NCBI RefSeq assembly: GCF_019075875.1 | Contig: NZ_JAHOOZ010000001.1 | Coordinates: forward strand, 4,650,001-4,714,000 | DNA: 64,000 nt | Direction of reading: 5' to 3' | DNA from: Novosphingobium sp. G106 | Lineage (GTDB): Bacteria; Pseudomonadota; Alphaproteobacteria; Sphingomonadales; Sphingomonadaceae | Shown here: in pieces, positions 1 through 64,000 of the stretch | Layout of the letters: every line of letters begins with the position of its first letter | Position numbering within the stretch: the stretch's first letter is position 1 | Translations under genes and position numbers: made by a program | Notes under the pieces: generated by a model | Database searches by the model: none | The model's input: the letters and a program-made list of their open reading frames with translations, nothing else | Told to the model about the DNA's origin: nothing

Positions 1-335
1 GCGGGATCGCGGATCGGATCGATGACCACGCTTGCCCAGAAACGGCTGCCATCTTTGCGCACGCGCCAGCCTTCAGTTTCAAAACGGCCTTCGCGTTCAG
101 CTGTTTCCAGCGCGATCCTCGGAATGCCCAGCGCCTGCTCTTCGGGCGTATAGAAGCGGGAAAAATGCTCGCCGATTATCTCTTCAGGCTGGTAGCCCTT
201 GAAGCGCCGCGCGCCCGCGTTCCAGCTCGTGACATAGCCGGCAGGGTCTAGCATGTAGATCGCATAGTCGGTGACGCTCTGCACCAAGAGCTCGAACCTG
301 CTTTCGCTGCTTGGTTCGTGTATTACCTTCACCAT
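1..335 (-). CDS. PAS-domain sensor protein, N-terminal part (cut by window edge)
   Basis: The reverse strand reads from an ATG at 335 to the window edge for about 111 codons with no stop. The translation begins MVKVIHEPSSESRFELLVQ, then has SVTDYAIYMLDP, SWNAGARRFKGY and a DGSRFWASVVIDPIRD end, which is the standard layout of a PAS fold (roughly residues 14-111) in bacterial light, oxygen or redox sensor kinases. In such proteins the PAS senses a cofactor or ligand and passes the signal to a kinase or output domain. The output domain lies outside the window, so histidine kinase is only the most common possibility. GTG at 332 is an alternative start. Confidence 0.75.
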   Translation of the reverse strand, partial: MVKVIHEPSSESRFELLVQSVTDYAIYMLDPAGYVTSWNAGARRFKGYQPEEIIGEHFSRFYTPEEQALGIPRIALETAEREGRFETEGWRVRKDGSRFWASVVIDPIRDP

Positions 336-1055
336 TCGCCCGCCGCTTCGCTGAACGACACAAACGAATGCGTTGGCATGTAGTTCCGCCAAAAGGCAGG
401 CAGTGCCTCTGCGCAAGGTTAGGAGACCACCGTCACATGCCTAGCGCGCGGCCGCTTCCCGGTCGGGCTCAGCGAGGCCGCGGCCATCTGGGCGACGGAC
501 GCATGGCGTTCCTTCGCAGACGGCGCCGATCATTCTTCGCTACCGCTTCGGATCCATTCGCTGCAGGACCAACATCGGTCGTAGAACCAACCCAGCTTTG
601 GCCAAGCTCGTTACGCTGTCAAAAGGTCGAATTTACGGCGACTCGGCTCCCTTGGCGGCTGCAGCGTCGCCGAGGCTTGCTCCAAGTAGAATGCTCGCTG
701 CGACATATTCCCCATCCTGGCCTCGCTTCCCACACCGGTCCGCTGCATTGCGACAAATGTCTGGTAGCGGTCGGATGAGTAACAGGCGGAGCGGCGAGTA
801 AGGCGTCTTCCCAAGTTTGATATGAGCAGGTGTCGGCTGTCAGGAACTCGGTGTTGAATGCGGGCCGGACGGTAAGTCGACGTTGAGGGACCAGTCGCTC
901 AATCATCTCTGCCTCCGAGTTCCAAGCGGCTTGGCACGGCATTCCAAACTTGGTAGTCAGCGCCTCGCTCGGGGCAACGCAACCTCCCGATCAAGCACAG
1001 CGCGTGCCCAAGTGTTGCTTCTTCCGCTGGCGTTCGTCGGCCGAGGGAGCATTGA
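336..1055. other. Gene-poor stretch of about 720 bp
   Basis: Several short overlapping reading frames exist on both strands, but none has a convincing ribosome binding site, domain or protein-like composition; they look like chance GC-rich frames. The stretch separates the leftward PAS gene from the rightward porin gene, so it should contain both promoters. I see no tRNA, no strong terminator and no clear repeat. Confidence 0.5.
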
Positions 1056-2429
1056 ATGACTTGGGTCCACGCATCTCTGATTTCTTCATGCATCGCTTTT
1101 CTGATCGCGCCGGCGGTAGCGCTTGCCGACGTGCCGACGCTGCAGTCCGCGATCGGCAATCCAGACGATTTCAAACTTTCGGGCAGTGCGCGCGTCCGCC
1201 ACGAAATGCTCGATGGTCAACCTCGCGCGGGGTTCCGTTCGCGTGACCAGGAGCTCGCGCTGCGCACCACGCTTTTCGCCGAGTATCATCGCAATGCCCT
1301 TCGCATCGGTGGCGAGCTCTACGACAGCCGGGCCTATCTCGATAAACCTGGTAGCCCGCTCACGACTAACGAGGTCAACACGCTCGAACTCGTGCAGGCT
1401 TACGTCGCAGCCGACTTCAAGAACGCCCTCGGTTCGAGCACGACGCTACAGCTTCAGCTTGGGCGAATGCTGCTGAACCTCGGGTCGCGGCGGCTGATTG
1501 CCGCCGATGACTATCGCAACACCACCAACGGCTACACAGGCCTGCGCGCAGATCTCAAGGCGAAGGGCACGACCGCGACGCTTATCTACATGTTGCCCCA
1601 GGTACGGCTCCCAGATGACCTGCCCTCGCTGCGGAGCGGCAAGGTGCAATGGGACCGCGAAAGTTTTGACCTGCAGCTTTGGGGCGGCCTGATTGCCCGG
1701 CCGCGGACGATTGCCGGGGCTACGGCAGAGTTCAGCTACTACCGCTTACAGGAAGACGACGCTCCGGGCCGCCCGAACCGCAATCGCGACCTCCACACGG
1801 TGGGCGCGCGGATCATCCGCGATCCCAAAGCCGGGTGGTGGGATTTCGAAGCCGAGGGCATCTATCAGTTCGGCTCTATCCGCGCGAGCAACGCGGCCGG
1901 TGCTGCGCGCATCCCGGTTGCCGCCTGGTTCCTCCATCTCGATGGAGGCTACACTTTCGCGGGACCTGCAAAACTGCGCATCTCGGTCGAATACGACAAT
2001 GCCAGTGGCGACGGTCCCGGCGGCCGTTTCAACCGCTTCGACACCTTGTTTGGCATGCGCCGGGCGGATTTGGGTCCGGCCGGCATCTACAATGCCGTCG
2101 GCCGAGCGAATATCAGCACGCCGGGTCTGCGCGTGGAGATCGCACCGACTAAACGGTTCGACGGCTTTGCTGTCTACCGGGCAATGTGGCTGGCGAACCG
2201 GACCGATGCCTTCTCCACCACCGGCGTTCGCGATCCGACCGGCCGAAGCGGATCGTTTGCCGGTCATCAGACCGAGGCGCGATTGCGTTACTGGTTCGTG
2301 CCAGGCTTCCTGCGCGGTGAAATAAACGGTGTCTGGCTCGCCAAGGGCCGCTTTCTGAAGACAGCCCCCAACGCCACCCCAACCGGAGACACGCATTACC
2401 TGTCAACTGCCCTATCCATCACGCTCTGA
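1056..2429 (+). CDS. Alginate-export family outer-membrane porin
   Basis: The 457-residue product starts with a signal peptide (hydrophobic residues about 7-22, ending near AVALA) and continues as a beta-rich chain with alternating hydrophobic residues and many aromatic-ended strands (for example YGLR-like and ARLRYWFVP segments), finishing in a hydrophobic C-terminal strand. This matches the alginate_exp family of 18-stranded outer-membrane channels. Family members export or import acidic sugars or other small anions; the substrate cannot be told here. ATG 1056 is preceded by GGGAG. A signal-peptide DUF1259 protein and a beta-propeller protein follow on the same strand, so a three-gene envelope operon is likely. 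Confidence 0.7.
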   Translation: MTWVHASLISSCIAFLIAPAVALADVPTLQSAIGNPDDFKLSGSARVRHEMLDGQPRAGFRSRDQELALRTTLFAEYHRNALRIGGELYDSRAYLDKPGSPLTTNEVNTLELVQAYVAADFKNALGSSTTLQLQLGRMLLNLGSRRLIAADDYRNTTNGYTGLRADLKAKGTTATLIYMLPQVRLPDDLPSLRSGKVQWDRESFDLQLWGGLIARPRTIAGATAEFSYYRLQEDDAPGRPNRNRDLHTVGARIIRDPKAGWWDFEAEGIYQFGSIRASNAAGAARIPVAAWFLHLDGGYTFAGPAKLRISVEYDNASGDGPGGRFNRFDTLFGMRRADLGPAGIYNAVGRANISTPGLRVEIAPTKRFDGFAVYRAMWLANRTDAFSTTGVRDPTGRSGSFAGHQTEARLRYWFVPGFLRGEINGVWLAKGRFLKTAPNATPTGDTHYLSTALSITL

Positions 2430-2482
2430 CCGTCCCTTACAGGTTCACGTCCCGACGATCTTTCCAGACGAGGAGACCAAGC

Positions 2483-3373
2483 ATGCAGAAGTTTCTCACA
2501 TTTGCCGCGACGCTTTCCGTTCTCGTCGCCAGCCCTGCGCTGGCGGCACCTGATTGGACGAAGGTCGATTCCGCGATCGGACGTCCCGGTGCGGCTCAAC
2601 CTGACGGTGTTCATCGCTACAGCTTTCCCCGCTCGGATTTGCAGGTCACGCTGGACGGTGTTTCGATCAGGCCCGCGCTCGCGCTCGGGTCGTGGACCGC
2701 GTTCCAGCCGATGGGCGATCAGGCGATGGTCATGGGCGATCTCGTGCTGACACACGAGGAAGTGACCCCGGTGATGCGCAGGCTGCTCGCAAGCGGCTTC
2801 ACTATCACGGCGCTGCACAATCATCTTCTGCGCTCCGCCCCGGCAACGATGTACATGCACGTCGGTGCTCACGGCGATCCAGTGAAACTCGCCCAGGCGC
2901 TCCACGATGCTCTTACTCTGAGCAACACGCCGCTGTCGGCGCCGCCCGCCGCTCAGCCCGCTTCTGCGCCAGCGCCGCTTGCACTCGATACTGCGGCTCT
3001 CGACAGCCTCATGGGCGCCAAGGGCAAGGTCAGCGGCGGCGTTTATCAGTTCAGCTATCCGCGCGCCGAAGCGCTCACGGCGGACGGGATGCCCGCGCCC
3101 GCTTCCATGGGGACGGCGACTGCCATCAATTTCCAGCCGACGGGCGAAGGCAAGGCCGCAATCACCGGAGACTTCGTCTTGCTCGCGAGCGAGGTCGATC
3201 CGGTGATGAAGGCGCTCGTCGCCAGCGGCATCGAGATCACCGCGCTGCACAATCACATGCTCGACGATCAGCCGCACCTGTTCTTCATGCATTTCTGGGC
3301 CAATCAGGACGCCAAGAAACTTGCTCAGGGCCTGCGCACGGCCTTGAACGCGATGAACCTGCAAAAGCCGTGA
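2483..3373 (+). CDS. DUF1259 (LppY/LpqO-like) exported protein, two domain copies
   Basis: A 296-residue protein with a clear signal peptide (about 1-21, ending ALAA). It contains two tandem copies of the same module, about residues 24-153 and 168-296, each with a DGV or DGM segment, a GSWTAFQPMG / TAINFQPTG strand, a GDLVL / GDFVLL strand and a strongly conserved HNH near ALHNHLL / ALHNHML followed by MYMHV / FFMHF. This is the DUF1259 family, whose biochemical role is not known to me; clustered histidines hint at metal binding. ATG 2483 has AGGAGA upstream. The stop overlaps the start of the next gene. Confidence 0.75.
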   Translation: MQKFLTFAATLSVLVASPALAAPDWTKVDSAIGRPGAAQPDGVHRYSFPRSDLQVTLDGVSIRPALALGSWTAFQPMGDQAMVMGDLVLTHEEVTPVMRRLLASGFTITALHNHLLRSAPATMYMHVGAHGDPVKLAQALHDALTLSNTPLSAPPAAQPASAPAPLALDTAALDSLMGAKGKVSGGVYQFSYPRAEALTADGMPAPASMGTATAINFQPTGEGKAAITGDFVLLASEVDPVMKALVASGIEITALHNHMLDDQPHLFFMHFWANQDAKKLAQGLRTALNAMNLQKP

Positions 3374-3378
3374 GCCGC

Positions 3379-4353
3379 ATGCGGGCCGGGATGGCCCTGG
3401 CGGTCCTGTTCGCCGCTCCCGCCTGCGGCACGGCGCCCACGACCTATGCGCCGCAAGACGCCGCCGCGCCGCTCCGCCTCGAGCGCAAGATACCTCTGCC
3501 GGGCGTCAAAGGGCGGATCGATCATCTGGCGCTGGATCCCGCGCACCGGCTGCTCTTCGTCGCCGAGTATGGCAACGGCTCGGTCGATATCGTCGATCTC
3601 GCTGCCGGCAAGGTGGTGGGCCGTATCGCTGGCCTGCACGAGCCGCAGGGCGTCGCCATCGCAGGGAGCGAACTGGTGGTCGCCTGCGGGGACGGATCAG
3701 TCCTTTTCTACTCGGCCGTGGACCGGCACCCCGTCGCGCAACTTACACTGGGCGAAGATGCCGACAACGTGCGCATCGACGAGCGCAACGGTCACGTGAT
3801 CGTCGGCTACGGTTCGGGAGGGCTCGCGGTCATCGACCCGGCGACCCATGCCGTTCTCAGTCGCACGCCCCTGCCGGGACATCCCGAAAGCTTTCAGCTC
3901 CTAGGCAGCACGGCGTTGATCAACATACCCGATCGAGGCTCGATCGCGTCTGCCGATATCGATACCGGCAAGGTCGGTGCCACTTGGCCCACCGGCTCCC
4001 ACGGTTCGAACTATCCCTTGGCGATCGACCCTAGGCGCGGCTGGTTCGCAGTCGCCTACCGAGCGCCTGCCGCGCTGCAGCTTCGCGCAACCAGAGACGG
4101 AACGATCCGCGCCACGGCGTCGACCTGCGGCGATGCCGACGATTTGTTCGTTGATCGCGAAAGACTTCTTGTGATCTGCGGGGCCGGCCATGTCGACGTC
4201 TTGTCGGCTGCCAACCCGGCCAGCGATCACAAGCGCCTGACGACGGCGCCTGGCGCGAGGACAGGACTGCTAATTCCCGAGCTCGGGACGCTGCTCGTCG
4301 CGGTTCCGGCAAGGTCGGAAGAAGCCGCAATCTGGGTTTTGCGCGCCGCCTAA
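3379..4353 (+). CDS. YVTN/YncE-type beta-propeller lipoprotein
   Basis: The reading frame is open well upstream, but a lipoprotein-like N terminus starts at ATG 3379 (or GTG 3370, which overlaps the previous stop): a hydrophobic stretch then APAC, a plausible lipobox. The body shows repeated blades of about 40 residues, such as IDHLALDPAHRLLFVAEYGN, DNVRIDERNGHVIVGYG and LAIDPRRGWFAVAYR, typical of YVTN-family propellers. These usually act as periplasmic binding or scaffolding proteins. Overlap with the DUF1259 gene suggests translational coupling and a joint envelope role. Exact ligand unknown. Confidence 0.65.
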   Translation: MRAGMALAVLFAAPACGTAPTTYAPQDAAAPLRLERKIPLPGVKGRIDHLALDPAHRLLFVAEYGNGSVDIVDLAAGKVVGRIAGLHEPQGVAIAGSELVVACGDGSVLFYSAVDRHPVAQLTLGEDADNVRIDERNGHVIVGYGSGGLAVIDPATHAVLSRTPLPGHPESFQLLGSTALINIPDRGSIASADIDTGKVGATWPTGSHGSNYPLAIDPRRGWFAVAYRAPAALQLRATRDGTIRATASTCGDADDLFVDRERLLVICGAGHVDVLSAANPASDHKRLTTAPGARTGLLIPELGTLLVAVPARSEEAAIWVLRAA

Positions 4354-4470
4354 GTGAGGATGAACAAGCTGAACGAATGTTCTCTAATGGGAACGCCAAA
4401 AATCGGTGTTTAGTGGCAGGTTGTCGGCGGAAGCTGTTGCAAGGACACGCATGACATTAATGAGTGCGGC

Positions 4471-5943
4471 TTACCTGATTTTCCCACCGACCCCGCGTTC
4501 GCGACCCCAAACCACGGCGCCGCTGCGACGATTGACGCCGATCTTAGCGTAGAGGCGCGCGACATGGTTGCGAACGGTATTGCGCGAGAGGTCCAGCCGT
4601 GCGGCAATCGCTGCGTCGTCGAGATCCTCGCAGATGAGCTCAAGTATTTCGCGTTCGCGTGGACTGAGGTCGGCATTCGAGCCCGAGGTGCCCGGCCGTC
4701 GAAGCGACGCGAGTTTGTCGACGATCGAGCGGCTCAGCCAGCTCGCATCCTTCATCACCTCGTCGATCGCCTGGACGAGCTCCAGCTCGCTTCGTCGCCG
4801 TTCGGTGATGTCCTGGAAGACCCACAGGATGAGCGATGCGCCATGCCTGTCAATCGCTTCGGCAGAAGCAAGGCAGTCGACTGCCTGCCCGTCCTTGGTC
4901 AAAAGCCGGGCATCGGCATTACGCATCCGGCCTTGCGCTTCGACCTCGCGATCAGCGGCGGCGCGATCCTCGGAGCGCGCCCAGAGCTGCAGGTCGTCGA
5001 TGGTTTGGCCGGCCGCCTCGTCCGAAGTGAACTGGGTCAGCTGGGAAAAGGCGGCGTTGACGTTGACGATCTGCCCGTCGCCGCGACCTATCACCGCCAT
5101 AGGGATCGGTGCCATGTCGAAGATGGCGGCGAGGTTCTTTTCGCTCGCGGCAAGCGCCGCCTCGGCAAGACGGCGCGGCTCGAGGTCAGCGAATGTCAGC
5201 AACAGCGCATCCTCGCCGGTCACGTCGACCGGCTGGCCGGCAAAAAGGACCAGGCGGCGCGAACCGTCTGCCACGAGGAGCCGTGCCTCTGTCTGCGGCA
5301 CGACCTCGCCAGCCTCAATTCTCCGGCGAAACTCCGACGCGTGGTCCACATCCTGAAGCAGATCGATGCCGAACAGGGTCTTGCCGATCAGCTGATCCGC
5401 CTCAAAACCGGTCAGGGACAGAAAGCCCGCGTTCGCCTGCGTGAGGCGCAAATCGCTCTGGCGCACAATCACCGCGGGCGCGGGGTTAGCACCGAACATC
5501 GCCTTGAACCGTGCCTCGGCGTCGAACCGCTCGGAGATGTCGCAAATGACGAGTGCGAGGAAGTCGGGCTCGTCACCGTCGTCATCCATGGCGACGTCGC
5601 GGACCTGGTGCACCCAGCGCGCTTCGCTCTCCCCCGCTGGGGCGACTTCGACAACCAGGTCGGGAAAGGTGTCTCCCGCGAGGAGACGGAAGAGTGGATA
5701 GTCGCGTCGCTTAAGCGGGCGGTGATCAGCCGAGAAGACTGTGAATCGCTCAGCATAACCCTCCGCCGTGGCTCCGAGCTCATCGACCGAGGCCACACCG
5801 TGCATGCGCAGCGCTGCGGTATTGGCACTGAGGATGGCGCCCGCCGTGTCGATGAGGATTATCCCATCGAGGAGCTGCGCCGTGAGCTGCTCAAGATGCG
5901 CGAAGGTCAAGCGACTGGCGTGATGACTGACGGCGGAATCCAT
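4471..5943 (-). CDS. PAS-PAS-PAS-LuxR transcriptional regulator
   Basis: I place the start at ATG 5943 (MDSAVSHHASRLTF), since the longer reading frame upstream is basic and low-complexity. The 490-residue protein has three PAS-like modules: one near residues 20-140 (LLDGIILIDTAGAILSAN), one near 150-265 (NPAPAVIVRQSDLRLTQAN) and one near 275-400 (MAPIPMAVIG, ITERRRSE at its end). The C terminus is a LuxR/GerE helix-turn-helix (LSPREREILELI, SRNTVRNHVARLYAKIGV). There is no kinase or receiver domain, so sensing and DNA binding are in one soluble chain. It is transcribed away from the GlsB-type gene, a possible target. Confidence 0.8.
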   Translation of the reverse strand: MDSAVSHHASRLTFAHLEQLTAQLLDGIILIDTAGAILSANTAALRMHGVASVDELGATAEGYAERFTVFSADHRPLKRRDYPLFRLLAGDTFPDLVVEVAPAGESEARWVHQVRDVAMDDDGDEPDFLALVICDISERFDAEARFKAMFGANPAPAVIVRQSDLRLTQANAGFLSLTGFEADQLIGKTLFGIDLLQDVDHASEFRRRIEAGEVVPQTEARLLVADGSRRLVLFAGQPVDVTGEDALLLTFADLEPRRLAEAALAASEKNLAAIFDMAPIPMAVIGRGDGQIVNVNAAFSQLTQFTSDEAAGQTIDDLQLWARSEDRAAADREVEAQGRMRNADARLLTKDGQAVDCLASAEAIDRHGASLILWVFQDITERRRSELELVQAIDEVMKDASWLSRSIVDKLASLRRPGTSGSNADLSPREREILELICEDLDDAAIAARLDLSRNTVRNHVARLYAKIGVNRRSGAVVWGRERGVGGKIR

Positions 5944-6101
5944 TGCCTGGTAAGGCGATACCCGCAGAAAAGTTCCGCGCGCTTGTACTAGTTCCGTTGG
6001 TGCCTCAGCACCTATGCAGGCTCGGGCTCGAAAAGCACGAACGGAACGCAACGACCAAGTCCAGGGTTTCTTCGGTTCCAAGAGTGCAGAAAGGTTATGC
6101 A

Positions 6102-6371
6102 ATGGGTATCGTTATTCTTCTCGTCGTCGGAGGCCTGATCGGCTGGGTCGCGAGCATGATCATGCGCACCGATGCCCAGCAGGGCGTCCTCCTCAATGTC
6201 GTCGTGGGCATTGTCGGCGCGCTTATTGCAGGTTTTGTCGTCACACCGCTCATCGGCGGGGCGCCGATCACCAGCGGCGTGATCAGCATTCCCTCGGTGC
6301 TTGTCTCCCTGGTCGGTGCGATCCTGCTGCTCGCCATCGTCAATCTGTTCCGCCGCGGCTCGGTGCGCTGA
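6102..6371 (+). CDS. GlsB/YeaQ/YmgE-family stress membrane protein
   Basis: An 89-residue, very hydrophobic protein: MGIVILLVVGGLIGWVASMI, then a NVVVGIVGALIAGFVV helix and a LVGAILLLAIVNL helix, with a short basic tail RRGSVR. Length, the glycine-rich helices and the GWVAS motif fit the transglycosylase-associated GlsB/YeaQ family, small inner-membrane proteins induced by general stress in many bacteria; molecular activity is not established. Start chosen at ATG 6102, because the upstream open frame is arginine-rich and overlaps the divergent regulator gene. About 158 bp separates the two starts. Confidence 0.85.
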   Translation: MGIVILLVVGGLIGWVASMIMRTDAQQGVLLNVVVGIVGALIAGFVVTPLIGGAPITSGVISIPSVLVSLVGAILLLAIVNLFRRGSVR

Positions 6372-6577
6372 GCGCTTCGTCGAACTGCATCACTCTCACG
6401 TGCCGCAGAAGCAAGCTCGCTCCTGCGGCACAATAATCAAGCTGGACCAGAGCGCGGCGAATCTGTGAGCCGTCGACGTGTTCGAAGATCTGCCCTCCAG
6501 CAAGCGCCTCCCTAGCTACCTTTAGGTGGCGCCTGGCATATGCCCCTATTCAATTCTGTTGATCGAATGAGAGGATC

Positions 6578-6988
6578 ATGGACCGTCTTTTCACCAACAT
6601 CGCCAGCAGATCGGCGCATGCGCTCGGAGAGCCACTCGCCTTCATCCTGTCGATCGTTCTTATCGTCGCCTGGGCGGTCTCCGGTCCTTTCTTTCACTAT
6701 TCCGACACGTGGCAGCTGATCGTCAACACGGCGACGACCGTGCTGACCTTTCTGGCGGTGTTCCTCATCCAAAACAGTCAGAACCGCGACGGCGCCGCGA
6801 TCCAGGCAAAGCTAGACGAAATACTCCGCTCGCTCGATGCAGCGCGCAATCAGTTCGTCGGGATCGAACATCTCACCGATGCCCAGATCTGTCAGATCCG
6901 CGATGCGCTGGAGGAAGACATTCAGCGGGCGGACCAAGAAGGCGAGTCCGCAGAATCTTCGGTCGAGCGACTTCTCGATCGCCATTGA
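6578..6988 (+). CDS. Low-affinity iron permease-family small membrane protein
   Basis: A 136-residue protein with two hydrophobic segments (about residues 18-36, FILSIVLIVAWAVSG, and 48-66, TATTVLTFLAVFLIQNSQN) followed by an acidic soluble tail with coiled-coil character. The QNSQNRD motif directly after helix two and the AAIQAKLDEILR tail are hallmarks of the Fe_perm family, named after yeast Fet4. Bacterial members are much shorter than Fet4 and iron transport has not been shown for them to my knowledge, so the name is a family label. It lies among other stress-type genes. Confidence 0.8.
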   Translation: MDRLFTNIASRSAHALGEPLAFILSIVLIVAWAVSGPFFHYSDTWQLIVNTATTVLTFLAVFLIQNSQNRDGAAIQAKLDEILRSLDAARNQFVGIEHLTDAQICQIRDALEEDIQRADQEGESAESSVERLLDRH

Positions 6989-7170
6989 TGTGGATCTCCA
7001 CAGGATCGGGACCAGATAATTGCTCCTATTCTTAAAATATTTTGAAATATGATTGAGCGGTGTGAACAGGTCACTCATACGCCATTCATCGACGATGACG
7101 TAATTATGAGTTTCCGGCATTACCGGTGTAATCGCAACTTTGCGAAAAAATAATAATAATGGAGACCGAT

Positions 7171-7941
7171 ATGCCCAATATCAAAAATACTGTCGCCATA
7201 GCTTTATCTCTTGTCCTACTGGGCAGTTCGCCGGCGATAGCGCAGGCGAATTGGCAGGGGGCCAATGGCGGGTGGCACGACAACGGCAGCGCAAGATCCA
7301 ATGGCGGCTGGGATCGGGAAGCATTTTGGCGTGACGCTCCAACTGACCTGCGACAAAGGATCGATTTTGTCCAGCGCCGGATCGACAGCGGCGTCCGCGA
7401 CGGCACGCTGACTCGCCGAGAGGGGCGAGAACTCAACGGTCGGCTGAATTCCATCCGACGTGAGGCGCGGCGCGGCTACGGAAATGATGGTCGGCGCGAT
7501 AGCCTGCAGTCGCAGCTCGATGATCTCAGCCGCCAGGTTCGCTGGCAGCGCCGCGACGGCGACAGCCGCTATGGCAACCGGAACAACATCAGCGGCGATC
7601 GTTCCGGTTATAACGGCAATGGCATCGGCAACCGCGAGGATCGGTTCGCCACGCAATATGATGCATCGCGATATTACCGCGACGACCCACGCTATACCGA
7701 GCGTCCTCTGAGCTACAGCGACGAGGTCTATCGGGGGTCAGATGGTCGGTATTACTGCAAGCGAAACGACGGCACGACCGGCTTGATTGTTGGCGCTATC
7801 GGCGGCGGTGTTCTCGGCAACGTCGTTGACGGCGGTCGTAATCGCGTCGGTGGAACGCTGATCGGCGGAGCTCTCGGCGCCTTGCTGGGTAAATCCATAG
7901 ATCAGAACAGCGGCGCCAACAGCGACGTACGCTGCCGTTGA
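7171..7941 (+). CDS. Glycine-zipper 2TM-domain exported protein
   Basis: The protein starts with a signal peptide (IALSLVLLGSSPAIAQA), followed by a long arginine-, asparagine- and glycine-rich middle with short basic helices (RRIDSGVRDGTLTRREG), and ends with a glycine-zipper membrane hairpin: GLIVGAIGGGVLGNVVDGG and GGTLIGGALGALLGKSID, then a CR tail. A conserved YYCKR motif precedes the zipper, as in many sphingomonad 17-kDa-antigen-like proteins. ATG 7171 or ATG 7159 can serve as start. The region is preceded by an AT-rich leader. A decayed copy of the zipper part lies about 4.3 kb downstream. Confidence 0.75.
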   Translation: MPNIKNTVAIALSLVLLGSSPAIAQANWQGANGGWHDNGSARSNGGWDREAFWRDAPTDLRQRIDFVQRRIDSGVRDGTLTRREGRELNGRLNSIRREARRGYGNDGRRDSLQSQLDDLSRQVRWQRRDGDSRYGNRNNISGDRSGYNGNGIGNREDRFATQYDASRYYRDDPRYTERPLSYSDEVYRGSDGRYYCKRNDGTTGLIVGAIGGGVLGNVVDGGRNRVGGTLIGGALGALLGKSIDQNSGANSDVRCR

Positions 7942-8170
7942 CCCCTGCACGGGAATGATCGGGGCCGGATCCGATAGGGTCCGGCCCTACGCGCGAAGGC
8001 TGCGTCTATTTGCGGTCGATCGGTTCGAAACGATGGCCTCAGACGGAAGGAAGCCGATAGATCGGAACACTGCGAATGGAGCCGTTTGGCGGCAGCGAGA
8101 AAGCGTTCGCGAAAGTCCGAAACGTCGGCGACTAGTTCCATACGCTGAAAACCCTTTTTTGGGGAATGAA

Positions 8171-8440
8171 ATGGAAATTCTCGCAAAGCTCAAGCTGCGG
8201 GCCTCCCAACTCAAACGTAACATTGTGGCCCTTTGGCTCGCTTCTCGCGATCCGCGGGTGCCCCCTGGCCTGCCAAAGCCGTCGCAGCGATAGTCGCTGC
8301 TCTTGCTCTATCACCAGTCGATTTAATCCGGGGGTTTCGTTCCGCTGGTTCGTACCTGGATGATCCGGTCATCCTGCCGCTCGGCGTTGCCGTTGCGGTG
8401 TGCCTGAGCCCGGGACGTCATGTGCGATCTGCGGGTATTG
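8171..8440 (+). pseudogene. Broken DUF1232 (YkvA-family) membrane protein gene
   Basis: The start MEILAKLKLRASQLKRNIVA and LWLASRDPR, in the frame of ATG 8171, is the usual N terminus of DUF1232 proteins. After a C-rich run near 8264-8268 the family sequence continues in another frame: PWPAKAVAAIVAALALSPVD, then, after further slips around GGGGGTTTCG, YLDDPVILPLGVAVAV. At least two frameshifts are needed to restore the family, so it cannot make a normal protein. The 3' end runs into the left end of the IS3 element at 8447; no continuation of the gene was recognised beyond the IS. Confidence 0.75.
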
Positions 8441-8510
8441 GCGATGGTCTGAGCCCCGCGATTTCCTCCAGATTTGAGTAGAGTCCGGCCCATCGAAGGA
8501 GTCGGACGGA

Positions 8511-8777
8511 ATGAAGCGGAGCAGGTTCAGCGAAGAGCAGATCATTGCGATCTTGAAGGAGCAGGAGGCCGGGGCGCCGACGGCGGACGTGTGCCGGCGT
8601 CACGGGGTGAGCAGCGCGACCTTTTACAAGTGGAAGGCCAAGTTTGGCGGCTTGGAGGTGTCGGAGGCGAAGCGCCTGCGGCAGCTTGAGGACGAGAACG
8701 CGAAGCTGAAGAAGCTGCTCGCGGAGGCGATGCTGGACAACGCGATGCTCAAGGAGATCACCGCAAAAAAATGGTGA
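8511..8777 (+). CDS. IS3-family transposase OrfA
   Basis: An 88-residue protein with an N-terminal helix-turn-helix ([28 protein letters not shown], about residues 6-44) and a C-terminal leucine-zipper-like helix ([20 protein letters not shown]). In IS3 elements OrfA binds the ends and controls transposition, and a fused OrfAB made by ribosomal -1 frameshifting is the transposase. The frame ends in an A7 run at 8765-8771, the usual slippery site, overlapping the start of orfB. Preceded by a GGAGT site. Confidence 0.92.
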
Positions 8778-9676
8778 CGCCCGCTGTCAGGCGGGAAGCG
8801 GTGGCTCACCTCGAGCAGGTGTTTGAGGTGAGCCAGCGGCGGGCGTGTGATGTTCTGGGCGTGGACCGGACGATGGTGCGGTATCGCAGCCGGCGAGGCG
8901 ATGACGGTGCGATCCGGGAGCGGATGCGCGGCCTGGCGGCGGAGCGTCGGCGGTTCGGCTATCGCCGCCTGCACTGGCTGCTGGGGCGCGAGGGCGTCGT
9001 GATCAACCACAAGAAGTTCCGCCGGCTGTACCGCGAGGAACGGCTGCAGGTGCGTCGCCGCGGTGGCCGCAAGCGGGCGCTGGGCACGCGTGCACCGATG
9101 ACGATCCCGCAAGGTCGCAACCAGCGCTGGTCGCTCGACTTCGTGTCGGACGCGTTCGCCTGTGGCCGGCGGTTCCGTATCTTTGCGGTGGTCGACGACT
9201 TCACCCGCGAGTGTGTCCGGCTCATCGCCGACACCTCGATCTCCGGGATGCGCGTGGCGCGCGAACTCGACTGGGCGATTGTCGAGCGGGCACGTCCGGC
9301 GATGATCGTCAGCGATAATGGCACCGAACTGACCAGCATGGCGATCCTGCGCTGGTCGAAGGAACGCAACGTCGAGTGGCACTACATCGCGCCGGGCAAG
9401 CCGCAGCAGAACGGGTTTATCGAAAGCTTCAACGCCCGGCTTCGGGACGAGTGTTTGAACGAGACGATCTTCACCAGCCTGCCTCAGGCCCGATCGGTGC
9501 TCGCCGCCTGGCGACATGATTACAACCATCACCGGCCCCACTCGAGCCTAGACAACATGACCCCGGCCGAGATGGCAGCCAAATCAGTCGGCAAACCGGG
9601 TTGGGGGTTAACCCCCAACCCGGTTGTCATCACGCCCAAGCATGGGCATCAATCGGGCCACCGGCTCTACTCTTAG
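8771..9676 (+). CDS. IS3-family transposase OrfB (DDE integrase)
   Basis: The 301-residue frame carries the rve integrase core of IS3 transposases: SLDFVSDAF (first Asp), [11 protein letters not shown] (second Asp) and [16 protein letters not shown] (Glu). An HTH_21 segment ([12 protein letters not shown], about 57-70) precedes the core and a C-terminal [14 protein letters not shown] motif follows. It is expressed as OrfAB through the A7 slip at 8765-8771; the apparent ATG is part of the slip site. All three catalytic acids are present and the frame is intact, so the element may still be active. Confidence 0.93.
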
Positions 9677-9702
9677 GTGGAGGAACGTCGGGGCTCAGAC
9701 CA

Positions 9703-10644
9703 GCAATTACGCAGGTTAGGCATCGCAACGAGAAGGGCTCTATGCGGCCCTGCTGACTTGGAACGTCACAGCGTCGGCAACTGTCTGGTTTATTTGGCGT
9801 CACAGATAAATCGGATCAGCTTAGCAAAGAATTCGCCTCGCTTGGCTGATGTGATGCATTCTCGCCTGGCGGCGGTAGCGTAGCTGCTGCTCATATTTAA
9901 GCACATGGTCTAATGGAGCACCGCGGAAAAACATCTGCTCCGACGCGGTGAGCGCTACTCCCTCTTGCGCGTACGCAGATACGGTATCTTCCCAGAGCGA
10001 CGCCAGATCGATCTGCGCGCAATAGCCTCTGTCCATTCCACTCCACTCGTTGACCCCAAGTCGAACTAAGCTGGAGGATCAGAAGTTCCGGCCTGTAAAA
10101 AGATTGACGGTTAATTTGAACCTACCATCTGCAATCCAAAGCAAAAACGTTCCCTGGGCTGGCGGCCAGCGTCGCGGGACCAAAAATACTCGGGAGGTGG
10201 ATCGCACGAGACTTGGGGAAACGGCGATACGCACGCGTTATTGAAACGGAAAATTTCGCCTGATTGCGCGCTGTTGGCACTTCCCTGCGTCCCAAAAAAT
10301 GCGGCAGAAATGCTAAAGCACATACCGGTTGGACCCAACTCAAAGAGGTACGTCTCCGGCTCGCCGCCATGCGGTGCGAGACGAATTCTGTCATAGCGCA
10401 GTCCCACCCCACCGGCGACACGCAGAACATTGGGTTCAGACCGGTGAGTGCGGTCGCTGGAAGCCAAACGGCGAGCTCGGGCGCATTTGGCCTAAGCGGT
10501 CGAGACGGGAGGCTTCATCGGTTAAATTCTAACAAAGCGACTGGGCGGGCATCCAAGAATATTGGCACTGTTCCCATCGCGAGGGCGACATCCCGCTCAG
10601 TGCCGCGCGAAGTTGGCCGCAAGGTCGTCAGCCATCAGTCAGCA
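9703..10644. other. Degenerate region after the IS, no clear gene
   Basis: Apart from one weak leftward candidate (9821-10036) the 940 bp contain only short overlapping frames without recognisable domains. Codon character differs from the real genes on both sides. It probably is decayed accessory DNA, consistent with the broken DUF1232 gene to its left and the gene relic near 12.1 kb. Confidence 0.45.
9821..10036 (-). CDS. Small hypothetical protein
   Basis: A possible 71-residue protein beginning MDRGYCAQIDLASLWEDTVS. It has a balanced, protein-like composition and a purine-rich GGAGTGGA just before the ATG, which is why it is listed. No domain, membrane segment or metal motif is visible. 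It stands alone in a degenerate region, so it may be a remnant of a longer protein or a chance frame. Confidence 0.3.
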   Translation of the reverse strand: MDRGYCAQIDLASLWEDTVSAYAQEGVALTASEQMFFRGAPLDHVLKYEQQLRYRRQARMHHISQARRILC

Positions 10645-10755
10645 TCAAGGCTTGTACGGATGCAGAGTTTTAGCCTGCGCCTCGCGTAGCCGGAGTTGGT
10701 CCTCAGAGTGATACGAACGGGCTGAAAGGAGCAGGCCGGAAAGGAGCGTGAACAC
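10645..10755 (-). CDS. Tiny single-pass membrane protein, possibly truncated
   Basis: From GTG 10755 the reverse strand encodes a 36-residue peptide, VFTLLSGLLLSARSYHSEDQ and on to TLHPYKP. A hydrophobic helix is followed by a charged tail with the pattern Y-x-SE-x-Q-x(12)-L-x-PY. The same pattern, at identical spacing, occurs in the 48-residue protein at 11793-11939, so the two are probably related. The N terminus is shorter here and an ATG in another frame lies just upstream (10766), so this copy may be frameshifted. Function unknown. Confidence 0.4.
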   Translation of the reverse strand: MFTLLSGLLLSARSYHSEDQLRLREAQAKTLHPYKP

Positions 10756-10899
10756 CGCAGCAGCATGAGCGCAACGTGCATTGTGACGTCCCAATTTCAA
10801 AAAACTGCCGCCGACTAAAACCGGTGGCGCCGATCCCACGGCAGCAGCCCGTCCCCCCCCAAGCGAATGGTCGACCGAAAGGTTGCCGATCATCCAGCC

Positions 10900-11091
10900 A
10901 AATGGACCATTTCAGGAAAGGGCGAGGCGGAGCCTCGCCTAAGTCGGAGGCTCATCCGAAATGGATTTATTGCTGCCTATTTTTGTCGCGTTTCGACAAG
11001 TCTGGACGGTTAGCTAACGCTAGTGATCCCGGCGCGACCCAATGGCTTCACCTAGCCATAACTGCGAGGCGGCCTTCGGGCCGCCCTTTTT
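10900..11091 (+). ncRNA. Candidate structured small RNA ending in an intrinsic terminator
   Basis: No protein is evident here but the strand is rich in helices: a long stem CCATTTC (10907-10913) with GAAATGG (10958-10964), extended after one bulged A by GGA with TCC; inside it a perfect hairpin GGCGAGGC-GGA-GCCTCGCC (10921-10939); then TTGTCG-N5-CGACAA (10983-10999); and finally a UUCG-capped terminator with a T run (11068-11091). This is the layout of a roughly 190-nt small RNA. I do not recognise it as 6S, tmRNA, SRP or RNase P RNA. The 5' end is a guess. Confidence 0.45.
11068..11091 (+). terminator. Intrinsic terminator with UUCG tetraloop
   Basis: GGCGGCC (11068-11074), loop TTCG, GGCCGCC (11079-11085), then C and five T residues. 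A perfect 7-bp GC-only stem with a super-stable loop and T tract is a textbook Rho-independent terminator. No coding gene ends just before it on this strand, which supports a noncoding transcript upstream. Confidence 0.85.
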
Positions 11092-11630
11092 GCGCGGTCA
11101 ACGCCTGGGTCCTGGTTAGGCGATGGCAAGGTATCCGACATGGCCGATCGCGCCGGCGGAGAGCTCGTTGCTCTTCGCTTCCCACCGGTCTTTTCGCGAA
11201 TAAGGGCCACTAACTGGCTTCGGATCGAGAGACCAGTCAGATGTTCCATTATGTTGGAATAGCGCTCCCTTGCGAGTTGGGCGCGGATCTCTTGGACGTC
11301 TTTGCACGGACCAGCTCGCGCTAGCTCGATTGCGCGTTCAATGGTGCTCTTCTCAGGCAGTCCCTATTCCTTTGTGGTTATTACTGCCGCCGCTGACGCA
11401 AAAGCATCAGGGAGAAAACCGCGGCAACGGCGACAGCTGATGGGTAAGCGCGTCACACGGGCTGATGGTTCCGCGTCCCGTGATAAGAAGGCGGCCGGAC
11501 CCGCCGGCGCGCTGGGAGCGTTCGATCCATCGGCGCCGGATCCAACGGAGAGTGCGACCGAACACGCTAGCCATGTCGTCGAACAGTGACGGATTGCCAG
11601 CATCGCGCATTCACTCACCACAGATCGAAA
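11092..11630. other. No recognisable gene
   Basis: About 540 bp with overlapping short frames on both strands; none shows a domain or a credible start. No repeat, tRNA or operator was identified. Confidence 0.4.
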
Positions 11631-11668
11631 AGCCCCGCTGCCGCTTCCACGCTCCATGCAGCGGGGCT
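11631..11668 (-). terminator. Intrinsic terminator (leftward)
   Basis: AGCCCCGCTGC (11631-11641) is perfectly complementary to GCAGCGGGGCT (11658-11668) over 11 bp with a 16-nt loop. Read leftward the stem is followed by TTTT. A second hairpin, GACGAGG-N15-CCTCGTC at 11731-11759, lies between it and the end of the small membrane gene at 11793, so the two may act as tandem terminators for that gene. Confidence 0.65.
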
Positions 11669-11792
11669 AGGTCGGTCGACTGGCAATCCTGCCCGAGTGA
11701 CCGCCCTGACTGAGTTGTTAAGCTGCTGAAGACGAGGCCGCTAGCCCGGCGACCTCGTCTCGCGCAGGCTTTTTCCGCACAAAATCGCAGAT

Positions 11793-11939
11793 TCACCAGT
11801 CCCAGCGTCGGTAAGGGCCGAGCGTCCTACGCCGCTCATCGCGACGTTTGATCTGAGGCTCGGAATAATACCAGCGAAGGACGCACCCTGCGAAGCCGAC
11901 CAGGAATATCAGCGCGAGAAGAATGGATGGCAGATGCAT
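11793..11939 (-). CDS. Small single-pass membrane protein (48 aa)
   Basis: Start ATG 11939 is preceded by TTAGAGGTCGAT, a fair ribosome binding site. The peptide has one hydrophobic helix (LPSILLALIFLVGFAGCVL) and a basic, aromatic tail (RWYYSEPQIKRRDERRRTLG, then PYRRWDW). The longer open frame upstream is arginine-rich and less plausible. A related peptide lies at 10645-10755, with Q-x(13)-PY spacing conserved. Such peptides often modulate membrane complexes or stress responses, but nothing here shows which. Tandem hairpins follow the gene. Confidence 0.55.
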   Translation of the reverse strand: MHLPSILLALIFLVGFAGCVLRWYYSEPQIKRRDERRRTLGPYRRWDW

Positions 11940-12083
11940 ATCGACCTCTAACGTTGGCAAGATTGTGCCGCGGCCTCTGCCGATATCTCGACCTCGGCCG
12001 GGACGCACATCAAACTCCGGGCTGCCGGTCTGGTTCCAGGTGGCCAATCAATTCGATGATGGTCTTTCGGCCCAGCTAACGGC

Positions 12084-12160
12084 ACCCGGCTCCATTGTTG
12101 GAGCGATCGGCGGCGGACCTCCCGAGAACGTCGTCGACGAAATCGCGTCGGTGGCACTTG
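12084..12160 (+). pseudogene. Relic of a glycine-zipper protein gene
   Basis: This segment translates to GSIVGAIGGGPPENVVD, nearly identical to GLIVGAIGGGVLGNVVD of the intact gene at 7171-7941, and the DNA also matches (TTGTTGG, CGATCGGCGGCGG, AACGTCGT, AATCGCGTCGGTGG in the same order) with a small deletion in between. Nothing upstream or downstream resembles the rest of that protein. It is therefore a fragment left by duplication and decay. Confidence 0.65.
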
Positions 12161-12415
12161 CCTGCTGAGCGCTGGGCGCATTGCGGATGGGGTCAGAAGA
12201 GCGCTGCCAATATCGCGGGAACACCGATGCACGCCATCCTATGACAGATAGCCGGTTTAGCCGCACCGGCGCGCTCCTCGCGGCCGGTCGCCGGCAAAAG
12301 GGGGCGCAATTTCAAATTGCAAAGTCGGCCTTGGGTTCAAACCAGCGCAGCGATCAGGTTGCGTCCTGACCGACGGGACCGGAAACGAAAGCTCGCCCCC
12401 GGTCCCGCCTCTCGG

Positions 12416-13111
12416 TCAGCGACGCTGAGCCGAAGCGGTAACATCGCTGGTTTGCATAGCGCTGACCAGGACATTGCCTGAACCTTCGAAGTTCGCTGCG
12501 GGCAACGTCACCGGACCACGTGCGGTGTTCACCACGAGCGTGCGCACGGCGCCGGCACGATCGGTTGCGACCGATCGGACGCGGCCGACGGTCTGGCCGG
12601 CGCGATCACGCACCATCATGCCGCGCGAAACCGCGAAATGCCCTGCCCTGGAAGCAGCCGCGCTCCCCCGAGCCGCGAGCATCGAAGCATGACCCGTCGC
12701 GCTCTGAGCAGCGCCGGTCGTCGTCTGTCGGACATTGCCCACGCTATCCCGAACGGCGTCTGTTCCGACAAGCTGGGCGTTCGCGCTACCCCCGACGTTC
12801 TGGCTTACCGATCCGGCGCCATGCCCGGTCGTGTTCGCGACCGTGCTAGTGGCCGAAGTCGAGTTGTTGCCGGTCGCCGATCCGGTTGCGCTCGCCGAGC
12901 CCCGGCGGTGATCGACCGAGGCACTTCCGCGCGTTGCCGCGTCGGTCGAGCTGCTGACCGATCCCGTCGTACGGCCGATGTCCGTTCCAAGCGTGCCGCC
13001 AACGGTACTTCCTGCACCGCCGACCACGCCGCCAGCGCCGCCGAGGATTTGCGCCGATGCCGGAACCGCGAGGGCCAGTGTAGCCGCGCTCGCGAGGATA
13101 ATGGTCTTCAT
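12416..13111 (-). CDS. Exported Ala/Ser/Gly-rich protein with PRC-barrel-like C terminus
   Basis: A 231-residue protein with a signal peptide (MKTIILASAATLALAVPASA). The mature part is low-complexity, rich in Gly, Ser, Thr and Ala (repeated SATG, GSA, NTTG), and the last 60 residues (MMVRDRAGQTVGRVRSVATD, then LVVNTARGPVTLPAANF) have the D-x-x-G-x-x-(I/V)-G-x-V pattern of PRC-barrel beta domains. Such proteins are common in sphingomonads with no known role; a cell-envelope or surface function is likely from the export signal. ATG 13111 is preceded by a GGAGAA site. Confidence 0.7.
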   Translation of the reverse strand: MKTIILASAATLALAVPASAQILGGAGGVVGGAGSTVGGTLGTDIGRTTGSVSSSTDAATRGSASVDHRRGSASATGSATGNNSTSATSTVANTTGHGAGSVSQNVGGSANAQLVGTDAVRDSVGNVRQTTTGAAQSATGHASMLAARGSAAASRAGHFAVSRGMMVRDRAGQTVGRVRSVATDRAGAVRTLVVNTARGPVTLPAANFEGSGNVLVSAMQTSDVTASAQRR

Positions 13112-13373
13112 GGTGTTCTCCCATATTCTTCAGTGGCTGGTTGCCCTTGCGTGGGGAGAACGAGCGAGAAGAGGAAAAGCATCCATTTTAAATGAGAAAA
13201 TTTTCAAAGGCCGAGCACCGGCAACGCCGTCTGCCGAGCCTCCCCGCAACCGCTCCGGGCTGGTCCCGCTTTAAGCGCCAGGCAGCTCATCCCCTTGCAG
13301 AGCTCCACGGAGTATCGTTATGATCCACGAAACTCATAACTAACAATCGGGTAAGCTCGAATGAGGGGATCGC

Positions 13374-13685
13374 ATGATATTCGTCGCCGTCCGGCACTTT
13401 AGCGACACCGTAGCCGCTCAGGCTGATGTGCAGTCCGCCGCTAATTCCATCTGGAAAGGTCTGATCGAGGCGGAAGCTGAAGCAGGAAATGTCGGGACGG
13501 GAAGGATGTTACGCTGGCTTTCAGAGAAAACCCGGGGAAACTTCCGCGCATGGGTCGAAATCGTACGCAGGGAACCAACCCTGGATGCTCGCCAGCGCAT
13601 ATCGGGCAGTGCCGGATACAGGTTTAGCAATCTCGAGGATGCGAGCAGATTCGCTGAGGCATTTGGGATGCCTGATTTAGCCTAG
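13374..13685 (+). CDS. Hypothetical protein (103 aa)
   Basis: Start ATG 13374 has GAGGGGATCGC upstream. The product is soluble and protein-like: an initial beta segment (MIFVAVRHFSD), a helix (AQADVQSAANSIWKGLIEAE), then RMLRWLSEKTRGNFRAWVEI and a C-terminal YRFSNLEDASRFAEAFG helix. I do not recognise the family. It is isolated, between a leftward exported protein and a leftward DUF6961 gene, with its own presumed promoter. Confidence 0.55.
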   Translation: MIFVAVRHFSDTVAAQADVQSAANSIWKGLIEAEAEAGNVGTGRMLRWLSEKTRGNFRAWVEIVRREPTLDARQRISGSAGYRFSNLEDASRFAEAFGMPDLA

Positions 13686-13882
13686 CAGACTCCAGTTCTC
13701 TCTCTCACTGCTTTGCGTTGGCGTTGAACACTGAGCTTCGACGGTCAGTCGATTGACCCCGGAGCCGCTGCCGGCGATGTCGGCTGAACAGGCTACTGGT
13801 CGAGGAATTCCCGTTGGTCGATTGAGAGACCGCTGTGTCGGCGTCGGCAGCCCAGGATTTCGATCGCCTAGCTTGCGGGGGG

Positions 13883-14077
13883 CTACTGGCGAGTACGGTC
13901 GCTTCTATCGCCCAGCTCGCAGATCCGTTGCTGTATCGACCTCCACGTCCGGGCGCCCTCAAAAGCACCTTCGGCATCGAGTGCATCAGCGCGGCTGAAC
14001 GCGAATTGCGATGCATTTTCCCCGTGCTGGCGCTCGACCTCTAACGCGCACGCCCACAGCTGCTGGTCCTCGGTCAT
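13883..14077 (-). CDS. DUF6961-family small protein
   Basis: A 64-residue protein from ATG 14077 (ATG 14083 is two codons upstream). The N-terminal motif MTEDQQLWACALEVERQHGE followed by a central helix and a TWRSIQQRICEL segment is the pattern of DUF6961, small cytosolic proteins frequent in Sphingomonadales; family proteins typically have W-x-CAL and W-x-x-I motifs exactly as here. Function unknown. The C-terminal region differs from the usual consensus (FSRADALDAEG), so this may be a divergent copy. Confidence 0.65.
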   Translation of the reverse strand: MTEDQQLWACALEVERQHGENASQFAFSRADALDAEGAFEGARTWRSIQQRICELGDRSDRTRQ

Positions 14078-14279
14078 AGGCAAGTCACCAGTGGTTCACC
14101 CCAAGCAGGTGCACGATACTAATCACGCTGAACCTGATCGCAACTGTCCGGGTTGTTAATTGGTTTTCACTCCGCGGCGAAAACGAAGACTGCACTTAAC
14201 CTGCGAGCCCCGCGACCGTTCTTCCCCGACAGCAGGCACTGATCCCGAGGCTCGACCCCTGCATATTTCGGGAGATGGG

Positions 14280-14579
14280 ATGCCGCAAAATCAGAACTCT
14301 CGGCCGACAGCCGTAATAGGACCGCTAGGGGAGTGGCTAACCCTTGAGACGCTGCCGCCCTCCAACACAAGCCGTTGGGTGGCCAGGCGCAAGGCGGAAG
14401 TAGTCGCGGCCGTGCACGGTGGTCTGCTGTCGATTGACGAGGCTTGCGATCGCTACAAATTGGAACTCGAGGAACTGACGGGCTGGCAGCGCGCGGTCGA
14501 ACGCGCGGGTATGCCGGCACTCATGGTGACGCAGTCCAGGCGGTACCGCGATCTATGGGAGCGGCAGCAGCGCTTCTAG
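14280..14579 (+). CDS. DUF1153 protein, SciP-type CtrA-inhibitor paralogue
   Basis: The 99-residue product contains the full DUF1153 motif: LPPSNTSRWVARRKAEVVAA, VHGGLLSIDEACDRYKL, and W-x-x-AVERAGMPAL. In Caulobacter the family member SciP binds CtrA at promoters and represses CtrA-activated genes during the cell cycle. ATG 14280 is preceded by GGAGATGG. It is probably not the sole SciP of the genome: the N terminus (MPQNQNSRPTAVIG) is unlike the canonical one and its neighbours are not cell-cycle genes. Chromosomal-type context suggests this section is not foreign. Confidence 0.8.
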   Translation: MPQNQNSRPTAVIGPLGEWLTLETLPPSNTSRWVARRKAEVVAAVHGGLLSIDEACDRYKLELEELTGWQRAVERAGMPALMVTQSRRYRDLWERQQRF

Positions 14580-14793
14580 CTGCGGCTCGGAATCGCACGC
14601 ATCCAGATGAATGGGCGGAGGCTATAATCCGCCTTTCAAGACGGTTTGTACGGCGGCGCTGTCGGCGACCCTCCCGACGATTCCTTCTCAGGTTGCACCT
14701 GCTGGGCGCCGCCGTGCGCCATAGCAACAGCAGGCTCAAGGGGCTCGAAAATTGCCGATTGGGCGGGACCTCATCGATCCCGCCTCACGAAAT

Positions 14794-14979
14794 TCAGGCT
14801 GCGCGGCTGCGGCTTTCTTCCGCCGTCCAAGCTGCGATCTGATCCTTCACCGCAAGCTTGAGCTTCTTCAACCGAGCAACCAAGAATGGGGCGGGATAAG
14901 GCCGACGTTCCTCGGCCTGAATTTCCGCTTCCAAGCGCGCGTGTTCGCGCTCCAGATAGTTCAAATAGTGGTCGGACAT
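14794..14979 (-). CDS. YdcH-family (DUF465) protein
   Basis: From ATG 14979, with GGGAGACGACG upstream, a 61-residue helical protein is encoded: MSDHYLNYLEREHARLEAEI, then a PAPFLVARLKKLKLAVKDQI core. The LE-x-EH-x-x-LE-x-EI opening and LKKLKL-x-x-KD-x-I ending define DUF465/YdcH, small charged helical hairpins of unknown role. The upstream open frame is discarded because the family begins here. It lies 3' of groEL on the same strand but with its own ribosome binding site. Confidence 0.8.
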   Translation of the reverse strand: MSDHYLNYLEREHARLEAEIQAEERRPYPAPFLVARLKKLKLAVKDQIAAWTAEESRSRAA

Positions 14980-15104
14980 CGTCGTCTCCCTATCGAAAGT
15001 TGATGATGTACGCATTGTGATCCCGCTCTGCCCGATGGCTTCAGGGGCTCGCGCGGCACCGCGTGGAAGGGGAAGGCTCGGCAATACCGAGCCCTCCATT
15101 TCAC

Positions 15105-16736
<1,632 letters not shown>

Positions 16737-16786
16737 TCAACTCCTTTCCAGATTTCCTTCCAATGTTTGAGGACAAGCGGGGGGCC

Positions 16787-17101
16787 TCAGGCCGCCTGCT
16801 TGAGCTGGGCCTGGGTCTCGACCACGCCGAGGATGTCGCTCTCCTTCATGATGAGCAGATCCTCGCCGGCGATCTTGACTTCGGTCCCCGACCATTTGCC
16901 GAACAGAACGCGGTCGCCGGCCTTGACCGAGAGCTCGACCAGCCGGCCGGCATCGTCTCGCGCGCCCGGGCCGACGGCGACGACTTCGCCTTCCTGCGGC
17001 TTTTCCTTGGCGGTGTCGGGAATGATGATGCCGCCCGAGGTCTTCTCCTCGGCTTCGATACGGCGGACGACCACACGGTCGTGCAAGGGGCGGAAATGCA
17101 T
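16787..17101 (-). CDS. groES: Co-chaperonin GroES
   Basis: From ATG 17101 (GGAGG six bases upstream) a 104-residue GroES is encoded: [20 protein letters not shown], a mobile loop with [10 protein letters not shown] that contacts GroEL, then [11 protein letters not shown] and [15 protein letters not shown]. The C-terminal extension [12 protein letters not shown] is a little longer than usual. A second in-frame ATG at 17134 with an even stronger GGAGGAGG site would add 11 residues; that site is buried in a hairpin. First gene of a groES-groEL operon. Confidence 0.96.
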
Positions 17102-17137
17102 GCATAACCTCCAGATGCAAAACGTTGATGTCATGAA

Positions 17138-17160
17138 CCTCCTCCCTTGCGGGCAGGAGG
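17138..17160 (-). promoter_or_regulatory. Hairpin in groES leader covering an upstream Shine-Dalgarno
   Basis: In the leftward transcript CCTCC pairs with the GGAGG of a perfect Shine-Dalgarno (positions 17156-17160 with 17138-17142), extended by an A-T pair and three G-C pairs around a four-base loop with one bulge. The sequestered site serves the upstream ATG 17134. It could act as a simple RNA thermometer or merely set the start choice; this is inference from base pairing only. Confidence 0.35.
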
Positions 17161-17214
17161 CGGCGCAGAAATATGAAACTCGCTTTTCCCGATCAAGAGG
17201 GTGCGAAAAATTTT

Positions 17215-17241
17215 TTGGCAGTCGTGCGCCAAGAGTGCCAG
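17215..17241. promoter_or_regulatory. CIRCE-like operator (HrcA site) upstream of groESL
   Basis: TTGGCAGTC (17215-17223), nine bases, then GAGTGCCAG (17233-17241). The CIRCE consensus is TTAGCACTC-N9-GAGTGCTAA; both arms fit with two differences each and the spacer is exactly nine. It lies about 115 bp before the groES start, the expected place. HrcA, the heat-shock repressor that needs GroEL for activity, is the known ligand of this element. Confidence 0.75.
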
Positions 17242-17370
17242 AAGTGCATGTTCTCAGCAGCTTGCGCTCTCGGTGGGTCTTGACTTGCCGGCGAGCAGAT
17301 CCAAAATTCTAGAAAGGCGGGGCCTTAATGCCGCCGCCGAGAAGGAGCGACCATCTGAAAGGAGGATAGC

Positions 17371-17604
17371 ATGTCGCAGACCGTCTCCCGCTTCGTTCAT
17401 CCCTTCGACGTCGTCCACCACCCTACGCTGGAGCCCGAGGTGAAACGCGCAATCCTCGCCTCCTGGGCTTCGGACCGCGTCGCCGTTCCGGACCACCCAG
17501 CCCTTCGCCAGCCAGCTGGACTGGATGAGCCGATACCCATCGATGATGTACTGGCCGCGCTTCACGCTCTGGATAGCAATTCGCAGCCTCCGAGCCTGCA
17601 GTGA
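17371..17604 (+). CDS. Small conserved hypothetical protein
   Basis: A 77-residue protein with AAAGGAGGATAGC before ATG 17371. It reads MSQTVSRFVHPFDVVHHPTL, then KRAILASWASDR and PIDDVLAALHALDS. The central EVKRAILASWASD followed by a proline-rich linker and a DVLAAL helix resembles short proteins that accompany usg-type and heat-shock genes in sphingomonads; I cannot name a family. Its stop overlaps the next start (ATGA-type overlap at 17602-17606), so the two are translationally coupled. Confidence 0.75.
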   Translation: MSQTVSRFVHPFDVVHHPTLEPEVKRAILASWASDRVAVPDHPALRQPAGLDEPIPIDDVLAALHALDSNSQPPSLQ

Positions 17605-17870
17605 TGGCCGGTTCCGATCTGCTGAAGCAGCTTCAGGGCAGCGCGCTGACGACGGCAGAAATCCACTATTTCCTGCCAGACTATCCGAGCCTGCTGCAGC
17701 TTTTCATCTGGCAGGACTATGACGAAGCGCCGGACTTTCCGGCGCTTCACCTCTTCCTCGGCCATTGGCACAGAGAAATCGATGGGATTTTGCATTCGGT
17801 CAGGGTCGCCCATCGCCGCGATGTCGGGCCGCCTCGCTGGCGGAACCTCGACGCGATCAGGCCAATCTAA
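17604..17870 (+). CDS. Usg-family protein
   Basis: An 88-residue protein matching the Usg family almost end to end: LTTAEIHYFLPDYPSLLQLF, IWQDYDEAPDFPALHLFL, then HWHREIDGILHSVRVAH. Usg was named for its place upstream of a phosphoribosylanthranilate isomerase gene; its activity is not known. ATG 17604 overlaps the stop of the preceding gene; GTG 17601 is the alternative. A third small gene follows within 30 bp, making a compact three-gene operon. Confidence 0.85.
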   Translation: MAGSDLLKQLQGSALTTAEIHYFLPDYPSLLQLFIWQDYDEAPDFPALHLFLGHWHREIDGILHSVRVAHRRDVGPPRWRNLDAIRPI

Positions 17871-17897
17871 TCTTGAAATTCTGCAAATGAGGGAGCG

Positions 17898-18119
17898 ATG
17901 ATCTACCGACTTTACTCGGCCGATCGCCGGGCAGGAAGCCCGATCGGTGAAACCGAAATGCCCAGCAACTTCGCAGCACTCGACTGGGCGCAGTCCTGGC
18001 TGCGCGAGCAAAGCGGGAGCGAGCGCTATTCCATCGCAAGCGAGGACGGCAGCTTCGGCGCAACTTTTGTTAGAACTGCCGGCGGGCAGTGGTATGCCAT
18101 CGGCCAGGACCCAGGCTAA
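17898..18119 (+). CDS. Small hypothetical protein (73 aa)
   Basis: Follows the Usg gene by 27 bp, with GAGGGAGCG before ATG 17898. The sequence MIYRLYSADRRAGSPIGETE, then AALDWAQSWLREQSGSERYS and FVRTAGGQWYAIGQ, alternates strands and one helix and looks like a small alpha/beta domain. No family recognised. A strong hairpin (GCTTGCCGG ... CCGGCAAGC, about 18164-18200) lies after it and also after the convergent Hsp20 gene, so it may end both transcripts. Confidence 0.65.
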   Translation: MIYRLYSADRRAGSPIGETEMPSNFAALDWAQSWLREQSGSERYSIASEDGSFGATFVRTAGGQWYAIGQDPG

Positions 18120-18163
18120 GCACGAGCCTATTGTAGCCGCACCGAAAATCGCAAGAATTGCGT

Positions 18164-18200
18164 AGCTTGCCGGGCCACCGAGAAGGTGGCGCCGGCAAGC
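18164..18200. terminator. Possible bidirectional terminator hairpin
   Basis: GCTTGCCGG and GCCACC pair with GGTGGC and CCGGCAAGC, giving a long, nearly perfect stem around a GAGAA loop. It sits between two convergent genes. There is no T run on either side, so Rho-independent activity is uncertain. Confidence 0.5.
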
Positions 18201-18216
18201 CCTTCACATCCCGGGA

Positions 18217-18694
18217 TCAGGCCGCGTCGCGCGCCTCATCCTTCGGGCCTTCGATGCGATCGTTGGCGGCCTTGCCGCCGATCTCGATACGCCGCGGCTT
18301 CATCGCTTCTGGCACCACGCGCCTCAGCGCGATCGTGAGCAAACCGTGCTCGAAGGTTGCGTTGCCAGCCTCGATAAAGTCGGCAAGCTGGAAGCGGCGC
18401 TCGAAAGAGCGCGTGGCGATACCGCGGTGCAGATATTCACCGCTGGTATCGTCATCGGAGCGCTTGCCTGTCACCGTCAGCAGGTTCTGCTGGGCGACGA
18501 CCTCGATGTCTTCGGGCCGGAAACCGGCCACCGCGAGCGTAATGCGGTAGCTGTCTTCCCCGTCCTTCAGGATATCGAAGGGGGGGAAAGCCATCGGGCA
18601 CTTCAGCGCGCGATCCGGTTTCCAGGAGATCGAAGAGCCGGTCGAAGCCGACCGAGGAACGCCGATAGGGCGCAAAGTCGAAGTTGGTTCTCAT
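18217..18694 (-). pseudogene. Hsp20/IbpA-type small heat-shock protein, frameshifted
   Basis: From ATG 18694 (AGGAGG upstream) the frame reads MRTNFDFAPYRRSSVGFDRL, FDLLETGSRAEVPDGFPP and then leaves the family. One base further, the other frame continues PPFDILKDGEDSYRITLAVA, GFRPEDIEV, LLTVTGKR and a full alpha-crystallin domain to 18217. The switch falls in a seven-G run at about 18580; six would restore a normal IbpA-like protein of about 158 residues. Either a real frameshift mutation or a homopolymer sequencing error. The product would be an ATP-independent holdase. Confidence 0.8.
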
Positions 18695-18994
18695 TTCCAA
18701 ATCCTCCTATCGAAGCAATTCGGACTTGAGATGCACCGGAACACAGAGCCGGTGCCCTCTATGTCCACCGGACCCGAACGCGGCATCCGGCACCGGCTAG
18801 CTAATTTTGGCTTCGGCAATTTCAAGAGTGATCGATCATCTCATTGCCCAAAAAATTAGGATGAACGTGCGTCCGCTATCAGACGCCATGCAGCGGGCTT
18901 TGAATGGCACAAGAGCCGGCGGCTGCCGATATTCCTTACCCTGTTGGCTTATCAGGTTTGAAGCCGCGATGAGCGCGATCCGCTGACGGCGCAG
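18695..18994. other. Intergenic space, promoter region
   Basis: About 300 bp between the Hsp20 gene and the 3' end of the NAD-kinase-like gene, both leftward. It should carry the Hsp20 promoter. No RNA gene, repeat or clear terminator was recognised; the stretch around 18830-18870 is AT-rich. Confidence 0.4.
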
Positions 18995-19888
18995 CTAGGC
19001 TGTTACCAACCTCAACATGCGCCCCGATGGCTGCAAGGACACCTGCCGGCCCCAGTCGAACGCGAGATAGTCCTGCTCGATGCCATCGGCGAAAATAACG
19101 CCGCCTTCGTTCATATGCGAGGTGACGCTCAGCGGTGCCCCATCCAGTTTGCCGGCGCGCATCGTGGTCGCGGTGGCGACGCTCGGGAATGGCTCGCGAA
19201 CGAAATAGGCAACTGCATGCTCTTGCGGCGAAAGCAGGATCGGGTTGCCGGTCGCCTCCATGATCGATCGCGCCCAACCGGTCGCACCTGTGCCGGAAGC
19301 AACGATCAGCCCACTCGACGAATGGTTCTCGGCGCTATCACCAATCGCAATGCGATAGCGCGCCGATTGGTGGCTGCGGTGGCCGACGAATAGCTCGTTC
19401 AGCGCGACGAGAGTTTCGCCCGTGTCGAGCACGGCTTCGACCATCGTCCGCTCTTCGATCGTGATGTCCCCGTGGTGAGAAGCGCGCAGAGCCCGGTGCA
19501 AATTACCGAGCGGCACTCGCACCAGAACGCCGTCGTAAAGATCCGGCGCCGGGTTCACTCCCAGCACCGGCTGCCCGCTCAAATATTTGGCGACGTTTGC
19601 GATCAGGCCATCCTGGCCGACCGCGATGATCACATCGTCGGGCGCGAACAGGAAGCGGTCGAGGTCGGCGCGGCGTACCAGGGCCTGCCGCCAATCGGCG
19701 GGCGCCGAGGCGCGCGCCTGGCGCAGCACAGCCTGGAACTTTGCGTGGCGCGCCTCGAGATCAGCCAACCTCTGCCCGCGCGTCTCGAGATAGAAACGCG
19801 CCTGCTCGCGCGTGGCATGCCGCGCGAGCAGAAGCTCATAGTCGGTCTCGCGCGTCACGAACACGGCCCGGGGTGCGGTGGTGGTCAT
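18995..19888 (-). CDS. NAD(+) kinase-like protein
   Basis: A 297-residue protein of the NAD/diacylglycerol-kinase fold. The nucleotide motif, normally GGDGT, is GQDGL at residues 91-95; the NE pair of the second motif is N164-E165 (VALNELFVGHR); the glycine-rich segment is SSGLIVASGTGATGW at 191-205. The N-terminal 80 residues are a helical extension rich in Arg. NAD kinases make NADP from NAD and ATP or polyphosphate. The altered GGDG motif leaves activity open. It is the last gene of an operon with an SPFH protein (11-bp gap) and an NrtR-like protein, which supports a role in NAD(P) balance. Confidence 0.8.
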   Translation of the reverse strand: MTTTAPRAVFVTRETDYELLLARHATREQARFYLETRGQRLADLEARHAKFQAVLRQARASAPADWRQALVRRADLDRFLFAPDDVIIAVGQDGLIANVAKYLSGQPVLGVNPAPDLYDGVLVRVPLGNLHRALRASHHGDITIEERTMVEAVLDTGETLVALNELFVGHRSHQSARYRIAIGDSAENHSSSGLIVASGTGATGWARSIMEATGNPILLSPQEHAVAYFVREPFPSVATATTMRAGKLDGAPLSVTSHMNEGGVIFADGIEQDYLAFDWGRQVSLQPSGRMLRLVTA

Positions 19889-19899
19889 GATCGCGCCGC

Positions 19900-20886
19900 C
19901 TATTTAGCCGTGATCGCCGCTGGAGGCGCTTGCCGGAACTCGCGCATAATCGTCGCCAGCAGGTCGGGCGTGACGTTCAGGTGCTCGATCGTGTCGAGAT
20001 TGCCGGCCAGTTCCCGAGCCGCAAGACCAAGGAGGACCGCGGGTGGAAGGTCGCGGTAGATCGCGATGTGCGCCTGCTCCGTCTCTGCCTTGGCGCTCTC
20101 AATCGTGCGGATGCGTCCGGCCTCGGCTCCCGCCTCGATCTGCTGGGCTTCCGCAAGTCCCGTCGCGCGGTTGCGGGCATTCTCCGCCTCCTCGGCGATC
20201 AGCTGTTTTTCGCGCCGTGCGAGCTCGGTCTTGTTGGACAGTTCGTTCTCCGCGATCGCGCGCTCCTTGTCGACCGCGAGCGCCCGGCGCTCGAACATCG
20301 CCTCGTCCGCCTTTTGCTGTAGCTGCTCGAAGGTCGGCGTCTGAAGCGCGCGTTCCAGTTCGCTGCTCGGTGCAAGATTGTTGAGGCGTACAGCCACGAC
20401 GGCGAGGCCGATCTCGGCGAGCGTCGGATCATTGGCGAGCGCCTGTTCGAGCCGCTGGCGCAGCGGTTCGACCCCGGCATCGAGGAGAGCGCGTACGGGG
20501 GCTTCAGCGAGATATTGCAGCGTCGCCTGGTTTACGAGGCCCGCTAGACGCGTCTCGATCCGCTCGATGGGTTCGCGGATATATTGGCCATTGGCCAAGC
20601 CGATGGTGAAATCGATGCGCTCGGCAAGCCGCTCGGGCTCCACCACGCGCCACCCGATCGCGCCCTGGACATTGACCGCCTGGAAGTCGGCACTGCGCCC
20701 CTTGACGAAGAGTGTCGTCTCGCGATCGTCCATCGGGACCTCGGCAATGCTGGCGGTTTCCGGCCTGAACCAGAAGACCAGGCCGCGGCCGCTCTGACGG
20801 ACACGGCCATTGCGGTAGCGGATGACGTGGTGGCTGGCATCGCTGCGCAGCTGCGCGAAGAAACCGAAGCTCGTAATCTGGGCCAT
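19900..20886 (-). CDS. SPFH/band-7 domain protein
   Basis: From ATG 20886 (GGGAGGCAAAG upstream) a 328-residue protein. Residues about 20-190 form an SPFH/band-7 domain (GRGLVFWFRPETASIAEVP, AVNVQGAIGWRVVEPERLAE, ALANDPTLAEIGLAVVAVRL), followed by a long Glu/Ala/Arg-rich coiled coil (about 195-275) and a short C-terminal domain. No obvious N-terminal membrane anchor is visible, so it may be cytosolic or attach peripherally. SPFH proteins form ring or cage oligomers that organise membrane zones or proteases. Position between NrtR-like and NAD-kinase-like genes is unusual. Confidence 0.8.
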   Translation of the reverse strand: MAQITSFGFFAQLRSDASHHVIRYRNGRVRQSGRGLVFWFRPETASIAEVPMDDRETTLFVKGRSADFQAVNVQGAIGWRVVEPERLAERIDFTIGLANGQYIREPIERIETRLAGLVNQATLQYLAEAPVRALLDAGVEPLRQRLEQALANDPTLAEIGLAVVAVRLNNLAPSSELERALQTPTFEQLQQKADEAMFERRALAVDKERAIAENELSNKTELARREKQLIAEEAENARNRATGLAEAQQIEAGAEAGRIRTIESAKAETEQAHIAIYRDLPPAVLLGLAARELAGNLDTIEHLNVTPDLLATIMREFRQAPPAAITAK

Positions 20887-20897
20887 CTTTGCCTCCC

Positions 20898-21623
20898 TCA
20901 ATCGATTGGCTTGAAACGGTAGAGTTCCGCGGGTCGGAACGAAGTGCCTGCCTCGCGTTCGCCGGTGCCTTCAAGCCAGCCGCGGTCGAGCATGCGGCGC
21001 CGAAAGGCGGGCTTGTTCAGTCGCACACCGAGGATCGCTTCATGGACATCCTGCAACTGGCGCAGCGTGAACAGCTCGCGCAACAGCGCAAAGGCGATCG
21101 GCGAATAGTCGAGCTTTCCCCGCAGGCGCTTGATCGCGAGACCGAGAATATCGGCGTGGTCGAAGGCCAAAGGGAGCACTTCTCCCTGATCATCGCAGGC
21201 GGTGACCAGGCCGCCGACCTCTCCCGCCCAGGGGATGGTGAGCTCGGCAAGCGTCAGTTCGGCGCTCTGCTTGAGGGCGGCCGCGAACCGATCCGCCGGC
21301 AGCAATGCGAAATAAGCGATCGTGACAACGCGGGTTCGAGGATCGCGCTTTGGAGCGCCGAAAGTGTAGAGCTGCTCGATATAGGCATCTTCGAGGTGCG
21401 CCTCTGTCCCGAGCAGCCGGAGTGCCGCTTCGTCCAGGCCTTCGTCGATACCGACAAATCCCCCTGGCAACGCCCATTGCCCCAGGAACGGATGCTCCTC
21501 GCGTCGGCGCAGAAGCGCAGCAGGAACGCCCTCGACCATCGTCATGAGAACGAGGTCAACGGTGACCGAGGGCCGTGCGAAGACAGCCGGATCATAGCTG
21601 GCAAGGAACTCGTCTTCGGTCAT
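20898..21623 (-). CDS. NrtR-like Nudix-domain transcriptional regulator
   Basis: Start at ATG 21623 is preferred (AAGG upstream, and the ATG at 21650 lies inside a palindrome). Residues about 15-140 are a Nudix fold (VTVDLVLMTMVEG, GQWALPGGFVGIDEGLDEAA), but the REUxEE catalytic signature is lost (LRLLGTEAHL). The C-terminal 80 residues form the winged helix typical of NrtR (LRELFTLRQLQDVHEAILG, FRRRMLDRGWL). NrtR binds ADP-ribose or related compounds and represses NAD genes. It heads the SPFH/NAD-kinase operon and likely controls it. Confidence 0.8.
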   Translation of the reverse strand: MTEDEFLASYDPAVFARPSVTVDLVLMTMVEGVPAALLRRREEHPFLGQWALPGGFVGIDEGLDEAALRLLGTEAHLEDAYIEQLYTFGAPKRDPRTRVVTIAYFALLPADRFAAALKQSAELTLAELTIPWAGEVGGLVTACDDQGEVLPLAFDHADILGLAIKRLRGKLDYSPIAFALLRELFTLRQLQDVHEAILGVRLNKPAFRRRMLDRGWLEGTGEREAGTSFRPAELYRFKPID

Positions 21624-21635
21624 GGCAAAAGCCTT

Positions 21636-21652
21636 ATATGCGTCATGCATAT
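21636..21652. promoter_or_regulatory. Palindrome at head of NrtR-like operon (putative operator)
   Basis: ATATGC (21636-21641), GTCAT, GCATAT (21647-21652): a perfect 6-bp inverted repeat with five-base spacer, 13 bp before the chosen start of the regulator. Surrounding sequence is AT-rich (TTAGTTATACGCAAAATGG), as expected of a promoter. Autoregulation through this site is inference. Confidence 0.45.
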
Positions 21653-21801
21653 TAGTTATACGCAAAATGGATATATGTCAAATGAGAATAAGAGTCCGAG
21701 TGTGCGAAATTCCGAAAACCCCCTCGATCGAGGGATGGCGCGCGGCCCGAAAGTAATGTTGGTTAGGCGCTCTCTCAGCGCTTACCAACGAGACGCGCGG
21801 C

Positions 21802-22029
21802 ATGAGCGATGACGAAGATGCCCGGGCGGAGCGGGCCCGCAGCGGCCATCCGTTTTTGAATTCCCCGCAGGCGGCCCATTATCTGCGCATGTCCAACCGG
21901 CAGATGGAACGGCTGCGAAGCCGCGGCGACGGGCCACGCTTTCGCCGGCATGGGCGATACGTCCGATATCATATCGACGACCTTGATGCCTGGTCGGAGA
22001 GCACGCGGATACCGAGCGACGGAGACTGA
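21802..22029 (+). CDS. AlpA/excisionase-like HTH protein
   Basis: A 75-residue DNA-binding protein: FLNSPQAAHYLRMSNRQMER (helix-turn-helix), LRSRGDGPRFRRHGRYVRYH (wing) and IDDLDAWSES. This is the MerR-like HTH_17 type used by excisionases and AlpA-like activators of mobile elements. It marks the left side of the plasmid/ICE-type gene block; a second protein of this type is at 33888-34097. ATG 21802 has only a weak ribosome binding site. Confidence 0.85.
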   Translation: MSDDEDARAERARSGHPFLNSPQAAHYLRMSNRQMERLRSRGDGPRFRRHGRYVRYHIDDLDAWSESTRIPSDGD

Positions 22030-22599
22030 GGACCCGAGCGCTTGCCGCCTTGGTGCATTGGCGCTTCATACACCCGCCGCACGCGGCGCTGCCCAGTGAG
22101 GCGAGCCAAGGCGAGTGCCTGCTGTCGCTCGGGGTAACCGAGTAGCGAAAGCGTCGTTTCAGAAGGTTCCTGGCCCTCGCGCCTGACGCCGCGAAACGCG
22201 CTCTACTGCGCTAGGCTCACCTGCGTTCGCCGAGCTCCGCCGGGCCGCGCTCGCGCGTCCCGGCCATTCGGTCACGATCACGGGGCGGGGCCGGTGCCCG
22301 CGCACCGGCTGAAATGACGCCGCGCCTCGTGGGCGCGGCGGCGCTGGTTGTTGGCCTTTCCCTCGTCGCGTGGGAAGCGGCGCTCCCTTCTGGGCGGTCC
22401 CCGGCGTGCCGCAAGCCGGCCTCGCGGCCGGCTCCTCCTCTTCGTTCCGGCCCTTGCCACCCCGTCGCTCGCGCGGCGGGGACCCCGGCTGCGGGTGCGG
22501 CCCGCCTCGCGGGGACCGCCCTGCCGGTCGCTCTCGCCGCTCCCCCCGCTCCTGCGGGAAAGCCCTGGTGGGTTTTTGGGGCGGGAGATGAGGTGACCC
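22030..22599. other. Intergenic stretch before the ArdC-like gene
   Basis: About 570 bp of very GC-rich sequence with no credible gene; the long leftward frames here are antisense shadows. One clear hairpin, GCCGGTGC-CCGC-GCACCGGC (22290-22309), is present without a T run. The segment likely carries the promoter of the ArdC-like gene. Confidence 0.45.
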
Positions 22600-23640
22600 A
22601 TGCGCCAAGCCTGCCGACCTTACGCTCGCGGACGACGTTCCGTGTCCCGGACCCATGAGCCGCGCGCCAATCTCTATGACGAGGTGACTGCCCGCATCGT
22701 CGCCGAGCTCGAAGCCGGTCGCTTCCCGTGGGTGCAGCCTTGGGCCGGCAGCGCGGGCCTTGAAGCGGGCGGGATCGCGCCGGGACTGCCGCGCAATGCG
22801 CTCACCTCGCGCGCCTATTCTGGGATCAACGTCCTGATCCTCTGGGGCGCGGTCATCGAGCGGGGCTATCCTTCGCAGGGCTGGCTCACTTACCGGCAGG
22901 CGGCGAGCGCGGGCGGCTCCGTTCGCAAGGGCGAGAGCGGGACCTGCGTCGTCTATGCCGACCGTTTCGTGCCCGAGGCCGAGAAGGTGCGCGCGCACGA
23001 TACCGGCGAGGACGCCCGCGCCGTCCCCTTCCTCAAGCGCTTCACGGTCTTCAACGTTGCGCAATGCGATGGCCTGACCGAGGGACTTGCCATCGACGCC
23101 CCATTGCTGCCCGAGCGCGAAGTGGTGCCGCTTGCTGAGCAGGTGATCGCAGCCTCGGGCGTCGATTTCCGGGTCGGCGGCGCCAAGGCCTTCTACGTGC
23201 CAAGTGCCGACTATGTGCAGGTGCCGCCGCAGCCCGCTTTCTTCGAGCAGATCAACTACTACCGCACCGCGCTCCACGAACTGACCCACGCGACCGGCCA
23301 CGCCTCGCGGCTGGCGCGCGACCTCAAGAACACGTTCGGTTCGAAGGATTACGCGCGCGAGGAACTCGTCGCCGAGATGGGCAGCGCCTTCCTCTGCGCG
23401 GCGCTCGGGATCGTCCCGACCGTGCGGCATGCCGACTATCTGGGCAGCTGGCTCGAGGTCCTCAAGGAGGACAACCGGGCGGTGTTCCGTGCCGCTAGCC
23501 AAGCGAGCAAGGCGGCCGATTGGCTGCTCGCGCGGCATGCCGCTTTCGCGGGCGATGCCGCTGGCGATTCGCAAGCCGAAGCACCCCGCACGGACGCGAC
23601 CGATCCGGTCCAGCCTCGGCAAGAGGGAGAAGCGGCATGA
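22600..23640 (+). CDS. ArdC-like antirestriction/zincin protein (DUF1738 + metallopeptidase-like)
   Basis: The 346-residue protein has the ArcD-type ssDNA-binding N-terminal domain of ArdC (NLYDEVTARIVAELEAGRFP, W-x-QPW, PRNALTSRAYSGINVL, about residues 25-130) and a C-terminal zincin-like domain with HELTHATGH (about 226-234) and an EELVAEMGSAFL helix. ArdC-type proteins protect incoming plasmid DNA from restriction. GAGGTGACCC precedes ATG 22600; GTG 22642 is the alternative. Its stop overlaps the DUF2958 start. Typical of the plasmid/ICE modules of alphaproteobacteria. Confidence 0.85.
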   Translation: MRQACRPYARGRRSVSRTHEPRANLYDEVTARIVAELEAGRFPWVQPWAGSAGLEAGGIAPGLPRNALTSRAYSGINVLILWGAVIERGYPSQGWLTYRQAASAGGSVRKGESGTCVVYADRFVPEAEKVRAHDTGEDARAVPFLKRFTVFNVAQCDGLTEGLAIDAPLLPEREVVPLAEQVIAASGVDFRVGGAKAFYVPSADYVQVPPQPAFFEQINYYRTALHELTHATGHASRLARDLKNTFGSKDYAREELVAEMGSAFLCAALGIVPTVRHADYLGSWLEVLKEDNRAVFRAASQASKAADWLLARHAAFAGDAAGDSQAEAPRTDATDPVQPRQEGEAA

Positions 23641-24053
23641 TCATCTTGCCTCCCCAGCTGCGCACGGCGCTGCGTTTCAACCACTTCGCTCGGCTCCAGG
23701 CGCTTCGCGAGGAACGCCCCGAGCCCGATCCGATTCCGGTCATCAAGCTGTTCAATCCCATCGGCGCGGCGACGTGGCTCGCGAGCGAACTCGGGTCAGA
23801 CGGTGACACGCTGTTCGGGCTCGCCGACCTAGGTTTCGGGTGTCCGGAACTTGGGTCTTTCAGCCTGTCGGAGATCGGCGGCGTGCGCCTGCCCTTCGGT
23901 CTCGGGATCGAACGCGACGCCCTGTTCACCAGCGACAAGCCGCTGTCGGTCTGGAGCGAGGCAGCGCGCCGAAACGGAGCGATCTTCCTCGCCGAATTCG
24001 AATTCCGCCGCGACGCGGCAACCGGACTTCCGCCGCTGAGGCGCGGCGGATGA
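23637..24053 (+). CDS. DUF2958 protein
   Basis: A 138-residue protein from ATG 23637, which overlaps the ArdC-like stop (ATGA). It begins MIILPPQLRTALRFNHFARL and contains PVIKLFNPIGAATWLASEL, LFGLADLGFGCPELGSFSL, then ERDALFTSDKPLSVW. This is the DUF2958 family (LPP...LRAN...P-x-VKLF-P...TWL), always found on plasmids and ICEs beside ArdC- and ParB-like genes, role unknown. A perfect 11-bp hairpin follows at 24085-24121. Confidence 0.9.
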   Translation: MIILPPQLRTALRFNHFARLQALREERPEPDPIPVIKLFNPIGAATWLASELGSDGDTLFGLADLGFGCPELGSFSLSEIGGVRLPFGLGIERDALFTSDKPLSVWSEAARRNGAIFLAEFEFRRDAATGLPPLRRGG

Positions 24054-24084
24054 CGTGGGCGGCCGTCCGCCGCCCAACCGAAAG

Positions 24085-24121
24085 CCGGTCCGCGTACCCA
24101 CGCTAATGAAACGCGGACCGG
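24085..24121. terminator. Hairpin after the ArdC-DUF2958 pair
   Basis: CCGGTCCGCGT (24085-24095) pairs perfectly with ACGCGGACCGG (24111-24121) around a 15-nt loop. It lies 30 bp after the DUF2958 stop and just beyond the 3' end of the group II intron. No T run, so termination is plausible but not certain. Confidence 0.5.
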
Positions 24122-24196
24122 CGCCTCTCTCGAAAGGAGAGTAGGGATGGAGCGCCATACCCCTTCGCAGAGGCTGGTTTCGCCATCCCTCTCGCC

Positions 24197-24230
24197 GAAC
24201 CGGACGTGCAATTTTCACTGCATCCGGCTC
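24197..24230 (-). ncRNA. Group II intron domain V
   Basis: The leftward strand reads GAGCCGGATGCAG, TGAAAAT and TGCACGTCCGGTTC: a 34-nt hairpin with the catalytic AGC triad near its 5' side, a GAAA-type loop and the closing GGTTC. It matches the strongly conserved domain V of bacterial group II introns, the catalytic core that coordinates metal ions for splicing. Confidence 0.88.
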
Positions 24231-24260
24231 TCCACGCGTGACCGAGGCCACGGGTGTCTG

Positions 24261-25829
24261 TCAGGCTACGGCAAGCTGCCGCATCATCGGCCAGAAGTCA
24301 CGGCGGTCTCCCGTCCATGCCTCGTCGATGATGTCCCAACCGTTGGTGATCTTGGTGCCCCGGAACGGGTAGGGGGAGGTGCCCCCCTCACTGAACCGGC
24401 GCAGCCGCGCCGTTCCCTCTGTCCAACGCAGCGGCCCCCCGGGCGCTCTTCGGTAGAAGCGCCGGAAGATCGTTCGCCGGGTTTTCGGGTGTTTCTTGCG
24501 CAGCCATCGATAGATGCGCTCCCAAAGCCAGTGGTCCAGTTTGCTGAACTCACGGCATGCTCGCATGGCGTGACGATAGTAGGTTCGCCACCCCAGTATG
24601 AGCGGGTTGAGGTTGTCGATGATGGCGGACAGCGCGAGCAGAAGGCTCGGCCTCTTGGTCCGCGCCTTGATCGTATCGCGCAGACGCTGCAGCCTGCTCA
24701 GTGGAATGAGCAGTTTGCAGACGAACCGCCCGGATCGGGGGGATCGCTTCTTCACGATCCGATAGCCGAGAAAGTCGAAGCCCTTTCGGATATCGGTGAT
24801 CAAGGTTTTCTCAGGCGACAATTCAAGGCGCAATTCCTCGCGGAGGAACCTTGCCAGCGCTTCCTTCTCGGCTTCTGCCGCCGCTCTTGGTCCCGACACG
24901 AGAACGACGAAGTCGTCCGCATATCGCACGATGTAGAAGGTGGCCTTGCCGCTATTGTAATCGCGACCGCGACGCTGGGTCGCGCTGGTCACCGTCTCGT
25001 ATGGACCCGGCGTCCACCGCCTGTATCGCTCGTCGATCGCTGTCAGGACGATGTTCGACAGCAGCGGCGATATGATGCCGCCCTGCGGAGTTCCCGCGAC
25101 TGGGTGGCGAACGGTGGTCTCGACCATGATCCCTGCCCTCAGGAAGGCGAGCACGAGCCGCAGGATCTTGCGATCCCTTATGCGGCGTCGCACCCGCTCC
25201 ATCAGCCGGTGGTGGTCGATGTTGTCGAAGCATCCTTTGATATCGCCTTCGATCACGTAGGTGATCCGCGAGTTACACCAGCGGTTCGGGTTAACCTGCC
25301 GCTGGATCATCGCGATGGCGTCGTGGGTGCTGCGACGACGTCGGAAGCCGAACGAGGTCGGATAGAAGTCCGCCTCGAAGATCGGCTCCAGAACAAGCTT
25401 CAAAGCCATCTGTACCAAGCGGTCTTTCAGCGTAGGAATGCCCAGCGGTCGGACCTGACCCGGCTTTCCCGCTTTGGGGATAAGCCGCTGCCGCACAGGC
25501 TGAGGCCTGTAAGTTCCTGCGCGAAGCTCCGCCTCGATCTCGTCGAGAAAGCGCTCCACGCCGCCGGTACGCTGTTCGACCTGTATCCGCCCCATGCCGT
25601 CTGTGCCGGGCGTCCTGCTGCCCCTGTTACGGGCCATCTTGCGCCAAGCGTAGCCGAGCGTGCGGCGGTCACTCACCAGATTGAACAAGTCCCCAAACGT
25701 CTTGTCCGGGGCTGCCTGACTCCACCGATACAGCTTGCACTGCATGTCGAGGATGAACTCGGTATTCACCGGGCCGGGCTGACGCCCACCTCCTGCCGGC
25801 TCGCTGTATCCGCTGCCCCCCTTCGCCAT
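24261..25829 (-). CDS. ltrA: Group II intron reverse transcriptase/maturase
   Basis: The 522-residue protein shows the RT domains in order: RNRGSRTPGTDGM (RT0/1), VRPLGIPTLKDRLVQ, SFGFRRRRSTHDA, GTPQGGIISPLLSN (247-260) and the catalytic YADD at 303-306, followed by KGFDFLGYRIVKK and a maturase X domain with LNPLILGWRTYYRHA. It helps the intron fold and splice and copies it into new sites. There is no HNH endonuclease domain at the C terminus, so it probably uses replication-fork primers for insertion. The frame is intact. Confidence 0.93.
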   Translation of the reverse strand: MAKGGSGYSEPAGGGRQPGPVNTEFILDMQCKLYRWSQAAPDKTFGDLFNLVSDRRTLGYAWRKMARNRGSRTPGTDGMGRIQVEQRTGGVERFLDEIEAELRAGTYRPQPVRQRLIPKAGKPGQVRPLGIPTLKDRLVQMALKLVLEPIFEADFYPTSFGFRRRRSTHDAIAMIQRQVNPNRWCNSRITYVIEGDIKGCFDNIDHHRLMERVRRRIRDRKILRLVLAFLRAGIMVETTVRHPVAGTPQGGIISPLLSNIVLTAIDERYRRWTPGPYETVTSATQRRGRDYNSGKATFYIVRYADDFVVLVSGPRAAAEAEKEALARFLREELRLELSPEKTLITDIRKGFDFLGYRIVKKRSPRSGRFVCKLLIPLSRLQRLRDTIKARTKRPSLLLALSAIIDNLNPLILGWRTYYRHAMRACREFSKLDHWLWERIYRWLRKKHPKTRRTIFRRFYRRAPGGPLRWTEGTARLRRFSEGGTSPYPFRGTKITNGWDIIDEAWTGDRRDFWPMMRQLAVA

Positions 25830-26409
25830 GTGAACGGCTTTCCCGTTCTCGGACTACTACGAGGGCTCCGTCCCACGTCACCGCGATCATCGGTCGCTTC
25901 GATCATCTCCGTGAGAGATGCGGCAACGTGGTTCTTGGGTTCCGCAACTGACCTTTCACTTGCTTTAGGGACCGACTTTACCCCGTGTGACAACTGGCCT
26001 GCGACCACCACAGTCTTAGTCGCAAGCTGGCGCGCGGATGACCGCGCTCCCCTGGGCCGCTTCACCTACAGCCAGCCCGGCGCATCACTGGCCCGAAGGC
26101 CATGCCGCCCACATCCGCATCGGCGACATTCATGTTCCAACGAGGCGTCAACCATCGGTTCGATTCCTCTTCCCTTGGCAAGTTCGCTCGCCGGGTCGCT
26201 TCAGATCGCGGAAGTTCTCCTGTCCCCGGCTTTGACGGGTTCTGCTCATTTACGGCTCGCCGGAAGCACCCGGTTCACCTCACCCGTCTGCTTTTCCCCC
26301 CGCGCTGCGTCGCGTTGGGCGCGAGGTCCTCCCCCTCGCAAGGTCATTCGCAGCTTTTAATGATCAGAATTTCTCCTTTCTTTTCAAACCCAACGCACAG
26401 GCAACTGTC

Positions 26410-28251
26410 ATGATCCTCGACTTTATCGCTCTCGACAAGCTCCGCGTCAGCAAGGCCAACATGCGCCATGCGAAAAAGCCGCCCGACGTCTCGGACATCC
26501 TTCCCACCGTTCGCGCGCGCGGCGTGCTCGTTCCGCTGATCGTGCGGCCCTGCGCCGGGTCCGGAGAGGATGGCGCCCCCCTCTTCGAGATCGTCGCAGG
26601 CGCGCGGCGCTTCCATGCCGCGCGCATCGTCGCCGACGAGCAAGGCGGGACGGGCGGCGAGATCGATCCGCTGCCCTGCGCGGTACTGGACGCAGGCGAC
26701 GACGCCGCAGCTATCGAAGCCTCGCTGATCGAGAACCTTGCCCGGCTGGAGCCCGACGAGGTCACGCAGTGGGAGACTTTTACCCGTCTCGTTCGCGAAG
26801 GCCGCGAGCCCGAGGCCATCGCCGCGACTTTCGGCCTTGCCGACCTCACGGTCCGGCGCGTCCTCGCGCTCGGCAACCTGCTGCCGCGCATTCGCGACCT
26901 CTACCGCCGCGACAAGATCGACCGCCTGACGGTGCGGCACCTGACGCTTGCCAGCAAAGCGCGGCAGCGCGACTGGCTCGGGCTGCATGACGATCCGCAG
27001 GCCCACGCGCCCACAGGCCAGAACCTCAAGTCATGGCTATTCGGCGGCCAGTCGATCCCCTTGCGCCATGCGCTCTTTGACACGGCCGGCATGGACGGGA
27101 TCGTCACCGACCTGTTCGGCGAGGACGCCTGGTTCGCGGACGCCGAGGCCTTCTGGGCCAAGCAGGACGCGGCCATCGAGGAACGCCGCGCGGCCTATCT
27201 CGAAGCAGGCTGGGCCGATGTGGTCGTGGTCCCGCGCGGCAGCCACTTCCAGAGCTGGGAGCATGAGAAGGCGCCCAAGCGCAAGGGCGGGCGCGTCTAT
27301 ATCGACGTGCGAACAAGCGGAGAGGTGAGCTTCCACGAGGGCTATGTCACCCGAAAGGAAGCGCAGCGGATCGAACGCGGCGAGCCGGCCTCGACGCCGA
27401 AGACGCCGCGCCCGGAACTCACCAGCAGCGTCCAGACCTATGTCGACCTGCACCGCCATGCCGCGCTGCGCGCCGCAATGACCGGGCACCCCGCGCTCGC
27501 GCTGCGGCTCATGGTCGCGCACGCCATCGCCGGCTCGCCGCTCTGGACGCTGCGGACCGAGCCACAGGCGACGAAGGACGATGCAATCGGCGAAAGCGTC
27601 GAAGTCTCGCCGGGCGAAACGCTGTTCGACGAGAAGCGCCGCGCCGTCCTCGCGCTGCTTAGAATGTCCGCCGAGGAGCCGACCGTGACCGGGGGGCACG
27701 ATCCCCACGGCCTCGTCGGCCTGTTCCAGCGGCTCGTCGCGCTGGACGACGCGGCAGTTCTCTCGGTGATCGCGGTCGTCATGGGCGAGACGCTGCAAGC
27801 GGGAAGCGCCGCGGTCGATGCTGTCGGCGCCGAGATCGGCATCGACATGGCGCGCTGGTGGCAGGCCGATGAGGCGTTCTTCACAGGGCTTCGCGACCGC
27901 GAGGTCCTGACCGCGATGGTTGCCGAGGTGGCCGGCCCCCGCGTTGCCGAGGCCAATGCGCGCGAGACGGGCAAGGTCTTGAAACAGATTGTGCGCGATC
28001 ATCTCGCGGGTTCGGGCGGGCGCGAGAAGGTCGAGGGCTGGGTGCCGCGCTGGATGGCCTTCCCGCCCGCAGCCTATACGGCGCGCGGCGGCGTTGGCAG
28101 CGTTGCCGCCCATGCTGACGTCATGGCGGCGCGAGCGGCTTTGGACGTCGAGGCGCAAGCGGAAACGGATGCGCCGGATGAGACGAACGGAGCAGGGACC
28201 GAAGACGGCGATGGCGCCGCTGACGTCGCGGTGCAGCAGCTCGCGGCTTAG
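26410..28251 (+). CDS. ParB/RepB-like partition-family protein
   Basis: A 613-residue protein. Residues about 5-110 are a ParB N-terminal domain (LDKLRVSKANMRHA, RGVLVPLIVRP, EIVAGARRFHAARI, IEASLIENLARLEPDEVTQW), followed by an HTH (IAATFGLADLTVRRVLALG) and a long C-terminal region specific to the plasmid/ICE version, ending in an acidic tail. In these elements such proteins are usually not partnered by ParA and may act as nuclease-like or regulatory factors; no ParA is seen here. The gene starts 80 bp after the intron. A classic member of the ArdC/DUF2958/DUF736 module. Confidence 0.85.
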   Translation: MILDFIALDKLRVSKANMRHAKKPPDVSDILPTVRARGVLVPLIVRPCAGSGEDGAPLFEIVAGARRFHAARIVADEQGGTGGEIDPLPCAVLDAGDDAAAIEASLIENLARLEPDEVTQWETFTRLVREGREPEAIAATFGLADLTVRRVLALGNLLPRIRDLYRRDKIDRLTVRHLTLASKARQRDWLGLHDDPQAHAPTGQNLKSWLFGGQSIPLRHALFDTAGMDGIVTDLFGEDAWFADAEAFWAKQDAAIEERRAAYLEAGWADVVVVPRGSHFQSWEHEKAPKRKGGRVYIDVRTSGEVSFHEGYVTRKEAQRIERGEPASTPKTPRPELTSSVQTYVDLHRHAALRAAMTGHPALALRLMVAHAIAGSPLWTLRTEPQATKDDAIGESVEVSPGETLFDEKRRAVLALLRMSAEEPTVTGGHDPHGLVGLFQRLVALDDAAVLSVIAVVMGETLQAGSAAVDAVGAEIGIDMARWWQADEAFFTGLRDREVLTAMVAEVAGPRVAEANARETGKVLKQIVRDHLAGSGGREKVEGWVPRWMAFPPAAYTARGGVGSVAAHADVMAARAALDVEAQAETDAPDETNGAGTEDGDGAADVAVQQLAA

Positions 28252-28468
28252 TTCGGGGCGGGCGGCGGACATGCCGCCCGCTTCCTCATTCAGGGCGCGA
28301 ATTTCGCAGCGCCGCTCGGCCCGAGGGCCTTGCGGCGCGGCGATTCTCTTCCGAAGCGGAAGTATTTCGCCGCGACCGGATGAGGTTCTGGTGACAATCT
28401 GCTAGTAGGAATGTGGGCCAGAATTCTTGGGGGAAGCAGACCGATGGGGGGGATTGAGGCACTGGGCG

Positions 28469-29152
28469 ATGGGTCTTCTGCTCGCCGGGCTGGCCGGCGC
28501 ACCCGTCGTCGCCAATGCCCAGTCCGTTTCTGGAGAAGCACGCGCAGGCGATGGAGACTCGCTCGAAGTCGGTGGCCGCAGGGTCCGTCTCGTCGGCATC
28601 GACGCGCCCGAACTCGATCAGACCTGCGACCGGAGCGGCATAACCTGGCGTTGCGGCGAGGATGCGAAAGCGTTTCTCGCGAGCCTCGTCGCCGGCCAGC
28701 GCCTCGACTGCCAAGGTCAAGGCAGCGATCAATATGCAAGGGTTCTCGCCGTGTGCTGGGCGGGCCGGACCGAGATCAACCGCGTCCTGGTCGAACAGGG
28801 CTGGGCCACCGCCTTCCGCCAATACAGCGATGCCTACGCCGCCGACGAGCTGCGCGCCAAGGCCCAGCATCTGGGCATCTGGAATTCGACCTTCGTGAGT
28901 CCAGGCGACTATCGTCTTGCCAAGCTACCGCCAGTGCCGCGCAGCGCGCAGGTCCGGGCCGCACCGGTATCGCGCCCGGCAAGCAGCTATTCAGGTGGCT
29001 GCTTGATCAAGGGCAATCACAGCCGCCGAGGTGAGTGGATCTACCACTTGCCGGGCATGCCCTATTACGAGCAGACTCGCGCCGAGGAGATGTTCTGCAG
29101 CGAGGCGGACGCGGTCGCCGCCGGCTATCGCCGGTCTCGCGCCGCGCCATGA
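28469..29152 (+). CDS. Thermonuclease-family (SNase-like) exported protein
   Basis: From ATG 28469 a signal peptide (MGLLLAGLAGAPVVANAQ) leads an SNase domain: ARAGDGDSLEVGGRRVRLVG, IDAPELDQTC, GEDAKAFLASLVAGQRLDCQ, YARVLAVCWAGRTEINRVLV and EQGWATAFRQYSDAY. The catalytic arginine and aspartate positions of staphylococcal nuclease appear kept (RVRLVGIDAPE, YARVLAVC). The C-terminal 70 residues form a second small module (CLIKGNHSRRGEWIYHLPG) with paired cysteines, common in plasmid-borne copies. ATG 28427 is the alternative start. Role in the mobile element unknown. Confidence 0.85.
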   Translation: MGLLLAGLAGAPVVANAQSVSGEARAGDGDSLEVGGRRVRLVGIDAPELDQTCDRSGITWRCGEDAKAFLASLVAGQRLDCQGQGSDQYARVLAVCWAGRTEINRVLVEQGWATAFRQYSDAYAADELRAKAQHLGIWNSTFVSPGDYRLAKLPPVPRSAQVRAAPVSRPASSYSGGCLIKGNHSRRGEWIYHLPGMPYYEQTRAEEMFCSEADAVAAGYRRSRAAP

Positions 29153-29205
29153 ACGGCGCCTATCGCTGGCTCTAAACGCGCTTGCCGATGGGGAGGGGAT
29201 GCTCG

Positions 29206-29409
29206 CTACATAGTCCGCAAGGGCCATTTTACAGTTCGAAACGGCGCGCGTCCCCGCGCGATGACCGGCCGGCCGGCTTCCTCGACGATGGCCAAGCCGC
29301 GTCGTTCGAGCTCGCCTAGCAGCGCCGACTTGCCGCCGCGAGAGCATCCGGAGATGGCGAAGAGCCGGTTTCTCGTGCTGTCCTGCCCCTGTCCCTGTCC
29401 CAAAGTCAT
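29206..29409 (-). pseudogene. Truncated AAA_28-type P-loop ATPase
   Basis: Leftward from ATG 29409: a short linker, then [40 protein letters not shown]. This is the N-terminal Walker A region of AAA_28 ATPases (ISGCSGGGKSTLL in typical members), but the frame ends after 67 residues with RAPFRTVKWPLRTM, where about 110 further residues are expected. It is thus a remnant. The open frame further upstream is arginine-rich and unlikely to be coding. Confidence 0.6.
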
Positions 29410-29658
29410 TCCTGTTCGCCTCGGCCCCATCCGCGGCCCGTGCTTGGCTGCTCTGGCACCGGCCATGCCTCGCTTGCAACGGCTCCGCCGACCTTCTTCC
29501 CCGGCGCGGTTCCCGCGCCTTCCTCGCGAGGCAAGAAGCCCGGCTCCCGCCGTCCTCCGCTTCGCTGCGGCCCATGGGTGCAAGCGGTCCCGTCCGCCGC
29601 CGATCGAGCGCCATCGGGCCACGCTGGGTGGCGCCGAGCACATGGCAGGAGACGAAAC

Positions 29659-29961
29659 ATGGCACAGATCGGCACGTTCACGCGCGATGAAACCGGCACT
29701 TTCACCGGAACCATCCGCACCCTCACGCTCAACGTCAAGGCGGTGATGAAGCCTGCAGCGCGCGAGCACGACAAGGCGCCCGACTACCGCGTCACGGCCA
29801 ACGGCGGCGTCGAATTCGGGGCCGGTTGGACCAAGGCGGCGCGCGAGACCGGCGCTGAATACCTCTCGGTCAAGCTCGACGATCCCTCGTTCCCGGCGCC
29901 GATCTACGCTACGCTCGTCCAGGGCGAAAACGGCGAGCACAAGCTCATCTGGTCGCGCTGA
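29659..29961 (+). CDS. DUF736 protein
   Basis: A 100-residue protein from ATG 29659 that begins [20 protein letters not shown] and has [40 protein letters not shown] and [14 protein letters not shown]. This is the DUF736 family, small beta-rich proteins encoded on plasmids and ICEs of alphaproteobacteria, function unknown. GGAGACGAAAC precedes the start. It lies in the expected place between nuclease and relaxase genes. Confidence 0.93.
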
Positions 29962-30372
29962 CTTCCCTCGCTGCGGCGCCCTCGCGGGCGTCACAGCCAG
30001 GATTTACCGAGCACGAAACGGCCTCGTGGAACATCCCCCCGCGAGGCCGTTTCCGTGTGGCTGGTCCTGGCGTTCCCATACGATCCCAGGGGCGCTTTCG
30101 ATGGCGAAGATCAGGGATGCCGGCGAGAGGTGAAGGGAAGGATTTTCGCTCGGGTCTGCCCAGTCTACGGCGCCGCGCGAGCCGCCTCAAGGACGACAGG
30201 GCCCCACGGTTTTGCACGGGCGGCGCGGGCCATGGCGCATTCCTTCGGGCGCCGTTCGCCCGCACAAAACCGTTACCCCCATCGCCGCTTCGCGGCCGCT
30301 GGCGCGGTCCTTGACCCGGCCCGCGCGGCGCCGGGCACGCCTCCCGTCCTTCAGGCAATCAGGAGACGAGAG

Positions 30373-30507
30373 ATGGCCATCGAACAGCAGATCGAGGAAT
30401 TGCGCGCGGAGCTTTCAGGCTGCGACGAGCCCGGCGAACGGGCGCGGATCGCGGCCGAACTCGAAGCGGCAAGGGCGCAGATCGCGGCGCTCGGCGGGTG
30501 CGATTGA
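30373..30507 (+). CDS. Tiny coiled-coil hypothetical protein (44 aa)
   Basis: AGGAGACGAGAG directly precedes ATG 30373. The peptide MAIEQQIEELRAELSGCDEP, then GERARIAAELEAARAQIAAL is two helices with heptad-like leucine and alanine spacing and a GCD tail, suggesting a helical hairpin. It is found between DUF736 and the relaxase; similar tiny genes occur there in related elements as far as I recall, with no known role. Confidence 0.6.
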   Translation: MAIEQQIEELRAELSGCDEPGERARIAAELEAARAQIAALGGCD

Positions 30508-31128
30508 ATCGCCAGGCACGGCTTCCGGGCGGCGCCGAGAGACGTCGTTCGGGAGCCTGTTTCTATGCTCGCTGACAAAGTTTCGGAGCAGTCTAGGCAG
30601 CTCTCCTAGTGACAAGTGATGTCCCTTCCTCAACAATCCGGCCCGTTCTTCCTCCCTAGGTCTAGGGAGGAAAGCGAAAGGCAACTGCGTCGCGTTCCAT
30701 GGACGGGGGGGATCGATGACAAGGGTCACGAGGACAGTTTCTCCGCCAACTCAGGCTGAAACAGCAATGCGCTGCATCTTTCATCGCGGATGACGGAGCT
30801 CGCAGACGGCTCACGATCCCACTGGTGTCCACGGCATCGAGAAAGCCGTCCATCAGCGTCCAGGCATGTTCGGGGGAGGGCTGGGCAGAGGGGAAGGGGC
30901 AGGGGAAGGCAAGATAAAGAGCCTGCCTACCTACGGGCCGGCAATCGCAGTCTGCACAGGGTTTTGGCGGTAGGCATGCCCCAGGCCCATGCCTACCGCG
31001 TGGCACCATAATCCGCTAAAATCACGCAGGTCTGCGGGTCTCGGCGGCACTGTCATTGGAGGCTCTTGAAGGGCACGCCGCGGCTCCCTTCATCACCCAT
31101 TCCTCAAGGGCAATCGAAAGGATCGGTG
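30508..31128. other. Noncoding leader of the relaxase gene, candidate oriT
   Basis: This 620-bp stretch has no credible gene but holds two strong inverted repeats: TTCCTCCCTAG-GT-CTAGGGAGGAA (30649-30672) and GCGGTAGGCATG (30967-30978) with CATGCCTACCGC (30988-30999). An origin of transfer with inverted repeats next to the relaxase gene is the normal arrangement in mobilisable elements. I found no certain nic consensus. Confidence 0.45.
30967..30999. repeat. 12-bp inverted repeat upstream of relaxase (oriT candidate)
   Basis: GCGGTAGGCATG (30967-30978), nine-base spacer CCCCAGGCC, CATGCCTACCGC (30988-30999): perfect over 12 bp. Located 130 bp before the relaxase start. Read as RNA it could also be a hairpin, but there is no T run and no gene ends here, so a protein-binding or cruciform site is preferred. 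Confidence 0.55.
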
Positions 31129-33177
31129 ATGGCACAGGGTGATGGGTTCGACGTCTGGCTGGGACGGATCGGCAAGGACAGCCCCATGCGCCGGCAGCTT
31201 GGCGCGATCCGCGCGCGCCGCGCCGGTAAGGCCGGCAAGCGCAGCGCCTTCACCGGCAGCATCATCGGCCGCGGCTCGGGCATCGGCCGCATGCTCGGCT
31301 CTCGCGATCAGATGTCCTCGCGCTTCTCGCGGCGGGTGGTGGTCAAGACGCGGATCGTCCGCCTCGGCCCGAAGGGCTTCAAGGGCGCCAAGGCGCACCT
31401 GCGCTATCTCGAGCGCGATGGGACGACGCGCGATGGCGGCCGCGGAACGCTATACGGGCCGGGCGAGGACAGCATCGACGGCAAGGCCTTCCTCGAACGC
31501 GGCGCCGACGACCGCCACCAATTCCGCTTCATCGTCGCCCCCGAGGACAGCGCCGAGTACCCGGATTTAAAGCCCGTCGTGCGCCGGCTGATGGACCAGA
31601 TGGAAAAGGATCTCGGCACCAAGCTCGACTGGGTCGCCGTCGATCACTTCAACACAGGCCATCCTCATGCGCACGTCATGCTGCGCGGCAAGGACGAACT
31701 CGGGCAGAACCTCGTCATCGCGCGCGAGTACCTGACCCAAGGCCTGCGCGAGCGGGCGACCGAGATCGTCAGTCTGGACCTGGGACCGCGCACCGAAGCC
31801 GAGATCCTGCGCAGCCGCACGAACGAGGTCGCGGCGGAGCGGATGACCGGCATCGATCGCTCGCTTCTGGGAGCGGTTCGGGGCGACGGCCTAGTCCGGC
31901 CCGTCCATGGCGACGCGATCGAGCAATCGCTGCGCGCCGGGCGGCTGCAGTCGCTCGGCCGGATGGGACTTGCCGAAGAGGTGACCCGCGGCGCCTGGAA
32001 GCTCGACCCCAATCTCGAGGAAAAGCTTCGCCGCCTGGGCGAGCTTGGCGACATCATCCGAACTATGCACCGCGCGCTGCGTGAAAAGCTGCCCGAGCGC
32101 AGTCCCGACCACGTGGCGCTCTACGAGCCCGCCGGCGGCCGCGCGGCGCCGCTGGTGGGACGGGTCATCGAGCGCGGCCTCTCCGACGAGCACGCCGATC
32201 GCCACTACCTGATAGTCGACGGAGTCGATGGCCTCGCAAGATATGTCGACATCGGTGCCCATGCCGAGGCCTTTCCCGAAAACGCCATCGTGCGCCTCAC
32301 GGGCAGGCAGACGCGAGCCCATGCCTTCGATCACACCGTGGCGCGCGTCGCGGAAGCGAACGGCGGGCGTTACTCGGTCGATATCCACCTGCGTCACGAC
32401 CGCACGATCATGCAGGATTTCGCCGAGCGGCACGTGCGCCGGCTTGAGGCGATCCGCCGGGCGGACGGCGGCGTCGCTCGGGATATCGACGGCACTTGGC
32501 TCATCGCGCCAGGCCACGTCGCCCGCGCCGAGGCCTACGAGCGCGAACTGACCAGGCGCAATCCGATCGTGCTTGAGACGCTGTCGGCGCGGCCCCTCGA
32601 GCAGCTTCCCCATCACGAGGGCGCGACATGGCTCGACCGCGAATTGGTGAGCGCGGACAAGATACCGCTAAAGGCCGGGTTCGGGGCACAGGTGAACCGG
32701 GCGCTCTACATGCGCCAACAATGGTTGATCGAGCAGGGTCTGGCCGAACTCGAAGAGGGCAATATGGTCAACTACCGCAAGGGCTTCACCTCCGCCCTCC
32801 AGCAGCGCGAGTTGCGGCGCGTGGGCGCGCAGTTCAGCCGCGAGCTTGGACTGGCCTATGCCGAGGTCGGGCAGGGCGCGCACATTGAGGGAAAGATGAA
32901 GGGCACGGTGCAGGTCGGCGACACCAAGTTCGCGCTGATCGAGAAGTCGCGCGAGTTCAGCCTTGTACCTTGGCGGCCCGTGCTCGAGGGGGGCAATCGG
33001 CAAGCACGTTTCCGGCATTTCGATGGGAGAGGGAATCGACTGGACGATCGGCCGGAGTCGCGGCCTCGACATCGGCATGTGAAAGCCGATTTCCGGAAAA
33101 TCGGTGCTGACATTCACCAAAAAGGTACCTGGAGTCGGCGGAGAGGTACTTTAAGCGCCGCTCGACTCGCGAGATAA
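31129..33177 (+). CDS. VirD2-like relaxase with DUF3363, C terminus frameshifted
   Basis: From ATG 31129 (AGGATCGGTG upstream) the protein has a relaxase domain: a basic N terminus, KAHLRYLERDG, FRFIVAPEDS, then DWVAVDHFNTGHPHAHVMLR with the histidine cluster (HxHxH type) that binds metal, and ERATEIVSLDLGPRTEAEI. A DUF3363 region follows (EAYERELTRRNPIVLETL, EFSLVPWRPVLE). It would nick oriT and pilot DNA during mobilisation. After a six-G run at 32988-32993 the frame departs from the family; the +1 alternative gives GAIGKHVSGISMGEGIDWTI and GRSRGLDIGM, ending at 33082, the expected end. Catalytic part intact. Confidence 0.85.
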   Translation: MAQGDGFDVWLGRIGKDSPMRRQLGAIRARRAGKAGKRSAFTGSIIGRGSGIGRMLGSRDQMSSRFSRRVVVKTRIVRLGPKGFKGAKAHLRYLERDGTTRDGGRGTLYGPGEDSIDGKAFLERGADDRHQFRFIVAPEDSAEYPDLKPVVRRLMDQMEKDLGTKLDWVAVDHFNTGHPHAHVMLRGKDELGQNLVIAREYLTQGLRERATEIVSLDLGPRTEAEILRSRTNEVAAERMTGIDRSLLGAVRGDGLVRPVHGDAIEQSLRAGRLQSLGRMGLAEEVTRGAWKLDPNLEEKLRRLGELGDIIRTMHRALREKLPERSPDHVALYEPAGGRAAPLVGRVIERGLSDEHADRHYLIVDGVDGLARYVDIGAHAEAFPENAIVRLTGRQTRAHAFDHTVARVAEANGGRYSVDIHLRHDRTIMQDFAERHVRRLEAIRRADGGVARDIDGTWLIAPGHVARAEAYERELTRRNPIVLETLSARPLEQLPHHEGATWLDRELVSADKIPLKAGFGAQVNRALYMRQQWLIEQGLAELEEGNMVNYRKGFTSALQQRELRRVGAQFSRELGLAYAEVGQGAHIEGKMKGTVQVGDTKFALIEKSREFSLVPWRPVLEGGNRQARFRHFDGRGNRLDDRPESRPRHRHVKADFRKIGADIHQKGTWSRRRGTLSAARLAR

Positions 33178-33203
33178 TCGGCTTTCCCAACAGGAGAACG
33201 CCG

Positions 33204-33476
33204 ATGAAGCGGAACGTGCGTAACCAGGTCTATCTCCCCCCGAGGCAAACGCAGCGGCGGGATCGTCTCGCCTCGCGACTGCGTGCTTCCAAGACCTCGG
33301 TGCCCACCGTCGCGTTCGAGCTGCTGTTCGAGCACACGCGGCCAGCGAACTGGCCGCGTGTTGCCGGATCCGACCCGAAAGAGTCCTCACCAGTCTCCTC
33401 CAGACACCACTGGTCCACTTCACCTGCGCGGCCACAAGAACGACAATGGACCTTAGATGCAGGAGACGCTCGATGA
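33204..33476 (+). CDS. Ribbon-helix-helix protein, degenerate tandem copy
   Basis: Opens with AGGAGAACGCCG before ATG 33204 and the same N terminus as the next gene: MKRNVRNQVYLPPRQTQRRD, then RLASRLRASKTS and FELLFEH. After residue 45 similarity stops and the remainder (RPANWPRVAGSDPKESSP and on) is low in structure. The stop overlaps the next start. It looks like a partial duplication of the 33473 gene, N-terminal RHH DNA-binding part kept, C terminus lost. Confidence 0.6.
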   Translation: MKRNVRNQVYLPPRQTQRRDRLASRLRASKTSVPTVAFELLFEHTRPANWPRVAGSDPKESSPVSSRHHWSTSPARPQERQWTLDAGDAR

Positions 33477-33895
33477 AACGAAAGACCCGGCACCAGTTCT
33501 ACCTCCCCCACAGCCACACCGAGCGCCTGGATCGCCTCGCCGCGCGTCCTGGCGCGTCGAAGACCTCGGTCCTGACTGCTGCCCTCGACCTGTTCTTCGA
33601 GCACGAGGGGGCCATTGAGCTCGACGCGCATTTTGGAAGGAGGCTCGACCGGCAAAGCCGAACCGCCGAGCGGATCGAACAAAAGGTCGAAGCGCTGACC
33701 GAGCTCGTCGGCGTATTCATCCATCACCACCTTTCAGCGACATCGCTCCAACCAGCCATGAGCGAAGAGATGAGCCGCCTCGGCCAGCAGCGCTTCCAGA
33801 AACTGCTCGCCTTCGTAGAAAACCGGCTGGCCCAGGGCGGGACCGCGGCGCGGCTCGCAAAGCCGAAATCAGCCAAGGGAGACAGCCATGAGTGA
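33473..33895 (+). CDS. CopG/RHH-type DNA-binding protein
   Basis: A 140-residue protein with AGGAGACGCTCG before ATG 33473. The N terminus (MKRKTRHQFYLPHSHTERLD, LAARPGASKTSVLTAALD) has the strand-helix-helix pattern of RHH repressors, and the rest is a long helix (RLDRQSRTAERIEQKVEALT, QRFQKLLAFVENRL), suited to oligomer formation. Similar genes sit after VirD2-like relaxase genes in sphingomonad and rhizobial ICEs and are thought to regulate or assist transfer. The next gene starts before its stop. Confidence 0.8.
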   Translation: MKRKTRHQFYLPHSHTERLDRLAARPGASKTSVLTAALDLFFEHEGAIELDAHFGRRLDRQSRTAERIEQKVEALTELVGVFIHHHLSATSLQPAMSEEMSRLGQQRFQKLLAFVENRLAQGGTAARLAKPKSAKGDSHE

Positions 33896-34097
33896 AGGCG
33901 ATCCGTTCAAGCCGCTGACCGTGCGAATTCGTGATGCCTGCCGTATGACCGGCATCGGGCGCTCGAAGCTTTACGAGCTCATCGAAAGCGGCGACATCGA
34001 GGTGATCAAGATCGGCCGGATGACGCTTATATCTGTCTCCGAATTGGAGGCATTTATTGCGGCGCATAGGGGGGTGAATTCCGCGAGACGGCATTGA
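33888..34097 (+). CDS. Excisionase-like HTH protein
   Basis: A 69-residue protein overlapping the RHH gene. LTVRIRDACRMTGIGRSKLY and ELIESGDIEVIKIGRMTLIS, then ELEAFIAAHR is a MerR-type helix-turn-helix_17 of the AlpA/Xis class. GGGAGACAGCC before ATG 33888. Such proteins control excision or transfer of mobile elements. It is the last element gene before the defence genes; conjugation (trb/vir) genes that often follow are absent. Confidence 0.88.
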   Translation: MSEGDPFKPLTVRIRDACRMTGIGRSKLYELIESGDIEVIKIGRMTLISVSELEAFIAAHRGVNSARRH

Positions 34098-34182
34098 TTT
34101 TTCGCTGGTAAGCGGCGAGAATCTGGCATGTTCGACGTGTTCCCCCCTTCACGCGCCCTGCGCTCTCGTTGGCCTTTAACGC

Positions 34183-35079
34183 GTGCATGACGACCTCTCG
34201 CATTTGCCGGCGAAGCAGCAGGATGAGTTGCAGCGCGCTGTCCGCATTCTCATGGAGGAATTCGAGAAGGCGATCGTGCTCGGCAATCAGGCGTGGAAGC
34301 GCGGCGGCAAGATTTACAAGATCATCCTGTTCGGCTCATACGCGCGAAGCGACTGGGTCGACGACCCGAAGAGCGGTTACCAGTCGGATTTCGACCTGCT
34401 CGTCATCGTAAGCCATGAGAAACTGACTGAAGTCGCCGAATACTGGTATGTTGCCGAGGACAGGATCCTGCGCGACGAGAGCATCGGCCGCCAGGTCAAC
34501 ATCATCGTCTACGACCTCAACGATGTGAACAACGCGCTCAAGCGTGGCGAGTACTTCTGGGCCGACATCGCTCGCGACGGCATCGTGCTGTACGAACTGC
34601 CCAATCACCCATTGGTGAAGCCCGTGCCGCTCACTAAATATGAGGCGGTGCAAACGGCAGAGCGGCATCTGGCCCTGTGGCTCGAAAAAGTCGATAGCGC
34701 ACTCGAACTTGCACTGCTTGCGATTGAACGAAATCGTCGAAACGACGCCGCGTTCTTGCTCCATCAAGCGACCGAGCGGGCCTATGCTTGCTTTCTACTC
34801 ACCTCCACGTTCTATTTTCCTAAGTCACACAACATCAAGTTTCTACGATCTCTTTCAGAGAGTAAGGAGCCACAGCTCGTCGAGGCATGGGCGCGCGATT
34901 CCAAGATTGATCGCCGTCGTTTCGAGCTGTTGAAGCGTGCTTACGTCGAGGCACGCTACTCATCAAACTACAGCATCTCGATTGAGGATCTTGATGCCCT
35001 GTACACGTCGGTGAAGCGATTGCGAGATATCGTGTCGCAGCTATCCGAGAAGCGGATCACCGAACTTTCGCGATCGTAG
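34183..35079 (+). CDS. Nucleotidyltransferase-HEPN fusion protein
   Basis: GTG 34183 is the only start that gives the full protein, since an in-frame stop lies two codons upstream. Residues about 43-120 form a minimal nucleotidyltransferase with GSYARSDW (51-58) and the metal pair SDFDLLV (D69, D71). Residues about 160-290 are a HEPN domain (AERHLALWLEKVDSALELAL, NRRNDAAFLLHQATERAY, LLKRAYVEARYSSNYSI). Separate MntA/HepT proteins are a toxin-antitoxin pair in which the transferase AMPylates the HEPN RNase; here both are fused. The RNase R-x4-6-H motif is not clear. Likely phage defence or stress role. Confidence 0.8.
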   Translation: MHDDLSHLPAKQQDELQRAVRILMEEFEKAIVLGNQAWKRGGKIYKIILFGSYARSDWVDDPKSGYQSDFDLLVIVSHEKLTEVAEYWYVAEDRILRDESIGRQVNIIVYDLNDVNNALKRGEYFWADIARDGIVLYELPNHPLVKPVPLTKYEAVQTAERHLALWLEKVDSALELALLAIERNRRNDAAFLLHQATERAYACFLLTSTFYFPKSHNIKFLRSLSESKEPQLVEAWARDSKIDRRRFELLKRAYVEARYSSNYSISIEDLDALYTSVKRLRDIVSQLSEKRITELSRS

Positions 35080-35280
35080 GTTGTCCGGCCTGTTCGACGT
35101 TGCCGACAGTCCGGAATCGAGAGCCCAAACGGCGTAAGTAGACATTTGCCCGGTGACCATGCGCAGGCAGTGGCACGCTGACGATCGGCGTGGTGACGGC
35201 ACGACACACCCAAGATAGGTCTCTTTCAATCTCTCCGGCTTTGACGTAGGCTGACCCAACCGCTAGGGGGCGAGCGCAGG

Positions 35281-36300
35281 ATGTCACTGGGGCTTTTTGG
35301 GGCAGATCACCCTACATTCTCCGCATGCACGGAGACTTCGGATGTTCAAGATCGGGTGGTGAAGGAAACGCCTCCAAGGTATTTCGTGAAACGCATCGCA
35401 AGCCAATCGCGGGAAACTGGCTCAGTCCTTTCGGGTGATGACGAACCACACATCGCCAGCAAGCCCGCACGACTGAAGCCTACCAGCACGACAGCAAGTC
35501 GAGCGGCAAGCCTCAAGGCTGGCTTTGGCGAGCTCGTGGAAGTTGTCTCGCCAACCCACACCGTTGCCGATCTCATTCTAGGTAACGAAAGTGCGTTCAC
35601 ACTTTCAAGCGTGGCCAGTGAATTTCGGCGCGGTGACGAAATACGAAGGCATGGGCTTCAGGTGCGTTCGAAGCTGCTATTTTGTGGACCTCCTGGCTGC
35701 GGGAAATCGCTTTGCGCTGAGGTGGTAGCAGCCGAGCTAAAGATGCCTTTGGTGATTGCCCGATTGGATGCCGTCATCGCCTCGCATCTTGGCGAAACCG
35801 CGACAAACCTCCGAAAGATGTTTGATGCAGCGCGTACCCGACCCGTTGTACTTTTTCTTGATGAATTCGACGCCCTTGCGCGAGCTCGTGACGACACAAC
35901 GGAACACAGCGAAATTCGCCGCGTGGTGAATAGCTTGCTAATGATGATCGATACGTTCCAAGATCGAAGCCTGCTTATTGCCGCAACCAATCTAGAACAA
36001 TCGGTGGATCGAGCCATTTGGAGACGCTTCGATGAAGTCGTGGTATTTGAGAAGCCTACTATTGTTCAAATACGGCAACTTCTTAGACTAAAAACCAAAA
36101 ACTTTCCTGCCGATTTTGACATTACCAAATATGCAAGTGAATTTTTAGGCATGTCGTTCGCCCAGATAGAGCGGGCCTGTCTAAGCAGCATTAAATCATC
36201 AATTTTAGATCATAAAAAGTCAGTCAGCATAATCGCATTTGAGGCTGCGGTAAAACACGAAAAGCAGCGCGCGACCATTGAGAAATCACTATTGACTTAG
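35281..36300 (+). CDS. ietA: AAA+ ATPase, IetA-like component of a two-gene defence system
   Basis: A 339-residue single-domain AAA protein: a disordered Ser/Thr-rich N terminus (1-90), Walker A GPPGCGKS (136-143), Walker B LFLDEFDAL with D194/E195, sensor-1 LLIAATN and arginine-finger RRFDEVV. Adjacent to a subtilisin-type protease gene 46 bp downstream, on the same strand. This pair is the layout of IetAS, first described as a plasmid toxin/antitoxin-like module on an Agrobacterium Ti plasmid and later recorded as a phage-defence system. The sequence is richer in A and T than the surrounding genes, a sign of separate origin. No known close relative can be named from sequence alone. Confidence 0.75.
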   Translation: MSLGLFGADHPTFSACTETSDVQDRVVKETPPRYFVKRIASQSRETGSVLSGDDEPHIASKPARLKPTSTTASRAASLKAGFGELVEVVSPTHTVADLILGNESAFTLSSVASEFRRGDEIRRHGLQVRSKLLFCGPPGCGKSLCAEVVAAELKMPLVIARLDAVIASHLGETATNLRKMFDAARTRPVVLFLDEFDALARARDDTTEHSEIRRVVNSLLMMIDTFQDRSLLIAATNLEQSVDRAIWRRFDEVVVFEKPTIVQIRQLLRLKTKNFPADFDITKYASEFLGMSFAQIERACLSSIKSSILDHKKSVSIIAFEAAVKHEKQRATIEKSLLT

Positions 36301-36346
36301 TAAAATCGATTGAGCAGACCCTTCCCAATCGGGGTTGGGGCAAATA

Positions 36347-38698
36347 ATGGCTAAGTACGATTACCTGCCGCTCAAGCGACTCGAAGGAGAGCTTCAGCGT
36401 AGAAAACCGCCAGGATTTGGAGGCGGCCCCAAGAGGGAGCCGACTCAGCACGGCCCAAAGCTTTCTGGCGAAATTGCCACCGTTTTGGAGGAATACAAGA
36501 AAATGCCCTCTATCGAGGGCATCGACCCATCACTCATTTTGCGAGTTGAGCTCGCGGGATTTGTTGATGAGGCGGAATGGGGTCGCCTAGGATTAGTAGT
36601 ACTCTCCGAAGATCAGAATAAGACGCTTTTGCTTTTTGCTACCGATAAAGAACTTACTGAGTTTCGGAAAAGAATTGAAGCATATCAGGGAGAGCTTCCC
36701 TTAGGCCAAAAAGCTCCAGCCTACGCAGGGTTGATTGAAACAATCGAGAATATCGGAACCGCCCGCCCAGATGATCGCATAGGCGAAAGTATTGTTTGCT
36801 CTGGCATTAATACATTAACTGACTTTAATGTCGATTATATCTATCTCGTCGATGTTGAATTATTTCACCCCGCCGACGACCTTCAAGCGGATATATTCGT
36901 ATATCGCTTGGAAAATGCGTTATCGTCAAAGGGCGGAAAGGTCATAAATACATACAAGGGGGACAACCTCTTATTGTGCCGGGTCGAAGGCTCGGGAGAC
37001 GCAATCCGGGAGATACTCCAACTCTCGGAAGTATCCGCCATCGAACTCCCTCCGCAACCCGATCTGCAAATGGACGATCTTGGAGAGATCACGACAGAGG
37101 CCGTTTTTCCGGGAGATGCCCCCGCGGAAGAGGCGATAGCGATTGCGGTGATCGACAGCGGTATAAACTCTGGTCATCCACTGCTAACACACGCGGTACG
37201 CGGTAGCATTGTCGGCAAGTCATCGTGGACGGACGCGGACGAGGTCGGACACGGTACTTCGGTGGCGTCTATGGCGCTGTATGGCGATGTCGGCGCGCGA
37301 GCGCTAGATAACAGCTTTGATGCACCCTTCTGGGTCGCAAGCGCTCGCGTCGTCGATGAAAAGGGGAACTTTCCGAAAGAGATAACGGTTCCTGAGATAA
37401 TGGAATCGTCAATCAGATCACTTCACAAAGACCATGGTTGCCGGATATTCAACATTTCTCTCGGCGATCCAAAGCTTATTTATAGCGGTGGCAGGGCTGG
37501 AGTTTGGGCGTCTAAGCTCGATGAACTCGCGCGAGAACTAGATATACTTTTTGTGGTGTCCTCTGGAAACCAGAAAGATTTAAGCGCGCTTTACGGCGAG
37601 CAGATTCTGAAGAAGTATCCCTCCTACCTTCTTGATCCCAGTTCTCGAATTTTGGACCCCGCGACAGCTGCAAATGTACTCTGTGTGGGTTCAATTGCTC
37701 ATGCCAACGGCCTCGACGGAGAAGACGCCGATCTTGTCGGCGTGCGTCCGATTTGCGAAGCCGACCAACCTAGTCCTTTCACAAGAACAGGACCTGGCAT
37801 TCGCGGAATGATAAAGCCCGATTTGGTCGATTATGGCGGCACGGCCGTGTGGGATGGTCCAACGAAATCGCTTCTGAACGGCGGCAAAAAACCTAGTGCC
37901 GGGGTGTGGGCCTTTCACCACAAGCCTATTGATCGCCTCTTCCGTGCTCGATCTGGGACCTCTTTTTCGGCTCCTGCAGTTGCTCACAAGGCGGCGATCA
38001 TTCTGGCCGAAAACCCAAACGCGCCAGCCAATTTTTTACGAGCAATGCTAGCCCTTTCAGGCGAGATGCCGAGCGCGTCACTGGAAGTGCTGGCCTCTCA
38101 CGGGAAGCAAGCTCCACTAATGGTCTGCGGCAATGGCGTCCCCAACGTTGAGAATGCGCTTGGTTCAGACGACAGCCGTGTGATTCTGTATGCCAACGAT
38201 GATCTGATGCCCGACCACTTTGCTGTTTTCGAGGTCCCAGTCCCACCATTATTTCAAACGACGAAAGGCACTCGCGAGATCAAAGTGGCCCTCGCGTTCG
38301 ACCCTCCGGTTCGACGCACCCGAGCGGACTACCTCGGTTTAACGATGGGTTGGAGGCTACTTCGTGGGACCGACCAAAAGACGGTCTTCGATAATTTTCG
38401 AAAATGGGAAAAAGCGGAGGGTGATCCCCCCGAATTCCCGGCGAAATTCACCTGCGCGACCAATCCAGGGCCCCAGCTTCGAGAAAAGGGCACACTCCAA
38501 TGCGGCACGTTCTCAGCTAAGAAGGACATGTCCGATTATGGCGACACCTATTTCGTTGCAGTCTGGTGTCGTCGGAGATGGGCTCCGGATAGCTTAAAAT
38601 CTCAGCGATTCTCGTTGGCCGTAGAGCTTAGGCATAGCGCCGGCATAGCGCTGTATTCAACTTTAACAGTTCCTTTGCCGCTTCCATTGAAGGCGTAG
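36347..38698 (+). CDS. ietS: S8 (subtilisin) family protease, IetS-like component
   Basis: A 783-residue protein from ATG 36347 (TTG 36335 rejected). An N-terminal regulatory region (about 1-255) precedes a subtilase domain with the triad D270 (IAVIDSGI), H302 (VGHGTSVASM) and S539 (GTSFSAPAVA), plus oxyanion Asn408 (SSGNQ). The C-terminal 200 residues are beta-rich. There is no signal peptide, so it acts inside the cell, unlike secreted subtilisins. With the AAA ATPase before it, it fits IetS, the toxic protease partner. Expected role is abortive defence or plasmid exclusion by proteolysis; the trigger and substrate are unknown. Confidence 0.8.
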   Translation: MAKYDYLPLKRLEGELQRRKPPGFGGGPKREPTQHGPKLSGEIATVLEEYKKMPSIEGIDPSLILRVELAGFVDEAEWGRLGLVVLSEDQNKTLLLFATDKELTEFRKRIEAYQGELPLGQKAPAYAGLIETIENIGTARPDDRIGESIVCSGINTLTDFNVDYIYLVDVELFHPADDLQADIFVYRLENALSSKGGKVINTYKGDNLLLCRVEGSGDAIREILQLSEVSAIELPPQPDLQMDDLGEITTEAVFPGDAPAEEAIAIAVIDSGINSGHPLLTHAVRGSIVGKSSWTDADEVGHGTSVASMALYGDVGARALDNSFDAPFWVASARVVDEKGNFPKEITVPEIMESSIRSLHKDHGCRIFNISLGDPKLIYSGGRAGVWASKLDELARELDILFVVSSGNQKDLSALYGEQILKKYPSYLLDPSSRILDPATAANVLCVGSIAHANGLDGEDADLVGVRPICEADQPSPFTRTGPGIRGMIKPDLVDYGGTAVWDGPTKSLLNGGKKPSAGVWAFHHKPIDRLFRARSGTSFSAPAVAHKAAIILAENPNAPANFLRAMLALSGEMPSASLEVLASHGKQAPLMVCGNGVPNVENALGSDDSRVILYANDDLMPDHFAVFEVPVPPLFQTTKGTREIKVALAFDPPVRRTRADYLGLTMGWRLLRGTDQKTVFDNFRKWEKAEGDPPEFPAKFTCATNPGPQLREKGTLQCGTFSAKKDMSDYGDTYFVAVWCRRRWAPDSLKSQRFSLAVELRHSAGIALYSTLTVPLPLPLKA

Positions 38699-38833
38699 CC
38701 ACTGTCAATCATGATATCCATCAACGATCGCCGGCGATTCTGGTCAATCGCCAATCGTGATCGGCCGATAAACAGAATACGCGCCTGACATGTTCGTAAA
38801 GCGGATCGAAAATGAGAGGGGCGAGGCAGGATC

Positions 38834-41143
38834 ATGTGGTTCAGCTGGTTTCGAAGGTCGCAGCAGGCCAATGCTGAGGCACATCACGTCGAAAATGTCG
38901 GAGCGGACATTCCGATACGCGGTGCTGCAGAAGACCTGCTTAGCCGAACGATCCTCGCCACTCGAATTGCCCAGCTCCTAGCCACGCCGGGAGCGCGCGA
39001 AGGCCGGGTATTTGCGATCCGTGGCGGCTGGGGCTTTGGCAAAACGTCGCTCAAGAACCTTGTCATCGAAGCGTTGAACAAGGCGAGTCCCAAAGTAAGC
39101 TTCCTCGAGTTTAATCCCTGGCAATGGGGCGATGCCGACAGCATTGCACGAGCACTGTTCGGACAAATGGCTAGCCGCCTAGGTGGCGCGCACGCGCCCG
39201 ATGCCAAGAAGCGCGCCAAGGCCCTGCGGCGCTATGGCGGTATTCTGGTTGGAGGGAGCGGGTCGCTGGTCAAGGCCGGCGACGACAAGGGGCTATCTTC
39301 ATGGCTGAATAGCGCAGCGTTGGTCTGCGCCGCGCTCGGAATTGGCTTCCCCAGTCTTCCTACCAAGATTTTGGCGGCCGTCACGCTCGGGGCTGCGGGT
39401 CTCGCCATGGCGGTTGGGCGATTGCTAAATTGGATTGGCACGGATCTTTCCAATGCCCCGCTTGATGAGGTGCGCGAGGATTTGGAGGCTAGGCTGCGCA
39501 AGCTAGAGTATCCGCTGGTCATTTTCGTCGACGATATCGATAGGCTCGAACCCGATCAGATCCGGCTGCTGTTCCGTCAGATCAAGGTCAATGCCAATCT
39601 GCCCAACCTGTTGTTTGTGCTGCTGTTCCAGCCAAGCATCGTCGAACGAGCCCTGGCGCCTGTCGCCGGGGAGGAGGGGCGTCAATTCCTTGAGAAGATC
39701 GTGCAAGCGCATTTCGATCTTCCGCCGGTAACCTCCGAAAAGATGTTCCAGATTTTCGGCATGCAACTCTCGACATTGATCGACGGGCTTACAACGTCGG
39801 AAAATGGTTTCGAGCAGCGCCGCTGGGGAAACATAGTGCTTGGCGGAATCCAGCCATTCATTCGTAACTTGCGCGACGTCAACCGGCTGCTGACGTCGAT
39901 CGATATGCACCTGCCGATGCATCGCGGCTCGCACATTCTCGAGGTCAATATCCTCGATTTCTTGGCACTCGAAACCTTGCGCGTCTTCGAGGCCGACTTT
40001 CACGCATTCCTAGCAGCCCACAAGCCATTGCTGCTGCAAAGTGAGCGGTTTCGCGGTGATCATCGCGAACAATCGGACCGCGAAGCGATTACTTCACTGT
40101 TGGCTGGCGTGGCCGATGCCAATCGCGGCGCTTGTGAAGCGATGCTCAAAGAGTTGTTCCCCCCTGTCGAGTGGGCGCTTGGGGGCAGCCACTATGGTAG
40201 CGGCGATTGGGCCCGTACCTGGATGCGCGAGAAGCGGGTATGCACCGATCGCAGCTTCGATCGCTATTTCATGTTGCAGCTGCCCGACGGGGCAATGTCC
40301 GAATCCGAATTCGCCGCACTGACCCTTGCGGTCGCCGACCCGAAAGCGCTTACCCCGATCGTCGCTGACCTGCGAAGGCGCGATCTGCTAACCGCGCTCG
40401 CGACGCGATTTGATGAATCCGTCAATGAGCTACCGCTCGATCCATTCGACAACATGCTCGCCTTGATCGTGGTGCTTGGCGAAGAGATGGGGCGTACCCC
40501 GGGGCTTAAGGACCCTTTCAACACGCCCTTTCTATCTTGTTGGCGGGCAGCCTCTTGGTATCTCCAGCGCTTGAAGGAGCCCGAGCTTCGCACTGCGGCC
40601 TTGCTTCACGTCATGGAAGAAACCGGTGCTTTGGCTGTGCCGGCCGTGCTGATTTCGCTAGATATCGACCGCCGCGCCAAACCCGAGAACGGGGACACCG
40701 GCCCAGCTTTTGATGACGAGGGGCTCGCTTCGCTGAAGCAGCAATGGGTGACGCAAATGGAGGCGCGCTCAGCTGAATGGGATACCATCCTCGAAAACGA
40801 TCAGCTGGTGTCTCACCTTTATCGTTGGCGCGATTTTAGTCCCGTCGGGATCGACGCGCCACGAGCGTGGGTCCAGACCGTGATTGTCGATGATCATAAG
40901 CTGGCTCGCCTGCTGGTAAGGTTTCTGTCGATTGGTTCGCAGCAAAGCTGGGGCGATCGTGTTGCCACAAAAAGTGAGAGTTTTCGCCGCGACAGCCTTT
41001 CTGATTTCTTCGACCTCTCAGACCTCGAAAATCGGCTGCGGCGGTTGAAACGAGCCGACCTCGACGCCGAGCAGCGCCGAGTCCTAGAGCTTCTCGATTG
41101 GCACTTTGACCAATGGAATGCTGGTAAGAGCACGGACAGGTGA
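38834..41143 (+). CDS. KAP-family P-loop NTPase (likely defence)
   Basis: A 769-residue protein. Walker A is GGWGFGKTS (64-72, K70) and Walker B FVDDIDRLEP (D233/D234), both characteristic of the KAP NTPases; LEFNPWQWGD (91-100) is another KAP signature. Two hydrophobic segments, about 160-173 and 178-199, are inserted between them, as in membrane-associated KAP proteins. The rest is helical with no recognised domain. KAP NTPases are frequently found in phage-defence islands, often membrane-bound effectors. It stands 135 bp after the IetS-like gene, without overlap, so it may be a separate system. Confidence 0.85.
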   Translation: MWFSWFRRSQQANAEAHHVENVGADIPIRGAAEDLLSRTILATRIAQLLATPGAREGRVFAIRGGWGFGKTSLKNLVIEALNKASPKVSFLEFNPWQWGDADSIARALFGQMASRLGGAHAPDAKKRAKALRRYGGILVGGSGSLVKAGDDKGLSSWLNSAALVCAALGIGFPSLPTKILAAVTLGAAGLAMAVGRLLNWIGTDLSNAPLDEVREDLEARLRKLEYPLVIFVDDIDRLEPDQIRLLFRQIKVNANLPNLLFVLLFQPSIVERALAPVAGEEGRQFLEKIVQAHFDLPPVTSEKMFQIFGMQLSTLIDGLTTSENGFEQRRWGNIVLGGIQPFIRNLRDVNRLLTSIDMHLPMHRGSHILEVNILDFLALETLRVFEADFHAFLAAHKPLLLQSERFRGDHREQSDREAITSLLAGVADANRGACEAMLKELFPPVEWALGGSHYGSGDWARTWMREKRVCTDRSFDRYFMLQLPDGAMSESEFAALTLAVADPKALTPIVADLRRRDLLTALATRFDESVNELPLDPFDNMLALIVVLGEEMGRTPGLKDPFNTPFLSCWRAASWYLQRLKEPELRTAALLHVMEETGALAVPAVLISLDIDRRAKPENGDTGPAFDDEGLASLKQQWVTQMEARSAEWDTILENDQLVSHLYRWRDFSPVGIDAPRAWVQTVIVDDHKLARLLVRFLSIGSQQSWGDRVATKSESFRRDSLSDFFDLSDLENRLRRLKRADLDAEQRRVLELLDWHFDQWNAGKSTDR

Positions 41144-41346
41144 GGGAGCGTACCATCGCGGAACAGCGATGAGCCAGTTCGCTATCAGCCAAACTCAAGG
41201 CGCTTGCAGCACATAAATGTATGTCGGCTTTCGACGGAGCGATTTCGCCTCGCGAAAGTCGGCTATGTCGGCGTGTCCGGCAGCGCGTCACCCGGCCCTT
41301 AGCCGATGACCTATGTCAACGTGGCCTTGGCACAGCGTCAGAAAGC

Positions 41347-41365
41347 ATTCATATAGATAATGAAT
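41347..41365. promoter_or_regulatory. Inverted repeat before alpha/beta hydrolase gene
   Basis: ATTCAT (41347-41352), seven bases, ATGAAT (41360-41365), 27 bp before the hydrolase start. Perfect dyad in an AT-rich patch, so it may be an operator or part of the promoter. No regulator can be assigned. Confidence 0.35.
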
Positions 41366-41391
41366 CGCCCTCGCTTCATTAGGTCATTGCC

Positions 41392-42363
41392 ATGCCGCTT
41401 CTGCCCTTGCTTAAGCCGATGTTCGAAGCGCAACTCAGTTCTCCGCCCATGCCTGACGATGTACCGCCAGCGCAGATGCGGGCAGCGATGCACGCGATGA
41501 TCGACAAGAGCTTCTTTGCTCTTGCTACGCCCCAAGCTCCGGTCGCCTCTGAACGGGATATCACGATTGCGGTACGCGCGGGCGAAATCACCCTGCGGCT
41601 TTATCGCGGCGCCCCGGAAAATGCCCTGTTGCCCTGCCATGTTTACTACCATGGCGGCGGGTTCTTCCTGGGAACGCTGGATCAGAGCGACAACTATTGC
41701 CGGGCCCTGGCAAGGGCTGTGGGCTGCGCTGTCGTCTCAGTAGATTATCGGCTTGCGCCCGAACACCGCTTTCCCACCGCCGCGGAGGATGCTTATTCAG
41801 CGCTGGTATGGACGGCGTCGCATGCACAAGAACTTCGGATCGATCCGGCCCTGATTTCCGTCGGCGGAGGTAGTGCGGGCGGCAACCTTGCTGCTGTAGT
41901 CGCGCAGATGGCGCGGGAGCGCCTCGGTCCTTCGATTGTCGCGCAAGTGCTGGAAATACCGGTCACCGACTTTACCTCTATGCTGGCGCTTGAATTTCCG
42001 GACGAAGGTATCCGTTTCGAGCCTGCTAAAGCTTACGCACCCCTCTATCTTCGCGATGAGACCGACGCACACGATCCACTCGCATCGCCCTTACTGGCCA
42101 AGTCACTAAGTGGTCTCCCTCCAGCGCTTGTCGTTTGCGCCGAATACGACCAACTTCAACCCGAGGGCGAAGACTATGCACGCCGTCTATCGGAAGCGGG
42201 AGTGCCCACGACATACCGCCTCCTGCACGGACAGTTTCACGGATCGCAGGGCTTCGATGCCGTGATACCAGCCGAAGCGGCCGCTTACCGCGAGGAGATC
42301 GCCTCCTTTCTAACTGAGGCCTATCGCAAGCAGGCTTCGGTACGTGCCCAAACGGCAATCTAA
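41392..42363 (+). CDS. HSL-type alpha/beta hydrolase (esterase/lipase)
   Basis: A 323-residue enzyme of the hormone-sensitive lipase family: oxyanion motif HGGG (87-90), nucleophile elbow GGGSAGG with Ser161, acid Asp253 (CAEYDQL) and His283 (HGQFHGSQG). YRLAPEHRFP is another hallmark. It hydrolyses short-chain esters or lactones. Divergence from the defence island and similarity in GC to following genes place it at the left edge of the catabolic region. ATG 41392 follows a GGTCATTGCC stretch, with a weak ribosome binding site. Confidence 0.88.
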   Translation: MPLLPLLKPMFEAQLSSPPMPDDVPPAQMRAAMHAMIDKSFFALATPQAPVASERDITIAVRAGEITLRLYRGAPENALLPCHVYYHGGGFFLGTLDQSDNYCRALARAVGCAVVSVDYRLAPEHRFPTAAEDAYSALVWTASHAQELRIDPALISVGGGSAGGNLAAVVAQMARERLGPSIVAQVLEIPVTDFTSMLALEFPDEGIRFEPAKAYAPLYLRDETDAHDPLASPLLAKSLSGLPPALVVCAEYDQLQPEGEDYARRLSEAGVPTTYRLLHGQFHGSQGFDAVIPAEAAAYREEIASFLTEAYRKQASVRAQTAI

Positions 42364-42549
42364 CTTTATTTTTCAAATGCTTGCAAAACACCAGTTGCGG
42401 TTGCGCTTTGCGGACAGACTTTAACGGTTTGCCTGACTTCGGAAGCATAGGAACCGCGCCGGAACTCGATATTGATGGGCGAAGCCGATCAGTCGGTTCA
42501 CGGCACAATGCCCTGCAGCTATTGCAATTCATTTCCGCCCGGCCTTAAC

Positions 42550-42570
42550 ATGTGACAATATGTAACACAT
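42550..42570. promoter_or_regulatory. Inverted repeat before the amidohydrolase remnant/TetR operon
   Basis: ATGTG (42550-42554), eleven bases, CACAT (42566-42570), within TTAACATGTGAC-like sequence, 35 bp before the first gene. TetR regulators often bind such dyads, and the TetR gene is the second gene of this operon, so autoregulation is plausible. Confidence 0.35.
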
Positions 42571-42604
42571 TGGCGCCAATCCGAGTCGAACCGGGAGAAA
42601 TGCG

Positions 42605-42892
42605 ATGGAAATCCGTATCCTCATCAAGGGCGGCACCGTGGTCGACGGTTCGGGCGGGCCCGCCTACGCCGCCGATGTCCGCGTCGCCGGCGGTCGGATC
42701 GTCGAGATCGGCCGCGATCTGACTGCCGGCACCGGCGGGCGGACCTATCGCTATATACGCGATCCGGCACCGATGCGCCTGACGCTGGTGAACGGCGAGC
42801 CGACTTTCGACCGCGGCGAATTCACTGGCCGCTATCCGGGCCGGTTCGTCGGCCCCGAGACGCGCGAAGAGCTGGCGATCGCCGCCGAATGA
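42605..42892 (+). pseudogene. Amidohydrolase/N-acyl-D-amino-acid deacylase with large internal deletion
   Basis: The 95-residue frame joins the N terminus of a D-aminoacylase-type amidohydrolase (MEIRILIKGGTVVDGSGGPA, DVRVAGGRIVEIGRDL) to its C terminus (YIRDPAPMRLTLVNGEPTF, FTGRYPGRFVG). The family is usually about 500-600 residues; the metal-binding TIM-barrel core is missing altogether, apparently by one in-frame deletion. GGGAGAAATGCG precedes the start and the stop overlaps the TetR start, so the remnant still couples translation of the downstream gene. Confidence 0.7.
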
Positions 42893-43515
42893 CAAGCGCT
42901 GCCCTGGCCCTGCCCGCGGGGCTGCTCGCGTTCCAGAGCCGGCGCAAGGAGGATACGCGCAGCCGGCTGCTCGGCGCCGCGGCGACGGCGTTCTGCGCGC
43001 GCGGTTATGTTCCGGTCTCGATCGAAGAGATCGCGTTGGCTGCGGGTGTCAGCAGGATGACTTTCTATCGCCACTTCGGCGGCAAGGCGGAAATCGCTAC
43101 CGAGCTGTTCCGGCTCAACGCCCACGCCCACCTGCCGATGATTGCGGCGATCGGCGCCTGCGAATTTCGAGACGCCGCAGTGGTGCGGGACTGGATCGCC
43201 GGGATATTCGCGGTCGACCGCGAACAGCGCGCGATCCTGCAGGCTTTCATCCAGGCGAACGTGATCGAAGCGGGTTTTGCCGAAGAAGGCCACGCATTCA
43301 TCGGCGCGATCATCGCTGTACTCGGCGAGGATATCCCGGCCTTCGCGCTCGATCCGAATGCACCGTCGGATCGCCGCCGCTATGTCGAGGCGTCGCTGCT
43401 GCTCTACGAACTGCTTGACCAGAGCAACCACGCCGCGCGCAATCTGGGCGTGGCGGCTGATCATATCCTCGTCGAAGTCCTGGCCGACCGCTTCGTTGCC
43501 TTCGTCACGAGATAG
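42889..43515 (+). CDS. TetR-family transcriptional regulator
   Basis: A 208-residue regulator with an N-terminal TetR HTH (TRSRLLGAAATAFCARGYVP, VSIEEIALAAGVSRMTFYRH, FGGKAEI, about residues 20-65) and a helical ligand-binding domain. ATG 42889 overlaps the stop of the amidohydrolase remnant. An LLM enzyme and an AtuA-like gene follow on the same strand, so it probably controls that operon, perhaps through the dyad at 42550-42570. Confidence 0.88.
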   Translation: MTSAALALPAGLLAFQSRRKEDTRSRLLGAAATAFCARGYVPVSIEEIALAAGVSRMTFYRHFGGKAEIATELFRLNAHAHLPMIAAIGACEFRDAAVVRDWIAGIFAVDREQRAILQAFIQANVIEAGFAEEGHAFIGAIIAVLGEDIPAFALDPNAPSDRRRYVEASLLLYELLDQSNHAARNLGVAADHILVEVLADRFVAFVTR

Positions 43516-43552
43516 CGCTTTCGCCGCTGCGGGCGGCTTTTCTGGAGGTTGC

Positions 43553-44440
43553 ATGGAACATGGTCGTCTGGGAGTCTGGTGCGCCACGGATGGGTTGTCG
43601 TCGGCGCAGGTGGCGCAGCTGGCAAAAACAGTGGAAGCGCTGGGCTATGGGGCCCTGTGGCAGCCGGAAAGCTTTGGCCGCGACGTGACCGTCCTGTCTT
43701 CCTGGCTACTCGCCAATACGGCCAACCTGGTCGTCGCCAGCGGCATCGCCAGCATCTACGCCCGCGACGCGCAGTCCGCGCATGCCGCCCAGCAGGGGTT
43801 GGCCGAACAGTCGGATGGACGGTTCCTGCTCGGTCTGGGCGTCTCGCACGCGCCCGCCGTCGAACGGATGCGGGGGCATGAATACGGCAAGCCGATAGCG
43901 GCGATGCGATCCTATATAAAGGCCATGTCGAAATCGCTCTATCTAGCCCCGCCGCCTGCAGCGAAGCCGCCGCTGGTGATCGCGGCGCTCGGTCCGCGCA
44001 TGCTCGAACTGGCGGCCGAAATGACCGACGGCGCGCATACCTACAACGTCACGCCCGCGCACACCGCCGACGCGCGAAAGCGCCTCGGGCCGGGCAAGCT
44101 GCTCTGCGTCGAACAGATGGTGGTGCTCGAAACCGATGCGGAGAAGGCCCGCGCGACCGCGCGTGCCACGCTCGGCATGTATCTGAGCCTGCCGAACTAC
44201 CGTGCCAACTGGCAGCGCCTCGGGTTCGACGACGCCGACATGGACGATGGCGGATCGGACCGGCTGATCGACGCCACCGTCGCCTGGGGCGATCTTGACG
44301 CGCTGCGCGACCGGGTGCGTTCGCACTGGCAGGCCGGTGCCGATCACGTCTGCATCCAGCCGCTGTCGAGCGCCGGCTTCGGCACCTTCGACGACGCTGC
44401 CCTCGAACAACTCGCGCCGCGCGGCTGGCAGGAGCCGTGA
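43553..44440 (+). CDS. LLM-class F420/flavin-dependent oxidoreductase
   Basis: From ATG 43553 (TGGAGGTTGC) a 295-residue bacterial luciferase-like monooxygenase fold: LGVWCATDGLSSAQVAQLAK, LGYGALWQPESFG, ANLVVASGIASIYARD, then DGRFLLGLGVSHAP and PLVIAALGPRMLELAA. The pattern is that of the TIGR03620-type F420-dependent family. Typical reactions are oxidation or monooxygenation of small organics. It is coupled to the AtuA-like gene, the start of which follows its stop within a few bases. Confidence 0.82.
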   Translation: MEHGRLGVWCATDGLSSAQVAQLAKTVEALGYGALWQPESFGRDVTVLSSWLLANTANLVVASGIASIYARDAQSAHAAQQGLAEQSDGRFLLGLGVSHAPAVERMRGHEYGKPIAAMRSYIKAMSKSLYLAPPPAAKPPLVIAALGPRMLELAAEMTDGAHTYNVTPAHTADARKRLGPGKLLCVEQMVVLETDAEKARATARATLGMYLSLPNYRANWQRLGFDDADMDDGGSDRLIDATVAWGDLDALRDRVRSHWQAGADHVCIQPLSSAGFGTFDDAALEQLAPRGWQEP

Positions 44441-44441
44441 G

Positions 44442-46238
44442 GTGAGCCGGATCGTCCGGATCGGCGCGGCCACCGCCTTCTTCAACGACAGCCGCATGGG
44501 CATCGCCCAACTTCTCGAGAAGGCCGACAAGCTCGACTACATCATTTTCGATTTCCTGGCGGAATCGGTCATGGGCGGGCTGGGCCGCGGCATGGCCGAT
44601 GGCACCGGCCGCGGTTTCGCGGCCGATTTCGCCGATGGCTATATCCTGCCGAACCTCCAGACGCTGCTTAATCGGAACATCCGCGTCGTTGGCAATGCCG
44701 GCGGGCTCGATCCAGGCGCCTGCGCGGAAGCGTTGCGGCGCGGCGCCAAGGCATTGGGATTGCACCCACGCATCGGTGTAGTCGCGGGCGACAACCTCAC
44801 GGCGAACCTGGACTCATTCGTTGAAGCCGGAACCCGCGACATGTTCGACGGGTCGTCCGTGCTGGCGAAGATTCAGAGGGCAGATCGCGTCAACAGCCTG
44901 GTTGCCTATACCGGTGCCTTTCCCATTGCAGCCGCGCTCGGCGCCGGGGCCGATGTGGTCATTACCGGCCGCGCGGTCGACAGCGCGCTGGCACTGGGGC
45001 CGCTGATCCACGAATTCGGCTGGAGCCCGGACGATTTAGACCTGCTCGCCGCGGGGACGCTGGCCGGGCATCTGCTCGAATGTTCGGCGCAGGTCACCGG
45101 CGGCACTTTCACCGACTGGCGCGAGGTGCCCGACTGGGCCGGGATCGGCATGCCGATTGGCGAATGCAGCGCGGATGGCGGGCTGGTCATCACCAAGCCC
45201 GAGGGCACCGGCGGGCTGGTTTCGGTCGGGACCGTATCCGAACAGCTGCTCTACGAGGTCAGCGATCCGCAGCGCTACATCGTCGCCGACGTGGTCTGCG
45301 ATTTCACCGCCGTGACTTTGACACAGGTCGGGCCGGATCGCATAGAGGTCAAAGGCGCTCGCGGGCTGGGCCGCACGGGAACCTACAAGGCCAGCCTGAC
45401 CTACGACCAGGGATGGCGCGCCGCGGCTCTCATCCCGGTCATCGGCCTCGACGCCGCGGCCAAGGCCGAGCGGGTCGGCGAGGAACTGTTCCGCCGCGCC
45501 GACACCATGCTGCGCCAGAGCCAGTTGCCGCCCTTGACGAGAACCCGCTGCGACGTGATCGGCGGCCACGGCGACGAGGCGACCACCGCGATCTGCCGGA
45601 TCGTCGCCGATCATCCCGACAGGGACGGCGCACAACTTCTGGTTCGCGAACAAGCGTCGGCAATCAGCCACATGTCGGTCGGCATCTCGCTGGGCCTCGG
45701 CGCTTCAGTCCGCCCAGTCCAGTGGATCAGCGGTTTCCTGCTTCCCAAGTCGTCAGTCTCGCTGACGGTAACCCTCGACGGAGATGCCGTACCATTCCGT
45801 CAGGAAAACGAAGCCATAACCCATCACGCAGATTTCCCGATCCCGACCCTTCCGCCCACGGCATGCGATGCCGAACCGCTGTATGTGGTGCCTCTGATCC
45901 GGCTGGCCTGGGCAAGAAGCGGCGACAAAGGCAACCTGTTCAACGTCGCGATCATCGCACGGCAGCCCGAATACCTGCCCTATATCGCCGCCACGCTCAC
46001 GCCTGCGGCCGTGGGCGAGCACTATGGCCGGGCACTCAGCCATGCCGGCGCGCCGAACGTCAAGTGCTTCAGCGTGCCAGGATTGTCCGCGCTCAACTTC
46101 GTAGTCCAGGATTCGATGGACGGAGGTGTTCTAGCCGGCACATCAATCGATCCCGTCGCCAAGGGTATGGCGCAGTTACTCCTAGATATACCCGTGCCGA
46201 TCAGTTCCGCATTACGGCAAAAGTTGCTCGACGTCTGA
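44442..46238 (+). CDS. AtuA-family (DUF1446) acyclic-terpene-type catabolic protein
   Basis: From GTG 44442 a 598-residue protein with RIGAATAFFNDSRMG, ADKLDYIIFDFLAES, VVGNAGGLDPGACAEAL, VITGRAVDSALALGPLIHEF and RLAWARSGDKGNLFNVAII. This is the DUF1446/AtuA family; AtuA is needed for acyclic terpene (citronellol/geraniol) use in Pseudomonas, exact chemistry unclear. The last 100 residues carry the second domain often encoded separately. Together with LLM and amidohydrolase genes it makes a cluster seen in several sphingomonads. Substrate not deducible. Confidence 0.82.
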   Translation: MSRIVRIGAATAFFNDSRMGIAQLLEKADKLDYIIFDFLAESVMGGLGRGMADGTGRGFAADFADGYILPNLQTLLNRNIRVVGNAGGLDPGACAEALRRGAKALGLHPRIGVVAGDNLTANLDSFVEAGTRDMFDGSSVLAKIQRADRVNSLVAYTGAFPIAAALGAGADVVITGRAVDSALALGPLIHEFGWSPDDLDLLAAGTLAGHLLECSAQVTGGTFTDWREVPDWAGIGMPIGECSADGGLVITKPEGTGGLVSVGTVSEQLLYEVSDPQRYIVADVVCDFTAVTLTQVGPDRIEVKGARGLGRTGTYKASLTYDQGWRAAALIPVIGLDAAAKAERVGEELFRRADTMLRQSQLPPLTRTRCDVIGGHGDEATTAICRIVADHPDRDGAQLLVREQASAISHMSVGISLGLGASVRPVQWISGFLLPKSSVSLTVTLDGDAVPFRQENEAITHHADFPIPTLPPTACDAEPLYVVPLIRLAWARSGDKGNLFNVAIIARQPEYLPYIAATLTPAAVGEHYGRALSHAGAPNVKCFSVPGLSALNFVVQDSMDGGVLAGTSIDPVAKGMAQLLLDIPVPISSALRQKLLDV

Positions 46239-46353
46239 TAGCCATGAACAGAGGGCAGCGTTCGGCGAACCCTCAACGACCCTCGAACGACGCCTTTTGT
46301 CGGCGTGAGCCGAGGTTTTGACGCCTGCTACCACCCCAGCTACGGACCGCAGC

Positions 46354-47106
46354 ATGATCGCCCTGCTTTCCCCTGCCAAGACGCTCGACTTCGAGCGCGC
46401 ACTACCGCCGTTAGATGCCACAAGGCCCCACTTCGCCGAAGAAGCAAACGGCCTCGCAAAATCGGCAGCGAACCTCTCGCAGAAAAAGCTGGCCGATCTG
46501 ATGCATATCTCGCCGCGCCTAGCCAAGCTCAATGCGGAGCGCTTTCGTGACTTCGCAGAGCTCCCGGAGCGGCCAGCGTTGTTCGCATTTGCTGGTGACG
46601 TCTACACCGGCTTCGAGGCGCATAGTCTGGACGATGCGGGCATCGCTTTCGCACAGGACCATGTGCGGATGCTGTCGGGCCTATACGGCCTGCTCCGACC
46701 ACTTGATGAGATCCGACCCTACCGTCTGGAAATGGGCACGCGCTGGGCGCCTCGCCGCAAGAGCCTGACCGACTGGTGGGGGAAGCGTATCGCAGAGCTG
46801 CTGATCAGCCAGCTTGCCGAAGAAGGATCGGGCGTGGTGCTGAATCTCGCTAGCCAGGAATATTTCGCTGCCGTCAAAGGCAAGCTCGCGGGTGCGCGGG
46901 TAGTGGACGTTGAGTTTCGCGAGCCGGGCCCGGATGGGCCGCGTTTCGTCAGCTTCAACGCCAAGCGCGCGCGCGGCATGATGGCGCGCTGGCTGTGCGA
47001 GCACCACGTCACCGATATCGAGGCGATGCGCGGCTTCGACAGTGACGGATATCGCTTCGACGCTAGCGAGAGCGAAGCCGATCGTTGGCGCTTTAACCGC
47101 GCCTGA
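46354..47106 (+). CDS. yaaA: YaaA-family peroxide stress protein
   Basis: A 250-residue protein from ATG 46354: MIALLSPAKTLDFERALPPL, LAKLNAERFRDF, FAGDVYTGFEAHSLDDAGIA, LSGLYGLLRPLDEIRPYRLE and NLASQEYFAAVK. These match YaaA (DUF328), which binds DNA and limits iron-driven oxidative damage under peroxide in Escherichia coli. The twelve codons upstream are not part of the family. It appears to be an independent gene between the AtuA-like gene and a leftward LuxR-type gene. Confidence 0.93.
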   Translation: MIALLSPAKTLDFERALPPLDATRPHFAEEANGLAKSAANLSQKKLADLMHISPRLAKLNAERFRDFAELPERPALFAFAGDVYTGFEAHSLDDAGIAFAQDHVRMLSGLYGLLRPLDEIRPYRLEMGTRWAPRRKSLTDWWGKRIAELLISQLAEEGSGVVLNLASQEYFAAVKGKLAGARVVDVEFREPGPDGPRFVSFNAKRARGMMARWLCEHHVTDIEAMRGFDSDGYRFDASESEADRWRFNRA

Positions 47107-47217
47107 GAGGCGGAGAATGCCCGGCCGAGACGAAAGGCAGCCGCCCTTGGAGAATTTGGCGGATAGCCCCAGCCAGCAAGCTCGCACGGAGCGTCGGACC
47201 GCCACTAGGTCGGCGGA

Positions 47218-47469
47218 TCACGCCGCCAACGGTGGCGCTGCCAGGAACATGGTGCGAGGAAGCAGCGCTAGCTCAATCGCCAATGCCACCATGTGTGTGC
47301 GGTTCCGAGCTCGCAGCTTCAGTCGCATTGTGTCGAGGTGGCATTCCACCGTGCGCGGTGCAATGCCGCACTCTTGAGCGACTTCCTTCGCCGAAGCACC
47401 CAGCGCTATCAGCTCCAGGATCTGAAGCTCACGGACCGTCAATGTCGGACTTGGTTCAATGAAATTCAT
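47218..47469 (-). CDS. Small LuxR-type HTH protein
   Basis: From ATG 47469 (GGAGGTGCTC upstream) an 83-residue protein that is almost only a GerE helix-turn-helix: LTVRELQILELIALGASAKE, VAQECGIAPRTVECHLDTMR and LKLRARNRTHMVALAIELAL. No receiver or sensor domain precedes it, so it is either a stand-alone regulator or needs a partner. The neighbour TetR gene is on the same strand but with a separate start. Confidence 0.82.
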   Translation of the reverse strand: MNFIEPSPTLTVRELQILELIALGASAKEVAQECGIAPRTVECHLDTMRLKLRARNRTHMVALAIELALLPRTMFLAAPPLAA

Positions 47470-47608
47470 GAGCACCTCCACCTGAAACTCAGGTTGTCTG
47501 GTGCGGCCCCGAACGCTCTTTCGCTTGCATAAATTTCTGACGAAGAACGATTTCCAGAATCACCATGAGCTTCAACTCGGGCCAATGCAACCGACAGGGA
47601 GGATCTCT

Positions 47609-48334
47609 TCATTCGTATTTCACACCAGACTTTGAAGGCGGACCACCATCCAAGCCCGCAGGCGAAAGGACGCCGTTCATGAAGAGATCAACTTTCGCCT
47701 GAAGCAGGTCGTCAGCTTCGGCCAAGGCAGCCATCTGGGCGAACCTCGTAGTAGGAAAACCGACCACGAGATTGACGAAGACGCTAGCTGCGGTCGCGTA
47801 ATCCTCCTCGAAGTTCAGGCCCTGCTTGCCTAGTTCCGCAAGCATTGTCGCGACGGCGCCTTTAATCCGCTCTTGAACGGAATTCCCGGTTACGGCCAGC
47901 AGCTCGGGAAAGAGCTTTTGCGCAGCAACGACGAGGGACAGCAGGGCAGCGTCGCGGACACAGAGAATGCTCGAATTTACGTATTGTGCCGCCCGCAGAA
48001 GAGCGACACGAAGCGGCTCGCCTGCATTGACAGCCAGAACAACATCTTGGCCGGCGCCACAAATGGTGAGAATGACTTCCCTCAGGAGAGTGTGCTTGCC
48101 GCAGAAATGCCGCGTCAGTGTTTTCGGGCTCGTACCTGCCCGAAACGCGATCTCGCCAATGGTGGCATCCGCATAGCCTCGCAGCAGAAAGACATCCCTG
48201 GCAGCATCGAGAATCCTGGCATTGCGCCGTTCGTGCTCGGCGCTGGTGACGCGGCCACATGGAATTCGCGCTGCCCGAGGCGGCTTGTTCTTGCGCGACC
48301 AGCGATTTCGAGTGCTGCTCGCCACTACCGGCAT
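47609..48334 (-). CDS. TetR-family regulator, divergent to TonB receptor
   Basis: A 241-residue protein with a basic N-terminal extension (about 1-32) and a TetR HTH (RRNARILDAARDVFLLRGYA, DATIGEIAFRAGTSPKTLTR, HFCGKHTL), followed by a helical C-terminal domain of the AefR-like type. It is transcribed away from the TonB receptor gene and is its most likely regulator; the intergenic region holds a CTAAC-N4-GTCAG dyad. Start could be inside the extension, since no strong ribosome binding site supports ATG 48334. Confidence 0.85.
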   Translation of the reverse strand: MPVVASSTRNRWSRKNKPPRAARIPCGRVTSAEHERRNARILDAARDVFLLRGYADATIGEIAFRAGTSPKTLTRHFCGKHTLLREVILTICGAGQDVVLAVNAGEPLRVALLRAAQYVNSSILCVRDAALLSLVVAAQKLFPELLAVTGNSVQERIKGAVATMLAELGKQGLNFEEDYATAASVFVNLVVGFPTTRFAQMAALAEADDLLQAKVDLFMNGVLSPAGLDGGPPSKSGVKYE

Positions 48335-48497
48335 TGCCGCCGATCGGGGCGCCGCGCACCTGCTCTATCCAAGCGCAAAGCACCGCCGGGCGCGGTGAGG
48401 AACGAGCGCTGTTCCATATTTTACGCCGCACAGCCTAGCCAAGCAGCCACAACGATATTGCATTTCATCAGTTGCATTCATATTTTCATCCATTAAC

Positions 48498-48511
48498 CTA
48501 ACACATGTCAG
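48498..48511. promoter_or_regulatory. Near-dyad before TonB receptor gene, shared with 55.1 kb operator
   Basis: CTAAC (48498-48502), ACAT, GTCAG (48507-48511). It differs by one base from a perfect CTAAC-N4-GTTAG dyad, and the perfect form occurs at 55121-55134 between the two divergent catabolic operons. The match, with the same flanking run of A and T, suggests one regulator. Confidence 0.45.
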
Positions 48512-48596
48512 CCTTCAACCGGATATGTCGATTCGGGAAGCTGACGGTGTCGACGAGCGCAAAGCCTGCGCCCGACCTTCGATGGGGGAGTATCCA

Positions 48597-51053
48597 GTGA
48601 CGAGAGCGCAATTTTTCCGCATGGGCCTGCTAGTTTCATCGGCTCTCGCGACGAGCACGCTGGGTGCTGGCGCGGCTCGTGCGCAGTCTGCAGCCGCTGA
48701 AAGCGGCGGCCTCGAAGAGATCGTCGTAACCGCGCAGAAGCGCGAGCAGAGCCTGCAAGACGTGCCGATCGCTGTCACCGCGCTCACCGAAAACACTTTG
48801 CAGGTGAACCGCGTTTCGAGCGTTTCCGATCTTTCCGGACTCGCGCCAGGTGTGATCGTGCGCACCGCGGCGGGCGGCTCGCAGCTTCCCTCATTCTCGA
48901 TCCGCGGCGCTATCAGTTATGGCGTGGTGCCTGGTTCGGACAAGCAGGTGTCGATCTATGTCGACGGAGTTTACGTTGGCTCGGGCCGCGGCGGCATTTT
49001 CGATCTTCCCGACGTCCAGCGCATCGAAATGCTGCGCGGCCCTCAGGGAACGCTGTTCGGACGCAATGCCACGGCCGGCGCGGTCAGCATCTCAACGCGA
49101 GATCCAAGCGGCGAGGTCGGCGTGAAGGCGTCCTTCACCGTCGGCAACTACGACCAATATCGCATGCGGGTAAGCGTCGATACGCCCCAGGTCGGCCCCT
49201 TCAGCGCCTATGGCACATTCGTTCACAACTATAAGCGTGGCGATATCCGCAATGCCGGAGCGGGCGCAGTCTGGGATCGCCGCGCCGCAGGCCTGGGAGT
49301 TGCCCGCTCGCCCCAATGGCTCGGCACCAGGAAATCCGATTCCTACTTTGCTGCGGTGAAATTCGAGCCGAGCGACAGCTTCAAGACCGTCTACAAGTTC
49401 GATTACAATCGGGAGGAAGGCACCCCGGAAGGTACGGGACTTGTCGGCATAAATTCGGCAGCGCCGGGTATCGGCGCGCTGCTCGGCCCGCTCGTAAACA
49501 CGCTGATCGCCAGCCAGGCGACCCCCGTCAACATCGCCGCCGACGGGAAACGCCCGTCGGTCGTCAACAACAGCTGGGTCGTTCCCACCGATCAGAAGAC
49601 CTATGGGCACAGCCTTACGAGCACGCTCGTGCTCAGCGACAGCCTTTCTGTGAAGAACATCCTCGCCTATCGCAATTCACATATTTTCGCGCCGTCACCG
49701 ATTGACGGCTTTAGCGGACTGACCTTTACTCAGCAGTCCGTCGTGCCCCTGGCGACGTTCCAGGCGATCGCCGGCGGCCTGCCGACCTCGTTTATTCCGG
49801 TGATCGCTGCGGGCCTTCAGTCCCGCGTTGGGCAGCCTTTCGTGGCGCTGGGCGTCGAGGCGGAATCTTACAGCAAGCAGTGGAGCGACGAGTTCCAGAT
49901 CAACTACAATTCGAGCCTACTGACTGTCACTGCGGGCGGTATCTGGTTTCATTCCGACGAGCGAAATGGTGCGCTCAGAATTCCTGGCACCGTATCCTTC
50001 TCGGTGGTGAACGGCGGCGTCATCACCGGCAACCAGGCGGTCAACTACAACAAGGCGACCTCGCTTGCTGCTTTTGCGCAGGTTGAAGTTCACGTCACCC
50101 CTGAGCTTGATCTCGTGGGCGGCGCTCGCATTACGTATGACCACAAGACTGGCCAGCTCATCACCGGCCCCGCCAACGCGCTCATTGCCTTCGCGCCGTT
50201 CGACTACAAGAAGACCAAGCCCAACTTCCTGGTCGGCATGAATTTCAAGCCGTCGGAAGAGATCCTGCTTTACGGCAAGTTCTCGACAGCGTTCGTCTCG
50301 GGTGGTTCCGTCTCGGGCCTCGTATTCCAGCCCGAAACAGCGACCTCATGGGAAGCGGGCGTAAAAGCCGATCTGCTCGGCAGGCGGCTGCGCACCAATC
50401 TCTCGCTGTTCCACGTCACCTACAAGAACTTCCAGACAGCGCAGAGCGGCAGCAATTTCCCTGGCTTGTTCCCTTCTCCGCCCTTCCCGATCGGTTTCGC
50501 AAGCGTGGTCGGCACGGTCATCGTACCCCAAGGCGGGCCAGTCAAAGCGCAAGGCTTCGAATTCGAAACAACCGCGGCACCTTTCCGCGGCCTTACCGTC
50601 GGGGGCAGCCTGTCCTATACGGACACCAAGTTCGAGAACGTGAACCCGGTGTTGATCGCCCAATCGCGCGGCGACTACCAGCCGGCATTGCGGTCCAAGT
50701 GGACCGGCGGCCTGTGGGGCCAGTTCGAGACTCAGCCGCTGGTGGGCGAGACCACTCTTCTCCTTCGCGCCGATGCGAACTGGCATTCGATGTTCTACCT
50801 GACGCAGAACCCGTCCGAGAATATCCCCGCCTTCGCCGGTATTCGCACTGTCGGGGCGAGTTGGACGGTCAATGCCCGGGCCGCGCTTCGCAACATCGAC
50901 ATCGGCGGCGTTAAAACCGAAGTCGCTGTCTGGGCGAAGAACCTGACCCAAAACCGGGAGGCGACTTTCGCGCTTACTACGCTCGGCGTGTTTGGCGCGG
51001 CGAACTATGTTCCGGCTCGGACAATCGGTGCCGATCTCACAATTCAGTTCTGA
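48597..51053 (+). CDS. TonB-dependent outer-membrane receptor
   Basis: I choose GTG 48597 (GGGGGAG six bases before). The N terminus VTRAQFFRMGLLVSSALATS ending ARAQ is a signal peptide; LEEIVVTAQKREQSLQDVPI is the TonB box and plug start typical of sphingomonads; IRGAISYGVVPGS, VDGVYVGSGRGG, LRGPQGTLFGRNAT continue the plug; the rest is a 22-strand barrel ending in a C-terminal strand RTIGADLTIQF. About 818 residues. It imports large or scarce hydrophobic substrates in exchange for proton-motive force. Its place in the catabolic region suggests uptake of the substrate degraded there. Confidence 0.93.
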   Translation: MTRAQFFRMGLLVSSALATSTLGAGAARAQSAAAESGGLEEIVVTAQKREQSLQDVPIAVTALTENTLQVNRVSSVSDLSGLAPGVIVRTAAGGSQLPSFSIRGAISYGVVPGSDKQVSIYVDGVYVGSGRGGIFDLPDVQRIEMLRGPQGTLFGRNATAGAVSISTRDPSGEVGVKASFTVGNYDQYRMRVSVDTPQVGPFSAYGTFVHNYKRGDIRNAGAGAVWDRRAAGLGVARSPQWLGTRKSDSYFAAVKFEPSDSFKTVYKFDYNREEGTPEGTGLVGINSAAPGIGALLGPLVNTLIASQATPVNIAADGKRPSVVNNSWVVPTDQKTYGHSLTSTLVLSDSLSVKNILAYRNSHIFAPSPIDGFSGLTFTQQSVVPLATFQAIAGGLPTSFIPVIAAGLQSRVGQPFVALGVEAESYSKQWSDEFQINYNSSLLTVTAGGIWFHSDERNGALRIPGTVSFSVVNGGVITGNQAVNYNKATSLAAFAQVEVHVTPELDLVGGARITYDHKTGQLITGPANALIAFAPFDYKKTKPNFLVGMNFKPSEEILLYGKFSTAFVSGGSVSGLVFQPETATSWEAGVKADLLGRRLRTNLSLFHVTYKNFQTAQSGSNFPGLFPSPPFPIGFASVVGTVIVPQGGPVKAQGFEFETTAAPFRGLTVGGSLSYTDTKFENVNPVLIAQSRGDYQPALRSKWTGGLWGQFETQPLVGETTLLLRADANWHSMFYLTQNPSENIPAFAGIRTVGASWTVNARAALRNIDIGGVKTEVAVWAKNLTQNREATFALTTLGVFGAANYVPARTIGADLTIQF

Positions 51054-51092
51054 TTTTGTTACTACCGGGGAAGCCTATGCAACTTCCTAGAT

Positions 51093-51129
51093 CCTATTGC
51101 CGGCACAGCTCCTCCGTGCCAGCAATAGG
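51093..51129 (+). terminator. Hairpin after TonB receptor gene
   Basis: CCTATTGC, C, GGCAC (51093-51106) pairs with GTGCC, A, GCAATAGG (51116-51129) around a nine-base loop; 13 bp with one mismatch. It lies between convergent genes (receptor and MFS). Only a short CTTCGGCTTT follows, so strength is moderate. Confidence 0.6.
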
Positions 51130-51184
51130 CTTCGGCTTTGGGCTGTCGATTTCACCCAAGGCCCTCTGATAATTGAGCCAAACA

Positions 51185-52399
51185 TCAAACCAGTTTGCCT
51201 TCGTCTGCGGCGAACGGAATCAAAGCAACGATACCAGCTGCCACAATCACCATCGGCACAACTGTGATGAGCCAAGCGATATAAGAGTGGCTGGCATCAT
51301 AGATGGCTCCAGCAATAACCGGGCCGATGCTGGCGCAGATGGAAATGATCGCAATGAACGCCGCGTAGATGGACCCGAACATCTCCTGCTCAAATCGGCG
51401 CGCGACAATGTAGGTGACTATGTCGAGTTCCGCGCCCGAAGCGAAACCCAGAAGGGCGACAGCCACAACAGCGGCTGGAATTGCGCCTGGAAAGCCAAGC
51501 AGGCATGCGATTGCCCCGAGCGGCAGAAGGAACGCGAAGACTCCCACGATCCGCGTCGGCAAGCGATCGAGCAAGATACCCGTGACAAGCCGACCGACTA
51601 TCGAGAATACCCCCACGAGACCGGCAATGCCGGCTGCTGCCGTCAAGTCCAAGCCATCGGCCTTGAACAATGGAACGAGATGCATCGACATCCCATAATT
51701 GATCGCCGAAAACAGCCCGGCCGCTGCAGCGAGACCAACGAAGGTTCGCGATCTCAGCGCACTTGCGATCGCCTTGCGCGGCCCGCGTTCCGATTGCCGG
51801 ATGTCCTGATGCGCTGGAACATGAAAGAACAGATAGACCGATGGCAAGGCTACCAAGAGGTATAGTGCCGCCATGGCCGGAAAAGCGCCCCTCCACCCAA
51901 TCGTCTCGACAAAAATGGCCGCGAGGACGGGCCAAATGAAGCTGCCGAGCCCCAGACCCGCCAGTGTCACGGCCATCGCAAGGCCGCGCGAATGGTCGAA
52001 GCGGCTTACGATCGCTTTCATCCAGACAATCTGTGTAATCGCTGCTTGGAAAACGGCGAGCAATAGGCAAACCGCATACCACTGCCATAGCGCGCCATGG
52101 ACCAGGCCGAAGAGCGAGATACTAAGGGCAAATGGGACCATGCCGCCCAAGGCTACCTTTCGCGGACCGACGCGATCTGTCAGCCAACCTGCTGCGGGCG
52201 CGAGGAAAAGACCCGACAGCATCATTAGCAAGAACGCAGATGAGTACTCAGCGCGACTCCATCCGAACTCGGCAGTGACGCTCTCCATGTAGACGCCGCC
52301 CGCGTAGGCGAACATGGCGCTCCCCGACACGCCAACCATGCAAACAAGGGGAATAGGCCACATGGCCGCCCATTCCTGGCGAGCAGTCAAGGGTGTCAT
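51185..52399 (-). CDS. MFS transporter
   Basis: A 404-residue protein from ATG 52399 with about 12 hydrophobic helices and the MFS motifs: GWLTDRVGPRKV (loop 2-3), ILLDRLPTRIVGVF (loop 8-9), and a periplasmic MESVTAEFGWSRAEYSSAFL near the N terminus, a pattern of the oxalate/formate-type or aromatic-acid carriers. Leftmost gene of the leftward operon that begins at about 55.1 kb. Likely moves the substrate or a catabolite across the inner membrane. Confidence 0.9.
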   Translation of the reverse strand: MTPLTARQEWAAMWPIPLVCMVGVSGSAMFAYAGGVYMESVTAEFGWSRAEYSSAFLLMMLSGLFLAPAAGWLTDRVGPRKVALGGMVPFALSISLFGLVHGALWQWYAVCLLLAVFQAAITQIVWMKAIVSRFDHSRGLAMAVTLAGLGLGSFIWPVLAAIFVETIGWRGAFPAMAALYLLVALPSVYLFFHVPAHQDIRQSERGPRKAIASALRSRTFVGLAAAAGLFSAINYGMSMHLVPLFKADGLDLTAAAGIAGLVGVFSIVGRLVTGILLDRLPTRIVGVFAFLLPLGAIACLLGFPGAIPAAVVAVALLGFASGAELDIVTYIVARRFEQEMFGSIYAAFIAIISICASIGPVIAGAIYDASHSYIAWLITVVPMVIVAAGIVALIPFAADEGKLV

Positions 52400-52478
52400 G
52401 GGACGGTTCCTTTGCCTTGGGACACCGATTTTCACGGCAACACCGGATCTATCAATTGGCGCTGGTGCAGCAGTTCGA

Positions 52479-53123
52479 TCACTTGGCTGGCGGGAAGAGG
52501 CAGTCGACCGCGTCGAACACGAACTCTTTCACGGCCTTGGCGGAATTGCCCGCGCGATCGGGAGCTAGATGCGCCAAAGCTATTCGGCCGTGGGCGAGCG
52601 AGATCAGCAGCAGCGTGGTGGATACTGCGTCCTTAAGAGGCAGACGCCCGCCTCCTTCTGCGAATGCCTCGATCAGATGCAGAACCGGGCGGTAGGCCGG
52701 GCGCATGTGCCCTTGCATCTCGTACTGTTCCTCGGTGTTGATGGGATGCAAAGCGAACAGCAGCTGGTACCGCGAAGGCCGACCCATCGCATATTCCACG
52801 AATGCGCCGAACTGGTCCTTGAGCCTACCAATCATATCGGGAGCCGGTGACGAAGCGGCCGCTGCTTCCATCTCTTCGCCAACCTGGCGCCAGCATGCGC
52901 GCACGATCTCGGTCATCAAGGTACGGGCATCGGCAAAATGCGGATAGACCGACGGCGCTGCCACCCCCGCCTCCCGTGCAACCAGTCGAAGCCCAAGTTG
53001 CGTCCCGGGCGCAGAGTCGAGGATCCGCATCGCCGCCTGGATCAATTCCTCGCGGAGGCGCGATCCCTCGCCTCTCTGATTACGCTTTCGTTTCGCTTCT
53101 GGATTGACCGCGTTCTCTTTCAT
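52479..53123 (-). CDS. TetR-family regulator
   Basis: From ATG 53123 a 214-residue protein: GSRLREELIQAAMRILDSAP, LRLVAREAGVAAPSVYPHFA and DARTLMTEIVRACWRQV form the TetR HTH; a C-terminal TetR_C13-like helical domain follows (SRYQLLFALHPINTEE). The first 38 codons of the longer frame are low in family sense. It lies inside the leftward operon between MpaB-like and MFS genes and may bind the dyads at 55.1 kb. Confidence 0.87.
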   Translation of the reverse strand: MKENAVNPEAKRKRNQRGEGSRLREELIQAAMRILDSAPGTQLGLRLVAREAGVAAPSVYPHFADARTLMTEIVRACWRQVGEEMEAAAASSPAPDMIGRLKDQFGAFVEYAMGRPSRYQLLFALHPINTEEQYEMQGHMRPAYRPVLHLIEAFAEGGGRLPLKDAVSTTLLLISLAHGRIALAHLAPDRAGNSAKAVKEFVFDAVDCLFPPAK

Positions 53124-53237
53124 CCTGCCCACTTCCCGATCATTCTGGCACGCAATTGCCAATCTCGCATGGCTGCGGCAGTCGGTACGATCGCCTGCGG
53201 TTGATGGCGAACCGCCTCCTCCAAGAGTCTCGCCCAC

Positions 53238-54131
53238 TTATTCAGCCGCCTCTTGCCCTGCATCTTCGTCAACGTGCGTACCGAGGCCCGCCAGTTCATA
53301 TCCATCCGGATAGATCTGGCGAACCATCTTCTCGAACTTGTTCGGCGCACCATCGGGAACCGGATCGCGTCTCCCGATGCGTTTCATGGCCTGATGCGCG
53401 ATACGCCGGGTAAGCGCCGAAGGAACCGGCACTCCGCACGCCTCGGCAATCCGCCGATCGAGATGAGAAAACAGGAATGGCGCTGTCAGCGGGCGCAAGG
53501 GAGCGGGAAGCAATTTGCGAAACCACACCATGAACGCATCCGACATTCGCCGGTTCTGCGGCTCGAAGCCCAGCTCGGTGTCCAGATAATGATCGAAGAA
53601 CTCGCGCATTTCCGCCACTGAGCCGGGCAACGGCCTAGGCGAACCGAAGGCGAGCGCCTGGTAGTTATAAAAGATGCGAACGGCCTCCCGTTCGATATCC
53701 GTCACCGGGCGCCAGCCGAATTTCTCGGCGAGGTCGAGCGAGCCAATTGCTTCTTCGATGCCGACTACAACGAAGTCGTCTGCCTGGATGTCGTAGCGAC
53801 TGTGCATGGAATTCACGCGCCGGGCCGCCTCGCGGCCGACCGGAGTGCCAAACCCATGCTTCATCACGGCGCTACCAAGCAAGGTCGTGTCGAGGATGCG
53901 CTTGGCGATGCGATTGTCGATTTCGCCGGTCGAGCCCAGGACACGCGAGATACGGGGCGCGGCAAACGTGAACATGAACCCGTTGAAGGACTTAAGCAGC
54001 ATCACGGACTGGAAATCTGCGTAGAAGAGGTTGGTGATCTCGAGATAATCCTTGGCGGGATCAAGCTCCTCGATACGCTGCGAGCGCGCGTACGGATCGG
54101 GTTGTCCAAACCAGAGCGGCTTCTGCGTCAT
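53238..54131 (-). CDS. MpaB-like oxygenase (DUF2236)
   Basis: A 297-residue protein with the DUF2236 signatures: the early GFMFTFAAPRISRVLGSTGE, VNSMHSRYDIQADDFVVVGI (conserved H for haem or metal) and FYNYQALAFGSPRPLPGSV, MREFFDHYLDTELGF. The family includes MpaB, an oxygenase of mycophenolic acid biosynthesis, and latex-clearing-type proteins that oxidise polyisoprenoid or other lipids. The next gene upstream overlaps by a few bases. In this cluster an oxidative role on a hydrophobic substrate is fitting but not shown. Confidence 0.8.
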   Translation of the reverse strand: MTQKPLWFGQPDPYARSQRIEELDPAKDYLEITNLFYADFQSVMLLKSFNGFMFTFAAPRISRVLGSTGEIDNRIAKRILDTTLLGSAVMKHGFGTPVGREAARRVNSMHSRYDIQADDFVVVGIEEAIGSLDLAEKFGWRPVTDIEREAVRIFYNYQALAFGSPRPLPGSVAEMREFFDHYLDTELGFEPQNRRMSDAFMVWFRKLLPAPLRPLTAPFLFSHLDRRIAEACGVPVPSALTRRIAHQAMKRIGRRDPVPDGAPNKFEKMVRQIYPDGYELAGLGTHVDEDAGQEAAE

Positions 54132-54583
54132 AGCTGGCTATTCTGGTCGAGCGAGGGCGACAGGCGCATATGGGTGCGCTTGAGCTGGCGGCTGGTAAAC
54201 AGCCAGGTGTCGTCACGCTTCTCGTAGGTCTCGTGATAGAAGCCGAAGCCGTGGATCAGAAGCTCCTTGGTCTCGGCGTCGAAGATCATGTCCTCCATGC
54301 CCCAGATGCCCTTAGCCCGGGTCGGCGTTTCGAACGTGATCTCGGGGGTGTGCGAATGATGCACGGTGATGCGGTGGTCGCCCATCAGCTGGCTGACATT
54401 GTCAATCATCTCCTGGGCGCTGCCCCAGCGCGGCAAGCCCTCGTTGTGCGAGACGTGGTCGGGCGCGTGCAGGGATAGGTATAGCGCCCAGTCCTTCGTG
54501 TCCGCGGCGCGGTCACGGCGCGCCTTCAGGAGCTTGATGTCCTCGAGCGCGAGTAGCCGCTCCAATTCGGTCATGCCTTCCAT
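54128..54583 (-). CDS. NTF2-like (SnoaL) protein, copy 1
   Basis: From ATG 54583 a 151-residue NTF2-fold protein: LLALEDIKLLKARRDRAADT, KDWALYLSLHAPDHVSHNEG, VHHSHTPEITFETPTRAKGI and HETYEKRDDTWLFTSRQLKR. It closely resembles the next gene (shared KARRDRAADTKDWALY and HHSHTPEITF). SnoaL-like proteins act as hydroxylases, cyclases, isomerases or small subunits of Rieske-type enzymes. Overlaps the MpaB-like gene start. Confidence 0.85.
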   Translation of the reverse strand: MEGMTELERLLALEDIKLLKARRDRAADTKDWALYLSLHAPDHVSHNEGLPRWGSAQEMIDNVSQLMGDHRITVHHSHTPEITFETPTRAKGIWGMEDMIFDAETKELLIHGFGFYHETYEKRDDTWLFTSRQLKRTHMRLSPSLDQNSQL

Positions 54584-54603
54584 GTCGTCATCCTCGTCTT
54601 GGG

Positions 54604-55077
54604 TTAGCCCGCAGCCCCATTGATCGGCGGGGGAAAGGTCGCTCCCGGCGAACGCCAGGTGTGAAAATACTTGAGGCGGCGGCTGGTGAAGAGCCACCGG
54701 CCTTCCCGCTTCTCGTAAGTCTCGTGATAGTGGCCGAAGGCCTGAAACCAGTGTTCTTCGCCATCCTGCCGCCACAGCGACAACCCTTCCATTGCCCAGA
54801 TACCGCTCGCCGTGGTCGGCGACTGGAAAGTAATCTCGGGCGTGTGGGAGTGGTGCAGGGTCGTCAGGTTCTCCATCGACTTCCTGACGGTCACCATCAT
54901 CTCGGCCGCGGTCGTCGTCCCGCCGTAATCGTCATTGTACGAATGGTGGTCGGGAGCGTGGAGCGCCTCGTAAAGTGCCCAGTCCTTGGTGTCGGCAGCC
55001 CGATCGCGGCGCGCCTTAAGCAGACCGATCTCGTGCAGCGCCGCAAGGCGCTCCAGGCCGGAAATCTGATCATCCAT
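54604..55077 (-). CDS. NTF2-like (SnoaL) protein, copy 2
   Basis: From ATG 55077 a 157-residue protein, first gene of the leftward operon. It shares KARRDRAADTKDWALYEALH, HHSHTPEITFQSPTTASGIW and HYHETYEKREGRWLFTSRRL with copy 1, so both came from a tandem duplication. A ring of conserved His, Asp and Tyr lines the pocket in this family; residues such as the HHSH group are retained in both copies. Its promoter region is shared with the rightward SDR-Rieske operon. Confidence 0.85.
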   Translation of the reverse strand: MDDQISGLERLAALHEIGLLKARRDRAADTKDWALYEALHAPDHHSYNDDYGGTTTAAEMMVTVRKSMENLTTLHHSHTPEITFQSPTTASGIWAMEGLSLWRQDGEEHWFQAFGHYHETYEKREGRWLFTSRRLKYFHTWRSPGATFPPPINGAAG

Positions 55078-55120
55078 AGTGCCCTCTGGAGCCCCCACCA
55101 CAACCACCTTGACCCATTAC

Positions 55121-55134
55121 CTAACATACGTTAG
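55121..55134. promoter_or_regulatory. Perfect dyad CTAAC-N4-GTTAG between divergent operons
   Basis: CTAAC (55121-55125), ATAC, GTTAG (55130-55134). It lies in the 110-bp gap between the leftward NTF2 gene and the rightward SDR gene. A near copy precedes the TonB receptor (48498-48511). Very likely a TetR-type operator; which of the three TetR proteins in the region binds is unknown. Confidence 0.55.
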
Positions 55135-55146
55135 CTGACAAGAAAA

Positions 55147-55170
55147 TAATGCATATGAGCTGATGCATTA
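55147..55170. promoter_or_regulatory. Perfect 8-bp dyad near SDR start
   Basis: TAATGCAT (55147-55154), ATGAGCTG, ATGCATTA (55163-55170), perfect over 8 bp, 18 bp before the SDR start. A related TGCAT-N4-ATGCA is found before the LysR gene (62180-62193). Could be a second operator of the shared promoter. Confidence 0.5.
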
Positions 55171-55187
55171 TAGTTGAGGAGATCGGA

Positions 55188-55970
55188 ATGGCCGGCAGAC
55201 TGGAAGGCAAGGTCGCCATCATCACCGGCGCGAGCACCGGCTGCGGCCCGGTCATGGCCAAGCTGTTCGTGGCCCAGGGTGCGAAGGTACTGCTTTCCGC
55301 GCGGCGCGAGGAACTTGTCCTGGAAGCGGCGAAGGAAGCTGGTCCCGGCGCTATCGGCATGCGCTGCGACGTCACGAGCGAGCCTGACGTCCGGGCCATG
55401 GTCGAGCGCGCAATGCAAGAGTTCGGTCAGGTCGACATCATGCTGAACAATGCCGCGGCACCCGGTCAGGACAAGTGGGTCTGGGAGCAGACCGTCGAGA
55501 ATTTCAACGACACCCTGGCGATCGACCTGACTGCCGCGATGCTCTGCACGCGCGAGGTGCTCAACCGCTCGATGCTCGAACGCAAGGCCGGCTCGATTAT
55601 CAACTTCTCGTCTACCGCCGGCTGGACCGGCATGGTGCGAAAGACCCACTACACGGCAGCGAAGGCAGCCTTGCGGGCGATGACCAAGACAATCGCTCTC
55701 GAAGTCGGCCAGTTCGGCATTCGCTGCAACTGCCTGGTGCCCGGTAGCATCGAGACCGAGCTCTGGGTCAACTGGGGCAAGCGGATGGCCGCGGAACAAG
55801 GCAAGACCTACGACGAATGGAAGGCGAAGACGCTGGAAGGCGTACCGCTGCGCACGATCTCGCAGCCGATCGACGTCGCCAACCTGGCTCTGTTCCTCGC
55901 AAGCGAGGAAAGCCGCACGATCACCGGCCAGTCGATCAATTGCGACGCTGGCGGCTACATGGTGGGCTAA
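55188..55970 (+). CDS. Short-chain dehydrogenase/reductase
   Basis: A 260-residue classical SDR: TGASTGCG (14-21) cofactor loop, NNAA (87-90), catalytic Ser about 142 (NFSSTAGWTG), Tyr155 and Lys159 (YTAAK), and NCLVPGSIETEL. It would oxidise or reduce an alcohol/ketone with NAD(P). GAGGAGATCGGA precedes ATG 55188. First gene of a five-gene rightward operon (SDR, NTF2, Rieske, LLM, SDR). Confidence 0.92.
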   Translation: MAGRLEGKVAIITGASTGCGPVMAKLFVAQGAKVLLSARREELVLEAAKEAGPGAIGMRCDVTSEPDVRAMVERAMQEFGQVDIMLNNAAAPGQDKWVWEQTVENFNDTLAIDLTAAMLCTREVLNRSMLERKAGSIINFSSTAGWTGMVRKTHYTAAKAALRAMTKTIALEVGQFGIRCNCLVPGSIETELWVNWGKRMAAEQGKTYDEWKAKTLEGVPLRTISQPIDVANLALFLASEESRTITGQSINCDAGGYMVG

Positions 55971-55980
55971 GGGAGACGGG

Positions 55981-56493
55981 ATGATGACATCGGCAAAGCT
56001 CTCGTTCGAAGAGCGGCTACTCGCGCTCGAGGACCGGCAGGCGATCTATCAAGTGGTCTGCGGCTACGGCTATTCGGTCGATGGCTGCAATGCCCAGTCA
56101 GTCGGCGACTTCTATGTTGAGGATGGGGTCTATGCAGTTGGCGACATGCCAAGCTGGGTCGGGCGCGAAGCGATTGCCGGCATCACTCGCGAAGCGGGGC
56201 ATCTTAAGCTGGTAAACGCAGGCTGCGCGCACATGTCGACACTGCCCTGCGTGCTTATCGACGGCGACCAGGCCGTCGCTACCTGCCACACGATGGTGCC
56301 GATGCATGGCGAGAACGGTTTCTTCATCGGCCGCCTCAGCGCGTCGCGGATAGAGCTCGCCCGCCAGGCCGGCGGTGGCTGGAAAATCGTGCAGCGCCAG
56401 AACTACATGCTCGACGGCAGTCCCGACGGCCCGGCGCTGCTGGCAAGGCTGAAGGATGGCCCGGAAAACATGGGAAGGATCGCGCATGGTTGA
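55981..56493 (+). CDS. NTF2-like (SnoaL) protein, copy 3
   Basis: A 170-residue NTF2-fold protein, 10 bp after the SDR: LLALEDRQAIYQVVCGYGYS, VDGCNAQSVGDFYVEDGVYA, CAHMSTLPCVLIDGDQAVAT and GGGWKIVQRQNYMLDGSP. It differs clearly from the two leftward copies. Position directly before the Rieske gene (start overlap) suggests it is the small (beta-type) partner or an associated isomerase; no separate ring-hydroxylating beta subunit is seen. Confidence 0.85.
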   Translation: MMTSAKLSFEERLLALEDRQAIYQVVCGYGYSVDGCNAQSVGDFYVEDGVYAVGDMPSWVGREAIAGITREAGHLKLVNAGCAHMSTLPCVLIDGDQAVATCHTMVPMHGENGFFIGRLSASRIELARQAGGGWKIVQRQNYMLDGSPDGPALLARLKDGPENMGRIAHG

Positions 56494-57868
56494 CACGATT
56501 GCGCAGGCGCTCGAGCAGGTTCCCCACCGGATTGCCAATCCCGAGCTGATCCCGACCCAGCGCTACTACGACGAAGCCTTCTTGGCGCTGGAGAAGGAAA
56601 AGCTCTGGCCGCACATGTGGCAAATGGCCTGCCGGCTGGAAGAGATCCCCGACGTCGGCGACTATACCGTCTACACGATCCTAGAACATTCGGTGCTCAT
56701 GCTGAACACCCAGAACGGGGTGAAGGCTTTCAAGAACGCCTGCCGCCACCGCGGCGTGAGGCTCGCCCACGGGCCGGGCCATTGTGGATCCGAAGGCCTC
56801 GTCTGTCCGTTCCACGGCTGGCGCTGGAACGCAGACGGCGAAAACACCTTCGTATTCGGATCACAGATCTTTTCGGACGAGCTGCTGGACCGCGCCGAGA
56901 TCGATCTCGCTCCGGTCCGCGTAGAATTCTGGGCCGGCTGCGCTTTCATCAATTTCGACGACGACGCCCCGTCGCTGCGCGAATTCCTGGGTCCCGTGGC
57001 CAACCGGATGGACGCGCGCCATGCCGACAAGCTCAAGATGGACTGGTGGTGCGGTACGATCCTGCCGACAAACTGGAAGCTAGCCATGGAAGCCTTCCAG
57101 GAAGGGTATCACACGATGCAGACGCATCCGCAGCTCTTCCACGTCTCGCCCAATGCCACCAAGTCCTTCGGGACCCGTGCCGATGGCCTGCCGGTCAATG
57201 AGGACCTGGACGCACGCCAAACGATCGACATGAGCGTCGACTTCATGGCCAAGCTCAGCGAGGGCATGGACGGCATGGTCCACAAGACCGAAGTCGCTGT
57301 GCTCGAGAAGATGCGCGGCATGGAAGTGCCCGAAGACCCCGCGATCGCCGGCCAGATGTTCTATGGCCGTGCCTATCAGGAAGTCACCGAGGACGCCCGG
57401 CAGCGCGGCGCCCCGATCTTCGATCTGCTGAAGGTGGCGCAAAGCCATGAATTCCACGCAGTGGAATTCATGTTCCCGCACTACTTCCTGCTGCCGATGC
57501 TGGGCGCGATGTCGTCGTACCGCATACGCCCTCTGACCGCCGAGACCTGCCTGTTCGAGATTTGGTCGCTGGTCATTCGGCCCGAAGATGAGCCTTACGA
57601 GACGCCCAGCGAGCCGACGATGTTGCCCTACAATTCGCCGAATTTCCCAGAAATCCCGCGCCAGGACTACTACAACCTGCCGCTGCAGCAGCTCGGGCTA
57701 CATGACATCGAGCACATGCGCCTCTCGAAAATCAACGAGGGGATGCTGAGCAACTATCAGCGCCTGATCGACGGCTACCTCGCCGGGCTTGATCGCGACT
57801 TGCTCACCAAGGCCGGGCAAATCGTCAACAGCGGCTTTGAATCACCGTTGCTGGACATCGGTTTCTGA
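56486..57868 (+). CDS. Rieske non-haem iron oxygenase, alpha subunit type
   Basis: From ATG 56486, overlapping the NTF2 stop, a 460-residue oxygenase: Rieske [2Fe-2S] ligands C86, H88, C107, H110 (CRHRGVRLAH ... CPFHGW) and mononuclear iron His209 and His214 (EGYHTMQTH). The rest follows aromatic-ring-hydroxylating alpha subunits. It inserts oxygen into an aromatic, steroid-like or other hydrocarbon substrate and needs electron-transfer partners; ferredoxin and reductase are not in the window. The substrate is unknown. Confidence 0.92.
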   Translation: MVDTIAQALEQVPHRIANPELIPTQRYYDEAFLALEKEKLWPHMWQMACRLEEIPDVGDYTVYTILEHSVLMLNTQNGVKAFKNACRHRGVRLAHGPGHCGSEGLVCPFHGWRWNADGENTFVFGSQIFSDELLDRAEIDLAPVRVEFWAGCAFINFDDDAPSLREFLGPVANRMDARHADKLKMDWWCGTILPTNWKLAMEAFQEGYHTMQTHPQLFHVSPNATKSFGTRADGLPVNEDLDARQTIDMSVDFMAKLSEGMDGMVHKTEVAVLEKMRGMEVPEDPAIAGQMFYGRAYQEVTEDARQRGAPIFDLLKVAQSHEFHAVEFMFPHYFLLPMLGAMSSYRIRPLTAETCLFEIWSLVIRPEDEPYETPSEPTMLPYNSPNFPEIPRQDYYNLPLQQLGLHDIEHMRLSKINEGMLSNYQRLIDGYLAGLDRDLLTKAGQIVNSGFESPLLDIGF

Positions 57869-58776
57869 TGAGGGTCACCATGGCCATCCCGCTCGGCGAC
57901 ATTGCGCCGGGTCAGTTCCAGACGCCAGAAGCCGTTCGCGACATGTCCGTCGCGCTGGAGGCGGCGGGCATAGATGCCTGCTACCTGACCGATCATCCTG
58001 CGCCCGACGCCGCATGGCTTCATGCCAACGGTCACGATGCTCTCGATCCATTCGCGGCGTTTGCCTTCGTCGCGGCGGCGACGACCCGCCTGCGCATGCA
58101 TACCAACATCGTCGTGATGCCTTATCGCAATCCGTTCCTCACGGCCAAGTCCGCTGCTACCGTGCAGGTGCTCTCGGGCGGCCGCCTGATCCTCGGGGTC
58201 GGCGCGGGATATCAGAAAGGCGAGTTCGAAGCGCTGGGGGTTGATTTCCACCAGCGCGGCAAGCTGTTCGACGAAGCGCTCGAAGTTATTCGCCGAGCCT
58301 GGGCCGGTGGGCCCGTCGAATACCAAGGCACAAATTTTCACGCGGCCGGCAACGAACCGCGTCCCGCGCCCGGTCCGCCGCCACCTATCTGGATTGGGGG
58401 CGGCAGTGACAAGGCCGTCGGGCGTGCCGCTCGCTGGGGCGACGGCTGGAGCCCTTTCTACGCGGCGCCGACCATGTCGCAGCTCAATCGCGACACAGGT
58501 ATCCATACGGTCGAGCAATTGGGCGAGAAGATCGCCATGCTCCAGGGGCTGCGCCAGCAAATAGGCAAGACCGGGCGGTTCGACGTCGCCATCGGTCCCA
58601 AGGCGCGGCTGAACTACGGACACCCGGGCGGGGCCGACAGGTTCCTTGAGGAATTGCGCGGACTGGCCGACGTCGGCGTGACCTGGGCGATGGTCGAGCC
58701 GCCGCATCCGAGCCGCCAGGCCTATATCGAAAACGTCCAGTGGTTCGGCGAGGAAGTCGTCGCCAAGCTGCGCTAG
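57868..58776 (+). CDS. LLM-class flavin-dependent oxidoreductase
   Basis: A 302-residue bacterial-luciferase-like enzyme, sharing one base with the Rieske stop: AIPLGDIAPGQFQTPEAVRD, EAAGIDACYLTDHPAPDAAW, RLRMHTNIVVMPYRNPFLTA, SGGRLILGVGAGYQKGEFEA and PIWIGGGSDKAVGRAARWGD. These are the FMN/F420-binding pattern of TIGR03619-type LLM proteins. Likely monooxygenase or dehydrogenase step after ring attack. Translational coupling to the Rieske gene is evident. Confidence 0.88.
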   Translation: MRVTMAIPLGDIAPGQFQTPEAVRDMSVALEAAGIDACYLTDHPAPDAAWLHANGHDALDPFAAFAFVAAATTRLRMHTNIVVMPYRNPFLTAKSAATVQVLSGGRLILGVGAGYQKGEFEALGVDFHQRGKLFDEALEVIRRAWAGGPVEYQGTNFHAAGNEPRPAPGPPPPIWIGGGSDKAVGRAARWGDGWSPFYAAPTMSQLNRDTGIHTVEQLGEKIAMLQGLRQQIGKTGRFDVAIGPKARLNYGHPGGADRFLEELRGLADVGVTWAMVEPPHPSRQAYIENVQWFGEEVVAKLR

Positions 58777-58797
58777 GACAGCGCGGGGAGAGCATTA

Positions 58798-59583
58798 GTG
58801 ACCGATCCTTACGGGTACCGCGGCAAGCACGTCGTCGTGACGGGCTGCGCCTCAGGGATCGGCCAGGCTACGGCGCGCCTACTCCGTCAGGCTGGCGCGG
58901 ACGTGCACGGCATCGATTGGAGGGAGCCCGACTTTGAGCTGTCTCGCTTTTCGCGGGTGGATCTGCGGGACCGATCGGTGATCGACGAGGCCGCGCGCGA
59001 AATGGGCCGGCCCGTCGACGCGCTGTTCAATTGCGCGGGCCTTCCGCCGATGAGTCCGTGGGCCGATGTCATGAAGGTAAACTTCATCGGCATGCGTCAC
59101 CTGAGTGAGGCCATCGCTGAGGCAATGCTTCCCGGAAGCGCCATCGTCACGGTCGGCTCGAATGGCGGCGCCGGATGGCGCCAACGCTTGCCGGAGCTGC
59201 GCAATTTCATCGCGACCACATCGTTCGAGGATGCGGCTTACTGGTGCGAAGAGCATGAGGCGCCGCAGAAGGTGGCCTACAACTTCGCCAAAGAAGCAAT
59301 CGTTGTCTGGACCCTAACCTGGTCCGCACAAACGATCGCACGTGGTATCAGACTCAACTGCACGAGCCCGGGATCCGTTCAGACTCCGATGCTGGCGGCA
59401 ATAGAGGAGGTCGTGCCAACCGATCTGATCGACGCCGTCGCGCAGCCGATTGGACGGCGCTCAACGGCAGAGGAGCAAGCTTGGCCCCTCCTAATGCTGA
59501 ATGGCCATCAGGCATCCTACATCAACGGCGTGGACCTCCCGGTCGATGGCGGATTTATCGCTGCTCGAACGATTACGGGTTGA
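58798..59583 (+). CDS. Short-chain dehydrogenase/reductase
   Basis: A 261-residue SDR from GTG 58798 (GCGGGGAGAGC upstream). TGCASGIG (15-22), NCAG (78-81), catalytic Tyr161 and Lys165 (YNFAK), and NCTSPGSVQTPM are present. An insertion around 125-155 (WRQRLPELRNFIATTSFEDA) resembles 3-alpha-hydroxysteroid dehydrogenase-type SDRs. It ends the rightward operon, likely acting on a hydroxylated product of the Rieske/LLM enzymes. Confidence 0.9.
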   Translation: MTDPYGYRGKHVVVTGCASGIGQATARLLRQAGADVHGIDWREPDFELSRFSRVDLRDRSVIDEAAREMGRPVDALFNCAGLPPMSPWADVMKVNFIGMRHLSEAIAEAMLPGSAIVTVGSNGGAGWRQRLPELRNFIATTSFEDAAYWCEEHEAPQKVAYNFAKEAIVVWTLTWSAQTIARGIRLNCTSPGSVQTPMLAAIEEVVPTDLIDAVAQPIGRRSTAEEQAWPLLMLNGHQASYINGVDLPVDGGFIAARTITG

Positions 59584-59734
59584 TCCCCTTCCGAGCAGAT
59601 TGTCGCGTGAAATGAATTGGGATTTGAATCGTTTCGGCGAGCATTGACGCCTTCTTCTTAGCCCTGAACAAATGTCCGCTAACAGGGAGCTGATAAGGGC
59701 GATCGAACTTCCGCTTTGTCGGCGGGTTCCGCTG

Positions 59735-62047
59735 CTAGTGGAACTGTAGTCCGCCGCCACCTTTGCCATTGAAATCGAACGTCACGTCAGTGAGCGTTCC
59801 CGGAAATGCACTGCCGGCGCGATAGCCCGCCATGACTGGCGATCCCCAGTCCGCTGCGAGGTCGAATGTTTCGGGAATGCCGAAGTAGAAGGGCAGCGCA
59901 AAGGTGACCTGTTCCTGCGCGAGTACGGCGTCACCCGATCGGATGGTAACATCGAATGGGGCCACGCCAGACGTATCGGGTTTGCCTCGGATCACCTCCA
60001 GCGTGATAATCTGGGCACCGGGAGTGAGTGCTCGAGATGCGCCGACCGAGACGGTTTTTCCGCCAAGATCGGTCATCAGGAACGTCGGCTTGCCGTCCTT
60101 CAGATAGAAGCCGATCCCGCCCAGTTGGCCACCCATTGAGAAAATGGGTGCGGTGGCGTCCGGACGGTCCAGGTTGAGCTTTGCCGTCATGGTAAAGCCG
60201 CGGGTATTCACTGGCGGGGCAATCATCGAAGCGAGACCGCTCGTCGGCCCGGCATAGTGCCAGCGGCCTCCCCGGCGCGCGAAATCCTGAGCAGCCTTCT
60301 GAGAGGATTCCCCGGCCGTGTCGCTCAGATTGTGGATCGGATAGACGTTGTAGCGCTTCGCCTGCTCGTCGAAGGCCCCAGCCATCGCCGCAACACGCTC
60401 GGGGTACTTCGCTGCGAGATCGGTCGTCTGGCCGGGGTCTTTCCGCAGGTCATAGAGCTCCCACGGTTCATCGAAAGTCTTTGCCGTCTGCCAATCCCAG
60501 GTCTTGTAACGGTGCGTCGTGACGATCTGCCAGCCATCCTGCCACAGGCCCTTGTTGCCGTAGAGCTCCACATACTGCGGGCCTTGGTGGCCGGGCGCCG
60601 TGGCCGAAGCGAATGACGCGATAAGGCTCTGCCCCTCCATCGGAACCTGCGGAACGTTGTTGACCATTTCAGCTGGCTTCACGCCAGCCGCCGCGAGCAG
60701 TGTCGGCGCGATGTCCGACACGTGGGCGAACTGCCCGCGCACCTCGCCATGTGCCGCAATACCTTTGGGCCAAGCGATCACCAGCGGCACATGCGTTCCG
60801 CCCTCATGGGTGGTCTGCTTGTAGTAACGGAACGGCGTATCACCTGCTACCGCCCAGCCGTAGGCGTAGTGCGGATAGGTCCCGGGCCCACCCCAACGAT
60901 CCAAGAAAGCGCCATTTTCCGCCACTGTCGGCGGGCGGTTCCCGGTCACGGCGGCTTCGTTGAACAGACCGTTTGGCCCGCCCTCGGCGCTGGCGCCGTT
61001 GTCGGAGGTGACGACGACGATTGTATTGTCGAGTTCTCCAGCCGCCTCGAGCGTGTCGAGGATCCGCCCGAACTGGAAATCGGCATAGGACAACGAAGCC
61101 GCGAACACTTCCATCTGATGGGCGTAAAGCCGCTTTTCCTCGGCGCTCAGGCTGTCCCAGCGCGGCATCGTATCGGGCAGCGGCGCCAGCTTGGTGCCCT
61201 TGGGTACAAGCCCCTGGGAGATCTGTCGCTTCAGGATCTGCTCGCGTGCGTTATCCCAGCCTTGGTCGAACTTGCCCTTGTAGCGTGCGATCCAGTCCGC
61301 TGGTGCGTGGTGCGGGGCATGTGCGGCGCCGGTCGCCCAGTACATGAAGAAGGGGCGTTGCGGATCGCTCGCCCCGCGCGACTGGATCATCGCGATAGCC
61401 TGGTCGGCAAGGTCGGCGCTCAGATGATAGTCCGGCCGCTGCGGATGCGCGATTGGCGTCACGTCCCGAACGAGCTGTGGATCCCAATTGTTGGTATCGG
61501 CGGAAAGGAAGCCATAAAACCGGTCGAAGCCCTGGCCTGTCGCCCAGTAGGTGAACGGACCCGCGGTGGAAACGTCCGCGTTGGGCAGGTGGTCCCATTT
61601 CCCGAGCGCGTAAGTCGCATAACCCGCGGCGTGCAGATTGGCCGCGATCGTGCCGGCGCCTGCCGGGATGTGCGCGTCGTAGCCGGGAAAATCGCGCGCA
61701 GCGGTGGCGTGGCCGCCGATATGAACGGAATGCGGCATTCGCCCGGTCAGTAGCGACGCGCGCGAAGCCGAGCAGATCGGCGCCGTGTGGTAGTTCGAAT
61801 AGCGCAACCCTATCGCCGCCACGCGATCGATATTGGGAGTTTGCACTAGTCCGCCGAAACATGACACCTGGGCGAAGCCGACATCATCCATCAGCCACAG
61901 CAGCACATTCGGCCGCTGCTGCTGCGTTGGGGCGGGGGCAGGCTGAGTGTTCGTCGGCGGCTCAGCCAGAGCGGCACTCGAAGACAGCCCCGAAGACAAA
62001 GCGGTTCCGGCGAGCGCAAAAGCCAGAATGGTGCGAGCAAGGGCCAT
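59735..62047 (-). CDS. Arylsulfatase (formylglycine-type sulfatase)
   Basis: A 770-residue exported enzyme: signal peptide (ILAFALAGTALSSGLSSSAA), metal ligands DD at 54-55 (NVLLWLMDDVGF), the CSASRASLLTGR motif with Cys92 that is converted to formylglycine, and VTSDNGASAEGGPNGLFNE, ELYDLRKDPGQTTDLAAKYP near the end of the catalytic domain. The last 200 residues add a beta-sandwich module. It hydrolyses sulfate esters in the periplasm. It is divergent from the LysR gene, which probably controls it. Confidence 0.92.
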   Translation of the reverse strand: MALARTILAFALAGTALSSGLSSSAALAEPPTNTQPAPAPTQQQRPNVLLWLMDDVGFAQVSCFGGLVQTPNIDRVAAIGLRYSNYHTAPICSASRASLLTGRMPHSVHIGGHATAARDFPGYDAHIPAGAGTIAANLHAAGYATYALGKWDHLPNADVSTAGPFTYWATGQGFDRFYGFLSADTNNWDPQLVRDVTPIAHPQRPDYHLSADLADQAIAMIQSRGASDPQRPFFMYWATGAAHAPHHAPADWIARYKGKFDQGWDNAREQILKRQISQGLVPKGTKLAPLPDTMPRWDSLSAEEKRLYAHQMEVFAASLSYADFQFGRILDTLEAAGELDNTIVVVTSDNGASAEGGPNGLFNEAAVTGNRPPTVAENGAFLDRWGGPGTYPHYAYGWAVAGDTPFRYYKQTTHEGGTHVPLVIAWPKGIAAHGEVRGQFAHVSDIAPTLLAAAGVKPAEMVNNVPQVPMEGQSLIASFASATAPGHQGPQYVELYGNKGLWQDGWQIVTTHRYKTWDWQTAKTFDEPWELYDLRKDPGQTTDLAAKYPERVAAMAGAFDEQAKRYNVYPIHNLSDTAGESSQKAAQDFARRGGRWHYAGPTSGLASMIAPPVNTRGFTMTAKLNLDRPDATAPIFSMGGQLGGIGFYLKDGKPTFLMTDLGGKTVSVGASRALTPGAQIITLEVIRGKPDTSGVAPFDVTIRSGDAVLAQEQVTFALPFYFGIPETFDLAADWGSPVMAGYRAGSAFPGTLTDVTFDFNGKGGGGLQFH

Positions 62048-62179
62048 GGGATCTCCCGGTCAGTTTTCTGCGGGGATGATGCATCCGGCGATAGGATCGC
62101 CTGCGCCCTCGGCTGCCTGCTCCGCAGCGAAAGGTTCACTCCCTCGTAAAATCTGGCAGAGGCCCCTCAGTGTGTCTAA

Positions 62180-62193
62180 TGCATACAGATGCA
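62180..62193. promoter_or_regulatory. Dyad in sulfatase-LysR intergenic region
   Basis: TGCAT (62180-62184), ACAG, ATGCA (62189-62193), 21 bp before the LysR start and in the gap between the two divergent genes. It could be the LysR operator; it also resembles the core of the dyad at 55147-55170. Confidence 0.4.
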
Positions 62194-62214
62194 GATTTTG
62201 ATACCTAAATCGAA

Positions 62215-63108
62215 ATGATCGACCTGCGCAGCCTAAGCTACGTCGTTACCCTGGCTCGCCGGCTCAGTTTCGCGCGGGCGGCGGAGGACCTCGGAATTTC
62301 GCAGCCGGCACTGACACGTGCAGTACAGGCGGTCGAAAAGCGCTTCGACGTTCGCCTGTTTGATCGCGATCGCTCCGGGGTCAGAGTGACGGCGCAAGGC
62401 CAGGCCATGCTGGACGCGGCGGCTGTCCTACTGGCCAATGCCAACGACCTGGAACGGCAGTGGGACCGGACAGCGAAAGGCCAGTCGGGGGACGTCTACT
62501 TCGGAATGGCGCCGATGCCGGCACGCGCCCTGCTTTCCGCGACGGTGCTGGAACGCCTGAAGGCGGCGCCGGGCGTCAGGAACATTGCCGTCGTGCGCAA
62601 TGTCGATGCCCTCTGGCCCTTGCTGGTTGCGGGCGAGATCGAATTCTTCGTCGCGGCGGAAGGCCAGGTGCCAGAAGCCGTGCCGGTGCGTGCCGAAGTG
62701 GTTGGCACCTTTCCCAACAGCTTGATTGTGCGGCGCGGCCATCCCCTGCTCACCGGTACGGGCACCGATGCTAGATTTCCGATCCTGACCTCAAGCCGAA
62801 GCGGCATGTCCCACGCTGCCGGCCTGGAGGATACCGCCGACGGGGCTCCACACGTCATCGAGGACTTCGGCGCGCTGGTTCAGCTTACCGCATCCAGTGA
62901 TGCCATCTGGCGGACATCGTCCTACGCCGTCGCTGAGGAAATCACTCGCGGGTTGCTGTGCGAACTGCCGCGATCGAGGGGAAACGCCGCGAAAAACATC
63001 CGCATGATGATGTACCGCCTGGAACGCCGGTCTCAATCGGTAGGCGCGAAGTCGCTGGCGCAAATCATGCGGCGACTGACAAGGCAGCTTAGCGGTCAGA
63101 AATGGTAG
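62215..63108 (+). CDS. LysR-family transcriptional regulator
   Basis: A 297-residue LysR protein: HTH at 1-65 (MIDLRSLSYVVTLARRLSFA, RAAEDLGISQPALTRAVQAV, EKRFDVRLFDRDRSGVRVT) and a periplasmic-binding-like effector domain. It sits back to back with the sulfatase gene, the usual arrangement for a LysR activator and its target. A sulfate ester or its desulfated product could be the inducer. Confidence 0.92.
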   Translation: MIDLRSLSYVVTLARRLSFARAAEDLGISQPALTRAVQAVEKRFDVRLFDRDRSGVRVTAQGQAMLDAAAVLLANANDLERQWDRTAKGQSGDVYFGMAPMPARALLSATVLERLKAAPGVRNIAVVRNVDALWPLLVAGEIEFFVAAEGQVPEAVPVRAEVVGTFPNSLIVRRGHPLLTGTGTDARFPILTSSRSGMSHAAGLEDTADGAPHVIEDFGALVQLTASSDAIWRTSSYAVAEEITRGLLCELPRSRGNAAKNIRMMMYRLERRSQSVGAKSLAQIMRRLTRQLSGQKW

Positions 63109-63140
63109 CGGCCTTGCAATGGCTTGAACTTTCTCACCCA

Positions 63141-63160
63141 CGGACGTGAACGCACGTCCG
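63141..63160. terminator. Hairpin between convergent LysR and MarC genes
   Basis: CGGACGTG (63141-63148), AACG, CACGTCCG (63153-63160): a perfect 8-bp stem, tetraloop, then GTTTC rightward. It lies 33 bp after the LysR stop, so a terminator is the natural reading, though the T run is short. Confidence 0.5.
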
Positions 63161-63296
63161 GTTTCAAGGACATCGAAAAGCGATCTGAACGGCAGGAATG
63201 TCGGCGGTTTCGGGCTTTAGTGCCCCCGCTATCGAGCCATTGGCGTCCGGCTGCTTTCCGGACAATGTGCTCCATTGGCGCATTGTTTCGAGGACG

Positions 63297-63980
63297 TTAT
63301 TGCCAACCGGGAAAAATCCTCAAAAGCGCTCCGGTCATGCCATCAACTGCGAGCGCAACAACGACAAGTCCGAAGAGTTTTTCGGTCACGATCAGTGCTT
63401 CGGGACTGACAACGCGCACGATTGTCGTCGCCAGAAAATTTAGCCCAATGATCACGAAAGCATTGGCGATTATCGCGACGACCGCGCCAATATAAACCGG
63501 CTCCGGGCCACTGCCCCAAGCGATAACAACAGACAATACGCCTGGTCCCGCATAGATTGGAAAACCCAGCGGAGTAATGCCGACGCTACGAGGGGATGGC
63601 GCCGCTATGTTTCTCTGTATGTCGATCCGCGTGTTTGAGGCAGAATGAAAATGCTGGTCTGGCAAATTATCCCCCGTCAGGCTCACCACCGTTGGCGCAT
63701 TGATCATTTTCCAGCCAATAACCGCGACGACAGCCATGCCGGCTAACCGCAATCCGCTGCTACTCACCCCGAAAAAGATTAGCGCGGCGTTACCTGCGAA
63801 TAGCGCCACGAATGCGGCAATCATGTAGGTCGCGGTCGCGATCAGGGCAGTTTTGCGGCGGTCCCGGCCAGTCTGACCGTTCGTGGCGCTGACAAACAAT
63901 GGGATGGCGGCAATCGGCGCAGTGATGCCGAACAGCCCAATAAACATCGTCAGAAACACGCTATCGGTCAAACCGCTCAC
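63297..63980 (-). CDS. MarC-family membrane protein
   Basis: A 227-residue protein with six hydrophobic helices: LTMFIGLFGITAPIAAIPLF, KTALIATATYMIAAFVALFA, FFGVSSSGLRLAGMAVVAVI, TPLGFPIYAGPGVLSVVIAW, VYIGAVVAIIANAFVIIGLN and the FGLVVVALAVDGMTGAL end. The P-(L/I)-x-P-L-F and GP-G(V/I) motifs are those of MarC, integral inner-membrane proteins of uncertain transport role. The short basic loop is as in relatives. ATG 63980 is close to the window end. Confidence 0.9.
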   Translation of the reverse strand: MSGLTDSVFLTMFIGLFGITAPIAAIPLFVSATNGQTGRDRRKTALIATATYMIAAFVALFAGNAALIFFGVSSSGLRLAGMAVVAVIGWKMINAPTVVSLTGDNLPDQHFHSASNTRIDIQRNIAAPSPRSVGITPLGFPIYAGPGVLSVVIAWGSGPEPVYIGAVVAIIANAFVIIGLNFLATTIVRVVSPEALIVTEKLFGLVVVALAVDGMTGALLRIFPGWQ

Positions 63981-64000
63981 TTGGCGTCCGCCACAATCAC

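Follow-up and report, generated by a model that had tools for sequence, protein, structure and literature searches.

What does an NrtR-type Nudix regulator do in one operon with an SPFH protein and a protein of the NAD kinase fold? The question is raised by three minus-strand genes of Novosphingobium sp. G106, situated in a stretch of 64,000 nucleotides (hereafter, the window): the regulator (20898..21623), the SPFH/Band-7 protein (19900..20886) and the kinase-like protein (18995..19888). The gaps of 11 bp reported in the initial annotation are present at both junctions, as the regulator stop codon ends at 20898 with the SPFH gene ATG at 20886, while the SPFH stop at 19900 is followed by the ATG of the kinase-like gene at 19888. 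The source genome, 7.2 Mb in size, carries the operon in two copies. In the open-licence literature we found no description of an SPFH/NAD-kinase-like pair. The reading to which we give somewhat better than an even chance is that the trio is a mobile, accessory NAD(H)-kinase module, induced by ADP-ribose and scaffolded by the SPFH protein.

The initial annotation treated the three genes as a unit. In a search of genome neighbourhoods this view held strongly for the SPFH and kinase genes, and moderately for the regulator. Among 77 loci found using the kinase alone, an SPFH sequence was located directly upstream of the kinase in 75 (one of them a remnant), and the two loci without it were both contig ends. 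In 32 of the 77 loci, an NrtR gene lay no more than 1.6 kb away from the pair, and in the other 45 it was absent from this range. A reverse search in 199 planctomycete genomes detected the SPFH subfamily in 27, including all 26 of the 26 kinase carriers; the 27th case was a contig end. In the sampled genomes, the SPFH and kinase genes thus make a near-obligate pair. The locus with the remnant (L044) has an intact kinase gene and an SPFH gene reduced to ≈49 C-terminal residues; therefore, the kinase can persist without SPFH. The loci span several phyla plus an archaeal lineage, and the distribution of kinase relatives, present on 70 plasmid records, is patchy. Such a breadth, together with the operator shared between loci (see below), speaks against the idea that three unrelated co-oriented genes became neighbours by chance. 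Nothing speaks for this idea beyond the absence of a published link; for SPFH and kinase it is refuted by the 75 of 77 loci and by the two-way coupling, and for the trio as a whole we regard its probability as close to nil.

The kinase-like protein (297 aa) has the NAD kinase fold, and its closest solved relative, by fold and by profile, is the human mitochondrial NADK2. Its score against the Pfam family NAD_kinase (PF01513) was under the cut-off (18.4 vs 25.5 bits), and the NCBIfam cut-offs for NAD kinase equivalogs were far off (38.2 bits at best vs 316). Names given to the family in the source databases vary between ‘NAD kinase’, ‘sugar kinase’ and ‘hypothetical protein’. The GQDG motif that was noted initially in place of GGDG is real, and the aligned relatives show it to be a family trait. 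In the alignment of 198 proteins, some of which are the same gene found twice, 196 of the 197 rows with a residue at position 92 have G[Q/P/R]DG (Q in 147, P in 32, R in 17 and G in one). In the window protein, the canonical TPTGSTAY is replaced by TGTGATGW. The putative catalytic Asp is retained in the family, and over ≈200 rows there is almost no variation at D93, N164 and D/E165 or in the glycine-rich stretch TGxGxTGW, which argues for catalysis. Largely retained as well are the residues that we take to be NAD-binding. A non-catalytic NAD(P) sensor tuning the SPFH assembly would agree with the altered GGDG and with the Pfam score under the cut-off; the near-invariant residues, on the other hand, make such a sensor highly improbable.

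We rejected the possibility that the kinase-like protein substitutes for an ordinary NAD kinase because 19 of the 20 kinase carriers checked had another PF01513 match, 17 of these above the cut-off. Exceptions were one genome with no second match (G462) and one with a match of 23.3 bits (G456). In the genome of the window the other match, with 23 bits, is also below the cut-off; its frame shows GGDG and TPAGSTAY. The NAD kinase role being usually covered in carriers, as these matches indicate, and the G[Q/P/R]DG motif occurring throughout the family, one could think of the same module with a different chemistry, where the kinase-like protein would phosphorylate ADP-ribose or another ADP-ribosyl product, disarming it or tagging it for adjoining hydrolases and phosphatases. 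Conversely, the nearest relative, NADK2, has its structures deposited as mitochondrial NAD kinase, and the retention of the presumed NAD-binding residues argues in the same direction.

Many, though not all, SPFH/Band-7 proteins have an N-terminal membrane anchor. In the 328-aa SPFH protein of the window, where the Band_7 match was clear (6.8e-12, 46.2 bits, cut-off 23.6), none had been visible initially, and we observed no transmembrane stretch, with the highest 19-residue hydropathy mean being 1.15. Among its relatives, 11 of 74 exceeded a mean of 1.6, as computed on stop-to-stop frames. The structure model, with a rather low pTM of 0.49, has the SPFH fold followed by a long helix (residues 186-278); the nearest solved sequences were matched at an E-value of only 0.0015.

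The regulator (241 aa, counted from the ATG) has the domain order of the NrtR family, with the Nudix domain at the N-terminus (NUDIX, 8.8e-10, 39.2 bits, cut-off 21.1) and the NrtR winged helix at the C-terminus (NrtR_WHD, 8.6e-22, 77.5 bits, cut-off 27). It missed widely the cut-off of the NCBIfam NrtR equivalog NF050029 (154.8 vs 400 bits) and is a related protein, not an equivalog. The loss of the catalytic REUxEE signature, which had been noticed before, is borne out by the Nudix box, which reads GFVGIDEGLDEAALRLLGTE and so has the degenerate form RLLGTE. The gene start is more likely the ATG at 21623 (MTEDEFLASYDP, as in relatives) than the TTG of a longer frame; with the latter start, the palindrome discussed next would fall inside the gene.

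This palindrome, ATATGC-N5-GCATAT, was described initially as perfect and as preceding the regulator, and we found it as such at 21636..21652; given the likely start, it ends 12 bp from the ATG. If at most one mismatch is allowed, chance alone would give 0.03 matches in the window. The extended site TAAKATGC-N5-GCATATAAG occurs exactly at only two places in the 7.2-Mb genome, each preceding a copy of the operon, and all six exact palindromes detected in 1.14 Mb precede nrtR in loci of the SPFH-kinase type. A distal operator-like site with two mismatches (21658..21674) is located 22 bp from the proximal one, and this spacing recurs in two other loci (L043 and L050). By eye, a putative minus-strand promoter could be recognized at 21653..21681, with TTGACA (21681-21676), a 17-bp spacer and TAACTA (21658-21653). 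This promoter shares positions with the distal site and borders directly on the palindrome; the same promoter-like pattern is present in L043, while L050 has TTGCCT-17-TAACTA. Perfect inverted repeats were found in the NrtR set of loci eight times, one of them (L050, CGGGTCC...) not of the operator type. Loci without NrtR also had them above the level in shuffles (5 of 38 vs 1.55). Judging by sequence, the palindrome is very likely the operator of the regulator.

Genes adjacent to the pair in other genomes support a connection of the module with NAD and ADP-ribose. In 13 of the 77 loci the pair adjoins genes of NAMPT, PncB, NADAR, ADP-ribosylglycohydrolase, PARG, Sir2 or KptA; the seeds used detected none of these neighbours in the other 64. 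NADAR was linked in four loci and ADP-ribosylglycohydrolase in five, a microbial PARG together with KptA was present in L131, RlaP in L007, and in L126 and L127 an NrtR-like gene leads a cluster containing NAMPT. PRPP synthetase is another salvage-type gene combined with the pair. A tally of Pfam neighbours gave three members for ADP_ribosyl_GH and two each for NAPRTase, NADAR, NAMPT_N and 14 further listed families; it is not unbiased because the 108 frames used, out of 292, were hand-picked and several were of already known interest. No NAD-metabolism or ADP-ribose genes of the kinds sought were found elsewhere in the window or beside the second operon copy, and two ADP-ribosylglycohydrolase seeds had no match in the window at 1e-6.

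Ten first candidates for ADP-ribosylglycohydrolase genes each proved to be something else, and the second NUDIX gene of a Methylomonas plasmid, considered as an NAD enzyme, had no Pfam match. An AAA ATPase beside the Rhizobium pair gave weak kinase-type matches only. A gene of 520-570 aa beside the kinase in L119 and L127 had no Pfam match and a weak methyltransferase match.

The SPFH/kinase coupling, along with the NAD-recycling and ADP-ribose-removing neighbours in some genomes, points to a unit for NAD/NADP maintenance. The different chemistry, phosphorylation of ADP-ribosyl products, would gain from neighbours that release ADP-ribose and from the phosphatase of DSP/PTP type adjacent in L152 and L156; on the other hand, NAMPT and PncB beside the pair point to the dinucleotide pool, and on the whole we consider this chemistry unlikely.

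The same linkages could suggest a conflict module, induced by ADP-ribose coming from phage or toxin ADP-ribosylation or from an NADase, and protecting the cell by conversion of NAD+ to NADP(H) or by damage reversal. A published survey (PMC9503650) assigns NADAR and ADP-ribosylglycohydrolase to counter-ADP-ribosylation systems and predicts that ADP-ribosylglycohydrolase systems with Nudix regulators act against viral ADP-ribosylation; the patchy, partly plasmid-borne distribution would also fit. However, none of the three proteins matched a family of PADLOC-DB 2.0.0 at E-values of 1 or below, so a known defence system was rejected. Kinase relatives were absent from 50,697 phage records, and none was among 39 pattern matches in a scan of viral contigs; a phage origin was rejected on these grounds, although for the conflict module such an absence rules nothing out. 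With 64 of the 77 loci having no neighbour of this kind by the seeds used, we judge the conflict module to be quite improbable.

In the preferred reading, the NAD(H)-kinase module, the NrtR-type repressor would silence the operon by means of the double operator covering the promoter. Upon NAD+ breakdown, free ADP-ribose would rise, occupy the degenerate Nudix domain and, as the presumed inducer, release the repressor. The derepressed operon would yield the NADK2-like kinase plus the soluble SPFH protein dedicated to it; the latter probably oligomerises to a ring or cage carrying, concentrating or regulating the kinase. The kinase would then convert NAD(H) to NADP(H) alongside the housekeeping NAD kinase, and the pyridine-nucleotide pool would be rebuilt or protected under a physiological trigger of this sort. 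Elsewhere the same pair is joined to NAD salvage (NAMPT, PncB, PRPP synthetase) or to removers of ADP-ribose from macromolecules (NADAR, ADP-ribosylglycohydrolase, PARG). A far wider proposition, which we regard as doubtful, is that anchor-less soluble SPFH rings or cages obligately housing an NADK2-like kinase constitute an ADP-ribose-signalled, transferable device for NAD rescue and counter-ADP-ribosylation across many bacterial phyla and Asgard archaea, with mitochondrial NADK2 as a stand-alone relative of its enzyme.

The module gives a functional context to a large kinase family of mixed database names and predicts for it a partner, both physical and functional, as well as an operator and an inducer. 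It would add a component to the bacterial and archaeal NAD+/ADP-ribose network. A long-standing question, the cargo of soluble SPFH scaffolds, becomes testable, and the kinship with NADK2 may also be relevant to how the mitochondrial enzyme arose.

Among known systems, those centred on ADP-ribosylglycohydrolase (Iyer et al. 2022, PMC9503650) have in common with some loci of the pair Nudix regulators, ADP-ribosylglycohydrolase, NADAR and phosphatase, whereas the window itself is free of such enzymes; the survey gave no hit for NAD kinase, NADK, band-7, stomatin or SPFH. With the NrtR family (Shewanella NrtR, 3gz5/3gz6; Mycobacterium NrtR, PMC6800001), the regulator shares a Nudix domain with a lost catalytic box, the NrtR winged helix and, as predicted from sequence, a palindromic operator preceding its own gene. 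It differs in its predicted target, the SPFH-kinase pair, and in the operator sequence, which is unlike the published mycobacterial one, GTTTTCGA-N7-TCGAAAAC (PMC6800001). Human NADK2 (7r4j, 7n29) keeps GGDG, in place of which G[Q/P/R]DG is seen in the bacterial family; the latter is further distinguished by an N-terminal motif of EQARFYLE type and the dedicated SPFH partner. Finally, the SPFH protein has the Band_7 domain and, according to the model, the fold with a long helix in common with prohibitin, HflK/C, stomatin, QmcA and flotillin, from which it differs by having no transmembrane anchor; the partner of known SPFH proteins is FtsH or an NfeD protein, while here the predicted partner is the kinase-like enzyme.

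On the minus strand of the window, genes for an NrtR-type regulator (20898-21623), an SPFH protein (19900-20886) and an NADK2-like kinase-fold protein with predicted activity (18995-19888; hereafter the kinase) follow each other in the same orientation, and their coordinates bear out the 11-bp gaps noticed in the initial annotation. The regulator matched the Pfam NrtR_WHD and NUDIX families, with the Shewanella regulator 3gz5 as its top solved match (1.2e-35), while the SPFH gene product matched Band_7. The kinase was matched weakly by NAD kinase models, its top solved match being human mitochondrial NADK2; the ordinary NAD kinase of this genome is encoded elsewhere, apart from the trio. The trio occurs a second time in this genome, on a different contig (C2, 382,550 bp; locus L043:7665-10288), with identities to the window copy of 94.6% for NrtR, 97.6% for SPFH and 92.3% for the kinase. 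The plus strand holds an open frame of 307 codons opposite nrtR (20889-21812), which is probably an artefact that the high GC content of coding DNA gives rise to.

For the SPFH and kinase genes, we observed a nearly invariant association. The 77 loci studied, all retrieved via the kinase alone, comprised all 13 loci from a scan of genome contigs, 13 from close relatives and the own-phylum sample, eight of the 70 plasmid records with a kinase match, and 43 new carriers, all from the five other phylum samples. A same-strand SPFH gene was located upstream of the kinase in 75 of them. The two loci without it (L120 and L151) had less than 140 bp of contig remaining, and in the genome of L151 SPFH was present at the start of another contig. 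The SPFH-kinase gap was 632 bp in L012, the SPFH gene of L132 had one frame break, and in L044 (sphingomonad G006, 9262-10341) the kinase was intact and SPFH was reduced to about 49 C-terminal residues. In the reverse test, an SPFH-profile search was positive in 27 of 199 planctomycete genomes, among them all 26 kinase carriers; in the 27th genome 228 bases of a 3,730-bp contig remained beyond the end of SPFH. SPFH and kinase distances, with shared ancestry left in, correlated at r = 0.889 over 73 loci, a value reached in 0 of 2000 permutations.

The check proposed in the initial annotation, whether the three genes are conserved together, came out strongly for SPFH and the kinase and moderately for NrtR, which was found within 1.6 kb of the pair in 32 of the 77 loci, within 5.5 kb in 36, and near the pair in 30 of the 63 loci having enough flanking sequence. 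NrtR could stand upstream in the same orientation, in divergent orientation or downstream; the divergent form is present in Rhizobium, Methylomonas and Providencia plasmid annotations, with the kinase labelled 'sugar kinase' or 'hypothetical protein'. In the Proteus mirabilis record NZ_OL790811.1 (L058; 4.08 Mb, labelled plasmid yet chromosome-sized), a divergent NrtR and the pair are flanked by predicted terZ and tet(J).

The 13 scan loci came from three sphingomonads, Armatimonadetes, Planctomycetota, Bacteroidia, one further bacterium, two Dictyobacter, a Lachnospiraceae bin, a Heimdallarchaeota bin, Elusimicrobia and Rubrobacter. In the phylum samples (E up to 1e-25, every count including the centre genome, itself a known carrier), the kinase was carried by 12 of 398 genomes in the own phylum, 4 of 249 in the phylum of L008's genome, 4 of 201 in that of Dictyobacter, 5 of 148 in that of the Heimdallarchaeota bin, 26 of 199 in the planctomycete phylum and 9 of 247 in that of the Bacteroidia bin. 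Among 61 close relatives the family was confined to the own genome and G006, and 14 other matches scored 24-37 bits, the range of ordinary NAD kinases. Kinase matches were found in 70 of 72,556 plasmid records (42 of them Rhizobium), and none in phage records or viral contigs. In a profile search, 7998 of 8000 candidate clusters counted as matches, and the best 120 of these 7998 were inspected. Such a patchy distribution is as expected for transferred genes.

The window trio itself is located amid mobile-element genes, as seen from the ArdC-type anti-restriction, group II intron reverse transcriptase and ParB-domain genes directly upstream (22600-28251) and an integrase-core gene at 8771-9676. 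Downstream, on the same minus strand, are GroES (Cpn10), GroEL (Cpn60) and Hsp20 genes (15105-18675). A HEPN-domain protein is encoded at 34183-35079, close to the mobile region.

The perfect palindrome reported before the regulator, ATATGC-N5-GCATAT, is exact at 21636-21652, with a chance expectation in the window of 0.03 (up to one mismatch). Its extended version occurred exactly in the whole genome solely before the two trio copies; with up to three mismatches, on both strands, it had 8 matches compared to 4 for the reversed control. In the window and the 77 loci (1,140,932 bases), all six exact sites preceded nrtR of trio loci (the window, L043 and planctomycete loci L137, L139, L141 and L142), as did 6 of 7 sites with one mismatch and 9 of 27 with two. 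Paired sites had a 22-bp spacing in the window, L043 (which shares the window's predicted double operator) and L050, and a 15-bp spacing in six planctomycete loci. The site pair overlies a putative promoter read by eye, TTGACA-17-TAACTA, a layout that would suit a repressor. Other lineages had other inverted repeats, such as TCAACTAAGTTAGTTGA, shared by L049 and L057, and CTTAGTGTTATATATACACTAAG in Dictyobacter L012, where no NrtR lies beside the pair. Of 33 promoters with NrtR, 8 had perfect 8-bp arms, against a mean of 0.4 and a maximum of 1 over 20 shuffles; among 38 promoters without NrtR the count was 5 (shuffled mean 1.55, maximum 3). Some of these repeats need not be operators.

The window SPFH sequence, when checked, had no transmembrane stretch. 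The best fold matches of its predicted model (pLDDT 80, pTM 0.49) were prohibitin, HflK/C, stomatin, erlin and flotillin, then vault protein, and from these relatives by fold we infer that it may assemble into rings.

In 13 of the 77 loci, Pfam matches showed one or more NAD-salvage or ADP-ribose genes close to the pair; the window and L043 had no neighbour of these kinds. NAMPT was found in L007, L126 and L127 (L007 and L127 also with PRPP-synthetase-type genes), PncB in L044 (directly after the kinase) and in L046 (at a greater distance), NADAR in L048, L131, L152 and L153, ADP-ribosylglycohydrolase in L048, L131, L142, L144 and L147, KptA and RlaP in L007, and Sir2 about 5 kb away in L051. 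For example, the gene order was NrtR-SPFH-kinase-ADP-ribosylglycohydrolase in L142 and L144, and NrtR, then SPFH-kinase-DUF4291-NADAR-ADP-ribosylglycohydrolase in L048. The large cluster of L131 (5832-14111) reads NADAR-SPFH-kinase-DUF2971-PARG (microbial type)-DUF4291, then Sir2, ADP-ribosylglycohydrolase and KptA. Neighbour seeds were picked after initial inspection of the neighbours, and the chance control covers NADAR alone among these families: the 56 of 64 carrier genomes with handles had 24 NADAR genes in 23 genomes, of which four lay within 0.75 kb of the pair, compared to 0.044 expected (10-kb windows, 5.5-Mb genomes; P about 1.5e-7), and a fifth about 6 kb off in L007's genome. Right after the kinase, L119 (5442-7001) and L127 (8322-10031), from two phyla, encode homologous proteins of 520-570 aa with a weak class I methyltransferase match and no Pfam match.

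We found no description of the SPFH-kinase pair in open-licence literature. ADP-ribose is described as making published NrtR proteins leave DNA (PMC6800001), and Nudix-regulated ADP-ribosylglycohydrolase systems have been predicted to act against viral ADP-ribosylation (Iyer et al. 2022, PMC9503650). Joined with the observed coupling and neighbours, the simplest reading is that the trio would form an NAD(H)-kinase unit that is induced by ADP-ribose, has its own SPFH scaffold and is inserted, depending on the lineage, into operons for salvage or de-ADP-ribosylation. The sequence is compatible with a role in NAD homeostasis in general as well as in conflict in particular. The systems predicted by Iyer et al. 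often include a phosphatase, and NADAR or Macro proteins in some cases (PMC9503650); a word search of that text for SPFH or NAD kinase gave no match.
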